From Bryum argenteum (lineage: Eukaryota > Streptophyta > Bryopsida > Bryales > Bryaceae): DNA of 64,000 nucleotides. The notes below the pieces were generated by a model. The model made no database searches. It saw nothing but the letters and a program-made list of their open reading frames with translations, and was not told the DNA's origin. Below, piece by piece: positions 1 through 64,000 of this stretch; within the stretch, counting starts at the first letter, position 1; each line of letters starts with the position of its first letter. Location of the stretch: positions 12,692,727-12,756,726 of the forward strand of contig CM073327.1 of the NCBI GenBank assembly GCA_037043015.1. Direction: 5' to 3'. The translations under genes and the position numbers were made by a program.

Positions 1-1880
1 CCTCCTTTCTTTATAAATAACCTGAACACTAGCCAATCAATGATTTTTGAGTCTCATAATCTCCTTGATTGTGATTGAGTCGAGGTATTTGCTTGGCCTC
101 AACTATAATCAAGGAGGCCATGAAAAGATTATTCACAATGCAAAATTTAGCATAATTTGACAACCTAGTAGATGAAGGTGAAGTTCACTAATAGACGATG
201 GAGATATAACTCCTCACATCCGATTTTTTGTTTTTTGCTAGAGTAGAAACAACATTGCAAATGAGGAATTTTCTCAATGAAAAAAGTTTCAACTATAAAG
301 TCATACGACATTATCCTGAATTCACATGTTTAATAAGATAGTCATGAAATTTCACCCAAAAAAAGAAGAAGTCAGGATTCGTATATTATTTTGGCTTGGA
401 ATTGTAAAGCATGCGCCATGTTTTAAAACCCTTAAATAAAATTTGCCTACTCAAAAATTGCATGGCATGATTCCATACCATTTAGAATGGGTTTGAAATA
501 CTCTTGACAAAATCTAGACTTGTATTGTTTTTCTATAAACTTTCTTTTGTGAAGAACACGCTTTGAATGAAGAAGTCGAGGGATATAGTGGTTGTCACTT
601 GAGATGTCGTATGCGCATTCAAGGGTATTTTTTATCTTCTAGCTACTTGAGTATTATTTGTGCAAATTCTTTGCAACTCCCTTGAGTTCTCTAAAGAAGA
701 ATGAAAATCCTTTGCAAGAGATAAGTCAGAAATTAGAGCAAGTACAAATGTTGTATTTTCTTTTTAAAATTACTCAAAACACTATAATAGTTCACTCGAC
801 CTCATTAGTTTTTCATACTGTAGTTGCTTTTCATATTCGGCATAAATTAGGATTTAGACCAAGATGCCAAATTTGACATATATGCTAACTATTGTGTCGA
901 ATTCTTTAAAATACGATCACTACTTGGTCCATAATGACCTCCCGACACTCTGTTTTGAAATCATTGTGCTTTTATTTTTGCTCTTGATTTTGCAAACTTT
1001 AATTGTAGGATCTAGTATTAAGCCATCCAAATATCAAGTTTAATCAAGATTGACCTGAAAGAGATATATTCTATTGAAGTTATAACTTTTTTGAGAGCAA
1101 CATAACCGAATTGAGACGGAGCGACAGAATTCACTAGTATCTTAAAAATTCCTTGATTGATGTCCCAAAAATGACAACACAAATAATTTTATTATTTGGC
1201 ACATGAAGATCCAAATCTGTAGAGCAACTGCAATACACCTTGTTGCTTGAATATTGTCAAAGCCCTATGCCATTATTGTCTTATTTTGTACATAAATATC
1301 CAAATATAGCTCATAAACAAATAATACATTTGTGCAAGTCTCAAGAAGTTGCATTGATTAATTTTTTATCCTTGTAAATTTCCTCAAATTTGAGTGGTCT
1401 ACAATGACTTCCAAATGATCATTTGTGAAATCCTTGTACATATTTGTTTTTAAAACTTAATTTTGAGAAACCCAATTGTCGGATCTTGTTCACGACCTTC
1501 CCATTAGTTTTTCATCTTTGATCATAAGGATCTTGAGAGATATTTTCAGTCAAATATCCATCCATTATAAAATCAACATTGAATTTTTAGGGCATATCAA
1601 CTTGAACCAGTCTTCACTCGCCATAAGAGTTAAAAATTTGGAACTACTTAATTTGAAGAATAAAACTTGCAAGGGGAAAAAAAAGTAAAAGTCACTAGTA
1701 TTTAAAGACTTGGAGTTGCCTCAACTAATAATAACTTGAACACATTTAGAGTAAAAGTAGCCAAATGTAAAAAGCTAGAATTGAATTCATACAACACCCT
1801 TTTAGCAATTCCAATTCCAGATTCTTTCGAGATTGCATTAAAAGACACTCTACCATTACCATGAGAAGCTTCGTGCCGAT
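1..1880. other. AT-rich intergenic DNA, no gene seen
   Basis: No open frame here carries a recognisable motif, and none joins to a neighbour by plausible splice sites. The composition is AT-rich with short homopolymers, as in the other transposon-rich intergenic parts of the window. I saw no terminal repeats. Confidence 0.5.
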
Positions 1881-1899
1881 GCCATGGTACACAAGCAGG

Positions 1900-1946
1900 A
1901 TTGGCGGGCATAAACATGATTGGCGGGTATAAGCATCGTTTGCGGG
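1900..1946. promoter_or_regulatory. Three E2F-like GGCGGG/GCGGG motifs upstream of the DEAD-box gene
   Basis: ATTGGCGGG occurs at 1900-1908, TTGGCGGG at 1920-1927, and a weaker GTTTGCGGG at 1938-1946, evenly spaced about 19-20 bp apart. Read on the other strand these resemble the E2F core (CCCGCCAA). They lie about 340-385 bp upstream of the helicase start codon. E2F control of ribosome-biogenesis genes is known in plants; here it is inferred from motif and position only. Confidence 0.35.
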
Positions 1947-2034
1947 TATAGTGGGCACGCGGATATCAACCCGGGGTTCCGAAACCAGTTCGCCTTCCGA
2001 GGTTCCCTTCTTTTAGGTTTATGCCAGCCCCTGC

Positions 2035-2045
2035 TAGGGTTTTAG
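2035..2045. promoter_or_regulatory. Telo-box (AAACCCTA) in the DEAD-box gene promoter
   Basis: TAGGGTTTTAG is the reverse complement of an AAACCCTA telo-box. It lies about 240 bp before the helicase ATG, probably near the transcription start. Telo-boxes are typical of plant genes for ribosomal proteins and ribosome biogenesis, which fits the downstream product. Assignment is by motif and context. Confidence 0.45.
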
Positions 2046-2283
2046 CAGCCATGCTTCCCTTTCTCTTCACAATCTAGTCACTTTCTGTAGTTTTTCATTA
2101 GTTCGTAGTTCGCAGCACATTTCGTTTCGAGGATTTCTGGAGGTCACTGTGAATCTTAGTATTGAAGAGGAATGATCCGCTCAGATTAGGCGAGAGAAGA
2201 ATTCATAGAGAAGTTCAAGTTTCTCGTATTCTGAATTTTCAGTAATCTGCGCAAATTTACTTTGGGAAGAGAGCGAATTCACG

Positions 2284-4716
2284 ATGGGGAAGGAGGTGGC
2301 GGTGAAGAAGGGCAAGAAGCGGAAACAGCGAGAGGTCGTGCAAGCCAACGCGGATGAGGAGCCTCACAGCAATGGAGTAGAGGCAAAGCAAAGCAACGGA
2401 GCGGAGGAAGAGCAAAGTAACGGAGCTGAGGAAGAGCAAACAAATGGAGCTGGGGCTGAGCCTGAGATTGAGCCTGAGGAGGTGCCAGAGGACGGGGCGA
2501 AGAAAAAGAGCAAGAAGATGAAATTTGATATTGAGACATTAGGAGGCGGTATTGCACAAGTGGAGGGGATAATGAGCACGACTGCTTTTGAGTCGTTGCC
2601 AGTTTCGGAGCCTACGAAGAATGCGCTGAAGGACACCGGATTTACTCATATGACTGAGGTATGTCAGGGTTTAGGGTTTAAGGATGTCGTTAGATAGGAG
2701 TAGGCTTAACAACGCTAATTTTTGAATGGTTGCTGCAGATTCAAGCCAGGTCTATTCCTCAGCTCTTGACTGGACGTGATGTCTTAGGAGCTGCGAGAAC
2801 CGGCTCTGGAAAAACGCTTTCGTTCGTGGTACCTGCTGTTGAGTTGTTGTTTCATGCACACTTCATGCCCCGAAATGGAACTGGAGTGATCATCATCTCT
2901 CCCACAAGGGAGCTCGCTATGCAGGTAAATTACCTGCACTTCTCCCCCTCACTTGAAGCTTCTCGGCGCAATTGATTCTTACGAGTTTTTGTGCAGATTT
3001 ATGGAGTTGCACGAGACATCCTGAAGTACCACAAGCAAACTCACGGTATTGTCATGGGAGGAGCTAATAGAAGAACAGAGGCTGAGAAGTTGGCCAAGGG
3101 AGTAAACTTTTTGGTTGCAACCCCAGGCCGCCTTCTGGATCATCTTCAGAACACTAAAGGCTTCTTGTTCAAGAATCTCAAGGTCTGCTTATTTCTTCAT
3201 ACTTGAAAAGCAACAGTCAACTGAGAGGCCTCGAAACAGAAACTGATGACCTTGTGGCTGGTTGGTGCAGTGCTTAGTCATCGACGAAGCTGATCGAATT
3301 TTGGAAATTGGATTTGAGGAGGAAATGAAGCAAATCATCAAGTTGTTACCGAAGGATCGACAAACAGTGTTGTTCTCGGCCACGCAGACTACCAAGGTTT
3401 GTACAGAAAACATCAAACTGCTACTTTTTTAGTTCTAGTTTCACGTAGAAACCAGTCACTTCTTTCAAAAGAATTGGTATCACTTTCTATAATGATAACA
3501 TATTTGGTAACAATACAATATTTTTATCCTCCTGCAGGTTGAGGATTTGGCTCGGGTGTCATTCAAGAGGGCACCTCTATACATTGGTGTGGACGATGGG
3601 CGATCAAAGGCAACAGTGGAAGGATTAGAGCAAGGCTACTGCGTAGTTTCAAGTGCAGAACGATTCCTACTCCTCTTCACTTTCTTGAAGAAAAACTTAA
3701 AAAAAAAGGTGTGTCTCATATCATTCTGGTTTCAAACAGTTGAGATAGTTTATTGTCAATGCTAACATGGTAATCAATATTGGCGCAGATAATGGTATTC
3801 TTTTCATCTTGCAACTCAGTGAAGTTTCACAGTGAGCTTCTAAACTACATCGACATCCCCTGTCTCGACATTCACGGGAAGCAGAAGCAACAGAAGCGAA
3901 CATCGACATACTTCGAGTTTTGTAACGCTGAGAAGGGGATCCTTCTCTGCACGGATGTGGCAGCTCGTGGGTTGGACATCCCAGCAGTTGACTGGATCAT
4001 TCAATACGACCCTCCTGATGATCCCAGAGAGTACATTCACAGAGTAGGTCGAACTGCAAGAGGAGAAGGCTCGCAAGGGCGTGCTTTGTTGTTCCTCATC
4101 CCTGAGGAGCTTGGCTTTCTTCGGTACCTCAAAGGTGCTAAAGTTCCGCTTAACGAGTACGAGTTTCCTTCTAGTAAGATTGCTAATGTGCAATCCCAGC
4201 TTGAGAAGCTCGTTGAGAAGAACTACTACCTTCATCAATCGGCTCGTGATGCTTATCGATCTTACTTGTTGGCTTACAACTCTCATGCCATGAAAGACAT
4301 TTTCAATGTTCACCGCTTGGATCTACAGGTACGTTCCTCTTTAAGCAGATCAACTGCATATTATCATACTCTTTCATGAAATGTCATCTACACTATTCAT
4401 AGATCTATGTTTTTACCGACTAAGTAATGCCCTTTCGTTGTCACGCATTCTTAAAGCCTTGTTTTTTGGAGTTGCCTAGTTTATGTTTTTTCAATTACAA
4501 TAGTAGTGAAGGTTTGGAATGTTGTAATGGGTGCAGGCTGTGGCTTCTTCATTCGGATTCAACTGTCCTCCAAAGGTGAACTTAAACCTGGACAGTAGTG
4601 CGGCGAAGTTCAGGAAAAAGGCTCCAGCTGGACGCACTGGGAAACATGGTTTTGATGCAAGCAATCCTTACGGGAAGAAAGGAGGTGGCGATAAAACTAA
4701 GTTCACTCGCTTTTAG
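2284..4716 (+). CDS. HAS1/DDX18-type DEAD-box ATP-dependent RNA helicase (RH51/RH27-like)
   Basis: This RNA helicase of the Has1/DDX18 family acts in nucleolar 60S (and 40S) ribosome-subunit assembly. Exons: 2284-2658, 2739-2924, 2997-3182, 3271-3396, 3538-3708, 3789-4328 and 4537-4716. All junctions are GT-AG and all six introns are phase 0, giving 587 aa, a normal family length. Residues 1-80 are charged and low-complexity, with a four-fold repeat of SNG(V/A)E-type units and basic KKGKKRK and KKKSKK stretches suited to nuclear import. The core shows the Q motif with Gln127, Walker A ARTGSGKT (144-151), PTRELA (180-185), VIDEAD (252-257), SAT (285-287), ARGLD and HRVGRTAR (432-439), then the family's DPPKV-like C-terminal segment and a basic tail. 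The start ATG begins the only frame that joins all exons. The family assignment is very secure; the exact nucleolar role is known from homologues. Confidence 0.95.
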
Positions 4717-7294
4717 GTTGCAATCATCATAATTCAATTTATATACCAGCGTAAGCTTTAGTGAGTAGGTATTAGTTTGGGGTGTCCTGCTTCTGCTTCG
4801 GCATATGTCTGTGGACATTCCAAGTTTTTTGTAGACGAGTTGGTAGCACGAGGGTAGGAGGTGATGAGTGAGACGGCAGAAATATGAAGTTTAGTTGACG
4901 GTATATTCTGATTAGAAATCAAAAGAATCCAATTCGAAGGTTTCGTTTCACTTGCTACTAAATGATTGTGGGTTCTTAAACTTGTCCGCCGGGGGGCCTC
5001 TGACAGGCTCGGACGAATGTTCATGCATCTGGCCTTCTCGGTAAAGAGGTAAAGGTCTATTTTACGGAGAGTACAATCATCTATCTGAGTTCCTGATTTG
5101 AGTAGCGTGTTGTTTGCTACGGATGGAGACTAGTTCTACCAGTACTTGAATCAATTCTTGTTGGTCCCGTCTGCTTTCTGACTGAGATGAGTGGACTATC
5201 AACTTGCAGGGTTTCACGTGAGTGTTTTTCCAATGAGATGGTCCCAGTCCTGAGTAAGAAAAGGGCTTTCCTTTGCAGGGCGGTTCACTTACTCGAATGG
5301 AGATTTACAATTTTACTCGCCTGATACCTTTCTACACAAATCTAAACAAAATCTGCGGCCTATGCTTCTGGGTGAATATTGACCGAAATTCTAGTGAAAT
5401 TTGCGCTTCATAATTCTCTTAAACAGTACTGCTATGAAGATCTCTCGACATTAGAGAGTAATGTGGACGTATTTTCGCATGAAGTGAAAATTCTTACCAC
5501 TAATGTAAACCTAAGTAGATTGGCAAGAATTCTTTCAAACAATACCATCGACAATTGTTCTTTCAATCACAATATTTCTGATAATACACAGTACCACAAT
5601 ACTATGAAGATCTTAACATTAGAGATACGGTAATGTGGACATATTTCCGCATGAAGTTATGATTACTTCACACTAATGTAAAAGCTAAGTACATTGACAA
5701 TATAATAGGAAAGACAATGCTCTCTTGGTGCAACAACACCTTGTGTATACTTAAACATCTGAAAGATTCAACAATGGAGAAGTGTGCTGACTAAGTTAAA
5801 TGACTCAATCCATTAAGATTTGTACCAAACTTGGTGAAAATAGTGGTGGTGGAGAGCTTGATAGAGATACCATGTTTTACCACTACCGGTAGTAATTGTG
5901 CCAATTGACACAATCTTAATCTATAATCATAGCAAAAAGTTAATTATGTTGCAGTTGTAGTACATAAGACTTATCAATTAAGGATTTGGAATTGAAGAGG
6001 TGGTTGAATATTGATAGTTACAACATGTTACGGATTAGTAACTAATCATGATATTGAATCTTAAGTGAAAAAGTTAGCCCTCACCTTACACTAATATTTT
6101 TTATAACCTTTTACCAATTGCATGCATTCAACCAATGTAACATGATTTACACGTCAACACACAAAGTAATAGACCGTAAACATATTGCACAACTCAACCC
6201 CTAAACTTCCTTGGTGTATTTTTTGAGTTTGAAACCTTAAAAGTGTGATTTCCCATCTCAATGTACTCTGGGGGTGTGAATCTTATACTTTCCTTTTTTC
6301 AAACTTCCAACTATAAGATCTTGTGCCTAAGACTATTTTTGCTTAGTTTATTTTGCAGAAATTGATTATTGGATGTTTACCGTTTGAGAGATCGTAATAT
6401 CCAAAGTTTGTCTTCCAAGTTTTTTTAGGTTTTGTGAAGATTGTTTTTGAAACTTTTGGAGGCTTTTCTTGTAGAATAGGTGAACTTTTTGGCTTGGGTT
6501 ACTTTGAAATTTTATTAGTGACTTAGTAATGAACATATTTCACACAAAAGAATTCAAAAATATTTATTTCTTGAATTTGCCCCTCCTTGGCTTGCAACCC
6601 AAGGATTGTTCTAGAAGACTTAGAAGTTGGATTTTACTTTGCATATTATCCCATGTATACTTTGCATATTATCCCATATGTAATTTGCAATATAAGGAGC
6701 ACCTAATAAAAATCTTATACAAAAATATTACTTCAAATTAGCCTTCATTTAGCCTGCCCGAAATTGCAATGATCCATTTCAGGTTTTAAGGAAGGTTCCT
6801 AGACAATCTACATTTTGTAAATACATGTGACTTTTTACTACGATTGTAGCAAGCGTGGTAAGAAAAATGCATGGTTACAACTAAATAGAGAGTTGTGCTA
6901 ATATATAAAATGATATGAATTTTGTTTTATCTTATATCTTCACACATCAAAACTAATACACCTCTTGAATCCTCACACACATGTGGAATCCTCAAATTCT
7001 TCAAGTTGTAGGAGATCCATTTTTGACGATTTTGAGGGTAATGCATAATTATGAAGCCTTCAAGCTATAGGGGTCAACCCCTAAAGTCAAGAGTTATTTT
7101 GTTTTTGCAGAAACTAAAACTTTGACTCAATATATCTTAAGATCCGTACACTAATAATGCGATTAAAAATTGGTTACACGACTACATAGGTAGTTAAAAC
7201 AACTATAGCAGAATTTCTCAAAATCGAACTCAAAAAAACTCTATTCATGGATTTCAGATACGGTTGTCTAATGTAAGACCTTCTCCTTTCGAAG
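4717..7294. other. Intergenic DNA with a short tandem duplication
   Basis: The first few hundred bases should hold the helicase 3' UTR. No coding frame with a recognisable domain follows. Around 5432-5530 and 5602-5700 a segment of about 100 bp recurs imperfectly (CTATGAAGATCT, TAATGTGGAC, CGCATGAAGT in the same order), a decayed direct repeat of period about 170 bp. Nothing else is identified. Confidence 0.45.
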
Positions 7295-7298
7295 TTAA

Positions 7299-7919
7299 CC
7301 CTTGAACGTCTGAGCGGCCCCGAGGGGGCCGTTTCCAACAGAATCTCCTCTGTAGCTCTCAATGTACTCAACTTTTCACTCATTTTTTAATGTCAAATTG
7401 GTCACAACCTCAATTCCGTTAAAATGGCACTATGCCATGTGCCATTTTGTCACATCAAATCTTACATATGCGCTCACATGGAGTGCTGTATTCTATAATA
7501 TCACATTTTTTTGATAATATAACTCCTTTATAGACATTGTCACTCATTTTATATAATATCACCTTTAAATTGTGTTATATCACATTGTTTTTGAACTGCA
7601 GTTTAGAAAGTTGAGGGGTGCCATTTTAGCGACATAATGCCATTTTAACGGAATTGGGGATTCACCTTCTTGTGATGCATTCAAAAAGTGAAATTTTAGA
7701 ATTCAAATCACAATTTGTATGAGTGATTTGTGCTTTGAAAGGATTGTGGTAGGTAGGTTGGGGTTGTACATAACCTTGTAAGAGGTTGCAAGCTCATCCA
7801 TGATTGGATCATTCATGATGCCCAAGTTCAAAAAGTGCACTATTCATGATGCCCAAGTCCAAAAGATGCTGTGATCCAATTTTGGGCTGCCCCAATCCTT
7901 ATAGCTAGACGTTTAAGGG
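7299..7919 (+). mobile_element. TTAA-flanked MITE, copy 1 (interrupted by another MITE)
   Basis: The element starts CCCTTGAACG and ends CGTTTAAGGG, and is flanked on both sides by TTAA (7295-7298 and 7920-7923). Without the nested insertion at 7405-7661 and its duplicated TCA it is 361 bp, exactly the length of copies 3 and 4. It shares the subterminal hairpin (here GGCCCCGAGGGGGCC) and the interior with copies 2-4. It has no coding capacity. TTAA targets with CCC-starting inverted repeats are the signature of the piggyBac superfamily, so I infer a non-autonomous piggyBac-like element. No transposase is present in the window. Confidence 0.75.
7405..7661. mobile_element. Nested MITE with 24-bp terminal inverted repeats inside copy 1
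   Basis: Inverted repeats at 7411-7434 (CAATTCCGTTAAAATGGCA...) and 7633-7656 match at 23 of 24 positions. Comparison with copies 2-4 gives the empty site: they read straight from GGTCA into CCTTCTT, whereas copy 1 carries about 257 extra bases here with TCA on both sides (7402-7404, 7662-7664). It is AT-rich and noncoding. The superfamily is unclear; the 3-bp duplication is not the TWA expected of PIF/Harbinger. Confidence 0.65.
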
Positions 7920-7932
7920 TTAACCCTTAAAC
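7911..7932. repeat. Perfect 22-bp palindrome at the junction of two TTAA MITEs
   Basis: The right end of copy 1 and the left end of copy 2 share one central TTAA (7920-7923), giving a perfect palindrome of CGTTTAAGGG-type ends around it. It shows that the two elements abut at a single target site. Confidence 0.8.
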
Positions 7933-8640
7933 GCCCAAGTAAACCAGAGGGGCTTGATTCCAACAAAATCTTTTCAGTAGCTCTTACTCTACTCAACTTT
8001 TCATTTATATTTTCATGTCAAACTAGTCACCTTCTGATGATGCATTCAAAAAGCGAAATTCTACAATTCAAATCACAATTTGTATCAGTGATTTTTGTGC
8101 TTTGAAAGGATTGTTGGGGTTGTACATAACCTTGTAGGAGGTTGCAAGCTCATCATTGATTGGTTCAATTATGGTGCCACAATTCAAAAAATGCACTATT
8201 CATGATGCCCAAGTCCAAAAGATGCTGTGATCCAATTTTGGGCTGCCTGATTCAGACCCCATGTACGTTTAACCCTTAAACGCCGAAGGTGACCCGAGGG
8301 GTCATGTTCCAACAGAATCTCCTATGTAGCTCTCTATGTACTCAACTTTTCACTTATATTTTGATGTCAAACTGGTCACCTTCTTCCGATGCATTCAAAA
8401 AGTGAAATTTCAGAATTCAAATCACAATTCGTATGAGTGATTTTGTGCTTTGAAAGGATTGTGGTAGGTAGATTGGGGTTGTACAATACTTGTAGGAGGT
8501 TGCAAGCTCATCATTGATTGGATTATTCATGATGCCCAAGTTCAAAAAATACACTATTCATGATGCCCAAGTGCAAAAGATGCTGTGATCCAATACCGGG
8601 CTGCCCAAATCCGTATAGCTAGGCGTTTAAGGGTTAAGGG
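7924..8640 (+). mobile_element. TTAA-flanked MITE, copy 2 (host of copy 3)
   Basis: Copy 2 begins CCCTTAAACG right after the shared TTAA. Its right terminal repeat is split: CGTTTAA is followed by all of copy 3, and the remaining GGG reappears at 8638-8640. Without copy 3 and the duplicated TTAA it is 352 bp, close to the 361-bp family length. The right flank is TTCA (8641-8644), one change from TTAA. Its interior is the family sequence, with a degenerate CCAGAGGGG subterminal motif. Confidence 0.75.
8273..8633 (+). mobile_element. TTAA-flanked MITE, copy 3, nested in the terminal repeat of copy 2
   Basis: The element is exactly 361 bp, from CCCTTAAACG to CGTTTAAGGG, with TTAA on both sides (8269-8272, 8634-8637). 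The insertion site is the TTAA embedded in copy 2's own CGTTTAAGGG end. The subterminal palindrome is GACCCGAGGGGTC. This is the cleanest copy in the cluster. Confidence 0.85.
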
Positions 8641-8689
8641 TTCAATGATCGAACCTCAGTATACAGCTGAAAATAAGCTGATTCGTTAA

Positions 8690-9050
8690 CCCTTAAAGGT
8701 CCTTCTACTCATCAATGGGCCGCCCGAAATTGGATCTCAGCATCTTTTGGACCTGGGCAACATGAATAGTGCACTTTTAGAACTTGGGCAGCATGAAGGA
8801 ACCAATCAGTGATGAGTTTGCAACCTCCTACAAGGTTTTGTGCAATCCCAACCTACCTACCACAATCCTTTCAAAGCACAAATCACTCATACAAATTGCG
8901 ATTTGAATTGTAGGATTTCACTTTGTAGATGCATCACAAAAAGGTGACCATAATGATATAAAAAAATAAGTGAAAAAATGAGAATCAAAAGAGCTACAAG
9001 AAAGATTCTCTTGGAAAACAGCCCGAGGGGCTGACAGGCGCCTTTAAGGG
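8690..9050 (-). mobile_element. TTAA-flanked MITE, copy 4, inverted
   Basis: The element is exactly 361 bp, bounded by CCCTTAAAGG and CCTTTAAGGG. Its left flank is TTAA (8686-8689) and its right flank is TTTC, a decayed TTAA. The interior is the reverse complement of copies 1-3, and the subterminal palindrome reads CAGCCCGAGGGGCTG. It forms an inverted pair with the cluster to its left, separated by about 50 bp of unrelated sequence. Confidence 0.75.
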
Positions 9051-9053
9051 TTT

Positions 9054-9808
9054 CTAAAAGAAAGAAAGAAAAGAAAATCTCGCACAATGCACTTCTGATA
9101 ACATTTGTCGTGTTTCGCAGAAAAGAACGCATCCTATAGAACATCTCATTCAACGATACTCGTCTATTAAGTATCGCATTATGCGCGCCGGCCGGACTTA
9201 TCTACCATATACTCTACACAGCCTGATCTATGCAGTGCATTGACTTTCTTAACCAGGCTTTTTGCCTTCTAGTGCCACCGGCTCCACTCAGTCGCGGGAG
9301 TACTCTAAGTTAGACCGTTGCTTTTGGAGACTGTGTGCTGGACAATCTGGACTTTCCATTTTTAGCAGAAAAGTGGGCTTGGCAGTGCCTTCCCAGATGC
9401 TTTACCATGACTTTATCTGACAAGTTTAATGATCGACGATATCGGCTGGTGGTAGAAGCCCCCGGACGAAAGTGAACAAGAATCTGTACAGACATTTCTG
9501 TACAGACATTTTCTGTACTCTGCACTATAAGACTGAAATGCCCCTCGGAGCTTTTCAGTGAGAGACATCGGTGGCCTTTGTGTGCTTTTGTGTGATGTCA
9601 GTGTTCGTTTTGTCTTGCCTCGTTGATCGGAGAGTTGTGCGAGGTGAAGGGAGTGTGGTGTGGCGAGCGTTAGTCTGCGTGATCAGAGTGTTTCGCATCA
9701 ACACTAGTGTGGATCCTGGACGTCTTGACACGCAAGCGGCCAACTATCACATTTTCCTGATCTCGAGCGGCGGCAGCAGAGCCACGGACGGGAGGGGAGT
9801 TGGAGAGA
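9054..9808. other. Upstream region of the membrane-protein gene
   Basis: No coding frame is supported. GC content rises from about 9180 onward, and the last 250 bases before 9809 are G-rich with short GTGTG runs, as expected of a 5' UTR or promoter. I see no clear TATA box. Confidence 0.35.
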
Positions 9809-11140
9809 ATGGCTCCGGGTGGCGTGTGGAGGGAGGCTTTGCTGGGGTTGGTGGTGGCGCTGTGCGTGGGAGTGGCGGCGGGAGCTCCCGCAGCCATGCA
9901 ACCCAGCAGCTCGGATGACAGTGAGGTGGGTTGTGCAAGGCCCCTTGTGGATGTGGTGTGGGGTTTTTTACTCACATTGCTTGCTCTTGTAGTTGCATTC
10001 TGGACCTCTACACAACATTATTCTCGCCATAAATTTTGGAAGATGTGGTGGTTGAGTCTCGCGATTTCTATGCCGACTATGCATCTTACATTTGTTCTTC
10101 TAAAGGCATATCTATTCACAAAAATGGTATTTCATTGCTACAAGATGAAATATGGGAAGATGAGTTTGAGACACTTGTGTTCATTGTTGAACCCATGCTC
10201 CAAATCTCCTCTACGAATCCTTTGTAGTTGTAGTATCATCATCTATATCAAGAAGAGAAATTCATCTCCTGAAGAGTTTAGTGAGAATGAAAAAAAACTA
10301 CAAGAAACATGGATATGGTTGGATGAGGTATCCATCGAGGATGAATCAGAGGGAATGGTTATAGGAGAAGATGGGTCACGAGGATCAAAAACCAAAATTG
10401 TCCAATATGAGGGAAAGCAGCTATCTTTTTATGGAACACTTGCATTGATTTGGGGACATGACTTTGATCCCAAGTGCAAAGAAAACAAATTCTTACCTGA
10501 GTATGATGAGTTGAAATACCTGAGAGGGAATTCAGGTTTTGCTATGATATCCATTGCAATTCAAGCTACAGGTTACATATATAGTGTCATATTTAGGAGT
10601 GTAAAGAACTTGAGGGTAGCACCTGTCGAAGTCATTGGTTTGATTTTTAATGTCTTACTGTTGATTGTAGCAAGTCTTTATAGTTTCTCGAATATGTGTG
10701 TGAGACCATTGATAATTTACATGGATGAAGAGCGAGAGAGGAAGTTTGTCAGTATACTCAACTCAAGACCCGAAGATCACTTTATTGGTAATTTTAATAG
10801 TGGAAAGGTTTACAATTATGGTGGAGAGATAATTTCATCATTCATTTGCATTCCAATTTTGATATATTATATCATAAGTCTAAAAAATGCCACCAATTTA
10901 ATGATCATTGTCCCCCTTGTCATTTTTGGAGTGAGTATAATATCTAGTATGTTATTCTCAATCTTTGTTGTTGGTAAATCTGGAATATTAGTGCCGAGTG
11001 TTTATCTATTATTTAATGTTTTAAGTATAGTTAGTTATGTGTGGGCATTAGTAGTCACTTTACACTATTGGGAGTCACATCACTTCGATACGCGTCCCAA
11101 ATTGTTGAACCTTTCACAAATTATTCCTTTTATTGGTTAG
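9809..11140 (+). CDS. Unrecognised multi-span membrane protein, 443 aa
   Basis: I do not recognise the family. The first ATG with a sensible N-terminus is at 9809. Residues 9-29 are a hydrophobic stretch ending in AGAPAA, a probable cleavable signal peptide. Likely membrane spans follow near 47-66, 82-105, 244-263, 273-295, 341-358, 364-388 and 393-420. A charged, mostly acidic loop (150-195) and a conserved-looking stretch around FYGTLALIWGHDFDP (207-221) separate the first spans from the rest. There are no enzyme motifs. Base composition changes sharply near 9950: the signal-peptide part is GC-rich, the rest AT-rich, which suggests either an exon-like fusion or a short captured leader. Another frame is open at 10036-10227, so a frameshift or unrecognised intron there cannot be excluded. 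The long AT-rich open frame with membrane-like composition argues that it is real. Confidence 0.55.
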   Translation: MAPGGVWREALLGLVVALCVGVAAGAPAAMQPSSSDDSEVGCARPLVDVVWGFLLTLLALVVAFWTSTQHYSRHKFWKMWWLSLAISMPTMHLTFVLLKAYLFTKMVFHCYKMKYGKMSLRHLCSLLNPCSKSPLRILCSCSIIIYIKKRNSSPEEFSENEKKLQETWIWLDEVSIEDESEGMVIGEDGSRGSKTKIVQYEGKQLSFYGTLALIWGHDFDPKCKENKFLPEYDELKYLRGNSGFAMISIAIQATGYIYSVIFRSVKNLRVAPVEVIGLIFNVLLLIVASLYSFSNMCVRPLIIYMDEERERKFVSILNSRPEDHFIGNFNSGKVYNYGGEIISSFICIPILIYYIISLKNATNLMIIVPLVIFGVSIISSMLFSIFVVGKSGILVPSVYLLFNVLSIVSYVWALVVTLHYWESHHFDTRPKLLNLSQIIPFIG

Positions 11141-12707
11141 CAATGGCCAAATCTTTACTTCACTGTGTCTACAGCAAATACACTACAAGTGACATTAGTA
11201 ATGGTACCAAGTTTCACTTAGAAATTACAAGAGAGGGATGCCAATCTTGGACGAAAGTCCATTAAATGGTCCTCTTTGTTCTTGTGATGATGAGGGATTA
11301 GATAGGGAGTACTTTTAGCAAGCCAAGAAATTTATCACACAGGAAAGAGGTGGTGGTTGAGGTTGAACTCCGAAGACATTAGTCTTTTGGAGACCTTTAC
11401 TAGCATTATGGTATTTAGCCTTATCCCATTACCATGGGAAGTCAAGTATTGAACCTCTTGTCAAGGTTTTCTTAGTGCAAAGTTATTCAAAAATTCCTGT
11501 CTCAATCATCTCTCAACTTGTGGTTGTTAAAATGATTTGTTCTTGCAAGAGCCACCTATTTGATTGAGTTTAAGACCGCTGCTTTACAGTAAATAGATTC
11601 ATTAAAGTACTATGAGTGGATATTCTCAAATCTCTTTCTTCATATACTAAGAATTAGCCCAAACACAAGGAAAGAGTGGTTCCTAATGCTTGATTGAAAG
11701 TCTTAAGAAATAGAAGTAAATTCATACGAAATAACCCTAAACATGAAGTTCTATATCTGCAACTCACACATTTGCATATTTGTATCCAGAGCTTCATTTT
11801 TAATGCTCGAATGTGTGAATGAGAATCTCCAACACAATTCAGATGGAAGTGATGGAAGTGTGGCAGAATAATGAAATTCCAAATGGCACACAAGAAAATC
11901 CTGTAGCAGAATTACTTGCAGTTGAACTTGCTGCTTGAAAAGTGCCTGAAGTCCATAAAGCTCCCTAATGAATGGTAGGCAGTTACAGTAACGTGCTGTT
12001 TGAGTTTCTTGAGGCAGAGAAATCCAGGCTCAGAGAATTACCAAAGCAGCCGTTTGACAATCTTGCTTGAAAACTCGGTTCTGATTGCAGTAAAACCTTG
12101 ACAACTGCTTGATATCCTCAAACCAGAGCACAACCTGCGATAGCTTCGCCATAGCCACAACGGTGATCCTTAGGCTGGGAAGCATTAAACTCTTGCTTGT
12201 GGCCATGTCTTACATAAGCAGCTTGGGCAGAGCACTTCAATTATGCACTGTGCAGTATGGTACAATTGCAAGTCTTTAGATTAGGTCAGTAGCAGTGTAG
12301 TCTCAAAATAACCATTACTTACCCTGCATTTCTGTGTACAATTAGGAGATGGAACCTTCTTTTTAGAGCCAAAGCACATCACAATTTGGGACAAAAACAC
12401 CAAGGAGGAATAATGTGGCAAACTTCCACAGCCCGGTATAATCTTATGTTTTGAACTTTTGCTGTGAATTTTTCCATAATAACAACGCACGGTTTCTTCG
12501 AGCCCATATGTACAATATGTACAACTGTTTGGACTCTAGAACCTCCGCCAATCAATCACAATGTACCACATTGCGACAAAAGAGAGTCATGAAACTCCAT
12601 GAATTTCAACAGCCTCTAGCAAAAATTCAGGTTTATCTTCTCTTGATCGAATGCTTTCAAGGTAACCCAAACCTCAAAAGCGAAATTCTTCAAATGAGGT
12701 CAACCTT
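11141..12707. other. Intergenic DNA between convergent genes
   Basis: This stretch separates the 3' end of the membrane-protein gene from the 3' end of the ABC transporter. It must contain both 3' UTRs. I found no further coding exon, RNA gene or repeat. Confidence 0.45.
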
Positions 12708-15700
12708 CTATGAAATTGGTGAGAATTCTCGGTCAAGCTTCTCATATGTCCAGCCGCCGCTACCGTCCAGAGACAATATTGCTGAGTGGTACCTGGACCA
12801 CACAAAGATCTCCAGTCAGATCCAATGAACCAACTCCTCCTCATCTTTCATTCAAAATGTAACAGAACATTTTCATAGATTGTATGAATATCATAACGTG
12901 CGAAATGATAGCACCATTTTGGTGATGCAAATTGAGAGCAAGATGACTTTTTGTAGTGTTGTATGTCAACAGGCAAATGAAGGAGTTAGTTTGAGAGAAG
13001 GCTGCTTACTTCTTAAGAGCAGGCCGGTGAGCTATCGACAGCAATGTGATGCCACTCTCCTGCAAATTCTTGTACAGGTTTTCCTCTCCGTCTGCACTCA
13101 CTGCTGATGTGCATTCATCCAGAACAGCATACCTGTACCACAAAAACAAATCCAAATCATGTGAAAAGTAATGACACATTGAAACAATTACATTCTAAGT
13201 GAAAAGTAAATAATGCAGAAAAAGGTCATATCTGATGTACTTACAACAGAATGCATATATATTTGCGCGATGATTTCAATCCAGTTTTCTTAGTGATAAG
13301 AATCAAATTTTACTAAGAAACCATTCTGATCATGAGTACTGTAGTGTACGCTGGTTACCTGGGGCTGTGGTATAAAACTCGAGCAACGGCCAGTCGCTGC
13401 TTCTCGCCTCCAGATAAAGTCTCCTCCCAGTTCTGAAATTGCAGACAACACAGCAGAAGTGAACATACTAAAACCCCCAACCAAAGCCACCTTACCCAAG
13501 TACACCCTCCACTTTATTAATATATTCTCCAAAAGCTTAAAAGAGAATGCTAAAACTCAACGTGAAAGATGCAAATACATTATAGAGAATTACGATTGAC
13601 CTTCAACCAAAGCTCCTCTGATCTCTTGTAGTTTTTTCGGAGTTCTCCTCATCTACTTCATCTACTTGACAGAAAATATTCTGCAAAGTATCTGGACTCT
13701 TCATTACTATGATAAGTGAACATTGTAATATAAATTCAGCCATCGTATCGCTGAATGAGTTATTTAGCTCATTGTTGAATGATACTTCAGGTTGTGTTGA
13801 AGGTTGTCTGGTTTCTAAGTGCATACAAGAGATAGTTATGAAAGGAAAAGGGGGGTACCTGCAACTGGTCAAGACCATCACCACGGTGAACAAGGTACCC
13901 AATCTCGGTAGCATCCAAGGCATCCAACACGCGGTCATCGTCCGGGTGCTTCATGTGCTTGACGGACAGCAACGATGCAGCGCTGGACCATTTCTTGCCT
14001 TGAGTAGCTCGTGATACAGACAACGGCGGTGTTGGGTACCGCACTTGGTCTCGCAGAGTTCCTCGCACTAGGTAGGGCCTCTGCATCAGTAGTCCATCCA
14101 TTCATCATCAGGATCCTACAGTAAGTCTAATCTCGTGTTTGTTCTTGCAGCATAACCTATTCAATAATCGGTTCATTGTGTTAACGACTGTCCTATAAAT
14201 CACCAACATTGGAGATAATTGTCTTACTCGTGGCAGCCTGACGAAGAAGTAATGTGCTTGCTCTTCAACATTATTGTCTCGCTAGTGTAGGGGGAGAAAT
14301 ACTGCTACATTCTTTACCAATATCACCGGGAACTTTATCACAAATGGGAAGTGAGGGTACCTGAGAGAGGTAAAAGATTTCACTCCGAGGTGGTCGAGAG
14401 ATGGATCCACTCTGCAGAGGCCACAGCTCCGCAAGGACACGGAATAACGAAGATTTCCCACTGCATACACGATAATGGCAAACACAAAGCTCACAACAAT
14501 TTCTACTCAAGGTACTAACCACTACTTTGGGCAATAACAAGACGAAAATCATGATATTAGTTCAACTTACCTGCCGTTTGGGCCCATGATGATGACGGAT
14601 TGACCTGTGACAACCTGAAAGCTCAAGTCACGAACCAGCATTGACCCGTCTGGTGAGAAAAGAGATACGTTCTTGAACCTGCCCACACAATTCAGTCTCA
14701 TGAGATAAAGTTCCTTGAAAAGGTTACAAACGTTTGAACAAGAAGGCTATAACGAAGGTGATGGCTTCTACAATCCATCCGGTAAGACATGAATGGTAAG
14801 CTTATGAAGATAATCACACGTACTCTATGATGGGACCATAAGTAAGCTGTGGAGTAATGTATGTTCCTGGATCGTTCGTCTCCACCATCTTTTGTAAAGA
14901 ATTAGCTCGTTTCTTGAGACCCTCCTTTGTGCTCAACTGCTTCACCTGTTTACACATTCAGCAGATAAGAGACAGCTTTTTTCTTCTATACAACGCCAGT
15001 ACAAGAATATTATCCACTTACATGATGCTCTACACTGCAATTCATAGATTTAAAGTAAAGATAGAGTTATATAAGGAACAACAATCATTGAGAAGTTTGA
15101 ACCTTCATCATTACTATCCAAAGATCGTCACATAGACAATTTGAATGGTCTTGCAGGTTGAGGTCACTTCGTGCTTTCGATTGAATGTCCCATTGTGCTG
15201 TCTCAAAAGTCAGGAAATGGAAGTTCAAAGCAAAAAGCTTACAGACTCAAGGAGTTCTGACACCCTGGAGGTGAAGCCCGCGAGTGCCGTTACTCTCTTG
15301 TATACCAAAACGAGTTGTCCTATTGCAGATGAGGTATTCTGCAGAATAAAACCAGTTTTTGAGCCACTTGCATAACATCAAGTCATCCCCAAAGAGGATC
15401 TCCTGAAACACATCTGCAAAGGAGTGCCAGACTTACCATCATCAGACGCATAGACCGGAGATAATCTCCGGTCAGCTGTTTACTATCCCTGGTCTGCCAT
15501 AACAACAACAATGTCAATTCGACCACTTCCATTACGAACATCATCACTCATAATACCAGTAACTAAAAGAGTCCTACTAAAGCATATATTGAGATATCGT
15601 CAGTCAATCGTGATAGTGCTCACCTCTTTGCTGAAGTAAAGGGGTGCAGCATATACACAAAGCCCTACAACGGAGGCGGTGTACTTAATAGTATAGCCAT

Positions 15701-17974
15701 CTGCCACCTACATCATCATGTAAGAAAATAAATGATCTGTCCATGAAGGCAGAAAAGAGAACGAGCACATCAGATCTTCTCAAACAAAATGTTCTCAATG
15801 ACGTGTATGAACAATAGCCAGGATGTGAATGGAATTGGGTAATACCTGCTGGACAAATTTTTGAAAGGAGGATAGTCGAGAGTGACGCATGTAACGGTTC
15901 AAGTGGTCGTTGAGAATCATTCGCTCTGTATCTCCTCCTGGCGGGTCATTGAACGCTATCTCCTCCGCATGCGAAACAATCCTATATCATCAAGATAGAG
16001 TTCAAAGTGGTATTCGATTCCAAACATCAACTATCCTAAGACTGATTCTATTGGAAATCTACATGAAGTACAGTTATCAGAATCCCGCAAATAAAATAGG
16101 GCTTGATATTCCCCAATACACTTAGATCTTAAACATGGAGATTGAAGAGTACCTATGACGTTCTAGGATGATCAGATTTAATGTACTGATAGAGTATAGC
16201 ACTGCCTTCTCCTACAAGTGAAAATGGATATGAGTTACCTTTGATGTGCATTTCTGAAATTTCCAGCAAGAGCTGCTTCTTGAACAGTCATTAGAGCCAG
16301 CGGCGGGCTAATAGACCGCAAGAATGCAGATGTGAGAAGGAAATAAGCATACAACAGGAACTGGCCTTTGTACCTGCAAACATGCACCATCACATCCTTA
16401 CAATCATTTCACGTCGGATGGAACTAGAGACGTTCATAACCCAAAGTCAAGTCCTTCAAGTCAGAAGCAACACTACTGAAAATGTAACAAGACAGAGACA
16501 CTTACCCTATGGTTCTAGCAAGAGAGCGAGTAAACAGAATGATATCCAGCACAGGCTTGAAAGTGTAAGAGAAAAGCTCGCTGATTGCAGATGAGAACTT
16601 CTGTACATCTTCAGTGATACGCTGCACAATTCAATCCAAGAATGTAAGCCCCTTCTAAATCCTAGTTGGTATTGCAGAATACTGCCTTAAACAAATTTTA
16701 TTTTTCTACAGAACCTCCGAGGGGGGGGGATGTGGAGGTTCCAGTATTATCAACGAGTTCAAGAAGTAAGCAAACATACTTGGTCTGCATTTGAAAGACC
16801 ACGCAGAGCTGATGCTACGTAGTACACACGATTCGACAAATAACATTCGTGCAAGTACTCAGTAAGCCTCTGCTGGAAAGCATACGTTATCAACACCTGC
16901 AGCCCACAACACAGTGTTATTGAATTCAAATTACTTGTAAACCAATTTTACCAAGAAAAAGAGTGGTAAGCAAGAACGACATTAACAAGATATCAAATCA
17001 TAGAAGAGGAATACACTAGTCAAGACATTAAAAGGTGAATAAGAGTTCCAACAAAGAAATCCATGAAGTACAAAGTCGGTAAATTCATTAATCAGGAATA
17101 TAAAGTTTCAACACTGAACCAATGCCATATATGGTGTGCTGCTCATAGAGCACCAATGATTACCTGCATATACTTCAAGCCACTGTTGACTAGAGTTGCT
17201 GGAACAGCTGCCCGTGCAAAAGCAGCAAGATTCGATGTAAAAAGCGGCCAGTCCTGTTCATTGATTGCTGCTTTCAGTAAGCCACTTCTGCTTGCATAAA
17301 CTCATTACAGCGCAAGTTATACTAACCTTGTTGATAACAGACTGGCCAGAAATTCCTTCCAAACCGGAGATATAATCTGTCCAAAAAAGCACTCGGCATC
17401 ATTATTACCGAATTCACAACCAAGACTAGAACAAGATAAATGACTAGCTGGTAAAGAGACGAACCTGTTAAAAGGGTCCTGCTAACCAGAAGACACGACT
17501 GCACAATAACTAAGAATGCTTCCTTGGACCAAAGTGAAGGCACACATATTCGTAGAATCTCTTGTAATCGCTTCGCAAATAGAGCATCCACTGCTACCTG
17601 AACATACATAACCGTACACAGAAAATTACATCTTACTATATTGATCCACCTCGTCGACATCATTCAGACATGTGTATATTTCGATGAAAATTAGAGTGCA
17701 GTGCTAGATAACTGATCCAAATCTTAGCTACCATCACATGAAAATGAGACTATCACTTGAAATGTTGATAATTTTAGGATATGGAAGGTGAGCATTGAGA
17801 TACCTTGGCTTTTCGGGGTTGCAGAGCTGGTTTGGCATGTGAATCACACAGAGCAGATTGCTCCTTCTGAAATTTTTTGATGTTGAATTGTAGGACCTTA
17901 CCCCCCACCAGGGCACTCCCGCCCACCAATGTTAACCCAAACACTCGTTGCTGCTGCTTGCTTAACACAGCCAT
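12708..17974 (-). CDS. Peroxisomal ABC half transporter, ABCD (ALDP/PMP70) family
   Basis: By family this imports very-long-chain or other acyl-CoAs into peroxisomes as a dimer of half transporters. Coding exons, from the start: 17974-17804, 17597-17465, 17376-17327, 17253-17164, 16896-16780, 16621-16506, 16373-16239, 15981-15846, 15707-15624, 15493-15437, 15338-15243, 14945-14824, 14678-14571, 14460-14361, 14080-13859, 13432-13359, 13132-13010 and 12792-12708. All are GT-AG; the joined frame is 2019 nt (672 aa), between PMP70 and ALDP in length. The N-terminus MAVLSK plus a short hydrophobic segment resembles the start of ALDP. The membrane domain carries EEIAF (277-281). The nucleotide-binding domain has Walker A GPNGSGKSS (468-476), LSGGEKQR (585-592), Walker B YAVLDECTSAV (from 605) and switch His639. 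The family's GEGGW-like C-terminal motif (GSGGW) is present. The frame stays open upstream through the 18690 exon to an ATG at 19024, so a longer N-terminus is possible but less ALDP-like. Confidence 0.93.
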
Positions 17975-18017
17975 TCTGCTTGCGTGAACTCTCAATGAGG
18001 GCTTTTCAGCGACATTC

Positions 18018-18690
18018 CTGCAACGAAAGTATTTGAAATCCAGCTATGAGGAATGTGCACTCAAATTCTGGTCAAGGTAAAGTTTTAAGCTTGAGCTCAA
18101 AACTAATGTCATATTCGTGAGTGCCATCATTCATCACTTGTCATTTCCATTCAACCTCACACTTCGAAAAAGCTTTAGAGATGGTTCAATGTTACTCAGA
18201 CTCCTGTTTGACCTCATGACCAAACACAGTTAAAGTCTTATAATAGTACGCAAAGCTTCTAGGTTCAAACCAGACACAATAAACCCCAACACGACTTAAA
18301 CTTCATGAATCAATTCGAATTCTATATCACTAGAAAATGACACATGCTAGTGAAAGACACATGCAATGTAATGTTCATATACTAAAAGCTGCTAGTGTAC
18401 CATATGAAGGATTGTTACTCATGCCCACTGAGATGGATATGAACTCATCGTCATTTCAGCGATTAAAAATTCTTCCTACAACATTCCATGCAGGAAAGAT
18501 CCTTAAACCCTAATTTCTGTTCCCACACTTTAAAATCATGCAGATTGATTGGTAATTTTCGAGCGTGAACCAGAATCGTTTTCAAATGGCACAAACGACT
18601 AGTCAGTCTTGTTTACAGAATTGAGATGCCGTGAAAATAGCAGGTGATGATCGATAAATTTGAAGGGCGCTGGGAGGAATTGAGCTTACC
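18018..18690 (-). other. First intron of the ABCD gene, 5' splice site and leader exon
   Basis: A donor (AACAG|GTAAGC, exon end 18690) and an acceptor (TTGCAG|GAATG, exon start 18017) define an intron of 672 nt. The exon upstream of 18690 is probably the 5' untranslated leader. It has an uninterrupted frame from an ATG at 19024, but the sequence resembles neither ALDP nor an obvious targeting peptide. Confidence 0.5.
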
Positions 18691-19037
18691 TGTTTGGTAA
18701 ATTCGTACTTGAGCTGGTCTGCGATCGGATGAGAAGAAATTTTTGCAGGTGGAAGAGATTCTTTTGACGGGATTCTTTGCAACAAGCTGTTGCTGAAGCA
18801 ATCGAGGTGGGTCGTGATCGATCTGTCGCAAGTGTGCCGCATGGCCTTCGAACTCGATTCAGCCTGTAGCAAGGGAACAGCACTGGGAACCAAGTTGGGG
18901 ACCACTTGGAGAGTGTGCCCCACTCACGAAAGTGGTTCCAAGGGCTACTACTCTCGGTTATAGTAAGGTGGCCAATAATGGCACAAAATCTAAAGGAAGA
19001 AGCTAGAGCAAGTGGAATCATCATTTTTGGAATCTAC

Positions 19038-19360
19038 TAGAGATAGAGATAGAAACTCGGGTCTCTTTCTAAGGGGCGTGCGTGAATGAAGTGTCCATTT
19101 GTAATGCTAATATCTCGATGGCCACTGGACAAGGGGAAATTGAAACAATACTACTTCCCCATCTCGAGGGTGTACGCTATAACTACACTAGTTTCTAGCA
19201 AGTTGCTAGTGCCTTGAAGATACTTGACATAGTACCCCCAAAGGGCTTTGAGGTAACCAGACAACAACGTCCAAGGACCCCCCCACAATAGTTGGGTGGT
19301 GAGCACCACACCGGCATGGGTAGTAGAACCCTCGACCTCCCCCTTGGATGAGTTGTTGTG
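19038..19360 (-). mobile_element. SINE-like element, copy A
   Basis: Read on the minus strand, the element has a tRNA-like head whose B-box-like segment is GGTCGAGGGTTCTACTACCC. It continues through a body shared with copies B and D (ATTAGCATTACAAATGGACA) and ends in GAAACTCGGGTCTC-type sequence and a TATC/TCTC simple-repeat tail at the low-coordinate end. It has no coding capacity. The layout (polymerase III-like head, body, short tandem tail) is that of a tRNA-derived SINE. It lies just upstream of the ABCD leader exon. Confidence 0.6.
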
Positions 19361-21966
19361 AGTTTTTGAAGTTGGAAATATAGGTGTTCGGTGCCTTCAA
19401 GTGACACCTTGTAATGTTTGTAGTGAGTATATGGTATTGTTCTATTGAGAAGCTACTATGTACATGTGAGTGAAGATTACTAGGGCATTGTGCTATTATT
19501 GATTGTTCTACTATAAAAGAACTCAAAATCTATTTTGAGGCTGGTGTGAATGGATTGCTTGTATCATGCTAGTATTCTCGTCACAGATGGAGGGCGAGGG
19601 TCATTCCCTAATTTATTTTTTTAATAGATTTTTTAATTTTGGGTTCAAAACTTCGCAAAGAAGATGTAATAACACCAATGGTCTCAGTATCAAATTCTCT
19701 CTTGATAAACACTTTGCTAGTTCATACTTATTAATACTTTCCTTGTGGAGAGATTGTGGGTTTGATACCTTGCGATGAGGTTCACTGCCACTTGATGGAA
19801 ACTTCGAGCTTTCTCGCACTACGGTTGGACTACCTAAAAGCGCCAGGGGACCTAAAAGCGCACTATACCTTATTTGTAGATTGTGAAAATACAAATGTAC
19901 CTCATTTGTAGATTGTGAAAATACGGATGTACCTCATTTGTATATAACGCAATTGGGTCAAATCTTACTTAGCACTTTGGAATTTTGCATAAAATTCACA
20001 AATGCGAATTACATGCTGCAGATTTTTGCAATCCTCCTGAAAACTTATTTCGAATGTGATCATAATTTTATTTTGAATTTACTAGTGCTAAAAATAGGTC
20101 AGATCTCTTAAGTTGGTGCTTTAGGACACTCAACCTTAGTGTCTCAAAAGAAGAAGAAACGAATTATTTTAGGCTATATTATGGCGTGAGTGTGATATTA
20201 CATACAAGGTATACGAGGATACTTGAATTCCAATTTTTAAATGTTTTTTTAGAGCAAAGTCTAGTTACAAGTCTATATGGAGTACATCAAAACTTTTGCT
20301 TTCAAATTTTCCTCAATTATTTTGTGTGATGTATTTATAACCAAATTCTTCCTTAAATTTTGAAGTGCCCCTCAGTTGAAACTTCTACAAGGGTAGGCTT
20401 CCAAGAGCAAGTTTCATAGTTTTGAAAGACTTTCCTTTTTTCTCAAATTCTATCAAAATTTGAGATATTGAGATTTTTTAAGATTTTGAAAAAAAATTAA
20501 AAAATTAAAAATATATAGTTCACAATCTTATGAAGTCACCTACTTGCCCTACCATTTTCTCCTAAGACATATATTATACCATAGTGTTGTTTATATACCT
20601 TTTATTATATGAGGCAGATAGTTTGGGAGTTTGTGACTTTAAGATCTGTGGGACCATGGGTCACATCAGGCCACATGAGGTGTCGTTGGAAGCAAGTATT
20701 TTTTTGTAGTGGTGTAGGCACAATCGGATTGCAACTTGGTGTGACAAATCCTGAGGTATATAACTTTAGAGTATTTATGGGTTCAAAATTCTCAAAAATC
20801 ATGAGAAATGATTTAATTTTAGATTAAGTAGTAAAAGAAGAGGAAGCCAACTACGCAAGAATTATATCCTTTGGAGCCCTAGAACGTTTACCAAAAATTT
20901 ATACTTAGGCGTAGCAAAGCCAAGTGGGCGTACAAGTCTCCTTGAAAATCACATGCATGAAGATGACAATAGTGTACTGAGTCTTCAAGAAACATTCCCA
21001 TGTGGATACTTAATTTGCTATACTTTTTGAAAGAAAATGTGTGAATATTTTTTGGATCAACAATCACAAAGTTCACCTTTACAACATAGATGATGTCTCT
21101 AAACCCTCAAAAATCCAAGAAAGCTAACATGACTTTATGCTATTTTGGTAGCCGGAGATGAAGGGACTAAAGGTAATATTTTAGGCTAGGATTTATATTG
21201 ATTGCTTCCTATCCAGCAAGCTTTATGTGGTAATATTTGCATTACCAAAGTCCAATCTTTAAAGCTTCTTCTAAAATATGTAGTTTTTGAGCATAAAACG
21301 GGCGGTTTAAATTTAGCACTTGAACTTTTTTTTGAAGATATATCCACTACCAAATCATCACTCAAATTCCCAAGTGACCCAAGTAGAAACTTTACTAATT
21401 TTACATGGGCACTATTTGAAATTTACAAGAGGAAGCTTCAATGTCTTTGTAATTATACATTCGTTTCTTTCAAAATTTGTCAAAACATGAGATTTTGGAA
21501 ATTTTCAAAATCATTTGACTTAAAAGTGAAAAACTTATAAAGCTCCCCAATCATTATTCATTTTCCTCCTAAACCAAATAGAATGGACGTAATGAAATCA
21601 TTTGACCAAGTTGTTGATTTTATACCTTTTTTGTCTGGAAAATAAATTGCATTAAGGTTCAAAGAGCGAAATAAGTCCTCAAAAAATTTATATGGGCATG
21701 CTCAACTTATTTGTCTACATGGAAAAGATTATCGGAAAACATTTGGGGTAAAAATCCTCAACTCTCCCTTTGCACAAAGAGATAATGACTGCCAAAGATT
21801 TCCCCAAAAAATATTCTGCATAAACTTTGAATACAATGATCAGAGATCCAACAGATGAAATTTTACATGATAGTATCAAATGAACAAAAGTTTGAGATCC
21901 TATAGTTAAAAGTTTAAAAAAACAATAAATAAATTGACCTTACCTCAACGTCAACAAGGTGGTACA
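19361..21966. other. AT-rich intergenic DNA
   Basis: No gene is supported. At 19845-19935 the phrase CCTAAAAGCGC occurs twice, followed by two copies of a 35-bp unit containing ATTTGTAGATTGTGAAAATAC. The remainder is AT-rich with no clear termini. Confidence 0.4.
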
Positions 21967-22172
21967 TTAGATAGATAGATAGAAACTCCCCTCCCTTTCT
22001 AATGAAGTGTCCGTTCGTAATGCCAATATCCGGATGGCCATCGGATAAGGGGAAAATGAAACAATATTACTTCCCTCTCTCAGATACTAGACATGGTATC
22101 CCCCAACGGGCTTTAAGGTACCCATACAACATGGTCCAAGGATCCCCCGACAATATTTGGGTGGACTATAGT
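21967..22172 (-). mobile_element. SINE-like element, copy B (head missing)
   Basis: A (GATA)n tract, TAGAAACTCC, and the shared body (TGAAGTGTCCGTTCGTAATG then ATATCCGGATGGCC) closely match copy A. The match stops near 22170, where the tail of copy C begins, so the tRNA-like head is lost or displaced by copy C. Confidence 0.6.
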
Positions 22173-22412
22173 GGTGAATAGATAGATAAAAAGATAGATA
22201 AAAAACTCCGGTCCTTTTTCAGGGCCGACGTGATTAGAGTGTCTGTTCGTCAAGCCAGTGTCCTAATGCCCACCGGACAAGAGGACTCTGGTACAAGTAT
22301 AGTGGTGAACACCACGTCTGCATGGGGAAGAGAACCCACAACCTTCTCATGGGAGCCCATGAGCCCTAACCACCAAGACAAGGTTTGTGGTGCCTTTATG
22401 GTACATCACCTC
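22173..22412 (-). mobile_element. SINE-like element, copy C
   Basis: On the minus strand it runs from about 22412 to 22173. An A-box-like TGGTTAGGGCTCATGG and, about 30 nt on, a B-box-like GGTTGTGGGTTCTCTTCC form the head. The body contains the family words (GTCCGGTGGGCATTAGGACA), and the end is AAAGGACCGGAGTTTTT followed by TATC repeats. It abuts copy B tail-to-body. Confidence 0.6.
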
Positions 22413-22943
22413 TATCTCCATGCAAAAGGCCACTTGTTGCTCTACGTAATTTTCTCCCTTTTCATTAAAATCAATGTTAAAAAAATCTAACTATATATGC
22501 CTTTCTGAAACACTATTCAAAAATTATCAACTATTCATGCAAAAATGCACCATACATCAAATGCCATGCACCTTGGAATTTGTCTTGCACACACTTTTTC
22601 CCCCAAAATAACAAACGGCCCACATTTCACTTTTGTACCGATTCTTGGGATCCTAATAACCTTGTAATTAAAAAAGTACTTTAGCATGCAAGGGTGAAAA
22701 ACTTGAAAAAAAAAACCTGCCGGTCAGCAGCAAGCACCTGGTGCCGACTATTCCGTTGAGCTGCTTCTGGGCACCCCAAGTCAACAATCCACTGACAATA
22801 CATTTTTATTTCGTACGGGCAGCAGTCTGACCATCCAGTCCCTGTACCCCCACTCCACATGACCGTTGTAATTCCGGCTCCACACTCACCCGTTCAAATT
22901 TACCCCGCCCTTTAAAATCCCAGTGACTCTATACCGACGTGGA

Positions 22944-23243
22944 CAGGACATCTCTCAAGCTGGGACTTGCCCCAGCGCCTGCCCCCCATATTCCCTGCCC
23001 AACCAAAAAACGGCAATTTTATTTTTTTTCATTTTAGGAGGCCTTCAACTACTTTTTTTTTGAAATTTGGAGTTTCGAAATGGGATCTGCGACCCCATTT
23101 CACTCCCGAAGAGCCCCGTTATATTGTCATGGGTGACATCAAGAATTAAAAAATAGGGGGCAAATTTACTCCCAAATTTTTATATGGCCGGGCAGGGTTT
23201 CGGGGGCAGGGACGCTGGTAAGTCCCAGCTTGGGGATGTCCTG
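22944..23243. mobile_element. 300-bp MITE with about 55-bp terminal inverted repeats
   Basis: The ends are inverted copies: CAGGACATC...AAGCTGGGACTT...AGCG...CCTGCCCCC from the left and the same words read from the right on the minus strand, down to GATGTCCTG at 23243. Mismatches and small indels are scattered through the arms. The middle is AT-rich and noncoding. CAGG termini hint at hAT, but no flanking 8-bp duplication is visible. Confidence 0.65.
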
Positions 23244-23619
23244 CCAAATCGCTTGATACCTACTCTATTATTCGAAAAGTTACCATCCTAGTAAAAAAGG
23301 TCACTGTCAGGCGCATGGATAAGAGCGCTAATAGTGATTAGCACTAATCGCGATTAGCATTTAATTACGAGTACGAAGTGTGTGGACAATCTCGCAATTA
23401 CGGCATTTATGTAGCACCCTCGGATCCTTTTCGCTTAGTACGATCTCTTGCATATATTTATGACTGGCCTGCGAAGAATCACTTCTTCTGCTGCACGCTT
23501 GTTGGATTGAAGATTGATATCGTGATGAGCTTTTCAGAGTTAATTGTTCCTGGTTGCTAGCTAGCAATCGGATGCTTGCTGTTGGACGGTTTCGTTATTG
23601 TATGATTTCTGAAAGGTGG

Positions 23620-23851
23620 TTGACGGAAGTTTTGATAGCTATTTGCTTGATTACAGTAATTGAGAGAGTTATTGAATTGTGGCATGGAAGTAGTTGAAGT
23701 TTTTGAAGCTAGTAACCTGCTTGGTGGTTGACGGAGTTTTGATTCTTATTGCTTGATTACAGTGATTGATGTTGAGACATGGAGAGTAGTTGATTAATTT
23801 AGAAAGGGAGTCACCTAGCTGCGACTTATGCTTCTCGAGGTTGTTGACGGA
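23620..23851 (+). promoter_or_regulatory. Three diverged repeats carrying TTGACGGA upstream of the receptor kinase
   Basis: GTTGACGGA occurs at 23619-23627, 23727-23735 and 23843-23851, spaced about 110 bp apart. Each is followed by a related block (TTTGAT-GCTATTTGCTTGATTACAGT-like; the third copy is most decayed). TTGAC is the W-box core of WRKY factors and TGACG the core of TGA-type bZIP sites, so both readings are possible. The array is about 1.3 kb upstream of the kinase ATG. A regulatory role is inference. Confidence 0.3.
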
Positions 23852-25099
23852 ATTTTTACAGCTACTTCATCGGTGATCGTGTGCGTTCTTGATTGCGCGG
23901 GAGAAGTAGATCGCTGAGTTTTGCTTGTGGCTCAGTTAAGAGTGCTACGTGCACGGAACGAGAGCTTGCACTCAGCTACTTCAACGGGCTGTGTATGACG
24001 TCGGAAGGTTGTGTGCGTTGTCGATTGCGCGCGACGGAACAGTGTTTTTAACGAGAAGATTTAACGAGAAGGTTCGGAGCTGAGTTAGGGGAGTTTGAAA
24101 TCAGAGCTTGTACGTACGCTGCATTGCGTCCAAGGGGAAAAGATCTCCGCTGCAATCTCGTCTAGATTCCAGGAGTTCTGTAGCTTGTCTGAAGGATTTT
24201 AGAGTGCGTGCAGGCTGCTGTGGTTTGGGAAAGACAAGTGTGTATGCAATAGGAATTCTGAGATCGAACACATCGAGACCTCAATGGTAATGTCGTGCGA
24301 AAGGAATCGGTGGTGTGCGTGAAACTGCAAAAGAGTACCGAGACCGTGATCTGGTAGTCGCTTACAGTATTGATCGGCAGGACTGTTCTGTGTCAGACTT
24401 TAGCTCTGCGAGAGGACTGTGCTGGTATGAAAGCGTGTGCGACCTGTTTTCTCATGCTGTGAATTAGTCGACTGTTTTTTGACTACTGTAAGTTGGAGCT
24501 CCGAAATGGGACGAAAACGGTCGATTTGAAGGGGGATTTCGCTTAGAAATTTGTGGATTCGTGTCAGCAAACATCTCCAGCAGTATTGTACTTGAGTTCG
24601 ATAGAACATCGAGTATAATAGTGCTTGGTCGTGTATTGAGATCGTACATTCTGAGAGTCACCGCCCAGGACAAAGTAGAAGCTTATTACTTAATCCTGCT
24701 TGCTCTTCTCCCTTGGAACTGAGGGAAGACGGCTATCTAACCGAACGAAGCTGGCCTGCAGGTGCCGTCTTGTTGCCTGTTCGATTTTTGAGGCAGCAGG
24801 TCTGGCCCTCTATCCTGCGGAAATCTTATTGCTAAGGTTAACCAGTTAGCAATCGCCACGTAAGAGATTCGAGCGCAAGATTCGAAGTAGGAGTGCAACC
24901 TTCCATTCCACGACTTGTGGTTGTTTCGGTGGATGCAAGGAAGCAACCTGACTTTTGTATTTTGTCGTACTAAGGGTTACTGTAAGGAATACAGACTGTA
25001 TGTGATCATGCGATGCTAGACAGAAGAAAGCAGGTGGTCCAGTCCAGGAAGTTTGCAGGGGAGACGGCTTACCACAACACACACAGCAGATGCTTCCTT
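23852..25099. other. Upstream region and probable leader of the receptor kinase
   Basis: No reading frame here splices in frame to the signal-peptide exon. GC content is higher than in the neighbouring transposon-rich DNA, as expected of promoter and 5' UTR sequence. The transcription start cannot be placed. Confidence 0.35.
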
Positions 25100-28000
25100 A
25101 TGAGGAACTTGATCTCAAGCTGCATCCGATTGTTGCTAACGACCTTGTTCCTGCTCGTTCCTAGCTATGGATTGTCACCAGATGGTAAAGTCTCTTAGCG
25201 TTGAAGATCAATACTGGATTCAATCATCTTCTTCAGGACATAATTACCTCTTCTAGGATACAATGCCTCAGAACGGCCAAGAAAATAAAGAAAATCTTGC
25301 AGCTCTATGCCGATGACGTACAATAACGACTTTTTTCTTATCTAAGTGGGAGATGTGTGCATTATCTGCTACGGCTGGTTTGAAGTAACAAACATTCTAG
25401 CAAGCTTACGCAGTTCGTACGAACCGATTGAAATCAGCTCAATCGAGAGCACTGAAATTTATCGGTCTAACAGCTTGTATTGGTGGCTTAACATTCTATG
25501 TCTCAGGGGAAGCATTGTTGGCCTTCAAGCGAGGTCTGTATAATGCAGACAAGATACTGTGGAGTTGGAACGAATCCCATCCCAACCCATGTTTGTGGTG
25601 GGGCGTCTCATGTCTCCCTCAAACTGATCGGGTTCACATACTGTAAGATGATAACAACCTCCATTTCTTAGAGATTCTCCTGACTAGGTGGACATCCAGT
25701 ATGGTCAATGACTTCAGAAATTTGCCCTTCGTCAAGAATGTAAAGTAATCGAGATGTTCAACTTTTCACCAACATATGGTGGGATTGCTATCTGCTCGTC
25801 AAAGCTTCAGGAAGATGAGTTTCAGTCCTTGCTCATCATCTTATTTCGTGCAGGAACATTCCCCGTCGGAACTTGCGAGGATTCATATCGCCGGAAATTG
25901 GGAAGCTCGATCAGCTCCAAAGACTGTAAGTACATCATCAAGATATATTCCCCCTTCGATCATGCCTTCTTGAACTTATCCTCAGCTTCTACCTATAAAC
26001 CATGAGTTGGACTTCTCTTCGATTCATACATGTTATTGAATTTCGCTTTGACTTCCCATTTTTGCAGTGGCCTTCATTACAATAAATTATATGGCCCCAT
26101 TCCATGGGAGATCAGCAAATGCACCAATCTGAAAGCACTGTAAGTTTTGCTCATCTTATTCTAGCATGTGAAGTTTCCGCATCCTAGGGTAGGGTACATA
26201 ATGACCTCAAATTTCATTGCGATGCATCTTGACTTTGGCATCGGAGGCGGCAAGCACAGCAATTTTACAATCTCGTGCAAGCTCATTCTCAGTTTATTTC
26301 AGGCGTCCGTGACAATAGATCACTTCTTCTCTTCGCACCTTCAGCATGAAAAGCAATATAATTTCAGCTAAGATTCCTGTCTATGATTCATGCAGGTACT
26401 TGCGAGGAAACTATCTGACAGGAAGGATTCCTGCGGAGCTCGGCAATCTGACAAACCTCAGAATACTGTGAGTGTTTCATTATCCGAACGTTGTCCATCA
26501 CAGAAGCATCAAACCATTTGACATCGGTGTGAAATTACAAGCCTCTGGTGGGTGTCATGGTTTTACTGACTCCATAAGTACCGGGAATTAGATCCTTCAG
26601 AACTTGTGCCAGTTTGATGCCACAGACGATCCTGCTCTCTAAAGAACTGCTCGCCCAATCCTAATCGCCCTGCTTTTTCGTCTTTTATGATTTTGAAGGG
26701 ATGTTTCCACCAATGGGTTGACCGGAAGTATCCCCCAGTCTATCGGGCACTTGGCGCAGCTTGTCTTCTTGTAAGAGCCGAAACTTTCTTATTGTTTGAA
26801 GAAGCCTCACCGCAGTTGCCGATTTTTCGCATGTTTCAGTCTTCCAAATTGTAATATACCAGAAGTAGTCTTCTGAAAAGAGCCTTGAAGATGCTATGCT
26901 TATCAGCATATTAATGCCCCTCATATCCAGCGGCTAAGATCCTACTTGTCGCATTTTCGCGACATTGCATGTTCGATGTGCTGTAACCCTGACAATATTC
27001 TGGTTAATGTTGGAGCAGAAATGTCTCGGCCAACTTTTTGGTGGGGAAGATACCCACTGTCGGAGTCTTGGAGAATTTCGGCAGCCTCTCGTAAGCTCAG
27101 GAAACCCTGCTTAATATTCCCAGCCAATACTTCAAATTTCAACTCAAATTGCAACTAAAACATCTTGCCAGGTTTCAACACCTAACAGAACAGTATTGTT
27201 GACCGTACAGATTTTCTTCGAATCCAGGACTATGTGGGTCCCAAGTCAATGTCGAGTGCCGAAGTATTCCTCCTAGTCCACCTTCAAATGCCACACCAGT
27301 CGAACCTCCTTACATCTCTCCAGCTGTAGCTCCGGCTCCAGAAGTTGTACCACTGCCTGTAGCAGGTCTACTTTCTAACTCTCGCTGGCATTAGTTTGCA
27401 ACAATGGAGATCAAGAAATCTTGACAGGAAACTGACAGAAAGATGTGGCGAGATGTAGGAACGACGAATCGATCGACTGGCGGACACTACACGAGCAGTC
27501 TTTTGATAAGTGCAATGGGCACCGTTGGCATCGCTCTCCTCGTAGCTATAGTATGCTTCTTGGGATTCTTCATATACAAGAAGCGTTGCACTAATCTGCA
27601 CCAAGTGGTCCAAGCCAATAACACTGATGGTCTCTTTCTACTTCCACCCTTGTGAATGTCGTTGTTGCCTTACCGTATTTGTGGTCTACCGTGTACAGGT
27701 CTCTTTTACATGCTGCACTATGTTTACTGATGTCCATTTTCTGTTACTGCAGATCCTAAATTGGTGATGTTTCATAGTGACTTGCCTTACACGAAAGACG
27801 CAGTGATCAAAAGAATAGAAAGCTTGGGTGATGCGGATATTATCGGAACAGGTGGTTTTGGGACTGTGTACCGCTTAGTCATGGGCGATGGTTGCACGTT
27901 TGCTGTCAAGAGTATTGGGAAACAGGGGGTGACCTCCGCACGACTATTCGAGCAAGAACTAGGGATCCTCGGAAGTTTTAAGCACCGAAATTTGGTGAAT

Positions 28001-29202
28001 TTGCGTGGCTACTGCAACGCGCCTTCAGCCAATCTCTTGATCTATGACTACTTAACTAACGGAAACCTTGACGACAATTTACACGGTATCGACGACCTCT
28101 TTCACATTATTTACCTCGTGCTACTCACGATATTTGATTCCCCATAAGTTCGTGACGATCAAATTCACAAACGCGATATAAGTCTGTCGTCAAATGGAAC
28201 CATTTAATGTCCAGATCATTGTTGCGCATCGTGATTTAATTTGATCTTGGCATACTTGCAGAGAGATCGCCGACGCAGGAGCCACTAAGCTGGAACACAC
28301 GAATCAAAATTGCGATCGGCTCAGCCCGAGGAATTGCTTATTTACACCACGATTGCGTCCCTCGAATCATTCACCGCGACATCAAGTCCAGCAACGTTCT
28401 TTTGGATGAGAACTTGGAGCCACATGTGTCCGATTTTGGCTTGGCGAAGTTACTGGAGGATAATTCCTCTCATGTCACAACAATTGTTGCCGGCACGTTC
28501 GGCTATCTGGCACCCGGTACGTCCTTCCCCATTCACTTCCCCTAAGCTTGCCACACATGAAGGATCACTAGATTGTCAAATGCGCAATGTCTATTGCAGA
28601 AGGCAAAACAATCCAATGCTAAGCGTGTGGGGTCATTTTGTGCAGAGTACATGCAAAGTGGGCGAGCTACAGAGAAGGGAGACGTCTACAGCTATGGTGT
28701 CATGTTATTGGAGTTGATCAGTGGCAAGCGACCCACCGACGCTTCGCTCATCGAGAAAGGATTGCACTTAGTCAGTTGGGTAAGCAAACGCGTCTCCTTA
28801 AATAATTGCATCAAGGCTTTTAAACCTTCTGGAATATTCAAACATCGTTCTCAGTACGAAAATTGTAACTAAACTTTCGACTGAATCACCAATTCGTGAT
28901 CGTCTTTGTTTTCTAAGCGGGGCAAGGTTGTGGATATGGATTCTTGGCAGGCGACGGCGTGCATCAGGAACAATCAGATAGAGGAGCTAGTGGAGCCGAG
29001 TTGCTTACAAGAAGTTCCAATAGAGCGCATTGAATCCACGCTGCGGATTGCCTTGCAGTGTATATCTCCGTTACCGGAAGAGCGGCCCACCATGGACAGG
29101 GTCGTGCAGTTGCTAGAAGCTGACTCGCTCTCCAGTTGTCCGAGTGATCTCAGCATCTTCTACAGCTCCCCGATCTCTGATGGAGGTGGTCGTGATCGGT
29201 AA
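25100..29202 (+). CDS. FEI-like leucine-rich repeat receptor kinase
   Basis: By family this is an LRR-XIII (FEI1/FEI2) plasma-membrane kinase; in Arabidopsis these act in cell-wall and ACC-linked signalling. Exons: 25100-25184, 25507-25642, 25854-25925, 26068-26139, 26396-26467, 26699-26770, 27019-27090, 27211-27358, 27428-27629, 27753-28085, 28262-28516, 28646-28779 and 28951-29202, totalling 1905 nt (634 aa; FEI proteins are about 590). Residues 1-26 are a signal peptide; [11 protein letters not shown] begins the LRR N-terminal cap. Five 72-nt exons in one phase each encode one LRR. A Pro-rich stretch precedes the membrane span (about 268-292), then KKR. The kinase shows GTGGFG (342-347), Lys363 in [13 protein letters not shown] (459-466), DFGLAK (from 479) and [18 protein letters not shown], so it looks catalytically competent. 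The 27358 donor (CCT|GTAGCA) is the weakest junction: the stronger-looking GCAG|GTCTAC nearby breaks the frame. Confidence 0.93.
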
Positions 29203-29504
29203 GGGAGTACGTACAGTAAACCCCTGCTTTAATTCTTCGGCAGCACATTCATTGTACATCATTCATCACACATTCTTATTACAGTAGCTGCAGGTGCGAG
29301 TGTTTTTTAGCATTACGCAAATTTATTATGAGGCTGTACCATTTCAGCATTGTAGCAAAATTTTAATTCAAATTACTAACGTGCGTAACGTCCATGAAGT
29401 TGATTGTGCACATGGTCTTTTTGACAAATTGTATTGGGTTGGATCAACCTCAATCATGTTAAAGTGGCGTTTTCGGGTAAATAGTGCGTTCTGGGACGCT
29501 TTAA

Positions 29505-29738
29505 CCCTTAAACGTCAGACCCAGCCCGAGGGGTTGGTTTTTTTTTTGAGAGAATCTTGCTCATAACTTACACTCCATTATACCAAATGGAATTTTTAGA
29601 ATTCCAAAATGAGCACCTTAAAGAGATCTATACTTTCTTAGAATAAAGCTCAAGCAAATTTAAAAAAGAATAATGCTAAAAATGGAGTTTAAAATAGGTT
29701 TTGGGTGTGGTATCAGGAAAGCATATGACGTTTAAGGG
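29505..29738. mobile_element. TTAA-flanked MITE, copy 5 (internally deleted)
   Basis: A 234-bp element with perfect terminal inverted repeats (CCCTTAAACGTCA at the left, its complement at the right) and TTAA on both sides (29501-29504, 29739-29742). The subterminal CAGCCCGAGGGG motif and following GAGAATC match the 361-bp copies at 7.3-9.05 kb, but the interior differs and is shorter. It lies about 300 bp after the receptor-kinase stop codon. Confidence 0.8.
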
Positions 29739-29743
29739 TTAAA

Positions 29744-30178
29744 TGAAAAAAATCATAGTGGTTTTTGTCGATGTTTGACATGTAAGGGCAAATATTTTTG
29801 AACCGCGGTTCATGACTCGCCCGTTCACAAATATTAGCCTTTCGAGGAAATATTTCTGAAACACCAAATATCATGTCTATTTTTGTGTGGAAATTCGTAT
29901 CATAAAAGGTGGTGTGGATCGATAGGAATTTTGTGAAGGCCGCTCCTGTTATTTAGGGTTTATAATCATGTGGTATGTTTTACCATTACAATTCAATCAT
30001 GTGAAACCATACTTAGTTGTTTCATGTAAGTATGATGTTGAGATGATTCCAAAAACTTTCTATTTGGAGTATTTGTATTAGGATCATAGCGGTATTGGAT
30101 TTTTGATGATGTTCTTATATTGAAAATCCAACTGCTAGATTTCAACTTTATTTGTTGGATTGGATCCCAATATGAATA
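29744..30178. other. Intergenic DNA, nothing identified
   Basis: AT-rich sequence between two small transposons, with no supported coding frame or repeat. Confidence 0.4.
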
Positions 30179-30347
30179 CATCATTTCAGGGTTGTCTTAT
30201 TAGACAAAATTCCTATTCATTTGTCAGACACAATTTAGATGAGGTGTACATCTAAAACATCTGCAATGGATCAAATGTACATCTCATCTAAATTTTGTCT
30301 GACAAATGAATAGGAATTTTGTCTAATAAGACAACACTGCATCATTT
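30179..30347. mobile_element. hAT-type foldback MITE with 8-bp target duplication
   Basis: The element at 30187-30339 (153 bp) is almost entirely one inverted repeat: arms of about 65 bp (CAGGGTTGTCTTATTAGACA... against its complement ending GACAACACTG) around a loop of about 25 nt. CATCATTT flanks it directly on both sides (30179-30186, 30340-30347). CAG-type ends and a perfect 8-bp duplication are hAT features. A transcript would fold into a long hairpin. Confidence 0.85.
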
Positions 30348-30740
30348 GTGGTAGAAATACCATAGCTCTCAATTCAAAATTTGCTCTTAGCATTGCAATG
30401 CCATTATTTGAGGCAAGAGATATTTTTGAAGCTTTTGCAATGAGAACTTATTTACATGGGAGAGATTGTTTGCTTAATGACCAATTGTCAATCCTACATA
30501 GTTTGCAATCTATAAAGTCTAGGGCATTCAAGTAAGAGCAGTTTAGTTGAAGAAGGGATTGTAGGAGCCTAATTATGGACTTTACTTCTCAAGTTTTAGG
30601 TTTTATTGTTAACTAGATGTGATGAGATTAGGACCATGCTATACATGACCTACTATAAGTAGATTACAAATTCATATGGATGACTTGTAGAGGTTTCAAA
30701 AGACCTCATATGCGCATTTGATCATTCGGAGGATTGGATA

Positions 30741-30857
30741 TATGACCTCACTAATATGACCTTACTAATATGACCTTACTAATATGACCTTACTAATATG
30801 ACCTTACTAATATGACCTTACCTTACTAATATGACCTTACTAATATGACCTTACTAA
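30741..30857. repeat. 14-bp minisatellite
   Basis: About eight tandem copies of TATGACCTTACTAA. The first has CTC in place of CTT, and one in the middle carries a short partial duplication (ACCTTACCTTACT). It is noncoding. Confidence 0.9.
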
Positions 30858-31189
30858 GTGTACAAACTTTAGATACTGTTACGAACGTGATCAGCAGGTT
30901 TCCCACTTTTCGTTTCGTCTTAAAGGGAAAGTGAAAAGAATCCACAATCTTCTTCCAACAAACAAACTGATAATATCAGAAGCAATGCTAAATGAAATCA
31001 ATCGGCACAACTTTATTGTACTGGTCGTTTGTTACAAATCACACACAGATTATTCACCACATCTGCCTCCTGATTACAAAAGCCGGAGACAGTGCCCACA
31101 CGTCCAATCTAGGTGCACTGTCTACCGCAAAGCACAATCCAGAATGTATTCACATGTTACTACATTCATGATGCACTTCAAACATCCAT

Positions 31190-32488
31190 TTACTGGTGGC
31201 ACTGGCAGTCAGCGCAGTTGCAGTTCGGGCCGCACTTGCAGTCTCCCTCCATGTTGTAGCTGCAGGAGAAACTTACAACATTAAAATCCAAAATGAAGGA
31301 ATAAACGAATCACTCATCCTGTCCAATTATTTGCTTAGAGAACATGATTGGTTATATGCTTACTTGCGGAAAGTTGGCTCAACCATGGTCCTGCTGCACC
31401 TGTTAACGACATATCCACGAAAGTTCATCAGGTCATGCAGTGGTGAAGGAAGGCACACGCAGGACAATAATTGCAAGCAAAAGGAGGGTATTTGACCTGA
31501 AAAAGTAAGACAATAAGACTCGACGTAACTTCATGTGCACGGGACTAGGAGAACGATAAAAGAAAAACTCTTGCTGCCGGCATCATGCTCTCATCGTCGA
31601 AGATCTCATCACAAACGTCATACGTACCGCGATGTCGGTTAATTTTTTACTGTTCACCACGAAAAAGCATACTAGTCGGTGAACAGTAAAAATTAACTAC
31701 AGAGGAACACGCCACGTGTGAGATCCATCGCCAATGAAAGTGCCCGAAACTACACTCTAATACGCCTCCAAGCAAGAAAACAAGCAACCGAAACGCCAAA
31801 TCCCTCTACTACGCGAGATTTCGAGATGATCGAAAGAAACCCTCACGAGTTCATGAGCACAAAGTCCAGTCACACACAAAAAATACAACACGTCCTCTAA
31901 CAACAGAGCACCAGATCATCCATACTCAAGACGCCAATTTCTATCTGAAGCACACGAAATTTCGGTACGATCGTAATAAAAGTTCAAAAACCACAGCCAC
32001 ACAAGAACTAAAAAGATTCCTCCAACAACACGCACCAGATGATCAATCCTCATATTACCCTAACGAAGTTCCACGCCACATTCACGCTCGCTACAGACAA
32101 CGCTACATATTCGAAATTTCATCAAGAAACCAACAACTTAAACTTCGCATGGAAAATACAAGCCGATTTCACAATTCCAAAGGATTCTTACGCCAGTAAC
32201 ACTAAATAATCCTACACCACTACACTTCGGTGCAGGTCCACACGTGATTAGCAACTCATGAAGAAATCAAGAAAATTAACGTCACCGACTCTCACGATTC
32301 CCGAACAACAGGAAGCAACGTTCAAAGTTCAAAACCACTACTCTTCGGCGCAGGCCCGCACACACAATTGACAAGATGCAGACAGCCAAACAGAACATGA
32401 GCAAATTAAGCAGGAGGACTTACGAGCAGCCGTCGCCGCAGGTGCACGAGGAACCGCAACCGCAGTTGGAGTTGCCGCAGCCCGACAT
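31190..32488 (-). CDS. Metallothionein, 56 aa, three exons
   Basis: A small cysteine-rich protein that binds Zn and Cu in the cytosol, buffering metals and scavenging radicals. Exons: 32488-32424 (21 codons plus 2 nt), 31399-31364 (36 nt) and 31259-31190. Splice sites are GTAAGT/ACAG and GTAAGC/GCAG, and phases agree across both junctions. The N-terminal domain MSGCGNSNCGCGSSCTCGDG has its cysteines in CxC and CxxxC spacing. The tiny middle exon gives a Cys-poor linker (CSRTMVEPTFR). The C-terminal domain reads NYNMEGDCKCGPNCNCADCQ and ends CHQ. There are 13 cysteines. The two-domain layout is that of plant metallothioneins; the terminal CHQ and exact spacing do not match a seed-plant type I can name. 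The first intron is long (1024 nt) and contains a hairpin. Confidence 0.9.
31638..31697. repeat. Hairpin in metallothionein intron 1
   Basis: GGTTAATTTTTTACTGTTCA at the left is matched by its near-exact complement at the right (GGTGAACAGTAAAAATTAAC), giving arms of about 20 bp around a loop of about 19 nt. It may be a small foldback element or a structured intronic RNA segment. Confidence 0.7.
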
Positions 32489-32834
32489 GATGATGATGAT
32501 GATAAAAAAGAGGACCGAAAAAGATGACACTGGAGCGAAATTGAGCAATAGAAGGTGCAAACAGAATGCGATGGGCAATTGGTGTGCACGCCTTCGGTCC
32601 CTCTTGTACCCTCCGAAGCTCGGGCTTCCCGCGGGGACGATGCCTGGATGCCGTCCGATTGATTCCTTCGATCGGATGGTGCATATTCGTGCCGTGGCGC
32701 TTCAGTAGTATCGAGGAAGGTTCTCGACACCCCAGCGTAAAGAGAGGAGTTGTTTTCATGTAGAAACGGCTGTAGCAGAATATTAGCATCTTTAGTATTG
32801 GTAGAATATTCTTTTTTTGGGGGAGGGCAGATTC
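32489..32834 (-). promoter_or_regulatory. Probable metallothionein promoter and 5' UTR
   Basis: The 200 bases upstream of the start codon are GC-richer than their surroundings and, apart from an ATG-rich (CAT/ATG)n tract just before the start, carry no coding frame of interest. I could not identify a metal-response element or a convincing TATA box, so the assignment rests on position. Confidence 0.35.
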
Positions 32835-33225
32835 AGACATGAATTACATGCTAAGGCATCAAAATCCGTATGATAAGGATGTTTAGGTACATAAATATGG
32901 TACTTTTTGGTATGGATCAAATTTAATGTAGATTTTCAAGTACAATGGTTATGATATCAGTTGTACACTTTAAGATCTTGAACATAACGTCAGCTCTGAT
33001 TTGTGGCTTGACATTTAAGAACCTTGTTTAGACATGAATTACGTGTTTAGGCATCAAAATCCATATGATAAGGATGTTTAGGTACATAAATATGGTACTT
33101 TTTGGTATGAGTCAAATATGATGTAAATTTTCTAGTACAATTGGTGATGATATCAGGTGTACACTTAGGGATCTTGAACATAATGTCAGCTATGACTTAT
33201 GGCTTGATATTTAAAAATCTTGTAC
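32835..33225. repeat. Tandem duplication, two units of about 195 bp
   Basis: Unit 1 begins AGACATGAATTACATG at 32835 and unit 2 begins AGACATGAATTACGTG near 33030. Both contain AAGGATGTTTAGGTACATAA, GGTACTTTTTGGTATG and ATCTTGAACATAA in the same order, with scattered substitutions. Noncoding. Confidence 0.75.
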
Positions 33226-33446
33226 GCATTGTGTAATCAATTCAATTTCTAAGGCGTGATTTTTCCATGTGTATATATGAAGTAAGTACTGATTTCTTCA
33301 GTCTCTAAAGAACATCAATTAACATCAACTACTACACACTCTACCATACTTGATGTTATGGAATGGTAGATCATCAATCAAGAGTGTTACCAATGAAGGG
33401 CTCATTCAACATTTACAAACCTAAAATCATTATAATCAATGTTGAA

Positions 33447-33680
33447 ACATCAAAATGATCTTCTATTACACTTATGAGTACAAAGAATTTTGATAAGAAG
33501 TTTTGAGAACTGAGTGTTAGCCTAATGTTGAAGCATCCAAATGATCGTCTATTACACTTATCACTGAAAAGAATTTTGATAAGGAGTTTTAAGAAGTGAG
33601 TATTAAGCTTCCAAATGATCTTCTATTACACTTATCAATGTAAAGAATTTTAATAAGTAGCTTCAAGAAGTGAGTGTTAA
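33447..33680. repeat. Three diverged repeats of 70-90 bp
   Basis: Each unit contains AAATGATC(T/G)TCTATTACACT followed by AAAGAATTTT(G/A)ATAAG and AGTGAGT(G/A)TTA. The unit length varies between copies. Noncoding and adjacent to the tRNA gene. Confidence 0.65.
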
Positions 33681-33845
33681 CTGTTTTAAGAGTTGAGAGT
33701 ATCAGACATCTTAAAAGGTGAGAGTAATAGTCGTTTTAAGATGTGAGTGATTTTGGTGCTCTTAGCATAACTTTTTTTCCTACATAATCCTGAAAGAAAA
33801 AGATATTTAGTAAAATTATTTTCAATTTTTTGGGGAAAAGTACTG

Positions 33846-33918
33846 TAGTCCCTGCGGGTTTCGAACCCGCGACCTTTCGCGTGTAAAGCGAACGTGATGA
33901 CCACTACACTAAGGAACC
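33846..33918 (-). tRNA. tRNA-Val (anticodon UAC)
   Basis: A 73-nt cloverleaf without intron and without encoded CCA. The acceptor stem GGTTCCT pairs with AGGGACT using two G:U pairs (1:72 and 4:69). The anticodon arm is TTCGC-TTTACAC-GCGAA with TAC at positions 34-36, which reads GUA and other Val codons. The T arm is GCGGG-TTCGAAA-CCCGC. The sequence follows the eukaryotic nuclear tRNA-Val pattern. TTTT about 9 nt downstream on the minus strand fits polymerase III termination. Confidence 0.95.
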
Positions 33919-36231
33919 TGATTGGATGCTGAGGGTGGCTTCAGTTTAAATTATAAATGCAAAAAAAAGAAGCTGAATCCTGCAGAGTGAACAGTATACG
34001 ATGTTACCATTTAGCACTAATAATACCCGCTTCACTCGATTCAAAAACATCATATCACTAATCAAACGTTAAAAACACTGCCAGATCAAGTTAAAATTAG
34101 GATGATATGACTGAATTCATCCATATCAAGTGTCATCCAAGTGATGAAATGACGCCATTCAGAAGAAGTAGTACACAGGGTAGTACATGGCTTCCTTTTA
34201 GCTGCGGTACACCTTCTGGTACAACCCATTTTTGTTGTTGATCGAGCTCCTTCCCATTGCATCGCATTCCTGCTGTGAGTTTCAGTGCCGAATTCGTAGG
34301 CTTTCTAGTAAAACACCATAAATTGTTGCCCCAGATTTTCTGCCACATTCCATCGATCACTCGATCTTGAGCAGCTTTTGGGTGAGAAAATTCAAACCTC
34401 TTTCTGATGATCCTCTTCCAGTAGCCGTAATCTCCACAATTGCATCGGTCGATCGTAGCATAGTCAGGTCTGCTCAGAGATCAGGGACTGTAATTAGTGT
34501 CTCGGTAGAGAAGAATGAATGGATTTATGAGCATGTTAGAATCGTTCAAGAGTGTTAGATTTCATCACGATTTGAATTGCTGTGCAGGAAAAGGGAATCA
34601 GGTGCAGTGGACCTTCGATTCTCACAGTGGTTATAATTAGTGACTCTGCTTCAGATTTGATTCTTATTTTGACCATTTCTGAGTGCTTAGTTTGTGTATT
34701 CGAGTGCTTAAATTGTTTGAAGAATGTTATTGATATTATCCAGAGCCTCTTCCATAGGAGTATTTCCTTCTCTTTGCTCTTTGATGTCCTCCTAGAACTT
34801 CAGGTGTTGAGAGAGAGTGCTATTTTGTAGTAATTGTCATTATTTCATTGGTAATTTGTTTGAAGTAACCGTAATGATTAAGTAAGTAGTTTTGATTGGT
34901 TTGGGTTATTTTTAGTCTGCTTTGACTTTCCTCCTAAATTTAGGTGTGCACACTAATTTTCGTGCATAATATCGGCAATGGATATACATAACAAGCAGTA
35001 ATTTTCGCGTAGAATATCCACAATGACTATATATAACAAATAGCCTACTTTATAGCAGCAGAATACTTGCCAACGCTATGACTAAATATTTATCAAGTCA
35101 AGTCTCAAAAAAAACTTGCGGCCTTACCTACTCAAGAGATTGAATCTACACAAGAATCATGGCCTTTCAAAGGTTCCATGGTGTAAACTTGCCCCTTACT
35201 ACTTGTGGATGACGAGAATCTTGTCTCAAAGGGCAAACGAATCCATTAAAGAACAAATTGTTAACTTTTGGTTAAGCCAACTGACCTAGAGCACCTTCAT
35301 GGATGTACATTACCTTTTGCTTGACGCCACACTATCATGTAGAGTAGGCTAGAAACTTCTAAATTCAACAATAAGGTGATTTTTGTTTACTAATTACTAA
35401 TTTGTAGGTTATCATGTTCCTACCAAGATCAGGTCTCAACTTTGGTCGCACTGTAAGTCCATTCTTTGTGAGAATATATGATCCAATATAGAGCCCACTA
35501 TGGACTGCGCTGCCCAACGTCGCTGATATTGATCATTTTTGTGTGCAGAGTTTTATGAGAGGAATAAGTAATTCCGGAGACTTTCCATATTTCTTCGTAA
35601 GAGCGGTCACCAATCTGGAGCCTCGACCTACATTGTGTGTGGTACCCTGTGAATGAAAAAAGGTCGTCGACAAGAGTTCCATCAATCAAAAGCAGACAAA
35701 TGACATGCTACCCTGCACAGGAGCGACGCACATGATGCTCGCTCAACCAGGGTACTGTATTTGTAACCATTCTCTGTCGGAATTCATCTTTCGAGCTTCA
35801 TTTGGTTAACAACAACCAGGGTACACCATCATCTGACGGAGTTCTTCTTTCAAGGTTCATCTATACCTCAAGTTCATCACAAAGGTATGCTTAATGTTTT
35901 GATCTTCAACACCTTAGATTTGGGTGAGATTCTAAACAAAGCTGTAGAAGAGCTCATGAAACAGTGAGGAAACAACATTGAAGCTCCGATGAGCATACGC
36001 AAGTTCATGTCTGTCGTGTGTGATCTTCGTCATTCTACTCCAAAGATTCGTGTATCACAACCTCCACACATCGCATGCGACGAACCCACACACAACAGTC
36101 GATATTTTGAAGTATGTAAGAATGTGGCCCCAATTCCATTGAGCATCGAAAAGTTTACAATACAATTCTCTATAGCATCACTATAGATTTATCGTACAAA
36201 GTCAAAATTGTCATATCTACACAATACTTTA
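33919..36231. other. Intergenic DNA, no supported gene
   Basis: Short minus-strand frames at 34133-34360 and 35498-35689 look coding-like in places but have no recognisable domain and do not join through splice sites that I could support. Degraded exons of an unknown gene are possible. Confidence 0.35.
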
Positions 36232-38856
36232 TCAAGAGCTCTTGGTCGTGTCCGGAAACGAGTGAAACCGCAGCATCAAGGAGTTCGTAACAACAATGAT
36301 GCTGCTCATGGCCATCATGCCGCCAGCAATAGAGGGCGTGAGTGCAAAATCTTGGCTAGGGAGCAACACTCCCGCCGCGAGCGGCACCGAAACGAGGTTG
36401 TAAGCAAGCGCCCACATCAAGTTCTGGTACACTTTGTCCATAGTAGCCTTCGAAAGATCGATAGCGTCCACCACTTGGGTGAGCCGATTCCCGAGCAAAA
36501 TCACGGACGCGGCGTCACTCGCAGCGTCCACGCGCGCCTGCGTTTTGAGCGCCATGCCCACATTCGCACACGCGAGTGCCGGCGCGTCGTTCACTCCATC
36601 ACCCACCATCGCCACCGTGCGCCCACTTTCTCGTAGCTCGGTTATGGCCCGGGACTTGTCAGATGGTCTGAGACCCCCTCGGACCTCGGCTATGCCCACG
36701 AACGCGCCTACGCTCGCCGCGGCCTCCTCGCGGTCACCCGAGAGTATGACTGTGCGGTGACCGAGGCGGCTCAAGCTCGTGATCGTTTGCTTCGCGTCGA
36801 GACGGAGCGTGTCTGAGACTGAGATTGCGCCAATCACGCCGTGACCCTCCAGGCCTACGTATACTGTTGTGCCGTAGTCTGATGTGGGCAACGCGAGCTC
36901 GTCGCGCCGGGAGGGCGTGAAGTCCGCTTTGCAACAGCCACTCACCCAGTCGAAGAGGCCGACGGCTGCGATTCGGCCGTCGATCTCCGCTAGTGCCCCG
37001 TATCCTGGCTCGGTAATCTGGCCTTGCGTTGCAGGGATTTGGGTGTTCTGAGCGGTGGCGTGCGCAGTGATTGCCGTTGCGATGGGGTGCACTGTGTGAT
37101 ACTCCACTGCGGCCGCGAGGGAGAGGATTTGGTCGTGGGTGAAGGGGGGAATGGAGGTGATGCCCGCGACGGATGGGTGGCCTTCGGTCAGGGTGCCGGT
37201 TTTGTCAAAAACGACGGTGTCGACGCTCGCGAGACGCTCCAGGACGTCGCCGCCGCGGACGAGGAGGCCACGCTTCGCGCCCAGCGAGGTTCCCACGAGG
37301 ACGGCGGTCGGGGTGGCGAGCCCGAGTGCGCACGGGCATGCGACAACGAGTACGTCGATGGCGAGCTTGAGCGAGAGTAAGAGCGCGTCACAATCTGGTC
37401 CCGCCGCGTCATTGAGGAGGACATCCGGGAAGACTTTGGTCCCGAGATAGTACCAGAATGCGAAAGTGGCGCCCGAGAGTGCCATGATCGTTGCCGCGAA
37501 CGGACCCGCGATCGCGTCCGCGAGGCGCTGCACCGGCGCCTCGCGCCCCTGCGCTTGCTCAACAAGCGAGACGATTGAGGCCACGGCAGAGTTGGATCCT
37601 GTCGATTCTGCTTGGACCCTGATCGGCCCCTCCCAATTGATGGTCCCGGCGGAGACCGCGTCCCCTGTGGATTTTGCCACTGGTAAAGGCTCCCCTGTAA
37701 GCATGGCTTCCTCGACAGCGCTCCGACCGTGCACGATTTTTCCATCGACGGGGATGGTTTCCCCGGGCAATACGAGCACAGCATCACCAGGTCGGATGCG
37801 CTCCGTCTCGACCTGTAAATGGAGCCCGTCCTCAAGAACCAAACGAGACTTCGACGGTACGAGTGACAGCAACTCCTGCATGTCGCTCGAAGCTTGCGCG
37901 CGCGCCCGCGACTCAAGTGACCTACCCAGGAGCACAAACGCGAGCAACATCACGGGCTCATCGAAAAACGAAGCCTCCCAGCCCAGTCCCGGATTCGCCA
38001 GTGACATGGCGCTAATAGCGAACGCGGCGGAAGCACCCACGCCCACAAGCGAGTTCATATTTGGCGCGCGTCGCGCCAGCGCCTTAAACCCATCAACCAC
38101 GAGCTCGCGCGCCGGTCCAAGAAGAGTCACTGACGCAATTGAGCATTTCCATATGGGATTGTGGAGCAATCCCAGTACCGGACCGTGAAGATGGATACCT
38201 AGAGAGTGCAGCAGATGGATACCGTGCGAGCCGCAGCATAATGCGACTAACGACCACGCGAAGGCTACTTGCGCGGTGCTCTTGTTCAACGCCTCCCGCT
38301 TCTTGATCACACTCTCCTCACGCTTGGCGACAACACTACCCTCCTCAACTGACCGGAGCTTCGATGGAAAGCCACACGTTGTCAAGTGCGCCGCTAGCTC
38401 AGCAGTCAAATCCTCAATCGGTCTTGGATTAGGGTGGAACCGGATTGCTGCGGTTTCTGTGAGCATGTTCACCGCGGCTGTGTCGACAAATTCCTGTGAG
38501 TTCAGAAGCGATCGTACTCGCGCTACACAGCCCCCGCACATCATCCCTTCCACATCCAGGAGCACCACATCCGACGAGCCCGGCGTCGCGGCCTCCTCCT
38601 GCGCTACTTCCACTGTCTGAACCTCCCTCGCAGTCCGTAACGCCTCGCATCGCCGCCATCTCTCGCGCTCCCCCTGCGCCAATCTCACACTACAAATTTG
38701 CCCTACTCGTCCAAGCCCCTGCGCCAATCTCAAACTACGAATTTCCCCTACTCTTCTGAACCCCTGCCTCGAGAAGGGCTTGACCTGCGGCATTGGCAGC
38801 GAAGGCCTGCCATGACCACCAAGCCGCAGCGAGCACGCACGCTCCATTGCGCTCAA
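36232..38856 (-). CDS. Chloroplast copper-transporting P1B-type ATPase, PAA2/HMA8-like, intronless
   Basis: In plants PAA2/HMA8 moves Cu(I) across the thylakoid membrane to supply plastocyanin. The single open frame encodes 874 aa, a normal family length. Residues 1-95 are Arg/Ser-rich and poor in acidic residues until about 80, consistent with a plastid transit peptide; they include a 15-residue tandem duplication. The metal-binding motif is GMMCGGC (104-110). Further motifs are TGEPLP (387-392), the copper-selective CPC (507-509) followed by [18 protein letters not shown] with phosphorylated Asp551, an HP motif, and [10 protein letters not shown] (from 752). Phrases such as [18 protein letters not shown] and [19 protein letters not shown] match PAA2 rather than PAA1. 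Unlike Arabidopsis PAA2, which has many introns, this copy has none and is strongly GC-rich against AT-rich flanks. All catalytic motifs are intact. Confidence 0.95.
38671..38760 (-). repeat. 45-bp in-frame tandem duplication in the PAA2 transit peptide
   Basis: Two consecutive 45-bp units (38671-38715, 38716-38760), each starting CCCCTGCGCCAATCTCA on the plus strand, encode [13 protein letters not shown]- and [13 protein letters not shown]-type 15-residue segments. A partial third start (CCCCTGC) follows. The duplication keeps the frame. Confidence 0.85.
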
Positions 38857-39418
38857 TTTAATGCAAGCACTGCTCCATCATAGACAAATCGCCGACACAG
38901 CATGCGATTATTCGGGCAATCGGTATCCAGCTACGATTCTGAGTGAGTGAGGGGTGATTGAGGAAATTGGGTGCCTGAATCTTCACGGGTGTGGGTGGGA
39001 TCTGATCCGTTCGGAAACATTGGATATTGGATATAGGGTATTGGACAGTGACGGAGGTCAATCGGGAATTGGGTTGTGAGCAGATTCGAGGAAATACGAT
39101 GAGGAGATTCATGGCGCGAGTGTGTGGTTGCGGTTGAACTTTGGTGGGCCGCGGCCTCGCCATAGCCAGCCACGGCTGCGGTAGCCAGATGTCTTATCCG
39201 TCTGCCGTCTTTACCGTGGATACTGCATAGGTCACTACACTGAATCCTATATATAAACAATTAATGTATCATCTATGGAAAAATTCAGTTGTATCATTGT
39301 AGTCAACCTACCTGGAGAATCAAGTGGAAGTAGTTTGGTGTGTAATAACTAGAAAATAAGAGGAACTCAGAAATAGCCTTTAATTATGTAATTAGGCAAA
39401 AGAGTCGAATGGGAGGTG
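38857..39418. other. PAA2 upstream region
   Basis: This is the likely promoter and 5' UTR of the minus-strand ATPase gene. GC content falls with distance from the start codon. No specific motif, such as a GTAC copper-response element cluster, could be supported. Confidence 0.35.
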
Positions 39419-39711
39419 AGGGTTGTGCTACTCTAGCCCCTAAAGATCCACGATGTTTTGGGAGCTTGGAATCCCAACACATACCACTATGTACTAATGG
39501 GGGTACGTCCAATATTTTTGGAAATTTTTGATATTTTCAACCGTAGGATCTTGAAGTAAACTACCATTGGTAGTAGTGTGAAAATTTTCAACCGTTGGAT
39601 CATCACTAGATGTGAGATCATACCGTTTGAAGTTGACTGTAATTTTTTTTTTGCCTTGACCGCAAAAGCCGAATCGGTGGCCGTGGTCGTTTAGGGGCTA
39701 GAGCAAGCCCT
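39419..39711. mobile_element. MITE-like element with CTCTAGCCCCTAAA inverted repeats
   Basis: The left end AGGGTTGTGCTACTCTAGCC followed by CCTAAA is mirrored at the right by TTTAGGGGCTAGAGCAAGCC followed by CT, allowing a 3-nt gap. The repeat continues weakly inward (CCACG). The interior carries two forms of an internal phrase (TTTTCAACCGT(A/T)GGATC). Noncoding, and no clear target duplication. Confidence 0.5.
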
Positions 39712-41960
39712 AACCTAGTGGTCAAAACGCTAGTAGGAAGCCAGTGCTTGTCTCATCTCTCTAAGAACCTATCTTTGTGTTTAGGATATCAATGTACACA
39801 TGAGAGTTGTAGTCCGCAGCCATGTGGTTTTAATAGCCTTTAGAAAGGTATTCCGAATCTTCTTTTCTTCGAGGTGGGTGTCGACTTTTCTCAAAAAAGC
39901 AAGCTGCATTCCACTCTAACCAAATCAACCACAAAACTGAACCTCTAAATACAGTTCAAATCGTAGAGGCTTTTTGTACCCTCCTCGAGATTTTAGAGCC
40001 TAAGAGACATTGTTGCCATGGTAGAACATTCCGAGCTTCCTCACCAGGGGATCCCTATTAATGCTGACAAAATAATTTGTGAAAACCTCAATGTTGCAAT
40101 TGCTAAGGGGCATCAAGAAAAGTGATAATACTAAATTGTATGTTTACTCTGCCCTCTTTCACAAAATTGTTTGGATATAGAAAATTCTCCAAGAGGAGGG
40201 ATTAGAGAAATAATCGCACGGACGAGGAGGACAAGAACATTACGAAGAGGTGTGATTTTTTGTAGTTTCAAACAAAAAGATAATCTACTTATGTAATCTT
40301 ATGTCGCGATGCAATCAGTCTCATCCGTAAGTGGACGATAAATCTGTAATCACTTGTTATGTACTTCTCCCGTGCTGGTCAATGGTTAGAAGAAATAATC
40401 TTGTCTAGTTGGAACAAGAACTTCATCAACAAGAGTTTAAAATTGAACAGTTCTCCTATGTTTGTATGGGATTTGTTAAGGAGATGTCTCAATTGGATTG
40501 AAAGGATTCCCAATTGAAAAGGGCAAGAGCGACACAAGGGAGGGCACAAGCAAGTGGGGAGTCCTCCTAGTGGGGACCTTCTTGTAGTTCAAAAAATAGG
40601 GCAATCATGTTCAGAGGATTTTTGCTATCCATCGGCCCCCCATACAACTCTCCATGTAAAGTGCCCCTTAGTCATATCATATCCCTTAGAATGCTTGCAT
40701 CTTGAAAACATCATCAAGTTTAATTAAAATACACATTCAAAGAAGATCATAAGGTTAGCCTCAATCTTGAATATTGGCCTGGAAAAGCACACTCGGCTTC
40801 CAAACTTCAAGAAATGAAATGAGTGCCTTGAGGTTGTTACATAAATTTGACCTTGACTAAATAATGTAGGTACATATTTATTGCACTTTTAACATTTTAA
40901 TCTTCATAGATTAAATGTAGGTAACTTGTAAACCGAGTTCGTATTGAAGCTACAATGTATGGTGGACTTTTGGGCAACTAAAAACATAACTTTAGAGCTC
41001 AATTGGCACCAAAAAGTAATGAATGCGAAGACTTTGTACACATTCACTTAATTACTTGACAAGAATTTAGATTGAGAGAACATCTATAACAAGGGATGTT
41101 ACGAACACAACTCACACTTCGAGATTCCATGTCTCCTCAGTCGTGGTACAGACTACTTCGTAAGGCATGATTCATGACCATAGCGGAGGTCTCCTAGCCT
41201 TTACATTGGCAACCCAATTCAAGTATCACAACTAGAATTCGGAAAATATGTAAAATTTGTGACAAGAATTCTATCGAGCTTTATCACATGAGATATTCAT
41301 GAGGAGGAAATGCTCGTTTTTCTTGCCTCGCTTTGTTAGCTGGGCTTTGAAAGCCCATAGCGCTTGATGGGATGCCGGCTAGTTGTACTACTACGTCGTA
41401 TTTCTTCCCGGACGGACTCTTGTACTGGCTCACCAGTGAGGTGGGCTCTAGTTTTTTGTTTTTCTATTTTTGACCCCCTCAAGGTCAATTTTTTAAAATT
41501 TATGTTTCAAAAAATGTTTTTAGAGTCTACACTCCCCTTTTGCCCATGGGAGCCTCTCCATGGAATTTTAAGGACTTGAATGCAAAAAAATACCGGACAC
41601 CCTTTTATTAGCCTCCATCCATATTTGGAAATTCCAAGGGAGAACATGGATTGAATTTAGTGTTCGGCCTTGTACTGTGCTCCCTGCGTGCTGAAATGAA
41701 ATTGAGGTTTTATTTAGAAGCCACCAGCCATATTTTGTAGGAAAAATTGTTAGTGCACTACTTGATCTTGGAGTCAGAGAACCACACTTGCAAGAATCCG
41801 AATGCTTTCATTTTTTCTGGAATTTCTTATCAATAGGATTGAAGAACCCTGCAACGGTTGAATTTCCTAAATAGGTAATATTTGGTTTATAATTATAAGA
41901 AGAATAAAACTTCATAAATAAATATTAAATATACTAAATATTAGTAACTGAAAATTGATA
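39712..41960. other. Intergenic DNA, nothing identified
   Basis: AT-rich sequence without a supported gene. A small perfect palindrome (GGGCTTTGAAAGCCC) lies near 41343. The stretch ends at the Helitron insertion point. Confidence 0.4.
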
Positions 41961-41991
41961 TCATACTACTAAAATCACAACACCCAGCTGG

Positions 41992-42200
41992 ACGTTTACT
42001 TTACCTTTTACTTTATCTTAACCCTAAACCTTTTACTTTATCTTTTACTTTATCTTTATCTTTACCTTTTACTTTACCTTTTACTTTACCTTTTACTTTA
42101 TATTTTACTTTACTTTTACTTTACTTTTACTATTACTGTTACCTTTTACATTTTATGTTACTTTTTACTTCTATACATGTTTACTTCTTAACTGTACTTT
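41992..42200. repeat. TTTTACTTTACC-type simple repeat in the Helitron 5' region
   Basis: An imperfect array of TTTAC/TTTATC/TTTACC words about 200 bp long, entirely pyrimidine plus A on this strand. Noncoding. Confidence 0.85.
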
Positions 42201-42555
42201 TACTTCTCCACAGTGTTTTTGAACGTTGAGTTTGTGGGTTTGTGAAAATGCACTTGTATGTTGCAATTTGAGCTTACACACAACACATTGCAAACTTTTT
42301 TGAGACATTTGAGTTCAACACTTGAAGATTTATGACAAATTGTGAAATTGTGAAGTTGTGAAGTTGTGAGGTTGTGATCTTGGAAGTTGGAATTTACAAA
42401 CTTGGAGTTGCAAAATTGCAAGTTCAAGTTGTGGAGATTGAAATTGCAAGTTTTCAAGTTGAAATTGCGAGTTTTGAGGTGAGATTGCAAGTTTTGAAGT
42501 TGAAATTTCACAAATTGAAGTTCAATTTCTTCTGAGACAAGAAAGCGCGCATGCG

Positions 42556-42713
42556 GTTTGCGTTTCAGAATCTGCGCCGCTGACGAACCGAGCGCGCAAA
42601 TCGCGCGCAATCGCGTGGTTCTCTGCGTGAGTTGCGCGATTCGCGAGAATCGCGCGATCACAGCGCAGATTGTGCGCGCGGTTCGTTCAGCGGGCGCACT
42701 TCTGTGAAACGCA
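42556..42713. repeat. GC-rich inverted repeat upstream of the Helitron Rep gene
   Basis: Two arms of about 50 nt (left GCGTTTCAGAATCTGCGCCG..., right ending ...CACTTCTGTGAAACGC) are imperfect complements around a middle rich in CGCGCGA. The block is strikingly GC-rich in an AT-rich element. It is followed by a T run (about 42743-42763) and lies about 460 bp before the Rep start. Confidence 0.7.
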
Positions 42714-43173
42714 CTGCGAATTGATGTGCCGATTGATGTTCCCTTTTTTTTTTTTTTTTTTTTTAAATTTTAAAACCTAAATTTATTATTCTTTTGGAAT
42801 GATGATTGGTGAAGCACAAAGATGCATTGGAGGTAAACTTCTTGGAGTGGAGCAAGTGGTGGTAAACTTCTTGGAGTGGAATCTCTTGGAGCACAAGTCT
42901 AAAAGGTATTATCATTGACTTTACTCTTGTGATTTTAAAAAGATTGAATTTAGGGTTTATAGTAGGATTTTTTTCCTACACTAAATCCTATTTTATAATA
43001 ATTTTTGAAATCTTTGTTGGATTTATAGGGTTTAGAATAGGATCTTTGTTATCCTATAATAAATCTTATATTTTTGATAACCTTCGTTGAAATTTTGTAA
43101 ACTTTATATGATTTATGATAGGATCTTCATCATCCTATCATAAATCCTACTTTTTTTATTGTCTTTTTAGACA

Positions 43174-46100
43174 ATGGCACGTGCTTTGTCTACCATTGAT
43201 AATTTTCTAGATGTCAATGTTGATAGTGTTGGATCAATGTGCATCCAATGTCCAAAATGTTTGGCATTTCGTTTTAAAAAAGAAAAAAATACCATTTGTT
43301 GTTACAATGGCAAAATTGCCAATGAACATGTTAATCACCCAATTGTCCATCCAATGCTCAATGAGCTTTATATGGGCACTACACCTAAATCTCGAGAGTT
43401 TATTAAACATATTCGAAAGTATAATCAAGCTTTTGCATTTACGAGTATGAGAAGTAAGTTTCAATCTAGCCAAGTTGAAGGTAGAGGGGTATATACTTTT
43501 CGTGTAAACGGAGAATTATGCCACCACATTGGAAATTTACAACCCGATTTAGACCAAGGTGCTAAATTTGCACAAATTTATTTCTTGGATGATGGTTTAC
43601 AAACGAATCGTCGTATGGAGATTTTTGATGATCTTCATCGTGATACTCTTAATAACATTCAAGAAGTTTTAGAATCCGTAAATACATTAGTTCGAGGTTT
43701 TAAGTCTTCGCGTGATGTTCTTCAAAGGGGATCAAACATGGGACTTCGTATCTCCGGTGAAGTTCCTTCTGGAGAACATCCCCGTCGATATAATCGCCAA
43801 GTAGTTCCAGAAGTTGCTGCTATTGTTCTTGACGAACAGTACATGAATTTAGGTAGAGATATTATTCTTCACCAACATGGTGGAAATTTACTACGAATAA
43901 AAGAAATTCACCCAGCGTACGATGCTTTATCCTATCCTTTGTTATTTCCTGAGGGACAATGTGGATGGTCACCAACTTTTAAAGCAAATACTGGAGTGAC
44001 TTTAAAGTCATATGTCCAATATTTGCTTCAAAAGCGACCGGAATCTAATGTACTACATAGGGCTGGTAGATTATTCCAGCAATATGTGGTAGATCAATAT
44101 TTACGTGTAGAACATGAAAATTTGTTATTCATTAGACAACATCAAAATGAACTTCGTGCAGAATGCTATCAGGGGATTGTAGATGCTTTGCAGGAGGACA
44201 ATAGAGCACGCATTGGGCATCGCATTGTCTTACCCGCAACATTTATTGGCTCCCCTCGATACATGCAAAAACTTTTTCATGATAGTATGGTTTTGGTTAG
44301 AGTTTTAGGAAAACCCGATTTGTTTGTGACAATGACGTGTAATCCGACCTGGCCTGAGATTCTTAATGAGCTTGAACCAGGTCAAAGTCCTCCAGATCGT
44401 CCAGATGTTGTTGTACGTGTTTTTGAACTTAAATTAAAAACTTTGATGGATGAGATTACCAAGAAGAATGTCATGGGAGAGACAATTGCTTTTTGTTACA
44501 CTATTGAGTTTCAAAACGTGGTCTTCCTCATGCACACATTCTTCTTTGGTTAAAAGACAAGGTCAATGACTGTCACCTTATAGATAGAATAGTATGTCTT
44601 TGAGATTCCCGATTTAGATAGACAACCTCAATTGTATGCATGATTGCCAAACATATGATGCATGGACCTTGTGGTTTGGACAATCCCAATTGTCCATGCA
44701 TGGAAGACAATAGTAGATGTACAAAAACTATCCTATGCAAGTTCGAGATACTACCGAGGTAGATGGTGATGGTCATGTTTTATACCGTCGTCGAAACCAA
44801 GGTCGATATGTCGAGAAACGTGTACATGGACAAATCGTTCGCTTAGACAATCGATGGGTTGTACCATACAATCCATATTTGATAGGTCGATTTAATTGTC
44901 ACATTAATGTGGAAATTTGTAGTTCGGTAAAAACAATCAAATACCTCCACAAGTATATTTTTAAAGGTCCAGATCGTGGTGTTGTAGAAACAGATGAAGT
45001 TGTAGATGAGATTAAAGACTTCTTGGAAGGTCGTTATGTGGCTGCCCAAGAAGCATGTTGGAGACTTTTTGGTTTTGAAACTAACAATAAGAGTCATAGT
45101 ATTTGTCGTTTACCCGTTCACCTTCCCCCGGTCAACAATATGTTACTTTTGAGGAGGCAACATCTTTGCAAACGGTGATTGATCAAAATGCTGAGACTAA
45201 ACTCACTAAGTTTTTTGAGCTCAATCGCCACATTCGTGCCTTGATTGCTTCTGGCAATCAAGGCAATCATATGCTTCTTCGTTACATGGATCTTCCACTC
45301 CATTACAAGTGGGATGTGAAGAAAAACATGTGGGAAAGAAGACTACGTAATATTAAAGTTTTTGGTAGGATAAATATGGTTCCCATGGGTACCGAGTATT
45401 TTACTTACGTTTGTTGTTGACTCATGTTGAGGCACCAACTTCATTTGATGACCTACTTTGTTTTAATGGTATTGTGCATTTAACGTACAAAGCCGCTTGT
45501 ATTGCAAGAGGACTTTTACATGATGATATTGAGTGGGAAAATTGTCTACAAGAGGCAACTCTCATTGCGTTGCCTAAGCAAATTCGGCGGTTGTTTGCAA
45601 CACTTCTTGTGTTTGGACAACCACTAGATCCTCTTAGTTTATTAAGGAGTCATCTTGATGCTATGTCGATGATTGGCGCAATGATCAAAATCGCTATTGC
45701 AAAGCGATTTTGTCCATTGAAGAATATTTGTCATCATCGATAAACATCTTACTGATTTTTTAATATCGAAGAATTGAATGAGTTTGGTTATCCAAACATT
45801 GTTGATGTTGGTAGTGATACCAATGACAATATTGATTTTGATAACCAAAACATTACTTTTCTAGAAGAGGATGTAGGTAGACTCAACGAAGAACAAAATA
45901 TTGTTTTTAATGCAGTGACCTCTGTTTGTTTTTAAATTCGATTCTTCAAATAGGCTTTTCTTTTTAGATGGTCCTGGTGGTACAGGTAAGACTTTTTTGT
46001 ATAACACCATATTAGGTTATCTTCGTGGTTGTAATGTCAAGTGTATGGCAATGACAACAAGTGGAATTGCCGCATGCCTTTTGAATGAAGGGCGAACGGC

Positions 46101-47220
46101 ACATTCATCTCTTGCTATTCCTTTACAGTTGCACGATGCATCAATTTGCAACATTAGTGCCCAATCTACATTAGGTCAAAGCTTACGTGAAGTACAATTG
46201 ATTGTACTTGATGAAGCTTGTGCTGGACATCGTTTTATGTATGAAGCTATAGATAGATCTTTGCGAGATATACGCGGTATAGACAGTCCAAATGGTGGTG
46301 TTGTAGTTTTATATGGTGGTGATTTTCGCCAAACTTTGCCTGTAGTTGTACGTGGAGGTCGCAAGCAAACTGTTGAGGCTTGCTTGCGACGTTCATATTT
46401 ATTTCCACTGATGCAACATTTTCATCTGACCACTAACATGCGTTTGCAAAGTCAACCGGACTTTCAACGATTTTTGCTAGATATTGTCAAGGCAAAACCG
46501 TCCAAAGGTAGATTTACCGCCCGAATTAGTTGCTTCGAAATTCTTTAGATGGTCTCATTGATGCTATTTTTGATGATCCGGTTGATTTTTCCGAACGTGT
46601 CATTTTGGTCGCTTGAAATGATGATGCTCAAGAAATCAACCGAAAAATTACCGATCGTTTACCCGGTGATGTGCATCAATGTTTTAGTGTCGACTTTGTT
46701 CACGAGAATGATGAACATGCTCATCATTATCCCGTAGAGTTTTTGAATTCTTTACAATTGAGCGGTTTGCCTCCTCACCAATTAGATCTTAAATGTGGTC
46801 AATATTTGATGTTGCTAAGGAACTTGAATCCGGCAAAAGGTTTGTGCAATGGTAGTCGTTTGCGTCTTTTGCAAGTGTCTTCCAATGTGTTGTTGTGCAA
46901 AATTGTAGAAGGACGCTATCGTAGCCAAGAGGTGTTGATTCCTAGAATCACCCATCATTGCAATGATAGCCGCTTGCCATTCACACTTTGCCGGAAACAA
47001 TTTCTGTGTCACCGGTGCTTTTGCCATGACAATTAACAAATCGCAGGGGCCAATCATATGATCGAGTCGGCATTTATCTTCGTAATGAAGTATTCAGCCA
47101 TGGTCAATTATATGTGGCATTGTCTCGTGGTAGACATCCTGCAAACATTAAGGTTGCCAATGACAACAATGAAGCCGTGAGAACGGTGAAAAATGTTGTT
47201 TATCATGAGGTTTTTACATG
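43174..47220 (+). pseudogene. Helitron Rep-helicase (RepHel), frameshifted
   Basis: This is the transposase of Helitrons: an HUH endonuclease fused to a PIF1-type helicase. The first frame (43174-44553) holds the N-terminal zinc-finger-like Cys motifs and the Helitron-like N domain. Near 44515 a one-base loss shifts the frame just before the HUH histidines. Later pieces lie in other frames: the two-tyrosine region YLHKYIFKG (near 44942), then 45103-45420 and 45411-45743. The helicase Walker A GPGGTGKT is at about 45970-45995, with the Walker B-like VLDEA near 46207. The C-terminal helicase motifs extend to a stop near 47220. In-frame stops and at least four frameshifts make it inactive as read, although several could be sequencing errors in homopolymers. 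Confidence 0.85.
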
Positions 47221-48229
47221 ACATTGTCATGTATAATATATTATTAATTCCTCTTAATTTTTACACCTGAAACAAGTGGATGGAAAAGTTAAGAGTTTGT
47301 TTCAAACTCGCATGTTTAGGGTTCATGCACGCTTCGCGACGTCCCCTTCCATCCAATTGTATTCTTTTGGTGTTTATCATTATCATGTTATTGTTTCAAA
47401 TTGTTTCAAATGAGACATCTTACAAGTTGTGTAAATGAAGATTGCTATACATAACCGGTCAAGAACCACAATTGACATGTAACACACAAAAAACATGCAT
47501 AAAAACAAATGTGATGAACATATTCTCAAGCCTTCAAAGTTTAGACTCTAAATTCTTCTTTTTGAAGACGCTATAAAATGTCGATTTTTGAAAAAAATTG
47601 TCACAATCTTTTTTCTATTCTTCAAGATGAAAATGCACCTAATAAATTCAAATCCGAAGTCAGAATTCAAAAAAAATATGTATTTTGGGAGATAATAACT
47701 CACTGTTAAATTAATTCTGCTCAAAATACAGTTTCATCCACACTGGATGAAAATATGTGCGATAGATGAAAAATCGCGAAGGGATGACAAATCTCACAGT
47801 GGATGAAAATTACGCATTGAATGGAAAAAATGTTGGGATGCAATGGATGAAAAATAGGTTATGGATGAAAGTTGTTGCAACCTCGCTCCCCACTTCAATT
47901 CTTTTACCACTCACATTTTGCTCAAAAATGATCGAAATGAAGCGCCGTTTATTGCATCATACTTGAAAATGTTAAGATTTTGTTTGAGGAATGTCTGCTT
48001 TGGTCATATTGCATTCTTTTGGTGTTCAATTATATTGTCTCCCATGAAGCAATGTATCATTCAATTGAAAAAGGTTATACTTTTGATTTTACAATTCAAT
48101 GAATGTATATTTTCCAATGCAAACATTCTTTTGTTACCTTCTTTATTTTTTTACTTTCCTTTTGTGTAATATAAAAACCACATTAAAATGGTTGGACTAA
48201 TGCGTTGCAACGCAAGCGCCAACCGCTAG

Positions 48230-48440
48230 TATACTCTAAAATCTCATATCATACAATAAAATAGAGAGAGGCCACAAGTAATCTATGAAAATCCTCCTTA
48301 GTTCTCAAAATAGCTTTTAGAATATACTTTAAGTAACTCAAAATATACTCAAATGTTATTGTATCTTTGTATTTTGAACTACTATGACTTCTTCAAGTAA
48401 TGATAATTGGTAAGCTATAAAATAATCTTGTACAATGTTT
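48230..48440. other. Spacer between Helitron and decayed DNA transposon
   Basis: This is host-side sequence to the right of the Helitron 3' end. No gene or repeat is seen. Confidence 0.4.
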
Positions 48441-48444
48441 CAGG

Positions 48445-51270
48445 TTGCAAAACTTGGTGGTGTGTTGTTGCAAATACGAGTGTAGCAAATTCCGTGAGGG
48501 TATAGAGACATTACTGAAGCTGCTCGAACAGCTCATAGTTGAAATAGCTCACAGTTGGGGCTCGCAATACGATTCTAGGTCATTCATATGTTATTGTAGC
48601 ACGTGCGGTGGGAATGCAATAAAATCAAAACTAACGATCTATCGTCACTTGGAAGGCGATAGTGTTAGAGCCAAACAAAGGACAATATTACATCCTACTT
48701 CCATTGATGATATTGATAGTCCCAACATTGTATCTCCTCCAAATCTCCCAGTTGAAATACAAGATCCAATTGCGCCAGAGAGTTTGTCTATTGAAAACCA
48801 ATTGTTATTTGATAATAAAAATTCAAGTGTTGATGGATTCATCAATGTCTATATCTCTATTTAAGATATTATGTTGAAGTCTTTGTTTACCAGGATAGGT
48901 GATAGTAGCGATCAAAGTGATAAGAGTTTGGGATTCCTTTTGCGTATGCTTCCAACATCATGAATGGTGAACTTGAGGAGGATGTACTTCCAGATTCTTT
49001 TTATAAGGTTATGAAACTGTACAATAAATTGGCTTTGATAAAACCAACATGTTATAAATTGTGTACAAGATCATTAGAACATTCTTACAAAGTTATCCTT
49101 ATCCAACTGTCTATCAAGTATGACAATGTTGTAATGTGCTCTCACAATAAATCTTACCGGTTATGCTCAAATTGTTGCTTAAAATGCACCATGTGTAGGA
49201 AATTTAGAAAACACATACTTTCGTTTTATTATATTCCTATAGGTGAACAATTGAAACTGATGTGTCAATCAAGAACAATTTGCCACGAATCATTCATTTA
49301 AGCTCTCGAATGATAAAAGATTTGTTCGTGTACTAATGTGATAAATTGAACCTCATTTTATTTTGTTGATTTAACATATGTACTTTGTGTGCCGTTGAAA
49401 AGATTATATACATCTTAAATTCCTAGCGTGCAATTTTGGTATAATGTACGAAATAAAAATCTATTGTGTATGCAGGGGGATCTTAGGACCATTGCTCTTC
49501 TTGCTCACAAAGATGGCTTCCAAGCTACTCGAATAATGTACAAAAATTGTTAAACTCTAAAAATAAAGGTACTTAATGCTAGAAAAAGAAGTTTCTTGGC
49601 ACCTCTACCGGTTGTATTTATTCCGTTATCATTTACAAAATTGTACAAATAAAAGGAAATTACCGTAATGAACTTCTTCCTAAAGCCTTTTATTGACGAG
49701 ATGGAGTCTTTATTCATTGATGGCATTCAAAAGAAATTTGCATATAATCCAGTGTTGATATCACCTTTGGTTCAAGATGATAATCAAAAGTAAGATGACT
49801 TATTTGTGTTAACTATAAAATTTATTATTTTGTTTTTTTTACTGTAGTTCTTATATGATTTGTGTTTGTAAACAAAGAGGTTCTGAAGTATGCAGCATAT
49901 GCATGTAGTATACATGCAATGTTACATGTAGTTAGAGGTGATCATGGAGCCCAATGCAAGATGGAAAACCTAAAAGATGGAGGATACTCATCTTGTCGAA
50001 GATGCCATGTTGAACAAGAATTGAACGACAACAACCAAGTGATTTTTGGAGAAGATTACGGACTTCAGTATATTAGAGAATCTTCTAAAACAATTGTAAA
50101 GCTTTATGCTAGGCTTGAAAAATAGAAAAAAGCCGATTCCGACACTAAATGTAAAAGTATATCAGACTCAATAGGTAAATATATATCTTAATTTCTATTA
50201 TTAGATTCTTATTAATTTTCAGTACGTTTTAATTTTAAATACTTCTAATTTTATCTCTCTTAACATTCACTGTAGAATAGTTATCTAACTTTAAGTCTAA
50301 TTATAAAAAAAAGCATACATACCTTACACCTTGAATGTATTAACTTTTTCTTTTTGAAGATTGCGTTGGGTAATAAAATCTTATCATTTGCAGGTATAAC
50401 TGATGAATCGCCACTGTAGAGATTATACAATTTATATAGGTTTAACATGATAAATGACCTTGTATTTGATGTTATGCATTGTATTCATTTGAATTTATTC
50501 AAAAAGTTTATTGAAGAGCTCTTACATAATTATGGTGATACCTTTGGATATCGTCCATTAAATGGCCTGAACCAATCTATTCAAATAAAAAAAATTCTTA
50601 CATGTAATTGACCATACAAGTCATTGTTATGATTGGCATGAAGTCATGAACATTGTGCAATTAGGGTAAATTCCCAACAAACAACGCTTGAAGCTTGAAA
50701 TATGGAAATGTGATATTTAATTTTTATCAGATTCGTATGCTTGTATAAAACTCATTTCACAAAAGGGCATTATAATAGGTCCACAAAGATTGAGGAAAGA
50801 AGCTATTTTATCTGCTCAAGAGCAGGGTTGTCTACAACGTATGTGGAATTTGATTTTATAAAGATATCCTTCTGAACAGGCTGATAATATCTTCAATATA
50901 CTGCTTCCAGACAATTGTTTGTAAAGGAAAACTTTATCGTGTTAATGATATGGTGGTTGTACGATCCAATAATGAGGACAAGGTTTATTTTGGTATTATT
51001 AGAAAGTTTTTTATAAATGTGAATCGTAAAAGAGTTGGTGTGTTTTTCCAAGCACACTATTATTCAAAAATCAAATACAAACAAAATAATGAGGTAGTGG
51101 CAGATCCCTAAACGAGAATGACCATTATTGAAGAATCTGGAAGGATACATGAAGGGGACAATATAAGACCGGTCTCATACCTTCTTCACAAGTTTACGCG
51201 AATTCATGTTGTGAAAATTGATGACTATCGTCGCAAGAAGTATTATGTTGCTTACGAACCAGACAATTAA
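48445..51270 (+). pseudogene. Decayed DNA-transposon ORF, TNP2/CACTA-like
   Basis: Separate plus-strand frames look like parts of one old transposase. 48445-48864 has a CYCSTCGG-type Cys cluster, and a DDVLPDSFYKV-like stretch follows at 48960. 49140-49300 has CSNCCLKCTMC then YIPIG and a downstream Trp/His-poor stretch, reminiscent of the CP-C...R...YIPL segment of TNP2 transposases. 49862-50125 has GDHGAQC then GGYSSCRRCH. A segment near 50940-51270 with DMVVVRSNNEDKVYFG may be a separate C-terminal domain. Stops and frameshifts interrupt all of it. The TNP2 assignment is tentative; terminal CACTA repeats were not found. Confidence 0.4.
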
Positions 51271-51299
51271 AACCCATACTTTTATAAAGATACTTTGAC

Positions 51300-52138
51300 C
51301 TATAATTATTGTTCATGAAAGAATCTTATTTTGTAGTTTCGGAGGGTTACTTTACATTTGCAACATTTAGACTTATGAACTCGAACAATTTTACAATTAG
51401 TTTGGTACGTGGAATACATCTTAACTTTTATTTTATGTGATCTTTATATGTATTTTATTGTTAATACACAAATTTCTACTCAACGAGAATTTTTCACATA
51501 TACGCAATTGCAGTGTTCTCAACACTGTGAGGTTGATATGTTCCTTCATTGAACCGCGCGTCTCCCACGTAGTTGATCTGCAATCAAGTCGGCAATTTGT
51601 TACAAATGATGAAGGTTCGATGGTGGATTCTAGAGTAGAGAGTGGGGGAGGAAGCGAAGGGTCTTGTATAATGTGTAGCTTGTTGTGGTGGCTGAGATTT
51701 GGCACACACAAGCACAAAACTACTTTCACTCCACAGGAATAAAATTAGCCAATCTGGCAAAAATCAGTTAGTTCTATGATTGACCAACCGCTGCAGATTC
51801 CATTTGAATTTCTGACTGATTATTTTCCATTGTGCTAACGCAAAAACTACAACGCGTATTTTGAAGTGATGCAATGAATACCCGAGGAGTTTCACAATGT
51901 TGTTGTGTTCTACACGCATACAGAAGAGCTACCAAGGATTACATCAAAGTTTGAAGGAAATTACGATTCCTAGCTCTAAATTCTATTTGTACACACGATA
52001 CAACCATACATCGAGCGAGAAGCACTGAATGGAACATGGTTAGGATTGGCGTACCTGCAGAGACTCCTCGATCTTTAAAGTCCTTCAAAGTTTGTGAGGA
52101 TGGTTTACCTATCCCACACAGTACTATATTCTCTAATG
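51300..52138. other. Intergenic DNA, no supported gene
   Basis: Overlapping opposed frames at 51433-51742 are mirror shadows without recognisable motifs. Nothing else is identified. Confidence 0.4.
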
Positions 52139-52429
52139 CTATTTTGATACTAATTTAAAATTATCTAAACTACAATTTCCAACATTGGGTTTGTTATACA
52201 CTTTAACAATTTCATTTGTTAAAGCCCAACGTGCAATCTCACAAAACAAATCTTCTTTATTTAATTTATTAATATCTTTTATCTTGGAATATGATTGATG
52301 AGTTTTTTTTCTTTGACTTATCCATAGGTAAATATTTTTATATACCTCTATTGTTGATTCACAATCTATAAGTACTTGACATATAGTCAAGTAATCAAAA
52401 TTCAAAAAAGAACTAAAATCCAGACACAC
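52139..52429 (-). CDS. Short AT-rich reading frame, possible continuation of the upstream frame
   Basis: The 96 residues share the Lys/Asn/Ile-rich composition of the frame at 52441-53073 and lie immediately downstream on the same strand in a different phase. No motif is recognised. Reading both as one broken gene is an inference from composition and adjacency. Confidence 0.25.
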   Translation of the reverse strand: MCLDFSSFLNFDYLTICQVLIDCESTIEVYKNIYLWISQRKKTHQSYSKIKDINKLNKEDLFCEIARWALTNEIVKVYNKPNVGNCSLDNFKLVSK

Positions 52430-52440
52430 TTAAATATCTT

Positions 52441-53073
52441 CTACACCTTGTTGTTTTTCTTTTTTATTTTCCTAGGCAAATTTTCAACATGTTCGGTATT
52501 TTCATTTTGAAAAGTATTTTCAACATTATTTAGGCCAATGTCACTTTCTTCAATTTTAATTTGATCATTAGTATTTTCAAGAACAAGAAATTCTTCTGAA
52601 TTTTCCAAAATTCTATGATCCATACTAGAAAGTTCAATCAATGCATCTTTTTTTTGTTTATAAATTTTTTGGCAATATTCTTTATGTGTTAGGAAGTAGT
52701 CATAAACATCCTCTTCTTTCCAAATCATGGTATGAGCTGTTACGTTTTTTAAATTAAAAAGCAAAGCACCAAAACTACTGTGTCTTGCCTTTATAAAAGC
52801 TTTACATTTCTGAATAGCTACCTTATTATTTTTATAATTACAAAATAGTAAAGAATCAGTTTCTTCTATAGGATGGGTAAACCAATTTATGATTTTAGCT
52901 TGCATCCTTATAAAATCTTTGTATGCATCTAAGTGCCATTTTTGCAAGTACAGTTTTTTGCACAAAAAATGCAAAGGAAATGGTTTTGCAATGCGTTTTG
53001 GATTGTGCTGAAGAAACAGTCGATGATAACTCAAACCTGGGTTGGAGGAACTTTGATGAACCACGTCCATCAA
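52441..53073 (-). CDS. Unrecognised AT-rich reading frame, 210 aa
   Basis: I do not recognise the product. The 210-residue frame is rich in Lys, Asn, Ile, Glu and Phe. It starts with an ATG pair, has a globular-looking middle (KWHLDAYKDFIRMQAKIINW, then HTMIWKEEDVYDYF) and ends in a basic KIKKKNNKV tail with an acidic, Asn-rich stretch before it. It has no signal peptide, membrane span or known catalytic motif. The base composition is very AT-rich, unlike the intron-containing host genes, and no introns are suggested. A second frame of 96 codons (52139-52429) follows 12 bp later in another phase and may be its continuation after a frameshift. It could belong to a transposon or to viral DNA integrated in the genome; neither is shown. 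Confidence 0.35.
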   Translation of the reverse strand: MMDVVHQSSSNPGLSYHRLFLQHNPKRIAKPFPLHFLCKKLYLQKWHLDAYKDFIRMQAKIINWFTHPIEETDSLLFCNYKNNKVAIQKCKAFIKARHSSFGALLFNLKNVTAHTMIWKEEDVYDYFLTHKEYCQKIYKQKKDALIELSSMDHRILENSEEFLVLENTNDQIKIEESDIGLNNVENTFQNENTEHVENLPRKIKKKNNKV

Positions 53074-53267
53074 CGAACTTTTGTCTTCACGGGCTCCTAC
53101 TACGACATGTTTAGGTCTTTCGCTCGAGTCTCTAAGTGCATTCTAAATAGATTTTACAAAATCTGGATCTCTACGTAAGGTTGCTTTGGCCGTTGGGTTA
53201 CTGTTCAAAATTGCGATGAGAGAGTCCATCGCCTCAGAAGAGGGAGACATGATAGTAACCGCGACAG

Positions 53268-53385
53268 ACAAGCAACCAAGCGGAAGATGAGCAGAGAGCA
53301 AGAGAGCTCAGGCAAAGCTAAGAGAAGAAAGCGAGAGAAAAGCGAGAGAAGCAAGCGAGATTGAAGCGAGCAAGAGAGAAGCAAG
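53268..53385. repeat. Purine-rich low-complexity tract
   Basis: GAGAGAAAAGCGAGAGAAGC-type sequence in which A and G dominate the plus strand, with recurring (A)GCGAGA words. Noncoding. Confidence 0.8.
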
Positions 53386-53872
53386 ATAGCTACACTAGTG
53401 GCCTACGACTCGAGCGCCACTTTTTGCGCACTAGAGGAGCGGCAAATGCAGGGAGAGCACAGAAAGAGTACTGAAATTATGGTTTATAGGTGCCTTCCGG
53501 CGCCTTCCGTTTTCGCATTGTTGTTATCCAAACGTAAGCTAGTTGCTGCAGCAGCAAGCAAAGGAAAGTTTTCCTTGTCTTACTTGCCTTGCTATAAGGT
53601 CGTTATAATGGACAATCTTTGATCTTTCTGGATCCTCTGAGGAAGCCCTTCGACATGTTGTAAATCTGGCTGGAAAGCAAGGGAAAAATCTCGTTTTTCA
53701 CAAGGTGTATTTATCTAAATCTCATACTTCACTCGCCCTTTATCAAAGTTTTGTACCAGTGCTTAGTCACCGAAATAATGCAGCGCACATTATTTTCTGT
53801 AATCGGCATTTGTTGATTTGGAAACTCAGATTACATTTCACAAGTCTAGAAGGAAAGACTAGTGAAATCATA

Positions 53873-53910
53873 TAGATAGATAGAAACTCCGGTCCTTTCT
53901 AAGCAGCCGG
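53873..53910 (-). mobile_element. SINE-like element, copy D, tail fragment (left of the LTR element)
   Basis: TAGATAGATAGAAACTCCGG and TCCTTTCTAAGCAGCCGG match the tail and adjoining body of copies A-C. The match stops exactly at the left LTR boundary and resumes at 63684, on the other side of the retrotransposon. CCGG at 53907-53910 is the target duplication. Confidence 0.75.
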
Positions 53911-55700
53911 TGTCGGGTATGAGAGGAGCACGCTTTGGGAACACACGGGGTGTCTGGCTGCAACTAGGAATGAATCGGTGAGAGGATGTGAGATAAACAG
54001 TCTTCTATCTTCAATCTTCGTTCTTCAATCTTCTCCTCCGAGTCTCGAATCTTCAAACACGGGTCCGTTGGCCTATCCCGTGGCTTCGCTCTCTGAGGTA
54101 AGGGTTTCGGTCGGGTAGGTAATAAGAAACCACATGTCCTCGGGACGGGTAGAACGGGACAAAGAGACACGAACCGTCCGTAAGATGGACTCTAAACTTC
54201 AAACCCACGGTGACTGGGAGCGCCTCACCAAATGTAAACAACATATAAGATCAACCATGTGGGCCGTTAACCCCACTTCGTTGCCACAACACAAAAAGCT
54301 AAGTAAGTGTAAACACAAAGCTCGCAACGGGTTTACAATGCAAGAAAGAAATGCAACTAGCCTCCAAAGCCTACTTAATAACAAGAAGGAAATCGGACCA
54401 CAAGCCACAACACAAAGAAGAGCCTAAAGACTCTTCAGATCTTCAAGTCTTGGTGTGATTTGCTTCTCCAACTTTCAACCTTCACTCCCACCTCAAAGGA
54501 AACCTTTGAAGGAGCAAGCTCGAAACTCCAAGGAAAGCTTCTCAACTTCAAATGACTCTCACGAACAGCTCACGAGTCCAATGAACAAGTGTGATAGCTT
54601 TTTGGAAAGCTAACAACACCTTCTGACTTCCCTCAAAATCTCAAAATAATCTAAACTACTGTCCACAAACTATGAGCCTCTAAAGATGTAGGCCGAGAAT
54701 AAGTCTGCAGCAGACCTCTCTTTCTTCAAATCACTATAAAACTCTCTAAAATGCTTCAAATCGTGAGTGCAAGGTCTTTTTGGATAGAAGACTTCAAGAA
54801 CTACAAGACCTTGAAAGGTTTGAGCAAAAACAAGCTATTAGTTGAGAATTAAGAACCTCGAAAAGTTGACTCCTCAATCGGGTAGTCACAAATTCCTTGA
54901 ATTCTCAAAAACTTCTAACTCTCATAACTTTTTGCTCACAAGTCCAAATCATTCATGAAAGGTGTCTATAAAAAGGTAATTGCACAAGGAACAACATCAC
55001 AAACTTTATTTTTCATAAGTTTCTCCCCACTCAACATCAGCACACTCCAAAAAGTCTCTCCTCCTACACACCAAAAACTCCACCTTGACACGAACTCCAA
55101 AAGGAATCTACTTTCCCCTTTCTTCCTCCTTTCTTTCCTCTCCACCTAAGGGATAAGAGTGACCATACATCAGCCCATACCCTAGTTTAGGTTCCCTATA
55201 GGAGTCTAATAACACAATAAAAGTCAACTACACTACCAAATGCCGGCGCTTTATTTAATCGCTTTTTATTTACTACAAGGCAATTATCAAAGCCTTGTAA
55301 AACAAAGAAATTCTAATGTACTAAATAGAAAATAGAAATCACATGAAGAAATCTAAGAGGTATAAGGACTATTGATTGCCGATTCCGGGTCATGCCAAGC
55401 CGTGGACTTGGTGGGTTGGAATCGATGTGGTCAATCTTTGTCCCGACGGTCCGGGTTCAAATCCCGCTGAACGCATCGGGCGGCCGCGGCCAAAGACGCT
55501 AGTGAAGCGAAACCCAACCATCGGCCTACCTACTCCCGAAATATATACGTGCGACAAGAGTTTAGCACCAAAGGTGTTAAACTCAAACCACCGTGATTCT
55601 AATCACGATATAAGTGGTTTTGTTTTATTAATTAACATTACGATAAAACCTCATCAGACACTAAAGGTGTACACGTTGTTGAAGCAATTCCAACACGACA
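53911..55700 (-). repeat. 3' LTR (left copy)
   Basis: 1790 bp, beginning TGTCGGGTATGAGAGG and ending CCAACACGACA on the plus strand; it matches 61906-63683 throughout. It contains a stretch with a tRNA-like B box (55454-55464). Confidence 0.92.
55454..55464 (+). other. tRNA-like B box inside the LTR (also at 63442-63452)
   Basis: GGTTCAAATCC is a perfect internal B-box (T-arm) consensus, embedded in CCGGGTTCAAATCCCG, which can form a T-arm-like stem. It lies on the strand opposite to the retrotransposon. The segment just upstream (GTGGTCAATC) is only a weak A-box candidate. Both LTRs carry it, so it belongs to the element. Confidence 0.55.
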
Positions 55701-56000
55701 TACACCCTCTCTAACCCGCACATCCTCCCATGTGCGCAAGTTTTAGTCTTGATCTTCATCTTGGTGTTCGCGTCTTTAAACCTCGAAATGATCTTCATCT
55801 TCTTCGTCATCTTCGCCTGGGTAAGATCGAAACCATCAATTTCATCGGTGTGAACCTTCCATCTCTTCTTCAAGGCCTTTACCCTCTTTCCAAACTACGG
55901 GGTTCGCAATGGAGTCCCATCTAGCTCTCGAAGCAGTAAGTGCCATTGTTGCGCACCTTCAATACGACATAAGGTCCAAACCACCTCCTCGCAAACTTCC

Positions 56001-57260
56001 TCACGGTGATCGTGTTGATGCTCCAATGTCTTCACAAAACACAAGTACCCAATCACCCTCTTCAATCTTCTTCATCCTCAATCGATGTGTCTTATCAAAT
56101 CTCTCCTTGTTATTCAACCTCGCAGCCTTCATTCGTAGTAATCTTTGTCTCCAAATCCTCGGTGTCTTGCCAATTGTTGAAGTCACGAAGTTCCAACAAT
56201 CTCTCTCAGATTGATTCCATCTTCCCATGAAAGAAAGGTCCATGTTGGCACATCACATTCTCCAGGCATGATAGGCTTTTGACCATACATAAGTTCTGCT
56301 GGCATGTAACCAGTGACAGAGCTATGTGTTGTCCTATCAGCCCACAAGGCAAATGGAAGAAGTTTTGGCCAAAGATTAGACCGTCCTCTGCAAGCTTTCA
56401 CCAAAGCATGAATGATGGGAGGATGTCCTCTCTCAATCTTGCCATTAGCTTGAGATTATTATAGGTTGTAAGTAAGTTTGAGTTGCACCCCATATCTTCG
56501 AAAGAATTCTTTTAGCTTCAACAAAGATTCAATTCTCCTCTATCGGCTCTCATTGAGCCAATACTTCCATACCGGCTGAAAATATCTTCAAGTATAAACC
56601 GGCACACATTCTCAGTTGTTTTGGTCCTCAAAGCTCTTCCCTCAACAAAGTTTGAGAGCTCTTCTCGGGCCAACACAAGATACTTCATCCCCAAATGCCC
56701 GTAGGCATTGCCACCAAGTCAATCATCCATCTAAAGTGGATGGCAGTAGGATATGTAGGATGTAGCTCATCTCTCGTATCGACCTTTGATTGAAGTTGGC
56801 ATACCACACAAGAAGCTTACAAACTCCTCCACATCTTTGTATAGGCCTTTCCACCAATACCTCTCTTTGATCTTGGTATACGTGGCCCAAACTCCTCTCA
56901 TGACCAAATAGAAAGTGTATCATGAAACTCTTTCAATACTTGGGCCTTTGTCTCGAATCTCCAACCACCCTCAAAGGGAATTCATCACTCTTTTTGCCCT
57001 CTTCCGTAGATATCCTCTTTCAAATGATATCCATAGGATTGACGTCGATGTCTTTATATATCTTGTCTGTCCCACCCTTCTTGTCTTGTCATGGTGCTTA
57101 GGTAGAGTCCAATGTCTCTCATCTTGCCTTCATAATCATCACTTTGAAAAACAAAGTTTCGAGTGGATGTACTTTCACCATCTGCTCTCGCGACAAAGCG
57201 TCCATGGAATAGTTCTTCTTCACCCTCTTGAGCCATCATTTCCTCCTCATTGGAATACCT
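56001..57260 (-). pseudogene. Retrotransposon integrase region
   Basis: Minus-strand frames at 56183-56404 (LWPKLLPFALWADRTTHSSV then PAELMYGQKPIMP) and around 56723-57260 carry integrase core and C-terminal motifs typical of Ty3/Gypsy elements, in several frames. It lies downstream of RNase H, as expected for this superfamily. Frameshifts make it non-functional as read. Confidence 0.8.
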
Positions 57261-57289
57261 TGCTTGCAGACAATATATCGGCAACACAA

Positions 57290-58700
57290 TTCTTTTTTTT
57301 TTCAATCAATGTGTTTCAGAATGCGATTTAAGGATTTGATGTAGGCTATCCATCGTAATATGGCAATGTCTGGTGAAGAACAATTTGCCACCATCCCCAG
57401 TAAAGGTAAGCAATCGGTCTCCAGCACTACCTCAGCTCCAATGAGATAGTTTCAGTCAGCTTTGATTGCTGTAAGGGCTCCCCACAATTCTCTTTTAACT
57501 TGAGGATATGCCCTTTGTCGCTCAGTCAAGATTCTAGCGCCAAATCGGATAGCAAATCGCTTTCCTTCTCCATCATCTTGTCCAATAGCCCATCCTATGG
57601 CTATTGGACTAGCGCTTCATCATCACAATGACAAGCTTCTCGCAAACGTAGTTTACTTGTTTTAAATTGGTGGTGATTCTAAAACCTTCTTTAACTTTGC
57701 CACGGCCAAGTCTTCGCTTCTTCTCTCCGAGAAACTTGTTTCTTCCTCAACAACTTGTATAGAGGCTCTGATATGTGAGCAAAGTGAGGGATCCAAATTT
57801 GGTAGAAGACACAAGCTCCTAGAAACCTCCTTACTTCAGTAATGCTTGTACAGGCTTTCATCCTGTCTATAGCATCCACCTTCTCAGGGTTAGGCTTTCT
57901 TCCGTAAGAGCCACACAAGTGTCCAACCACCAAAATTTCATCAACCCCGAACTTGGACTTGTCAATAGACAAAGTCAAATTCACATCTTGGAGTTTGCCC
58001 AAGATTTGAGCGACATCTTTGATGTGGTTATTGACAAAGGTTCTGCAACCATCAGCTTCAATGTGGCAGTCTCTCTCTTTCTCCTCGCATCCTTTAATGA
58101 GAATATCATCCACAAAAGGTATAGTTTTTTCAGGAATGAAATCTCTCAGGATCTGATTCATGGCACTTTGCATGTGTGCTACAGAGTTTGTAGCACCTTG
58201 GGGCAATGTACACATTCTCACCAATCCAAGTGGAGTCTTCATGGTTGTCAAATCTCTGCTCTCTCCGCAGCCTAATTGAAATTGATCATAACCGGAGTAT
58301 AGATCTCCAATGGAATAGATTGCATGTCCCGCAAAGGCTTGACTACTTCATCAACAATAGGACCGAGATCCTTTATTCCCGATTGTAACCTTGTTGGCAG
58401 GGTTGCATATCTTGAATGAACCTCGATCTTCCATTCTTCTTTGGTACAAGAAACCATCGGTTAGAATATGGAGCCATTGAAGGTTCGAGTATGCCCATCT
58501 TCACTTTCTCTTTCAAAAGCTCCACGAGCTTTGGAAGTAATGCCTTTCTAAGACTGTGGTATGGGTTTCAAATCCCATGGTACATGCGGTATACGTGAAT
58601 ATCACCATTGGTGCTATGATCTTTGAAATGAAACAACACATCCAATCTCATTTGGAGAAGAAGCAAAGGCCTTTGAATGTCTTGACAACATCTCTCTCTG
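57290..58700 (-). pseudogene. Retrotransposon reverse transcriptase and RNase H region
   Basis: The longest piece (57691-58251) contains the catalytic FVDDILIKG motif, preceded by LPQGATNSVAHMQ and followed by RRFLGACVFYQIW, which are reverse-transcriptase palm and thumb features. Upstream palm motifs appear in another frame near 58300-58560. RNase H-like sequence (VVLETDCLPLLGM) follows near 57400-57500. Stops and frame changes separate the parts. Confidence 0.88.
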
Positions 58701-59452
58701 AACTTTCCTATCTCGATGTCGGATAAAAACCATCTCCTCCAATCTTTAAGTTGGCCAAAGATTCCTTCGTGAAAGTATGGCCAATCTTCCTCGTCACCTC
58801 AAACTCGCTCTTTCTCGACTTGTTTGATGTGTTCTTGATGTCAATGGTAGTTGAGTTGCAACAGGGCTTTTACTTTCTTTGCCACATACCTTGTATTTTG
58901 TAAAGACCGTAGCTTCTTCCACAATCTCGATTCGGAGTGAAGTCATGGCGATGCAACTTGATAAAATTCTCTTGTGTGTAAATCCACAAAAGAATGATCG
59001 TCTTTCGCCTCACCTCGTCTTCAAGCAAACCAGTACATGGTTTGAAGGAAGTCATCCTGAAACCCATCTTCTTCATAAACTCCGGATATGTTCTCATCTC
59101 CCACCAAAATCTTCATTCTTTTTAGGTTTTTCTCCATCTTTTTCACACACCGCTTTTGACAGGGTCTAAATCTTTAATACCCGTAAACTTCACAGAGCTA
59201 TACTCGACACGCTTAAAAATCCACACCCAAATCCAAAGATGTACGTTTGGGGAATCTTGAAGTTTTTTTCTCTTCAAGACCAGTGGTTCCCCAACTCCCA
59301 CGCGTGTCTTTCTCTAAAATCCGAGAATCCAAGAGAAGTTGGCAAAGGACCTTCTCCGAGTTGGACTCGGTGTCATTATTATCCGCTTTGATCACAAAAT
59401 TGAATGAGCCTTCTTGCCATCAACACTTCGATTCGAAAGATAATGGGATCCA

Positions 59453-59851
59453 TCATCCAACACTTTGGTCTCCATTCGTGAAGCGTTGATGTAAGGTTGG
59501 CCCAAAAGACTTGGATAGGCACACTTTTTTTTGAACAAAGAAGTTTTGTTCTACCTCCACATCACCAATCCTAGCGGACAATGCAGGCAAGCTCCATACA
59601 ACCTTGTTCTTCCACCGTTGGCCGCCCTCGTGATCCAAATGATGCCAGCCGGTGTCAATGGGCCATTTGCCCTTCTCGTATAAGTCACGGGAGATGATGT
59701 TGATCTCAGATCCATGATCAACAAGGGCTAGAATCGACTCTTGAAGCCCTCCAAGCTTCACCTTTGTCTCCGTTGTGGCTCTTGCCCAAAATGGCCGAAA
59801 GATATTCAAACCGATCTTCATCTCTCTTAAACACTCAATGTCGAGGCGCAC
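59453..59851 (-). pseudogene. Retrotransposon aspartic protease region
   Basis: ALVDHGSEINIISRDLYEKG is a retropepsin active-site segment; the usual DTG/DSG is DHG here, with the GSEINIIS flank kept. It lies between the gag-like region and reverse transcriptase in another frame, in the normal gag-protease-RT order. Confidence 0.75.
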
Positions 59852-60163
59852 ACAAAGGTCTTCACCTCCACCATTGCGCTTTTGTTGAGGCTGCCTTCAT
59901 ATGTGTAAAGCTCAAACCCTTTCTTGAAGTGAAAAAAACTTGACGGCTTTGCTTGGATCTTTGGACATCCACCCCCTCTAGCTTCTTTCTTTCGATATGA
60001 TCATATGCGGCTCTTTGATTCAACCGATCGATCACCCATCATTGCAAAGACTTCTCCAATCTCTCTGTCTCTTCATCATTAGACATGTGGGTGTTTAAAG
60101 ATCGACCATCACAAATGACCTCCGCCGCATCATGCTCTTTCTCTTGATAATGTCAATGATGAG

Positions 60164-61900
60164 TTAATTGAAATCTTTCTTGCAATGCCAAGAGCTTTCT
60201 CTTAAAGTGAACTCAATCTTGGCATCCAAGATCCTTTCCTCCAAAACTCCCTTCATGTCTATAGAAGTCTCAATGTCGACCGAGCTTGTGCAGCAGTCCC
60301 CTTTCGCTTTGGTTTTGTTTGGAGTCGAACGGTCCTTCGCCGCTCCATCGATTTGATCCCAATCCTCCAGCCGTGTATTGTGTGCTTTTTCTAGATCGGG
60401 ACTGCCGCGATCGCAGACGCACTTCGGGTCTTGGTTCTCTTGGGGCACTTTGGTGGAGCCTTCTTCTCTGTCGCGCTCATCACTATCTTCTTGCGCTGCG
60501 TCTTGAGCGTTTTTCTTCAACCGAGGCCTCATACCTCTCATCAGCGAACTTCAGAATGTTCAAGAAAGCCTTAATGGTATTTGTATCAACAGATCTCCCA
60601 TCCTCGTAGCATCTCTAATGGCTCGAGCTCCCCTCTTCAAAACCATGAGATCTTGGTCAAGAGAGTGCCACAAGAGAGGCTTTACTCCAATATGATAGGA
60701 GTCACCACGAATGTAGACAGAGCTAGCTCTGCCCATTTTTTCTTCCATGAGCTTCTTCATCCCTCCTCTACCAAAATTGGTACTCAGGGTGATTTTGTCG
60801 CAAAGATCACGCACCTTTCCATCAATGAAAATGATTGTGCCATCTTTGAGTCTTCATCGCACTCCATACACTCTCGGAGCCTATGTTTGGAGGTCTCTTC
60901 TCGGTCTTGTCACAAAAGATGCATCTCCATGGAAACTCTCTCGGACCATCGGATTTTTGTGAAGAGCTGGAAGTATGTCTTCTCCTCACCATTCATCTCC
61001 ACCTCAACTCCCGAAAGCCCTTGATAATCTCCTCAAGGCTTCTCCATCACTAGTCTTAGTTGCCTTCGCTATAGCGACTGGAGATGGAGTGGTTGTTGGA
61101 GTCGAGCAAATGACACCTTACGGTGTGTAGGAGTGTGGATAAGCTCCACATCCGCCTTGACTCAACACCTCTTGACCTCACACGTTGTTGTTTGGGCCAA
61201 GAGGATCACCGTCTCTTCCACCCTTCTCCAATCGTTGGTGAAACCTCCTCTCGTGATGCGGTCTCCAAGAAGTAAGAGGAGTCTATCCTCAAGGCATCAT
61301 CGGCGACGAAGAAATAACTCCGTTTTCCCCGTTATCGAAGATGTCTCTCCCCCATGGGAAGTTGACCATACTTCTTCTCAAAATCTCTCGAGAAGCTCGT
61401 TAGGGCCCATATTAACTCCCCGGGCGTTCTCTACCCTGGTCGAGGAAGGCCCTCTTGGTTATCCTCTCCGTGTCCTCGTCGAAATACTCATCTCGAGTCG
61501 CTCAAAGAACCGGGCCCGCGTGATGGCGAGGATTAGCGGCGCTTCGGATCTCATGCACACGGCCACGAATGTCGGGAACTACCGCCATGTCAAATGTCTC
61601 CATCATGCGATTCTCGTCAACAGAGTGAATCTCCATCTCGCAAACATAGATACGCAAGAATTTAGTGACGTTTTGCCATCAAATCTCCTGTCTTGTAATA
61701 ACGGCTTTGAGCCTTGGTCGATCCATAGCCACCCCTGTTTGGCATTATGCTCCTCCATGTAGAGGCCAATGCTCCGAGAAGGTCTTGAACAGGGGATACG
61801 ACCTCCCCCGATGTTAGCCCCTCCAACACCGGGACCTCGTCCATCGGGATCCATCATCACGGTCTCACTAGTTGCCCCAAAGCCTCTCTCGGTGGAAGCA
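60164..61900 (-). pseudogene. Retrotransposon gag-like region
   Basis: Fragmented minus-strand frames include a charged, Lys/Asp/Glu-rich part at 60164-60541 and a segment at 60560-60814 (MRDLCDKITLSTNFGRGG). Position next to the 5' LTR and before the protease, rather than a strong motif, supports the gag call. I did not find a CCHC zinc knuckle. Confidence 0.55.
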
Positions 61901-61905
61901 CCAAA

Positions 61906-63683
61906 TGTCGGGTATGAGAGGAGCACGCTTTAACACACGGGTGTGTCCGGTCGCAACTAGGAATGAATCGGTGAGAGGATGTGAGATAAAATGGTCTTCT
62001 ATCTTCAATCTTCGTTTCTTCAATCTTCTGCCTCGAGTCTCGAATCTTCAAACACGGGTCCGTTGGCCTATCCCATGGTGGCTTCTCTGAGGTAAGGGTT
62101 TTGGGTCGGGTAGGTAATAAGAAACCACATGTCCTCGGACGGGTAGAACGGGACAAATGACACGAAATGCCGTCCGTAAGATGGACTCTAAACTTCAAAC
62201 CCACGGACTGGAGCGCTCACCAAATGTAACAACATATAAGATCAACCATGTGGGCCGTTAACCCCACTTCGTTGCCACAACACAAAATGAAGCTAAGTGA
62301 ACACAAAGCTCGCAACGGGTTTACAATGCAAGAAATCGAATGCAACTAGCCTCCAAAGCCTACTTTAATAACAAGAAGGAAATCGGACCACAAGCCACAA
62401 CACAAAGAAGAGCCTAAAGACTCTTCAGATCTTCAAGTCTTGGTGTGATTTGCTTCTCCAACTTTCAACCTTCACTCCCACCTCAAAGGAAACCTTTGAA
62501 GAAAGCAGTTTCGAAACTCCAAGAAAAAAAGCTTCTCAACTTCAAATGACTCTCACGAATGTACTCACGAGTCCAATGAACAAGTGTGATAGCTTTTTGG
62601 AAAGCTAACAACACCTTCTGACTTCCTCAAAAATCTCAAAATAATCTAAACTACATCATCCACAAACTATGAGCCTCTAAAGATGTAGGCCGAGAATAAG
62701 TCTGCAGCAGACCTCTCTTTCTTCAAATCACTATAAAACTCTCTAAAATGCTTCAAATCGTGAGTGCAAGGTCTTTTTGGATAGAAGACTTCAAGAACTA
62801 CAAGACCTTGAAAGGTTTGAGCAAAAACAAGCTATTAGTTGAGAATTAAGAACCTCGAAAAGTTGACTCTCAATCGGGTAGTCACAAATTCCTCAATTCT
62901 CAAAAACTTCTAACTCTCATAACTTTTTGCTTCACAAGTCCAAATCATTCATGAAAGGTGTCTATAAAAAGGTAATTGCACAAGGAACAACATCACAAAC
63001 TTTATTTTTCATAAGTTTCTCCCCACTCAACATCAGCACACTCCAAAAAGTCTCTCCTCCTACACACCAAAAACTCCACTCGACACGAACTCCAAAAGGA
63101 ATCTACTTTCCCTTTCTTCCTCCTTTCTTTCCTCTCCACCTAAGGGATAAGAGTGACCATACATCAGCCCATACCCCTAGTTTAGGTTCCCTATAGGAGT
63201 CTAATAACACAATAAAAAGTCAACTACACTACCAAATGCCGGCGCTTCTTTAACTGCGCTTTTATTTACTACAAGGCAATTATCAAAGCCTTTAAAACAA
63301 AGAAATTCTAATGTACTAAATAGAAAATAGAAATCATATGAAGAAATCTAAGAGGTATAAGGACTATTGATTGCCGATTCAGTCGCCAAGCCGTGACTTG
63401 GTGGGTTGGAATCGATGGTCAATCTTTGTCCCGACGGTCCGGGTTCAAATCCCGTTGAACGACGGGCGGCCGCAGCGCCAAGACGCTAGTGAAGCGAAAA
63501 CCCAACCATCGGCCTACCTACTCCTGGAAATTATACGTGCGACAAGAGTTTAGCACCAGGTGTTAAACCCAAACCACCGTGATTCTAATCACGATATAAG
63601 TGGTTTTGTTTTATTAATTAACATTACGATAAAACCTACTGTACACTAAAGGTGTACACGTTGGAAGCAATTCCAACACGACA
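61906..63683 (-). repeat. 5' LTR (right copy)
   Basis: 1778 bp, with the same termini and order as the left LTR. Differences are mainly short indels at tandem or homopolymer positions. In element orientation it starts TGTCGTGTTGG and ends CCCGACA, next to the primer-binding site. Confidence 0.92.
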
Positions 63684-63800
63684 CCGGCGTAAATGAAGTG
63701 TCCGTTTGTAATGCTAATATCCCGACGACCTTCTCCACCTTCTCATTAGGGGCCATGAGCCTTAACCAACCACGAAGCCAAGGCTTGTGGTGCCTCTCGT
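63684..63800 (-). mobile_element. SINE-like element, copy D, head and body fragment (right of the LTR element)
   Basis: After CCGG the sequence continues with the SINE body (TGAAGTGTCCGTTTGTAATG, CTAATATCCCGAC), then jumps to the head (GGGGCCATGAGCC...AAGGCTTGTGGTGCC), which matches copy C. An internal deletion between body and head removes the B-box side. It is the other half of the fragment at 53873-53910. Confidence 0.7.
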
Positions 63801-64000
63801 GAAATCACTTTTATAAGTGCATCTAAATTTCATTTGTGGTATACGTGGAAGATAGGACGTAAAGTTAATTAGCTCACAAGTGTGGTTTAGAGCCGCTTTA
63901 CACGAGAGGCCAAGCCGAGTATGGGGCCAAAGAAAGCCAAAATGGAGCGCTTTGATTGGTCGAAAATGTGAAATTGGCCCGAGGGGCCTTACATGGAAAA
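63801..64000. other. Window end, nothing identified
   Basis: Noncoding sequence. GGCCCGAGGGGCC near 63977 resembles the subterminal palindrome of the TTAA MITE family, but no CCCTTAAACG terminus is present before the window ends. Confidence 0.4.

Follow-up and report, generated by a model that had tools for sequence, protein, structure and literature searches.

The window analysed here, a stretch of 64,000 nucleotides from Bryum argenteum, contains short repeats that begin with CCC, end in the complement and lie next to TTAA. The question raised by this locus is whether these repeats are non-autonomous piggyBac elements (MITEs) of a land plant, and whether the same genome contains the transposase that could mobilise them.

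Five copies and their target sites

An earlier note, made from the window alone, placed four copies at 7.3-9.05 kb and a fifth at 29.5 kb. Direct reading of the sequence finds them exactly there, with the following features:

7295..7298, no strand: TTAA target duplication, left side of copy 1
7299..7919, plus strand: MITE copy 1, 621 bp, 361-bp subfamily, interrupted by a 256-bp insert
7402-7405 and 7662-7665: TCAC, 4-bp duplication around the insert of copy 1
7406..7661, no strand: foreign nested MITE-like insert, 256 bp, with its own inverted repeats CAATTCCGTTAAAATGGCA
7920..7923, no strand: TTAA common to copies 1 and 2, palindromic junction CGTTTAAGGGTTAACCCTTAAACG
7924..8272, plus strand: MITE copy 2, main part, final bases CGTTTAA
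8269..8272, no strand: TTAA left of copy 3, the same as the TTAA within the right terminal repeat of copy 2
8273..8633, plus strand: MITE copy 3, complete, 361 bp, inside copy 2
8634..8637, no strand: TTAA on the right side of copy 3
8638..8640, plus strand: GGG, the three terminal bases of copy 2, severed by copy 3 (joined flanks ...CGTTTAAGGG)
8641..8644, no strand: TTCA, right target duplication of copy 2 with one change
8686..8689, no strand: TTAA on the left side of copy 4
8690..9050, minus strand: MITE copy 4, 361 bp, inverted relative to copies 1-3, ends CCCTTAAAGG
9051..9054, no strand: TTTC, right target duplication of copy 4 with two changes
29501..29504, no strand: TTAA on the left side of copy 5
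29505..29738, plus strand: MITE copy 5, 234-bp subfamily
29739..29742, no strand: TTAA on the right side of copy 5

The CCC(TTAA)ACG ends described earlier are indeed shared by all five copies, with the qualification that two of the five start with an imperfect CCCTTAAACG: copy 1 begins with CCCTTGAACG, one change from this sequence, and copy 4 has one change at each of its ends. Ten matches to CCCTTAAACG with at most one mismatch occur in the window. Nine of them are ends of the five copies, the tenth (at 39688) is unrelated to them, and none of 100 shuffles of the window reaches ten. The flanks, too, were described correctly: TTAA is intact on each side of copies 1, 3 and 5, and copies 2 and 4 have TTAA on the left and the altered tetranucleotides listed above on the right. 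The same applies to the lengths of copies 3 and 4 (exactly 361 bp) and of copy 1, which measures exactly 361 bp after removal of its 256-bp insert and one TCAC. Alignment of copy 4 with the consensus contains 13 gap blocks, so that its exact length is partly coincidental. The first description needs a second small correction, as copy 2 is itself divided by copy 3. Copy 5 has the same ends as the other copies, yet forms a separate shorter subfamily; when it is set against L030, a copy on contig C1, 15 of its 234 positions differ.

Copy 3 lies in the TTAA of the right end of copy 2, with CGTTTAA to its left and TTAAGGG to its right, and thereby provides a natural empty site. Joining the two flanks restores CGTTTAAGGG, a normal right end, which identifies TTAA as the target that is duplicated on insertion. 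The order of nesting agrees with how far each copy has diverged from a consensus built from 30 copies of the genome: copy 3 is closest to it (3.0%), followed by copy 1 (7.2%), copy 2 (9.7%) and copy 4 (14.8%).

With copy 3 as query, 2,445 first-look candidates were obtained, 40 of which were scored. The 30 best-scoring copies (copy 3 included) were fetched, and every one is 361 bp long and has TTAA on both sides. Beyond TTAA, their flanks, which lay outside the query when the copies were selected, are unrelated and share no duplication, as judged by eye. Inverted ends of 12 bp, CCCTTAAACGCC, are present at the left in 29 of the 30 and in inverse form at the right in all. The mean divergence from their own consensus is 1.4%, a value biased downwards because the 30 were picked as the closest to copy 3. 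These 30 thus display the traits of MITEs (short, non-coding, uniform in length, with inverted ends, in high copy), and copies of the family were found on contigs C1-C11.

The whole genome sequence searched comprises 258.8 Mb in 25 contigs, the window included. CCCTTAAACG occurs 6,752 times (573 for the reversed-pattern control) and TTAACCCTTAAACG 5,945 times (4 for the reversed control). TTAA consequently precedes 88% of CCCTTAAACG ends (5,945/6,752), or about 96% if the 573 control matches represent chance background, and together with the fetched copies this extends the TTAA flanks proposed from the window to the genome. ATAA is a minor target beside TTAA, ATAACCCTTAAACG being found 68 times (14 in the reversed control). 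Among the first eight ends fetched without requiring TTAA, all from contig C1 (L001-L008), five have TTAA; the others are TTAC (L001), TTTT (L005) and AAAA (L008), the last at the far end of an element that does have TTAA at its near end (L007).

Since TTAA is present both in the terminal repeat and at every insertion, the elements should readily land in or beside each other, and this accounts for the cluster at 7.3-9.05 kb, where copies 1 and 2 abut via one TTAA and the end of copy 2 was later entered by copy 3. Each insertion supplies further TTAA targets (CCCTTAAACG itself contains one), which would favour clusters. Back-to-back elements on a single TTAA (CGTTTAAGGGTTAACCCTTAAACG) exist at 34 places, each detected on both strands (control 0), and an element following CGT, as if inserted in the end of another (CGTTTAACCCTTAAACG), gives 114 matches (control 0), some of which are presumably ordinary targets that happen to follow CGT.

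Transposase-bearing elements with the same ends

A genome search with PF13843 (DDE_Tnp_1_7) gave 776 first-look candidates. All 116 that were scored exceed the Pfam curated cut-off; the totals count domains, not complete elements, and are lower bounds, the 116 being likely the best-preserved of the 776. No stop interrupts the match in 93 of them, and one or two do in the remaining 23. Such domains are present on each of contigs C1-C11. No match was obtained in 14 control genomes, which have no LOB matches either and hence say nothing about other plants.

Full-length elements with MITE-type ends are 4.8-5.2 kb long and encode a DDE_Tnp_1_7 transposase, so that the partner predicted in the earlier note, with this transposase and with the same ends, does exist. 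Both ends were read for five transposase-bearing elements (E037, E074, E076 and two of the second lineage described below), and left ends for L075 and L079. E037 comes from L037, one of four loci that were followed downstream because their left end has no right end close by. It measures 4,817 bp, with TTAA on both sides and two changes in its right end, and its transposase is decayed, PF13843 being recognised in two broken frames (E 6.6e-18 and 8e-30). At L003, L014 and L036 no right end with at most two mismatches was found in 5.5-6.5 kb, assembled as rough joins of neighbouring pieces. The coding stretch of E037, used as DNA query, gave 112 first-look candidates and, in the 40 scored, 42 matches.

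A long open reading frame was found in E074, an element of 5,191 bp with perfect ends and TTAA on both sides. Its 897-aa open frame matches PF13843 over positions 1-349 (E 1.4e-82) and aligns with the solved structures of T. ni piggyBac (6x67, E 2e-29) and piggyBat (E 7.7e-24). Its aspartates align with D268, D346, D447 and D450 of T. ni piggyBac, residue numbers being counted from the 6x67 alignment; the first three form the DDD catalytic triad of that enzyme. L075 has a 730-aa frame and is 97.6% identical to L076 over 4.1 kb. Both the 897-aa and the 730-aa frame end in a CxxC..CxxC..CxxxC..H stretch, aligned to piggyBat in the case of the former, which may correspond to the C-terminal cysteine-rich domain of piggyBac transposases. 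The 831-aa frame of the second lineage showed no such stretch. The scanned frames of elements with these ends contained no Pfam transposase other than DDE_Tnp_1_7, and Pfam gave no match for two upstream frames (140 aa and 134 aa) or for the window frame at 9761-11137. P0001 had no match among IMG/VR viral contigs.

The MITE and the large elements have more in common than their termini. In a comparison that tolerates small mismatches, the MITE consensus, E037, E074 and E076 share three left-end blocks, CCC(1-2 bases)GGGG at 21, TGTAGCTC at 53 and GTCAAACTGGTC at 94, and one right-end block, GGGCAGCCC at 28. The left-end blocks are present in L075 as well, and none of the four occurs in the second-lineage element EB. 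A fifth motif, AGCATCT, lies at 50 in the MITE and at 39 in E074 and E076, and is missing from E037. As for the window copies, copies 1 and 3 contain all four blocks, copy 2 three (its right block being placed at 22, since the stretch compared ended six bases early), copy 4 two and copy 5 the first only. The 234-bp copy 5 thus has only its ends and one block in common with the large elements.

Pairwise alignment scores were compared with those of shuffled sequences, the first 10 bases being held fixed at the left end. For the left end of the MITE, shuffles scored as well in 0 of 300 cases against E037, 0 of 300 against E076 and 8 of 300 against E074; for the right end, the corresponding numbers are 0, 11 and 27 of 300. 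By this measure the alignment of E074 with the MITE ends is weak, and the right ends are significant for E037 alone. In a 596-bp relative (L007), one of the ends resembles the left ends of E037, E074 and E076 (0 of 300 shuffles each). The identical offsets of the blocks are judged a stronger argument than the pairwise score. Four blocks at equal offsets suggest that a single transposase lineage probably moves both the MITE and the large elements.

In general, piggyBac transposase binds both element ends, excises the element cleanly and inserts it at TTAA. By the same route, the transposase of intact elements would bind the MITE at the ends and subterminal blocks that the two have in common, and the MITE would be cut out cleanly and then joined at TTAA; common ends and block offsets point to such movement in trans. 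From these sequence comparisons, we consider it very highly probable that the window copies are non-autonomous piggyBac elements mobilised via the transposase of full-length relatives. The piggyBac interpretation first drawn from TTAA targets and CCC-starting repeats is thus supported by PF13843 elements with the same ends. Neither other flanks nor a Tc1/mariner or PIF partner, named beforehand as observations that would speak against it, appeared, a few elements using ATAA.

A second lineage and competing interpretations

Three further loci, L077 on C8, L078 on C9 and L079 on C7, have open frames of 831 aa. L077 and L078 are 99.79% identical across a 5.7-kb element on two chromosomes, and L077 and L079 are 99.76% identical over the 4.6 kb compared. 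The ends of this lineage are CCCCTAAAGGCCCA, and its protein shares 41% identity with the 897-aa protein across 434 aligned residues. The pattern TTAACCCCTAAAGGCCC occurs 669 times genome-wide (control 0). The 100 matches listed, which cover C1 and part of C2, include 37 pairs of neighbouring ends that face inwards, spaced at 260-265 bp (22 pairs), 578-580 bp (2) and 5,692-5,708 bp (13). These pairs are complete elements plus a uniform MITE of about 261 bp belonging to the second lineage. Judging from the shared 17-base end pattern, the short forms are presumably deletion derivatives of the long ones. Copies that are 99.8% identical over 5.7 kb, along with a 261-bp MITE of their own, point to recent activity of the second lineage.

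It is unlikely, then, that the large elements are mere fossils and that the MITEs have long been immobile. The divergence of the window copies (3-15% from consensus) and the broken frames of E037 would fit such a history, but the high proportion of top-scoring domains without internal stop, the similarity of L075 and L076, and the near-identity and the 13 of 37 long-spaced end pairs of the second lineage argue against it.

Much less probable still is that the MITEs derive from another TTAA-specific superfamily, the piggyBac transposases of this genome being unrelated to them. Sola3 is one such superfamily, and the superfamily cannot be named from TTAA alone. Kolobok likewise yields TTAA duplications, but its termini follow the rule 5'-RR...YY-3' (PMC9587614), whereas those of the MITE are CCC...GGG, and it was dropped for this mismatch. 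Moreover, PF13843 is encoded by elements whose ends and subterminal blocks are those of the MITE.

As the MITE is almost always seen with TTAA, this tetranucleotide could be read as part of the terminal repeat, the true duplication being TA or TAA (Tc1/mariner, PIF/Harbinger) or 8-10 bp long. This is extremely improbable: at copy 3 within copy 2 the normal end is regained only with TTAA as the duplicated target, two transposase-bearing elements (E076 and L077) have ATAA on both sides, and the 30 fetched copies have no common duplication beyond TTAA (by eye). On the evidence of the nested empty site and the two ATAA-flanked elements, all these variants were rejected.

It is likewise extremely improbable that the sequences are contaminants of animal or fungal origin, even though piggyBac is known best from animals, because transposase domains and MITE copies are spread across contigs C1-C11, a copy is nested in another inside the window, and plant-type LOB domains lie near transposase domains (about 33 kb apart on C3, 115 kb on C8). 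The LOB domain is plant-specific, and its 22 matches in the genome support a land-plant host, as does a P-type ATPase of the genome that resembles plant PAA2; that LOB matches are so few suggests a non-flowering plant.

Comparison with known systems

Plant MITEs of the Stowaway and Tourist type have Tc1/mariner or PIF/Harbinger partners and TA or TAA targets. The MITE described here resembles them in being short, numerous, uniform in length and bounded by inverted ends, and in its presumed movement in trans, and differs from them in transposase and target.

With T. ni piggyBac (6x67/6x68) and piggyBat (9c0f), the elements share the PF13843 catalytic domain with aligned aspartates, the TTAA duplication, short inverted ends and asymmetric subterminal blocks. 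Their termini, CCCTTAAACGCC and, in the second lineage, CCCCTAAAGGCCCA, agree with the 5'-CC...GG-3' rule given for piggyBac (PMC10045372). Unlike T. ni piggyBac, which is 2,472 bp long (PMC10140906), they live in a plant and measure about 5 kb. Further differences from both T. ni piggyBac and piggyBat are an extended N-terminal region that Pfam does not recognise, a separate frame of about 140 aa upstream, the heavy MITE load and the occasional ATAA target. CMITE of Acropora corals is a MITE group tied to piggyBac-like elements and found in tandem arrays; its host is an animal and its internal region is more conserved than its ends (PMC2872659), whereas the piggyBac link proposed here comes from shared ends and four block offsets.

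The earlier statement that piggyBac is very rarely reported from land plants holds in part. The accessible text of a 2008 paper lists five plant superfamilies without piggyBac (PMC2528002), and that of a 2014 plant paper omits it as well. A 2015 survey, in contrast, lists PiggyBac in all groups studied (PMC4438587), later papers name 'plants' in general as hosts (PMC10813416, PMC8086355, PMC10140906), and a repeat table of the fern Ceratopteris richardii has a PiggyBac row with 1,230 pieces that add up to 122,417 bp (0.00%) (PMC6890710). That land-plant annotation is a table row; here, complete elements with open transposase frames are present. Text matches to 'piggyBac' for Niphotrichum turned out to be the word 'piggybacking'. 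In the accessible parts of the literature covered, which included few subscription papers and did not extend to Bouallegue et al. 2017, we came across neither an account of an intact or active piggyBac native to a land plant nor one of land-plant piggyBac MITEs. The superfamily is already known and plants are on survey lists; it is the host, the copy number and the recency that are surprising.

On balance, sequence evidence inclines us to regard these elements as an active native piggyBac system in a land plant, with at least two transposase lineages, each with a high-copy MITE. The superfamily would then be a leading one among the DNA transposons here and would give plants an endogenous counterpart to the animal piggyBac tool. 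Papers that name 'plants' as hosts offer, in their accessible text, no worked-out plant system. Near-identical, apparently intact copies make it testable whether piggyBac moves in plants without introduced transposase, how piggyBac MITEs come to outnumber piggyBac, and whether the elements were inherited vertically or acquired by horizontal transfer. For plant genome engineering, too, a transposase native to plants that excises cleanly at TTAA would be of interest.

A second piggyBac lineage and the frame upstream of the transposase

Five loci fetched from the same genome (L077, L078, L079, L080 and L081) belong to a second piggyBac lineage, the ends of which read CCCCTAAAGGCCCA. This lineage carries an 831-aa frame, has a MITE of its own (about 261 bp) and is younger.

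Upstream of the transposase, a further frame of about 140 aa was found both in the 5,191-bp piggyBac element L074 and in its relative L075:

L074 4516-4917 (-), about 140-aa frame
L075 1144-1563 (+), about 140-aa frame

By eye, the frame appears conserved between these diverged elements. A Pfam search with it, from both loci, gave no match. It may be a first exon, or it may encode a second protein.

Other features of the window

36232-38877 (-), heavy-metal-type P-type ATPase, 881 aa
7406-7661, foreign MITE-like insert, 256 bp, within copy 1 of the 361-bp MITE subfamily

The ATPase, which looks similar to plant PAA2, is intronless and occupies a single open frame. The insert has the inverted repeat CAATTCCGTTAAAATGGCA and a 4-bp duplication, TCAC. 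As judged by eye, frames at 43171-46548 (+) and 57691-58347 (-) represent candidate Helitron Rep/helicase pieces and Ty3-type reverse transcriptase.

Contig C1

Four loci on contig C1 of the assembly (L002, L026, L034 and L038) form one group of 971-973 bp, with TTAA flanks on both sides, the left end CCCTTAAACG, a right end with one change (CCCCTAAACG in L026) and an unrelated interior.

C1 (44.09 Mb), which lies outside the window, has few piggyBac-type elements for its size. Counted from the pattern listing, it holds 94 of the 5,945 genome-wide occurrences of the element-end pattern TTAACCCTTAAACG, against about 1,013 expected by length. It also holds five of the 116 scored piggyBac domains, and a genome-wide LOB domain search placed none of its 22 matches there. 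As a guess, C1 may be a sex chromosome or other special chromosome.
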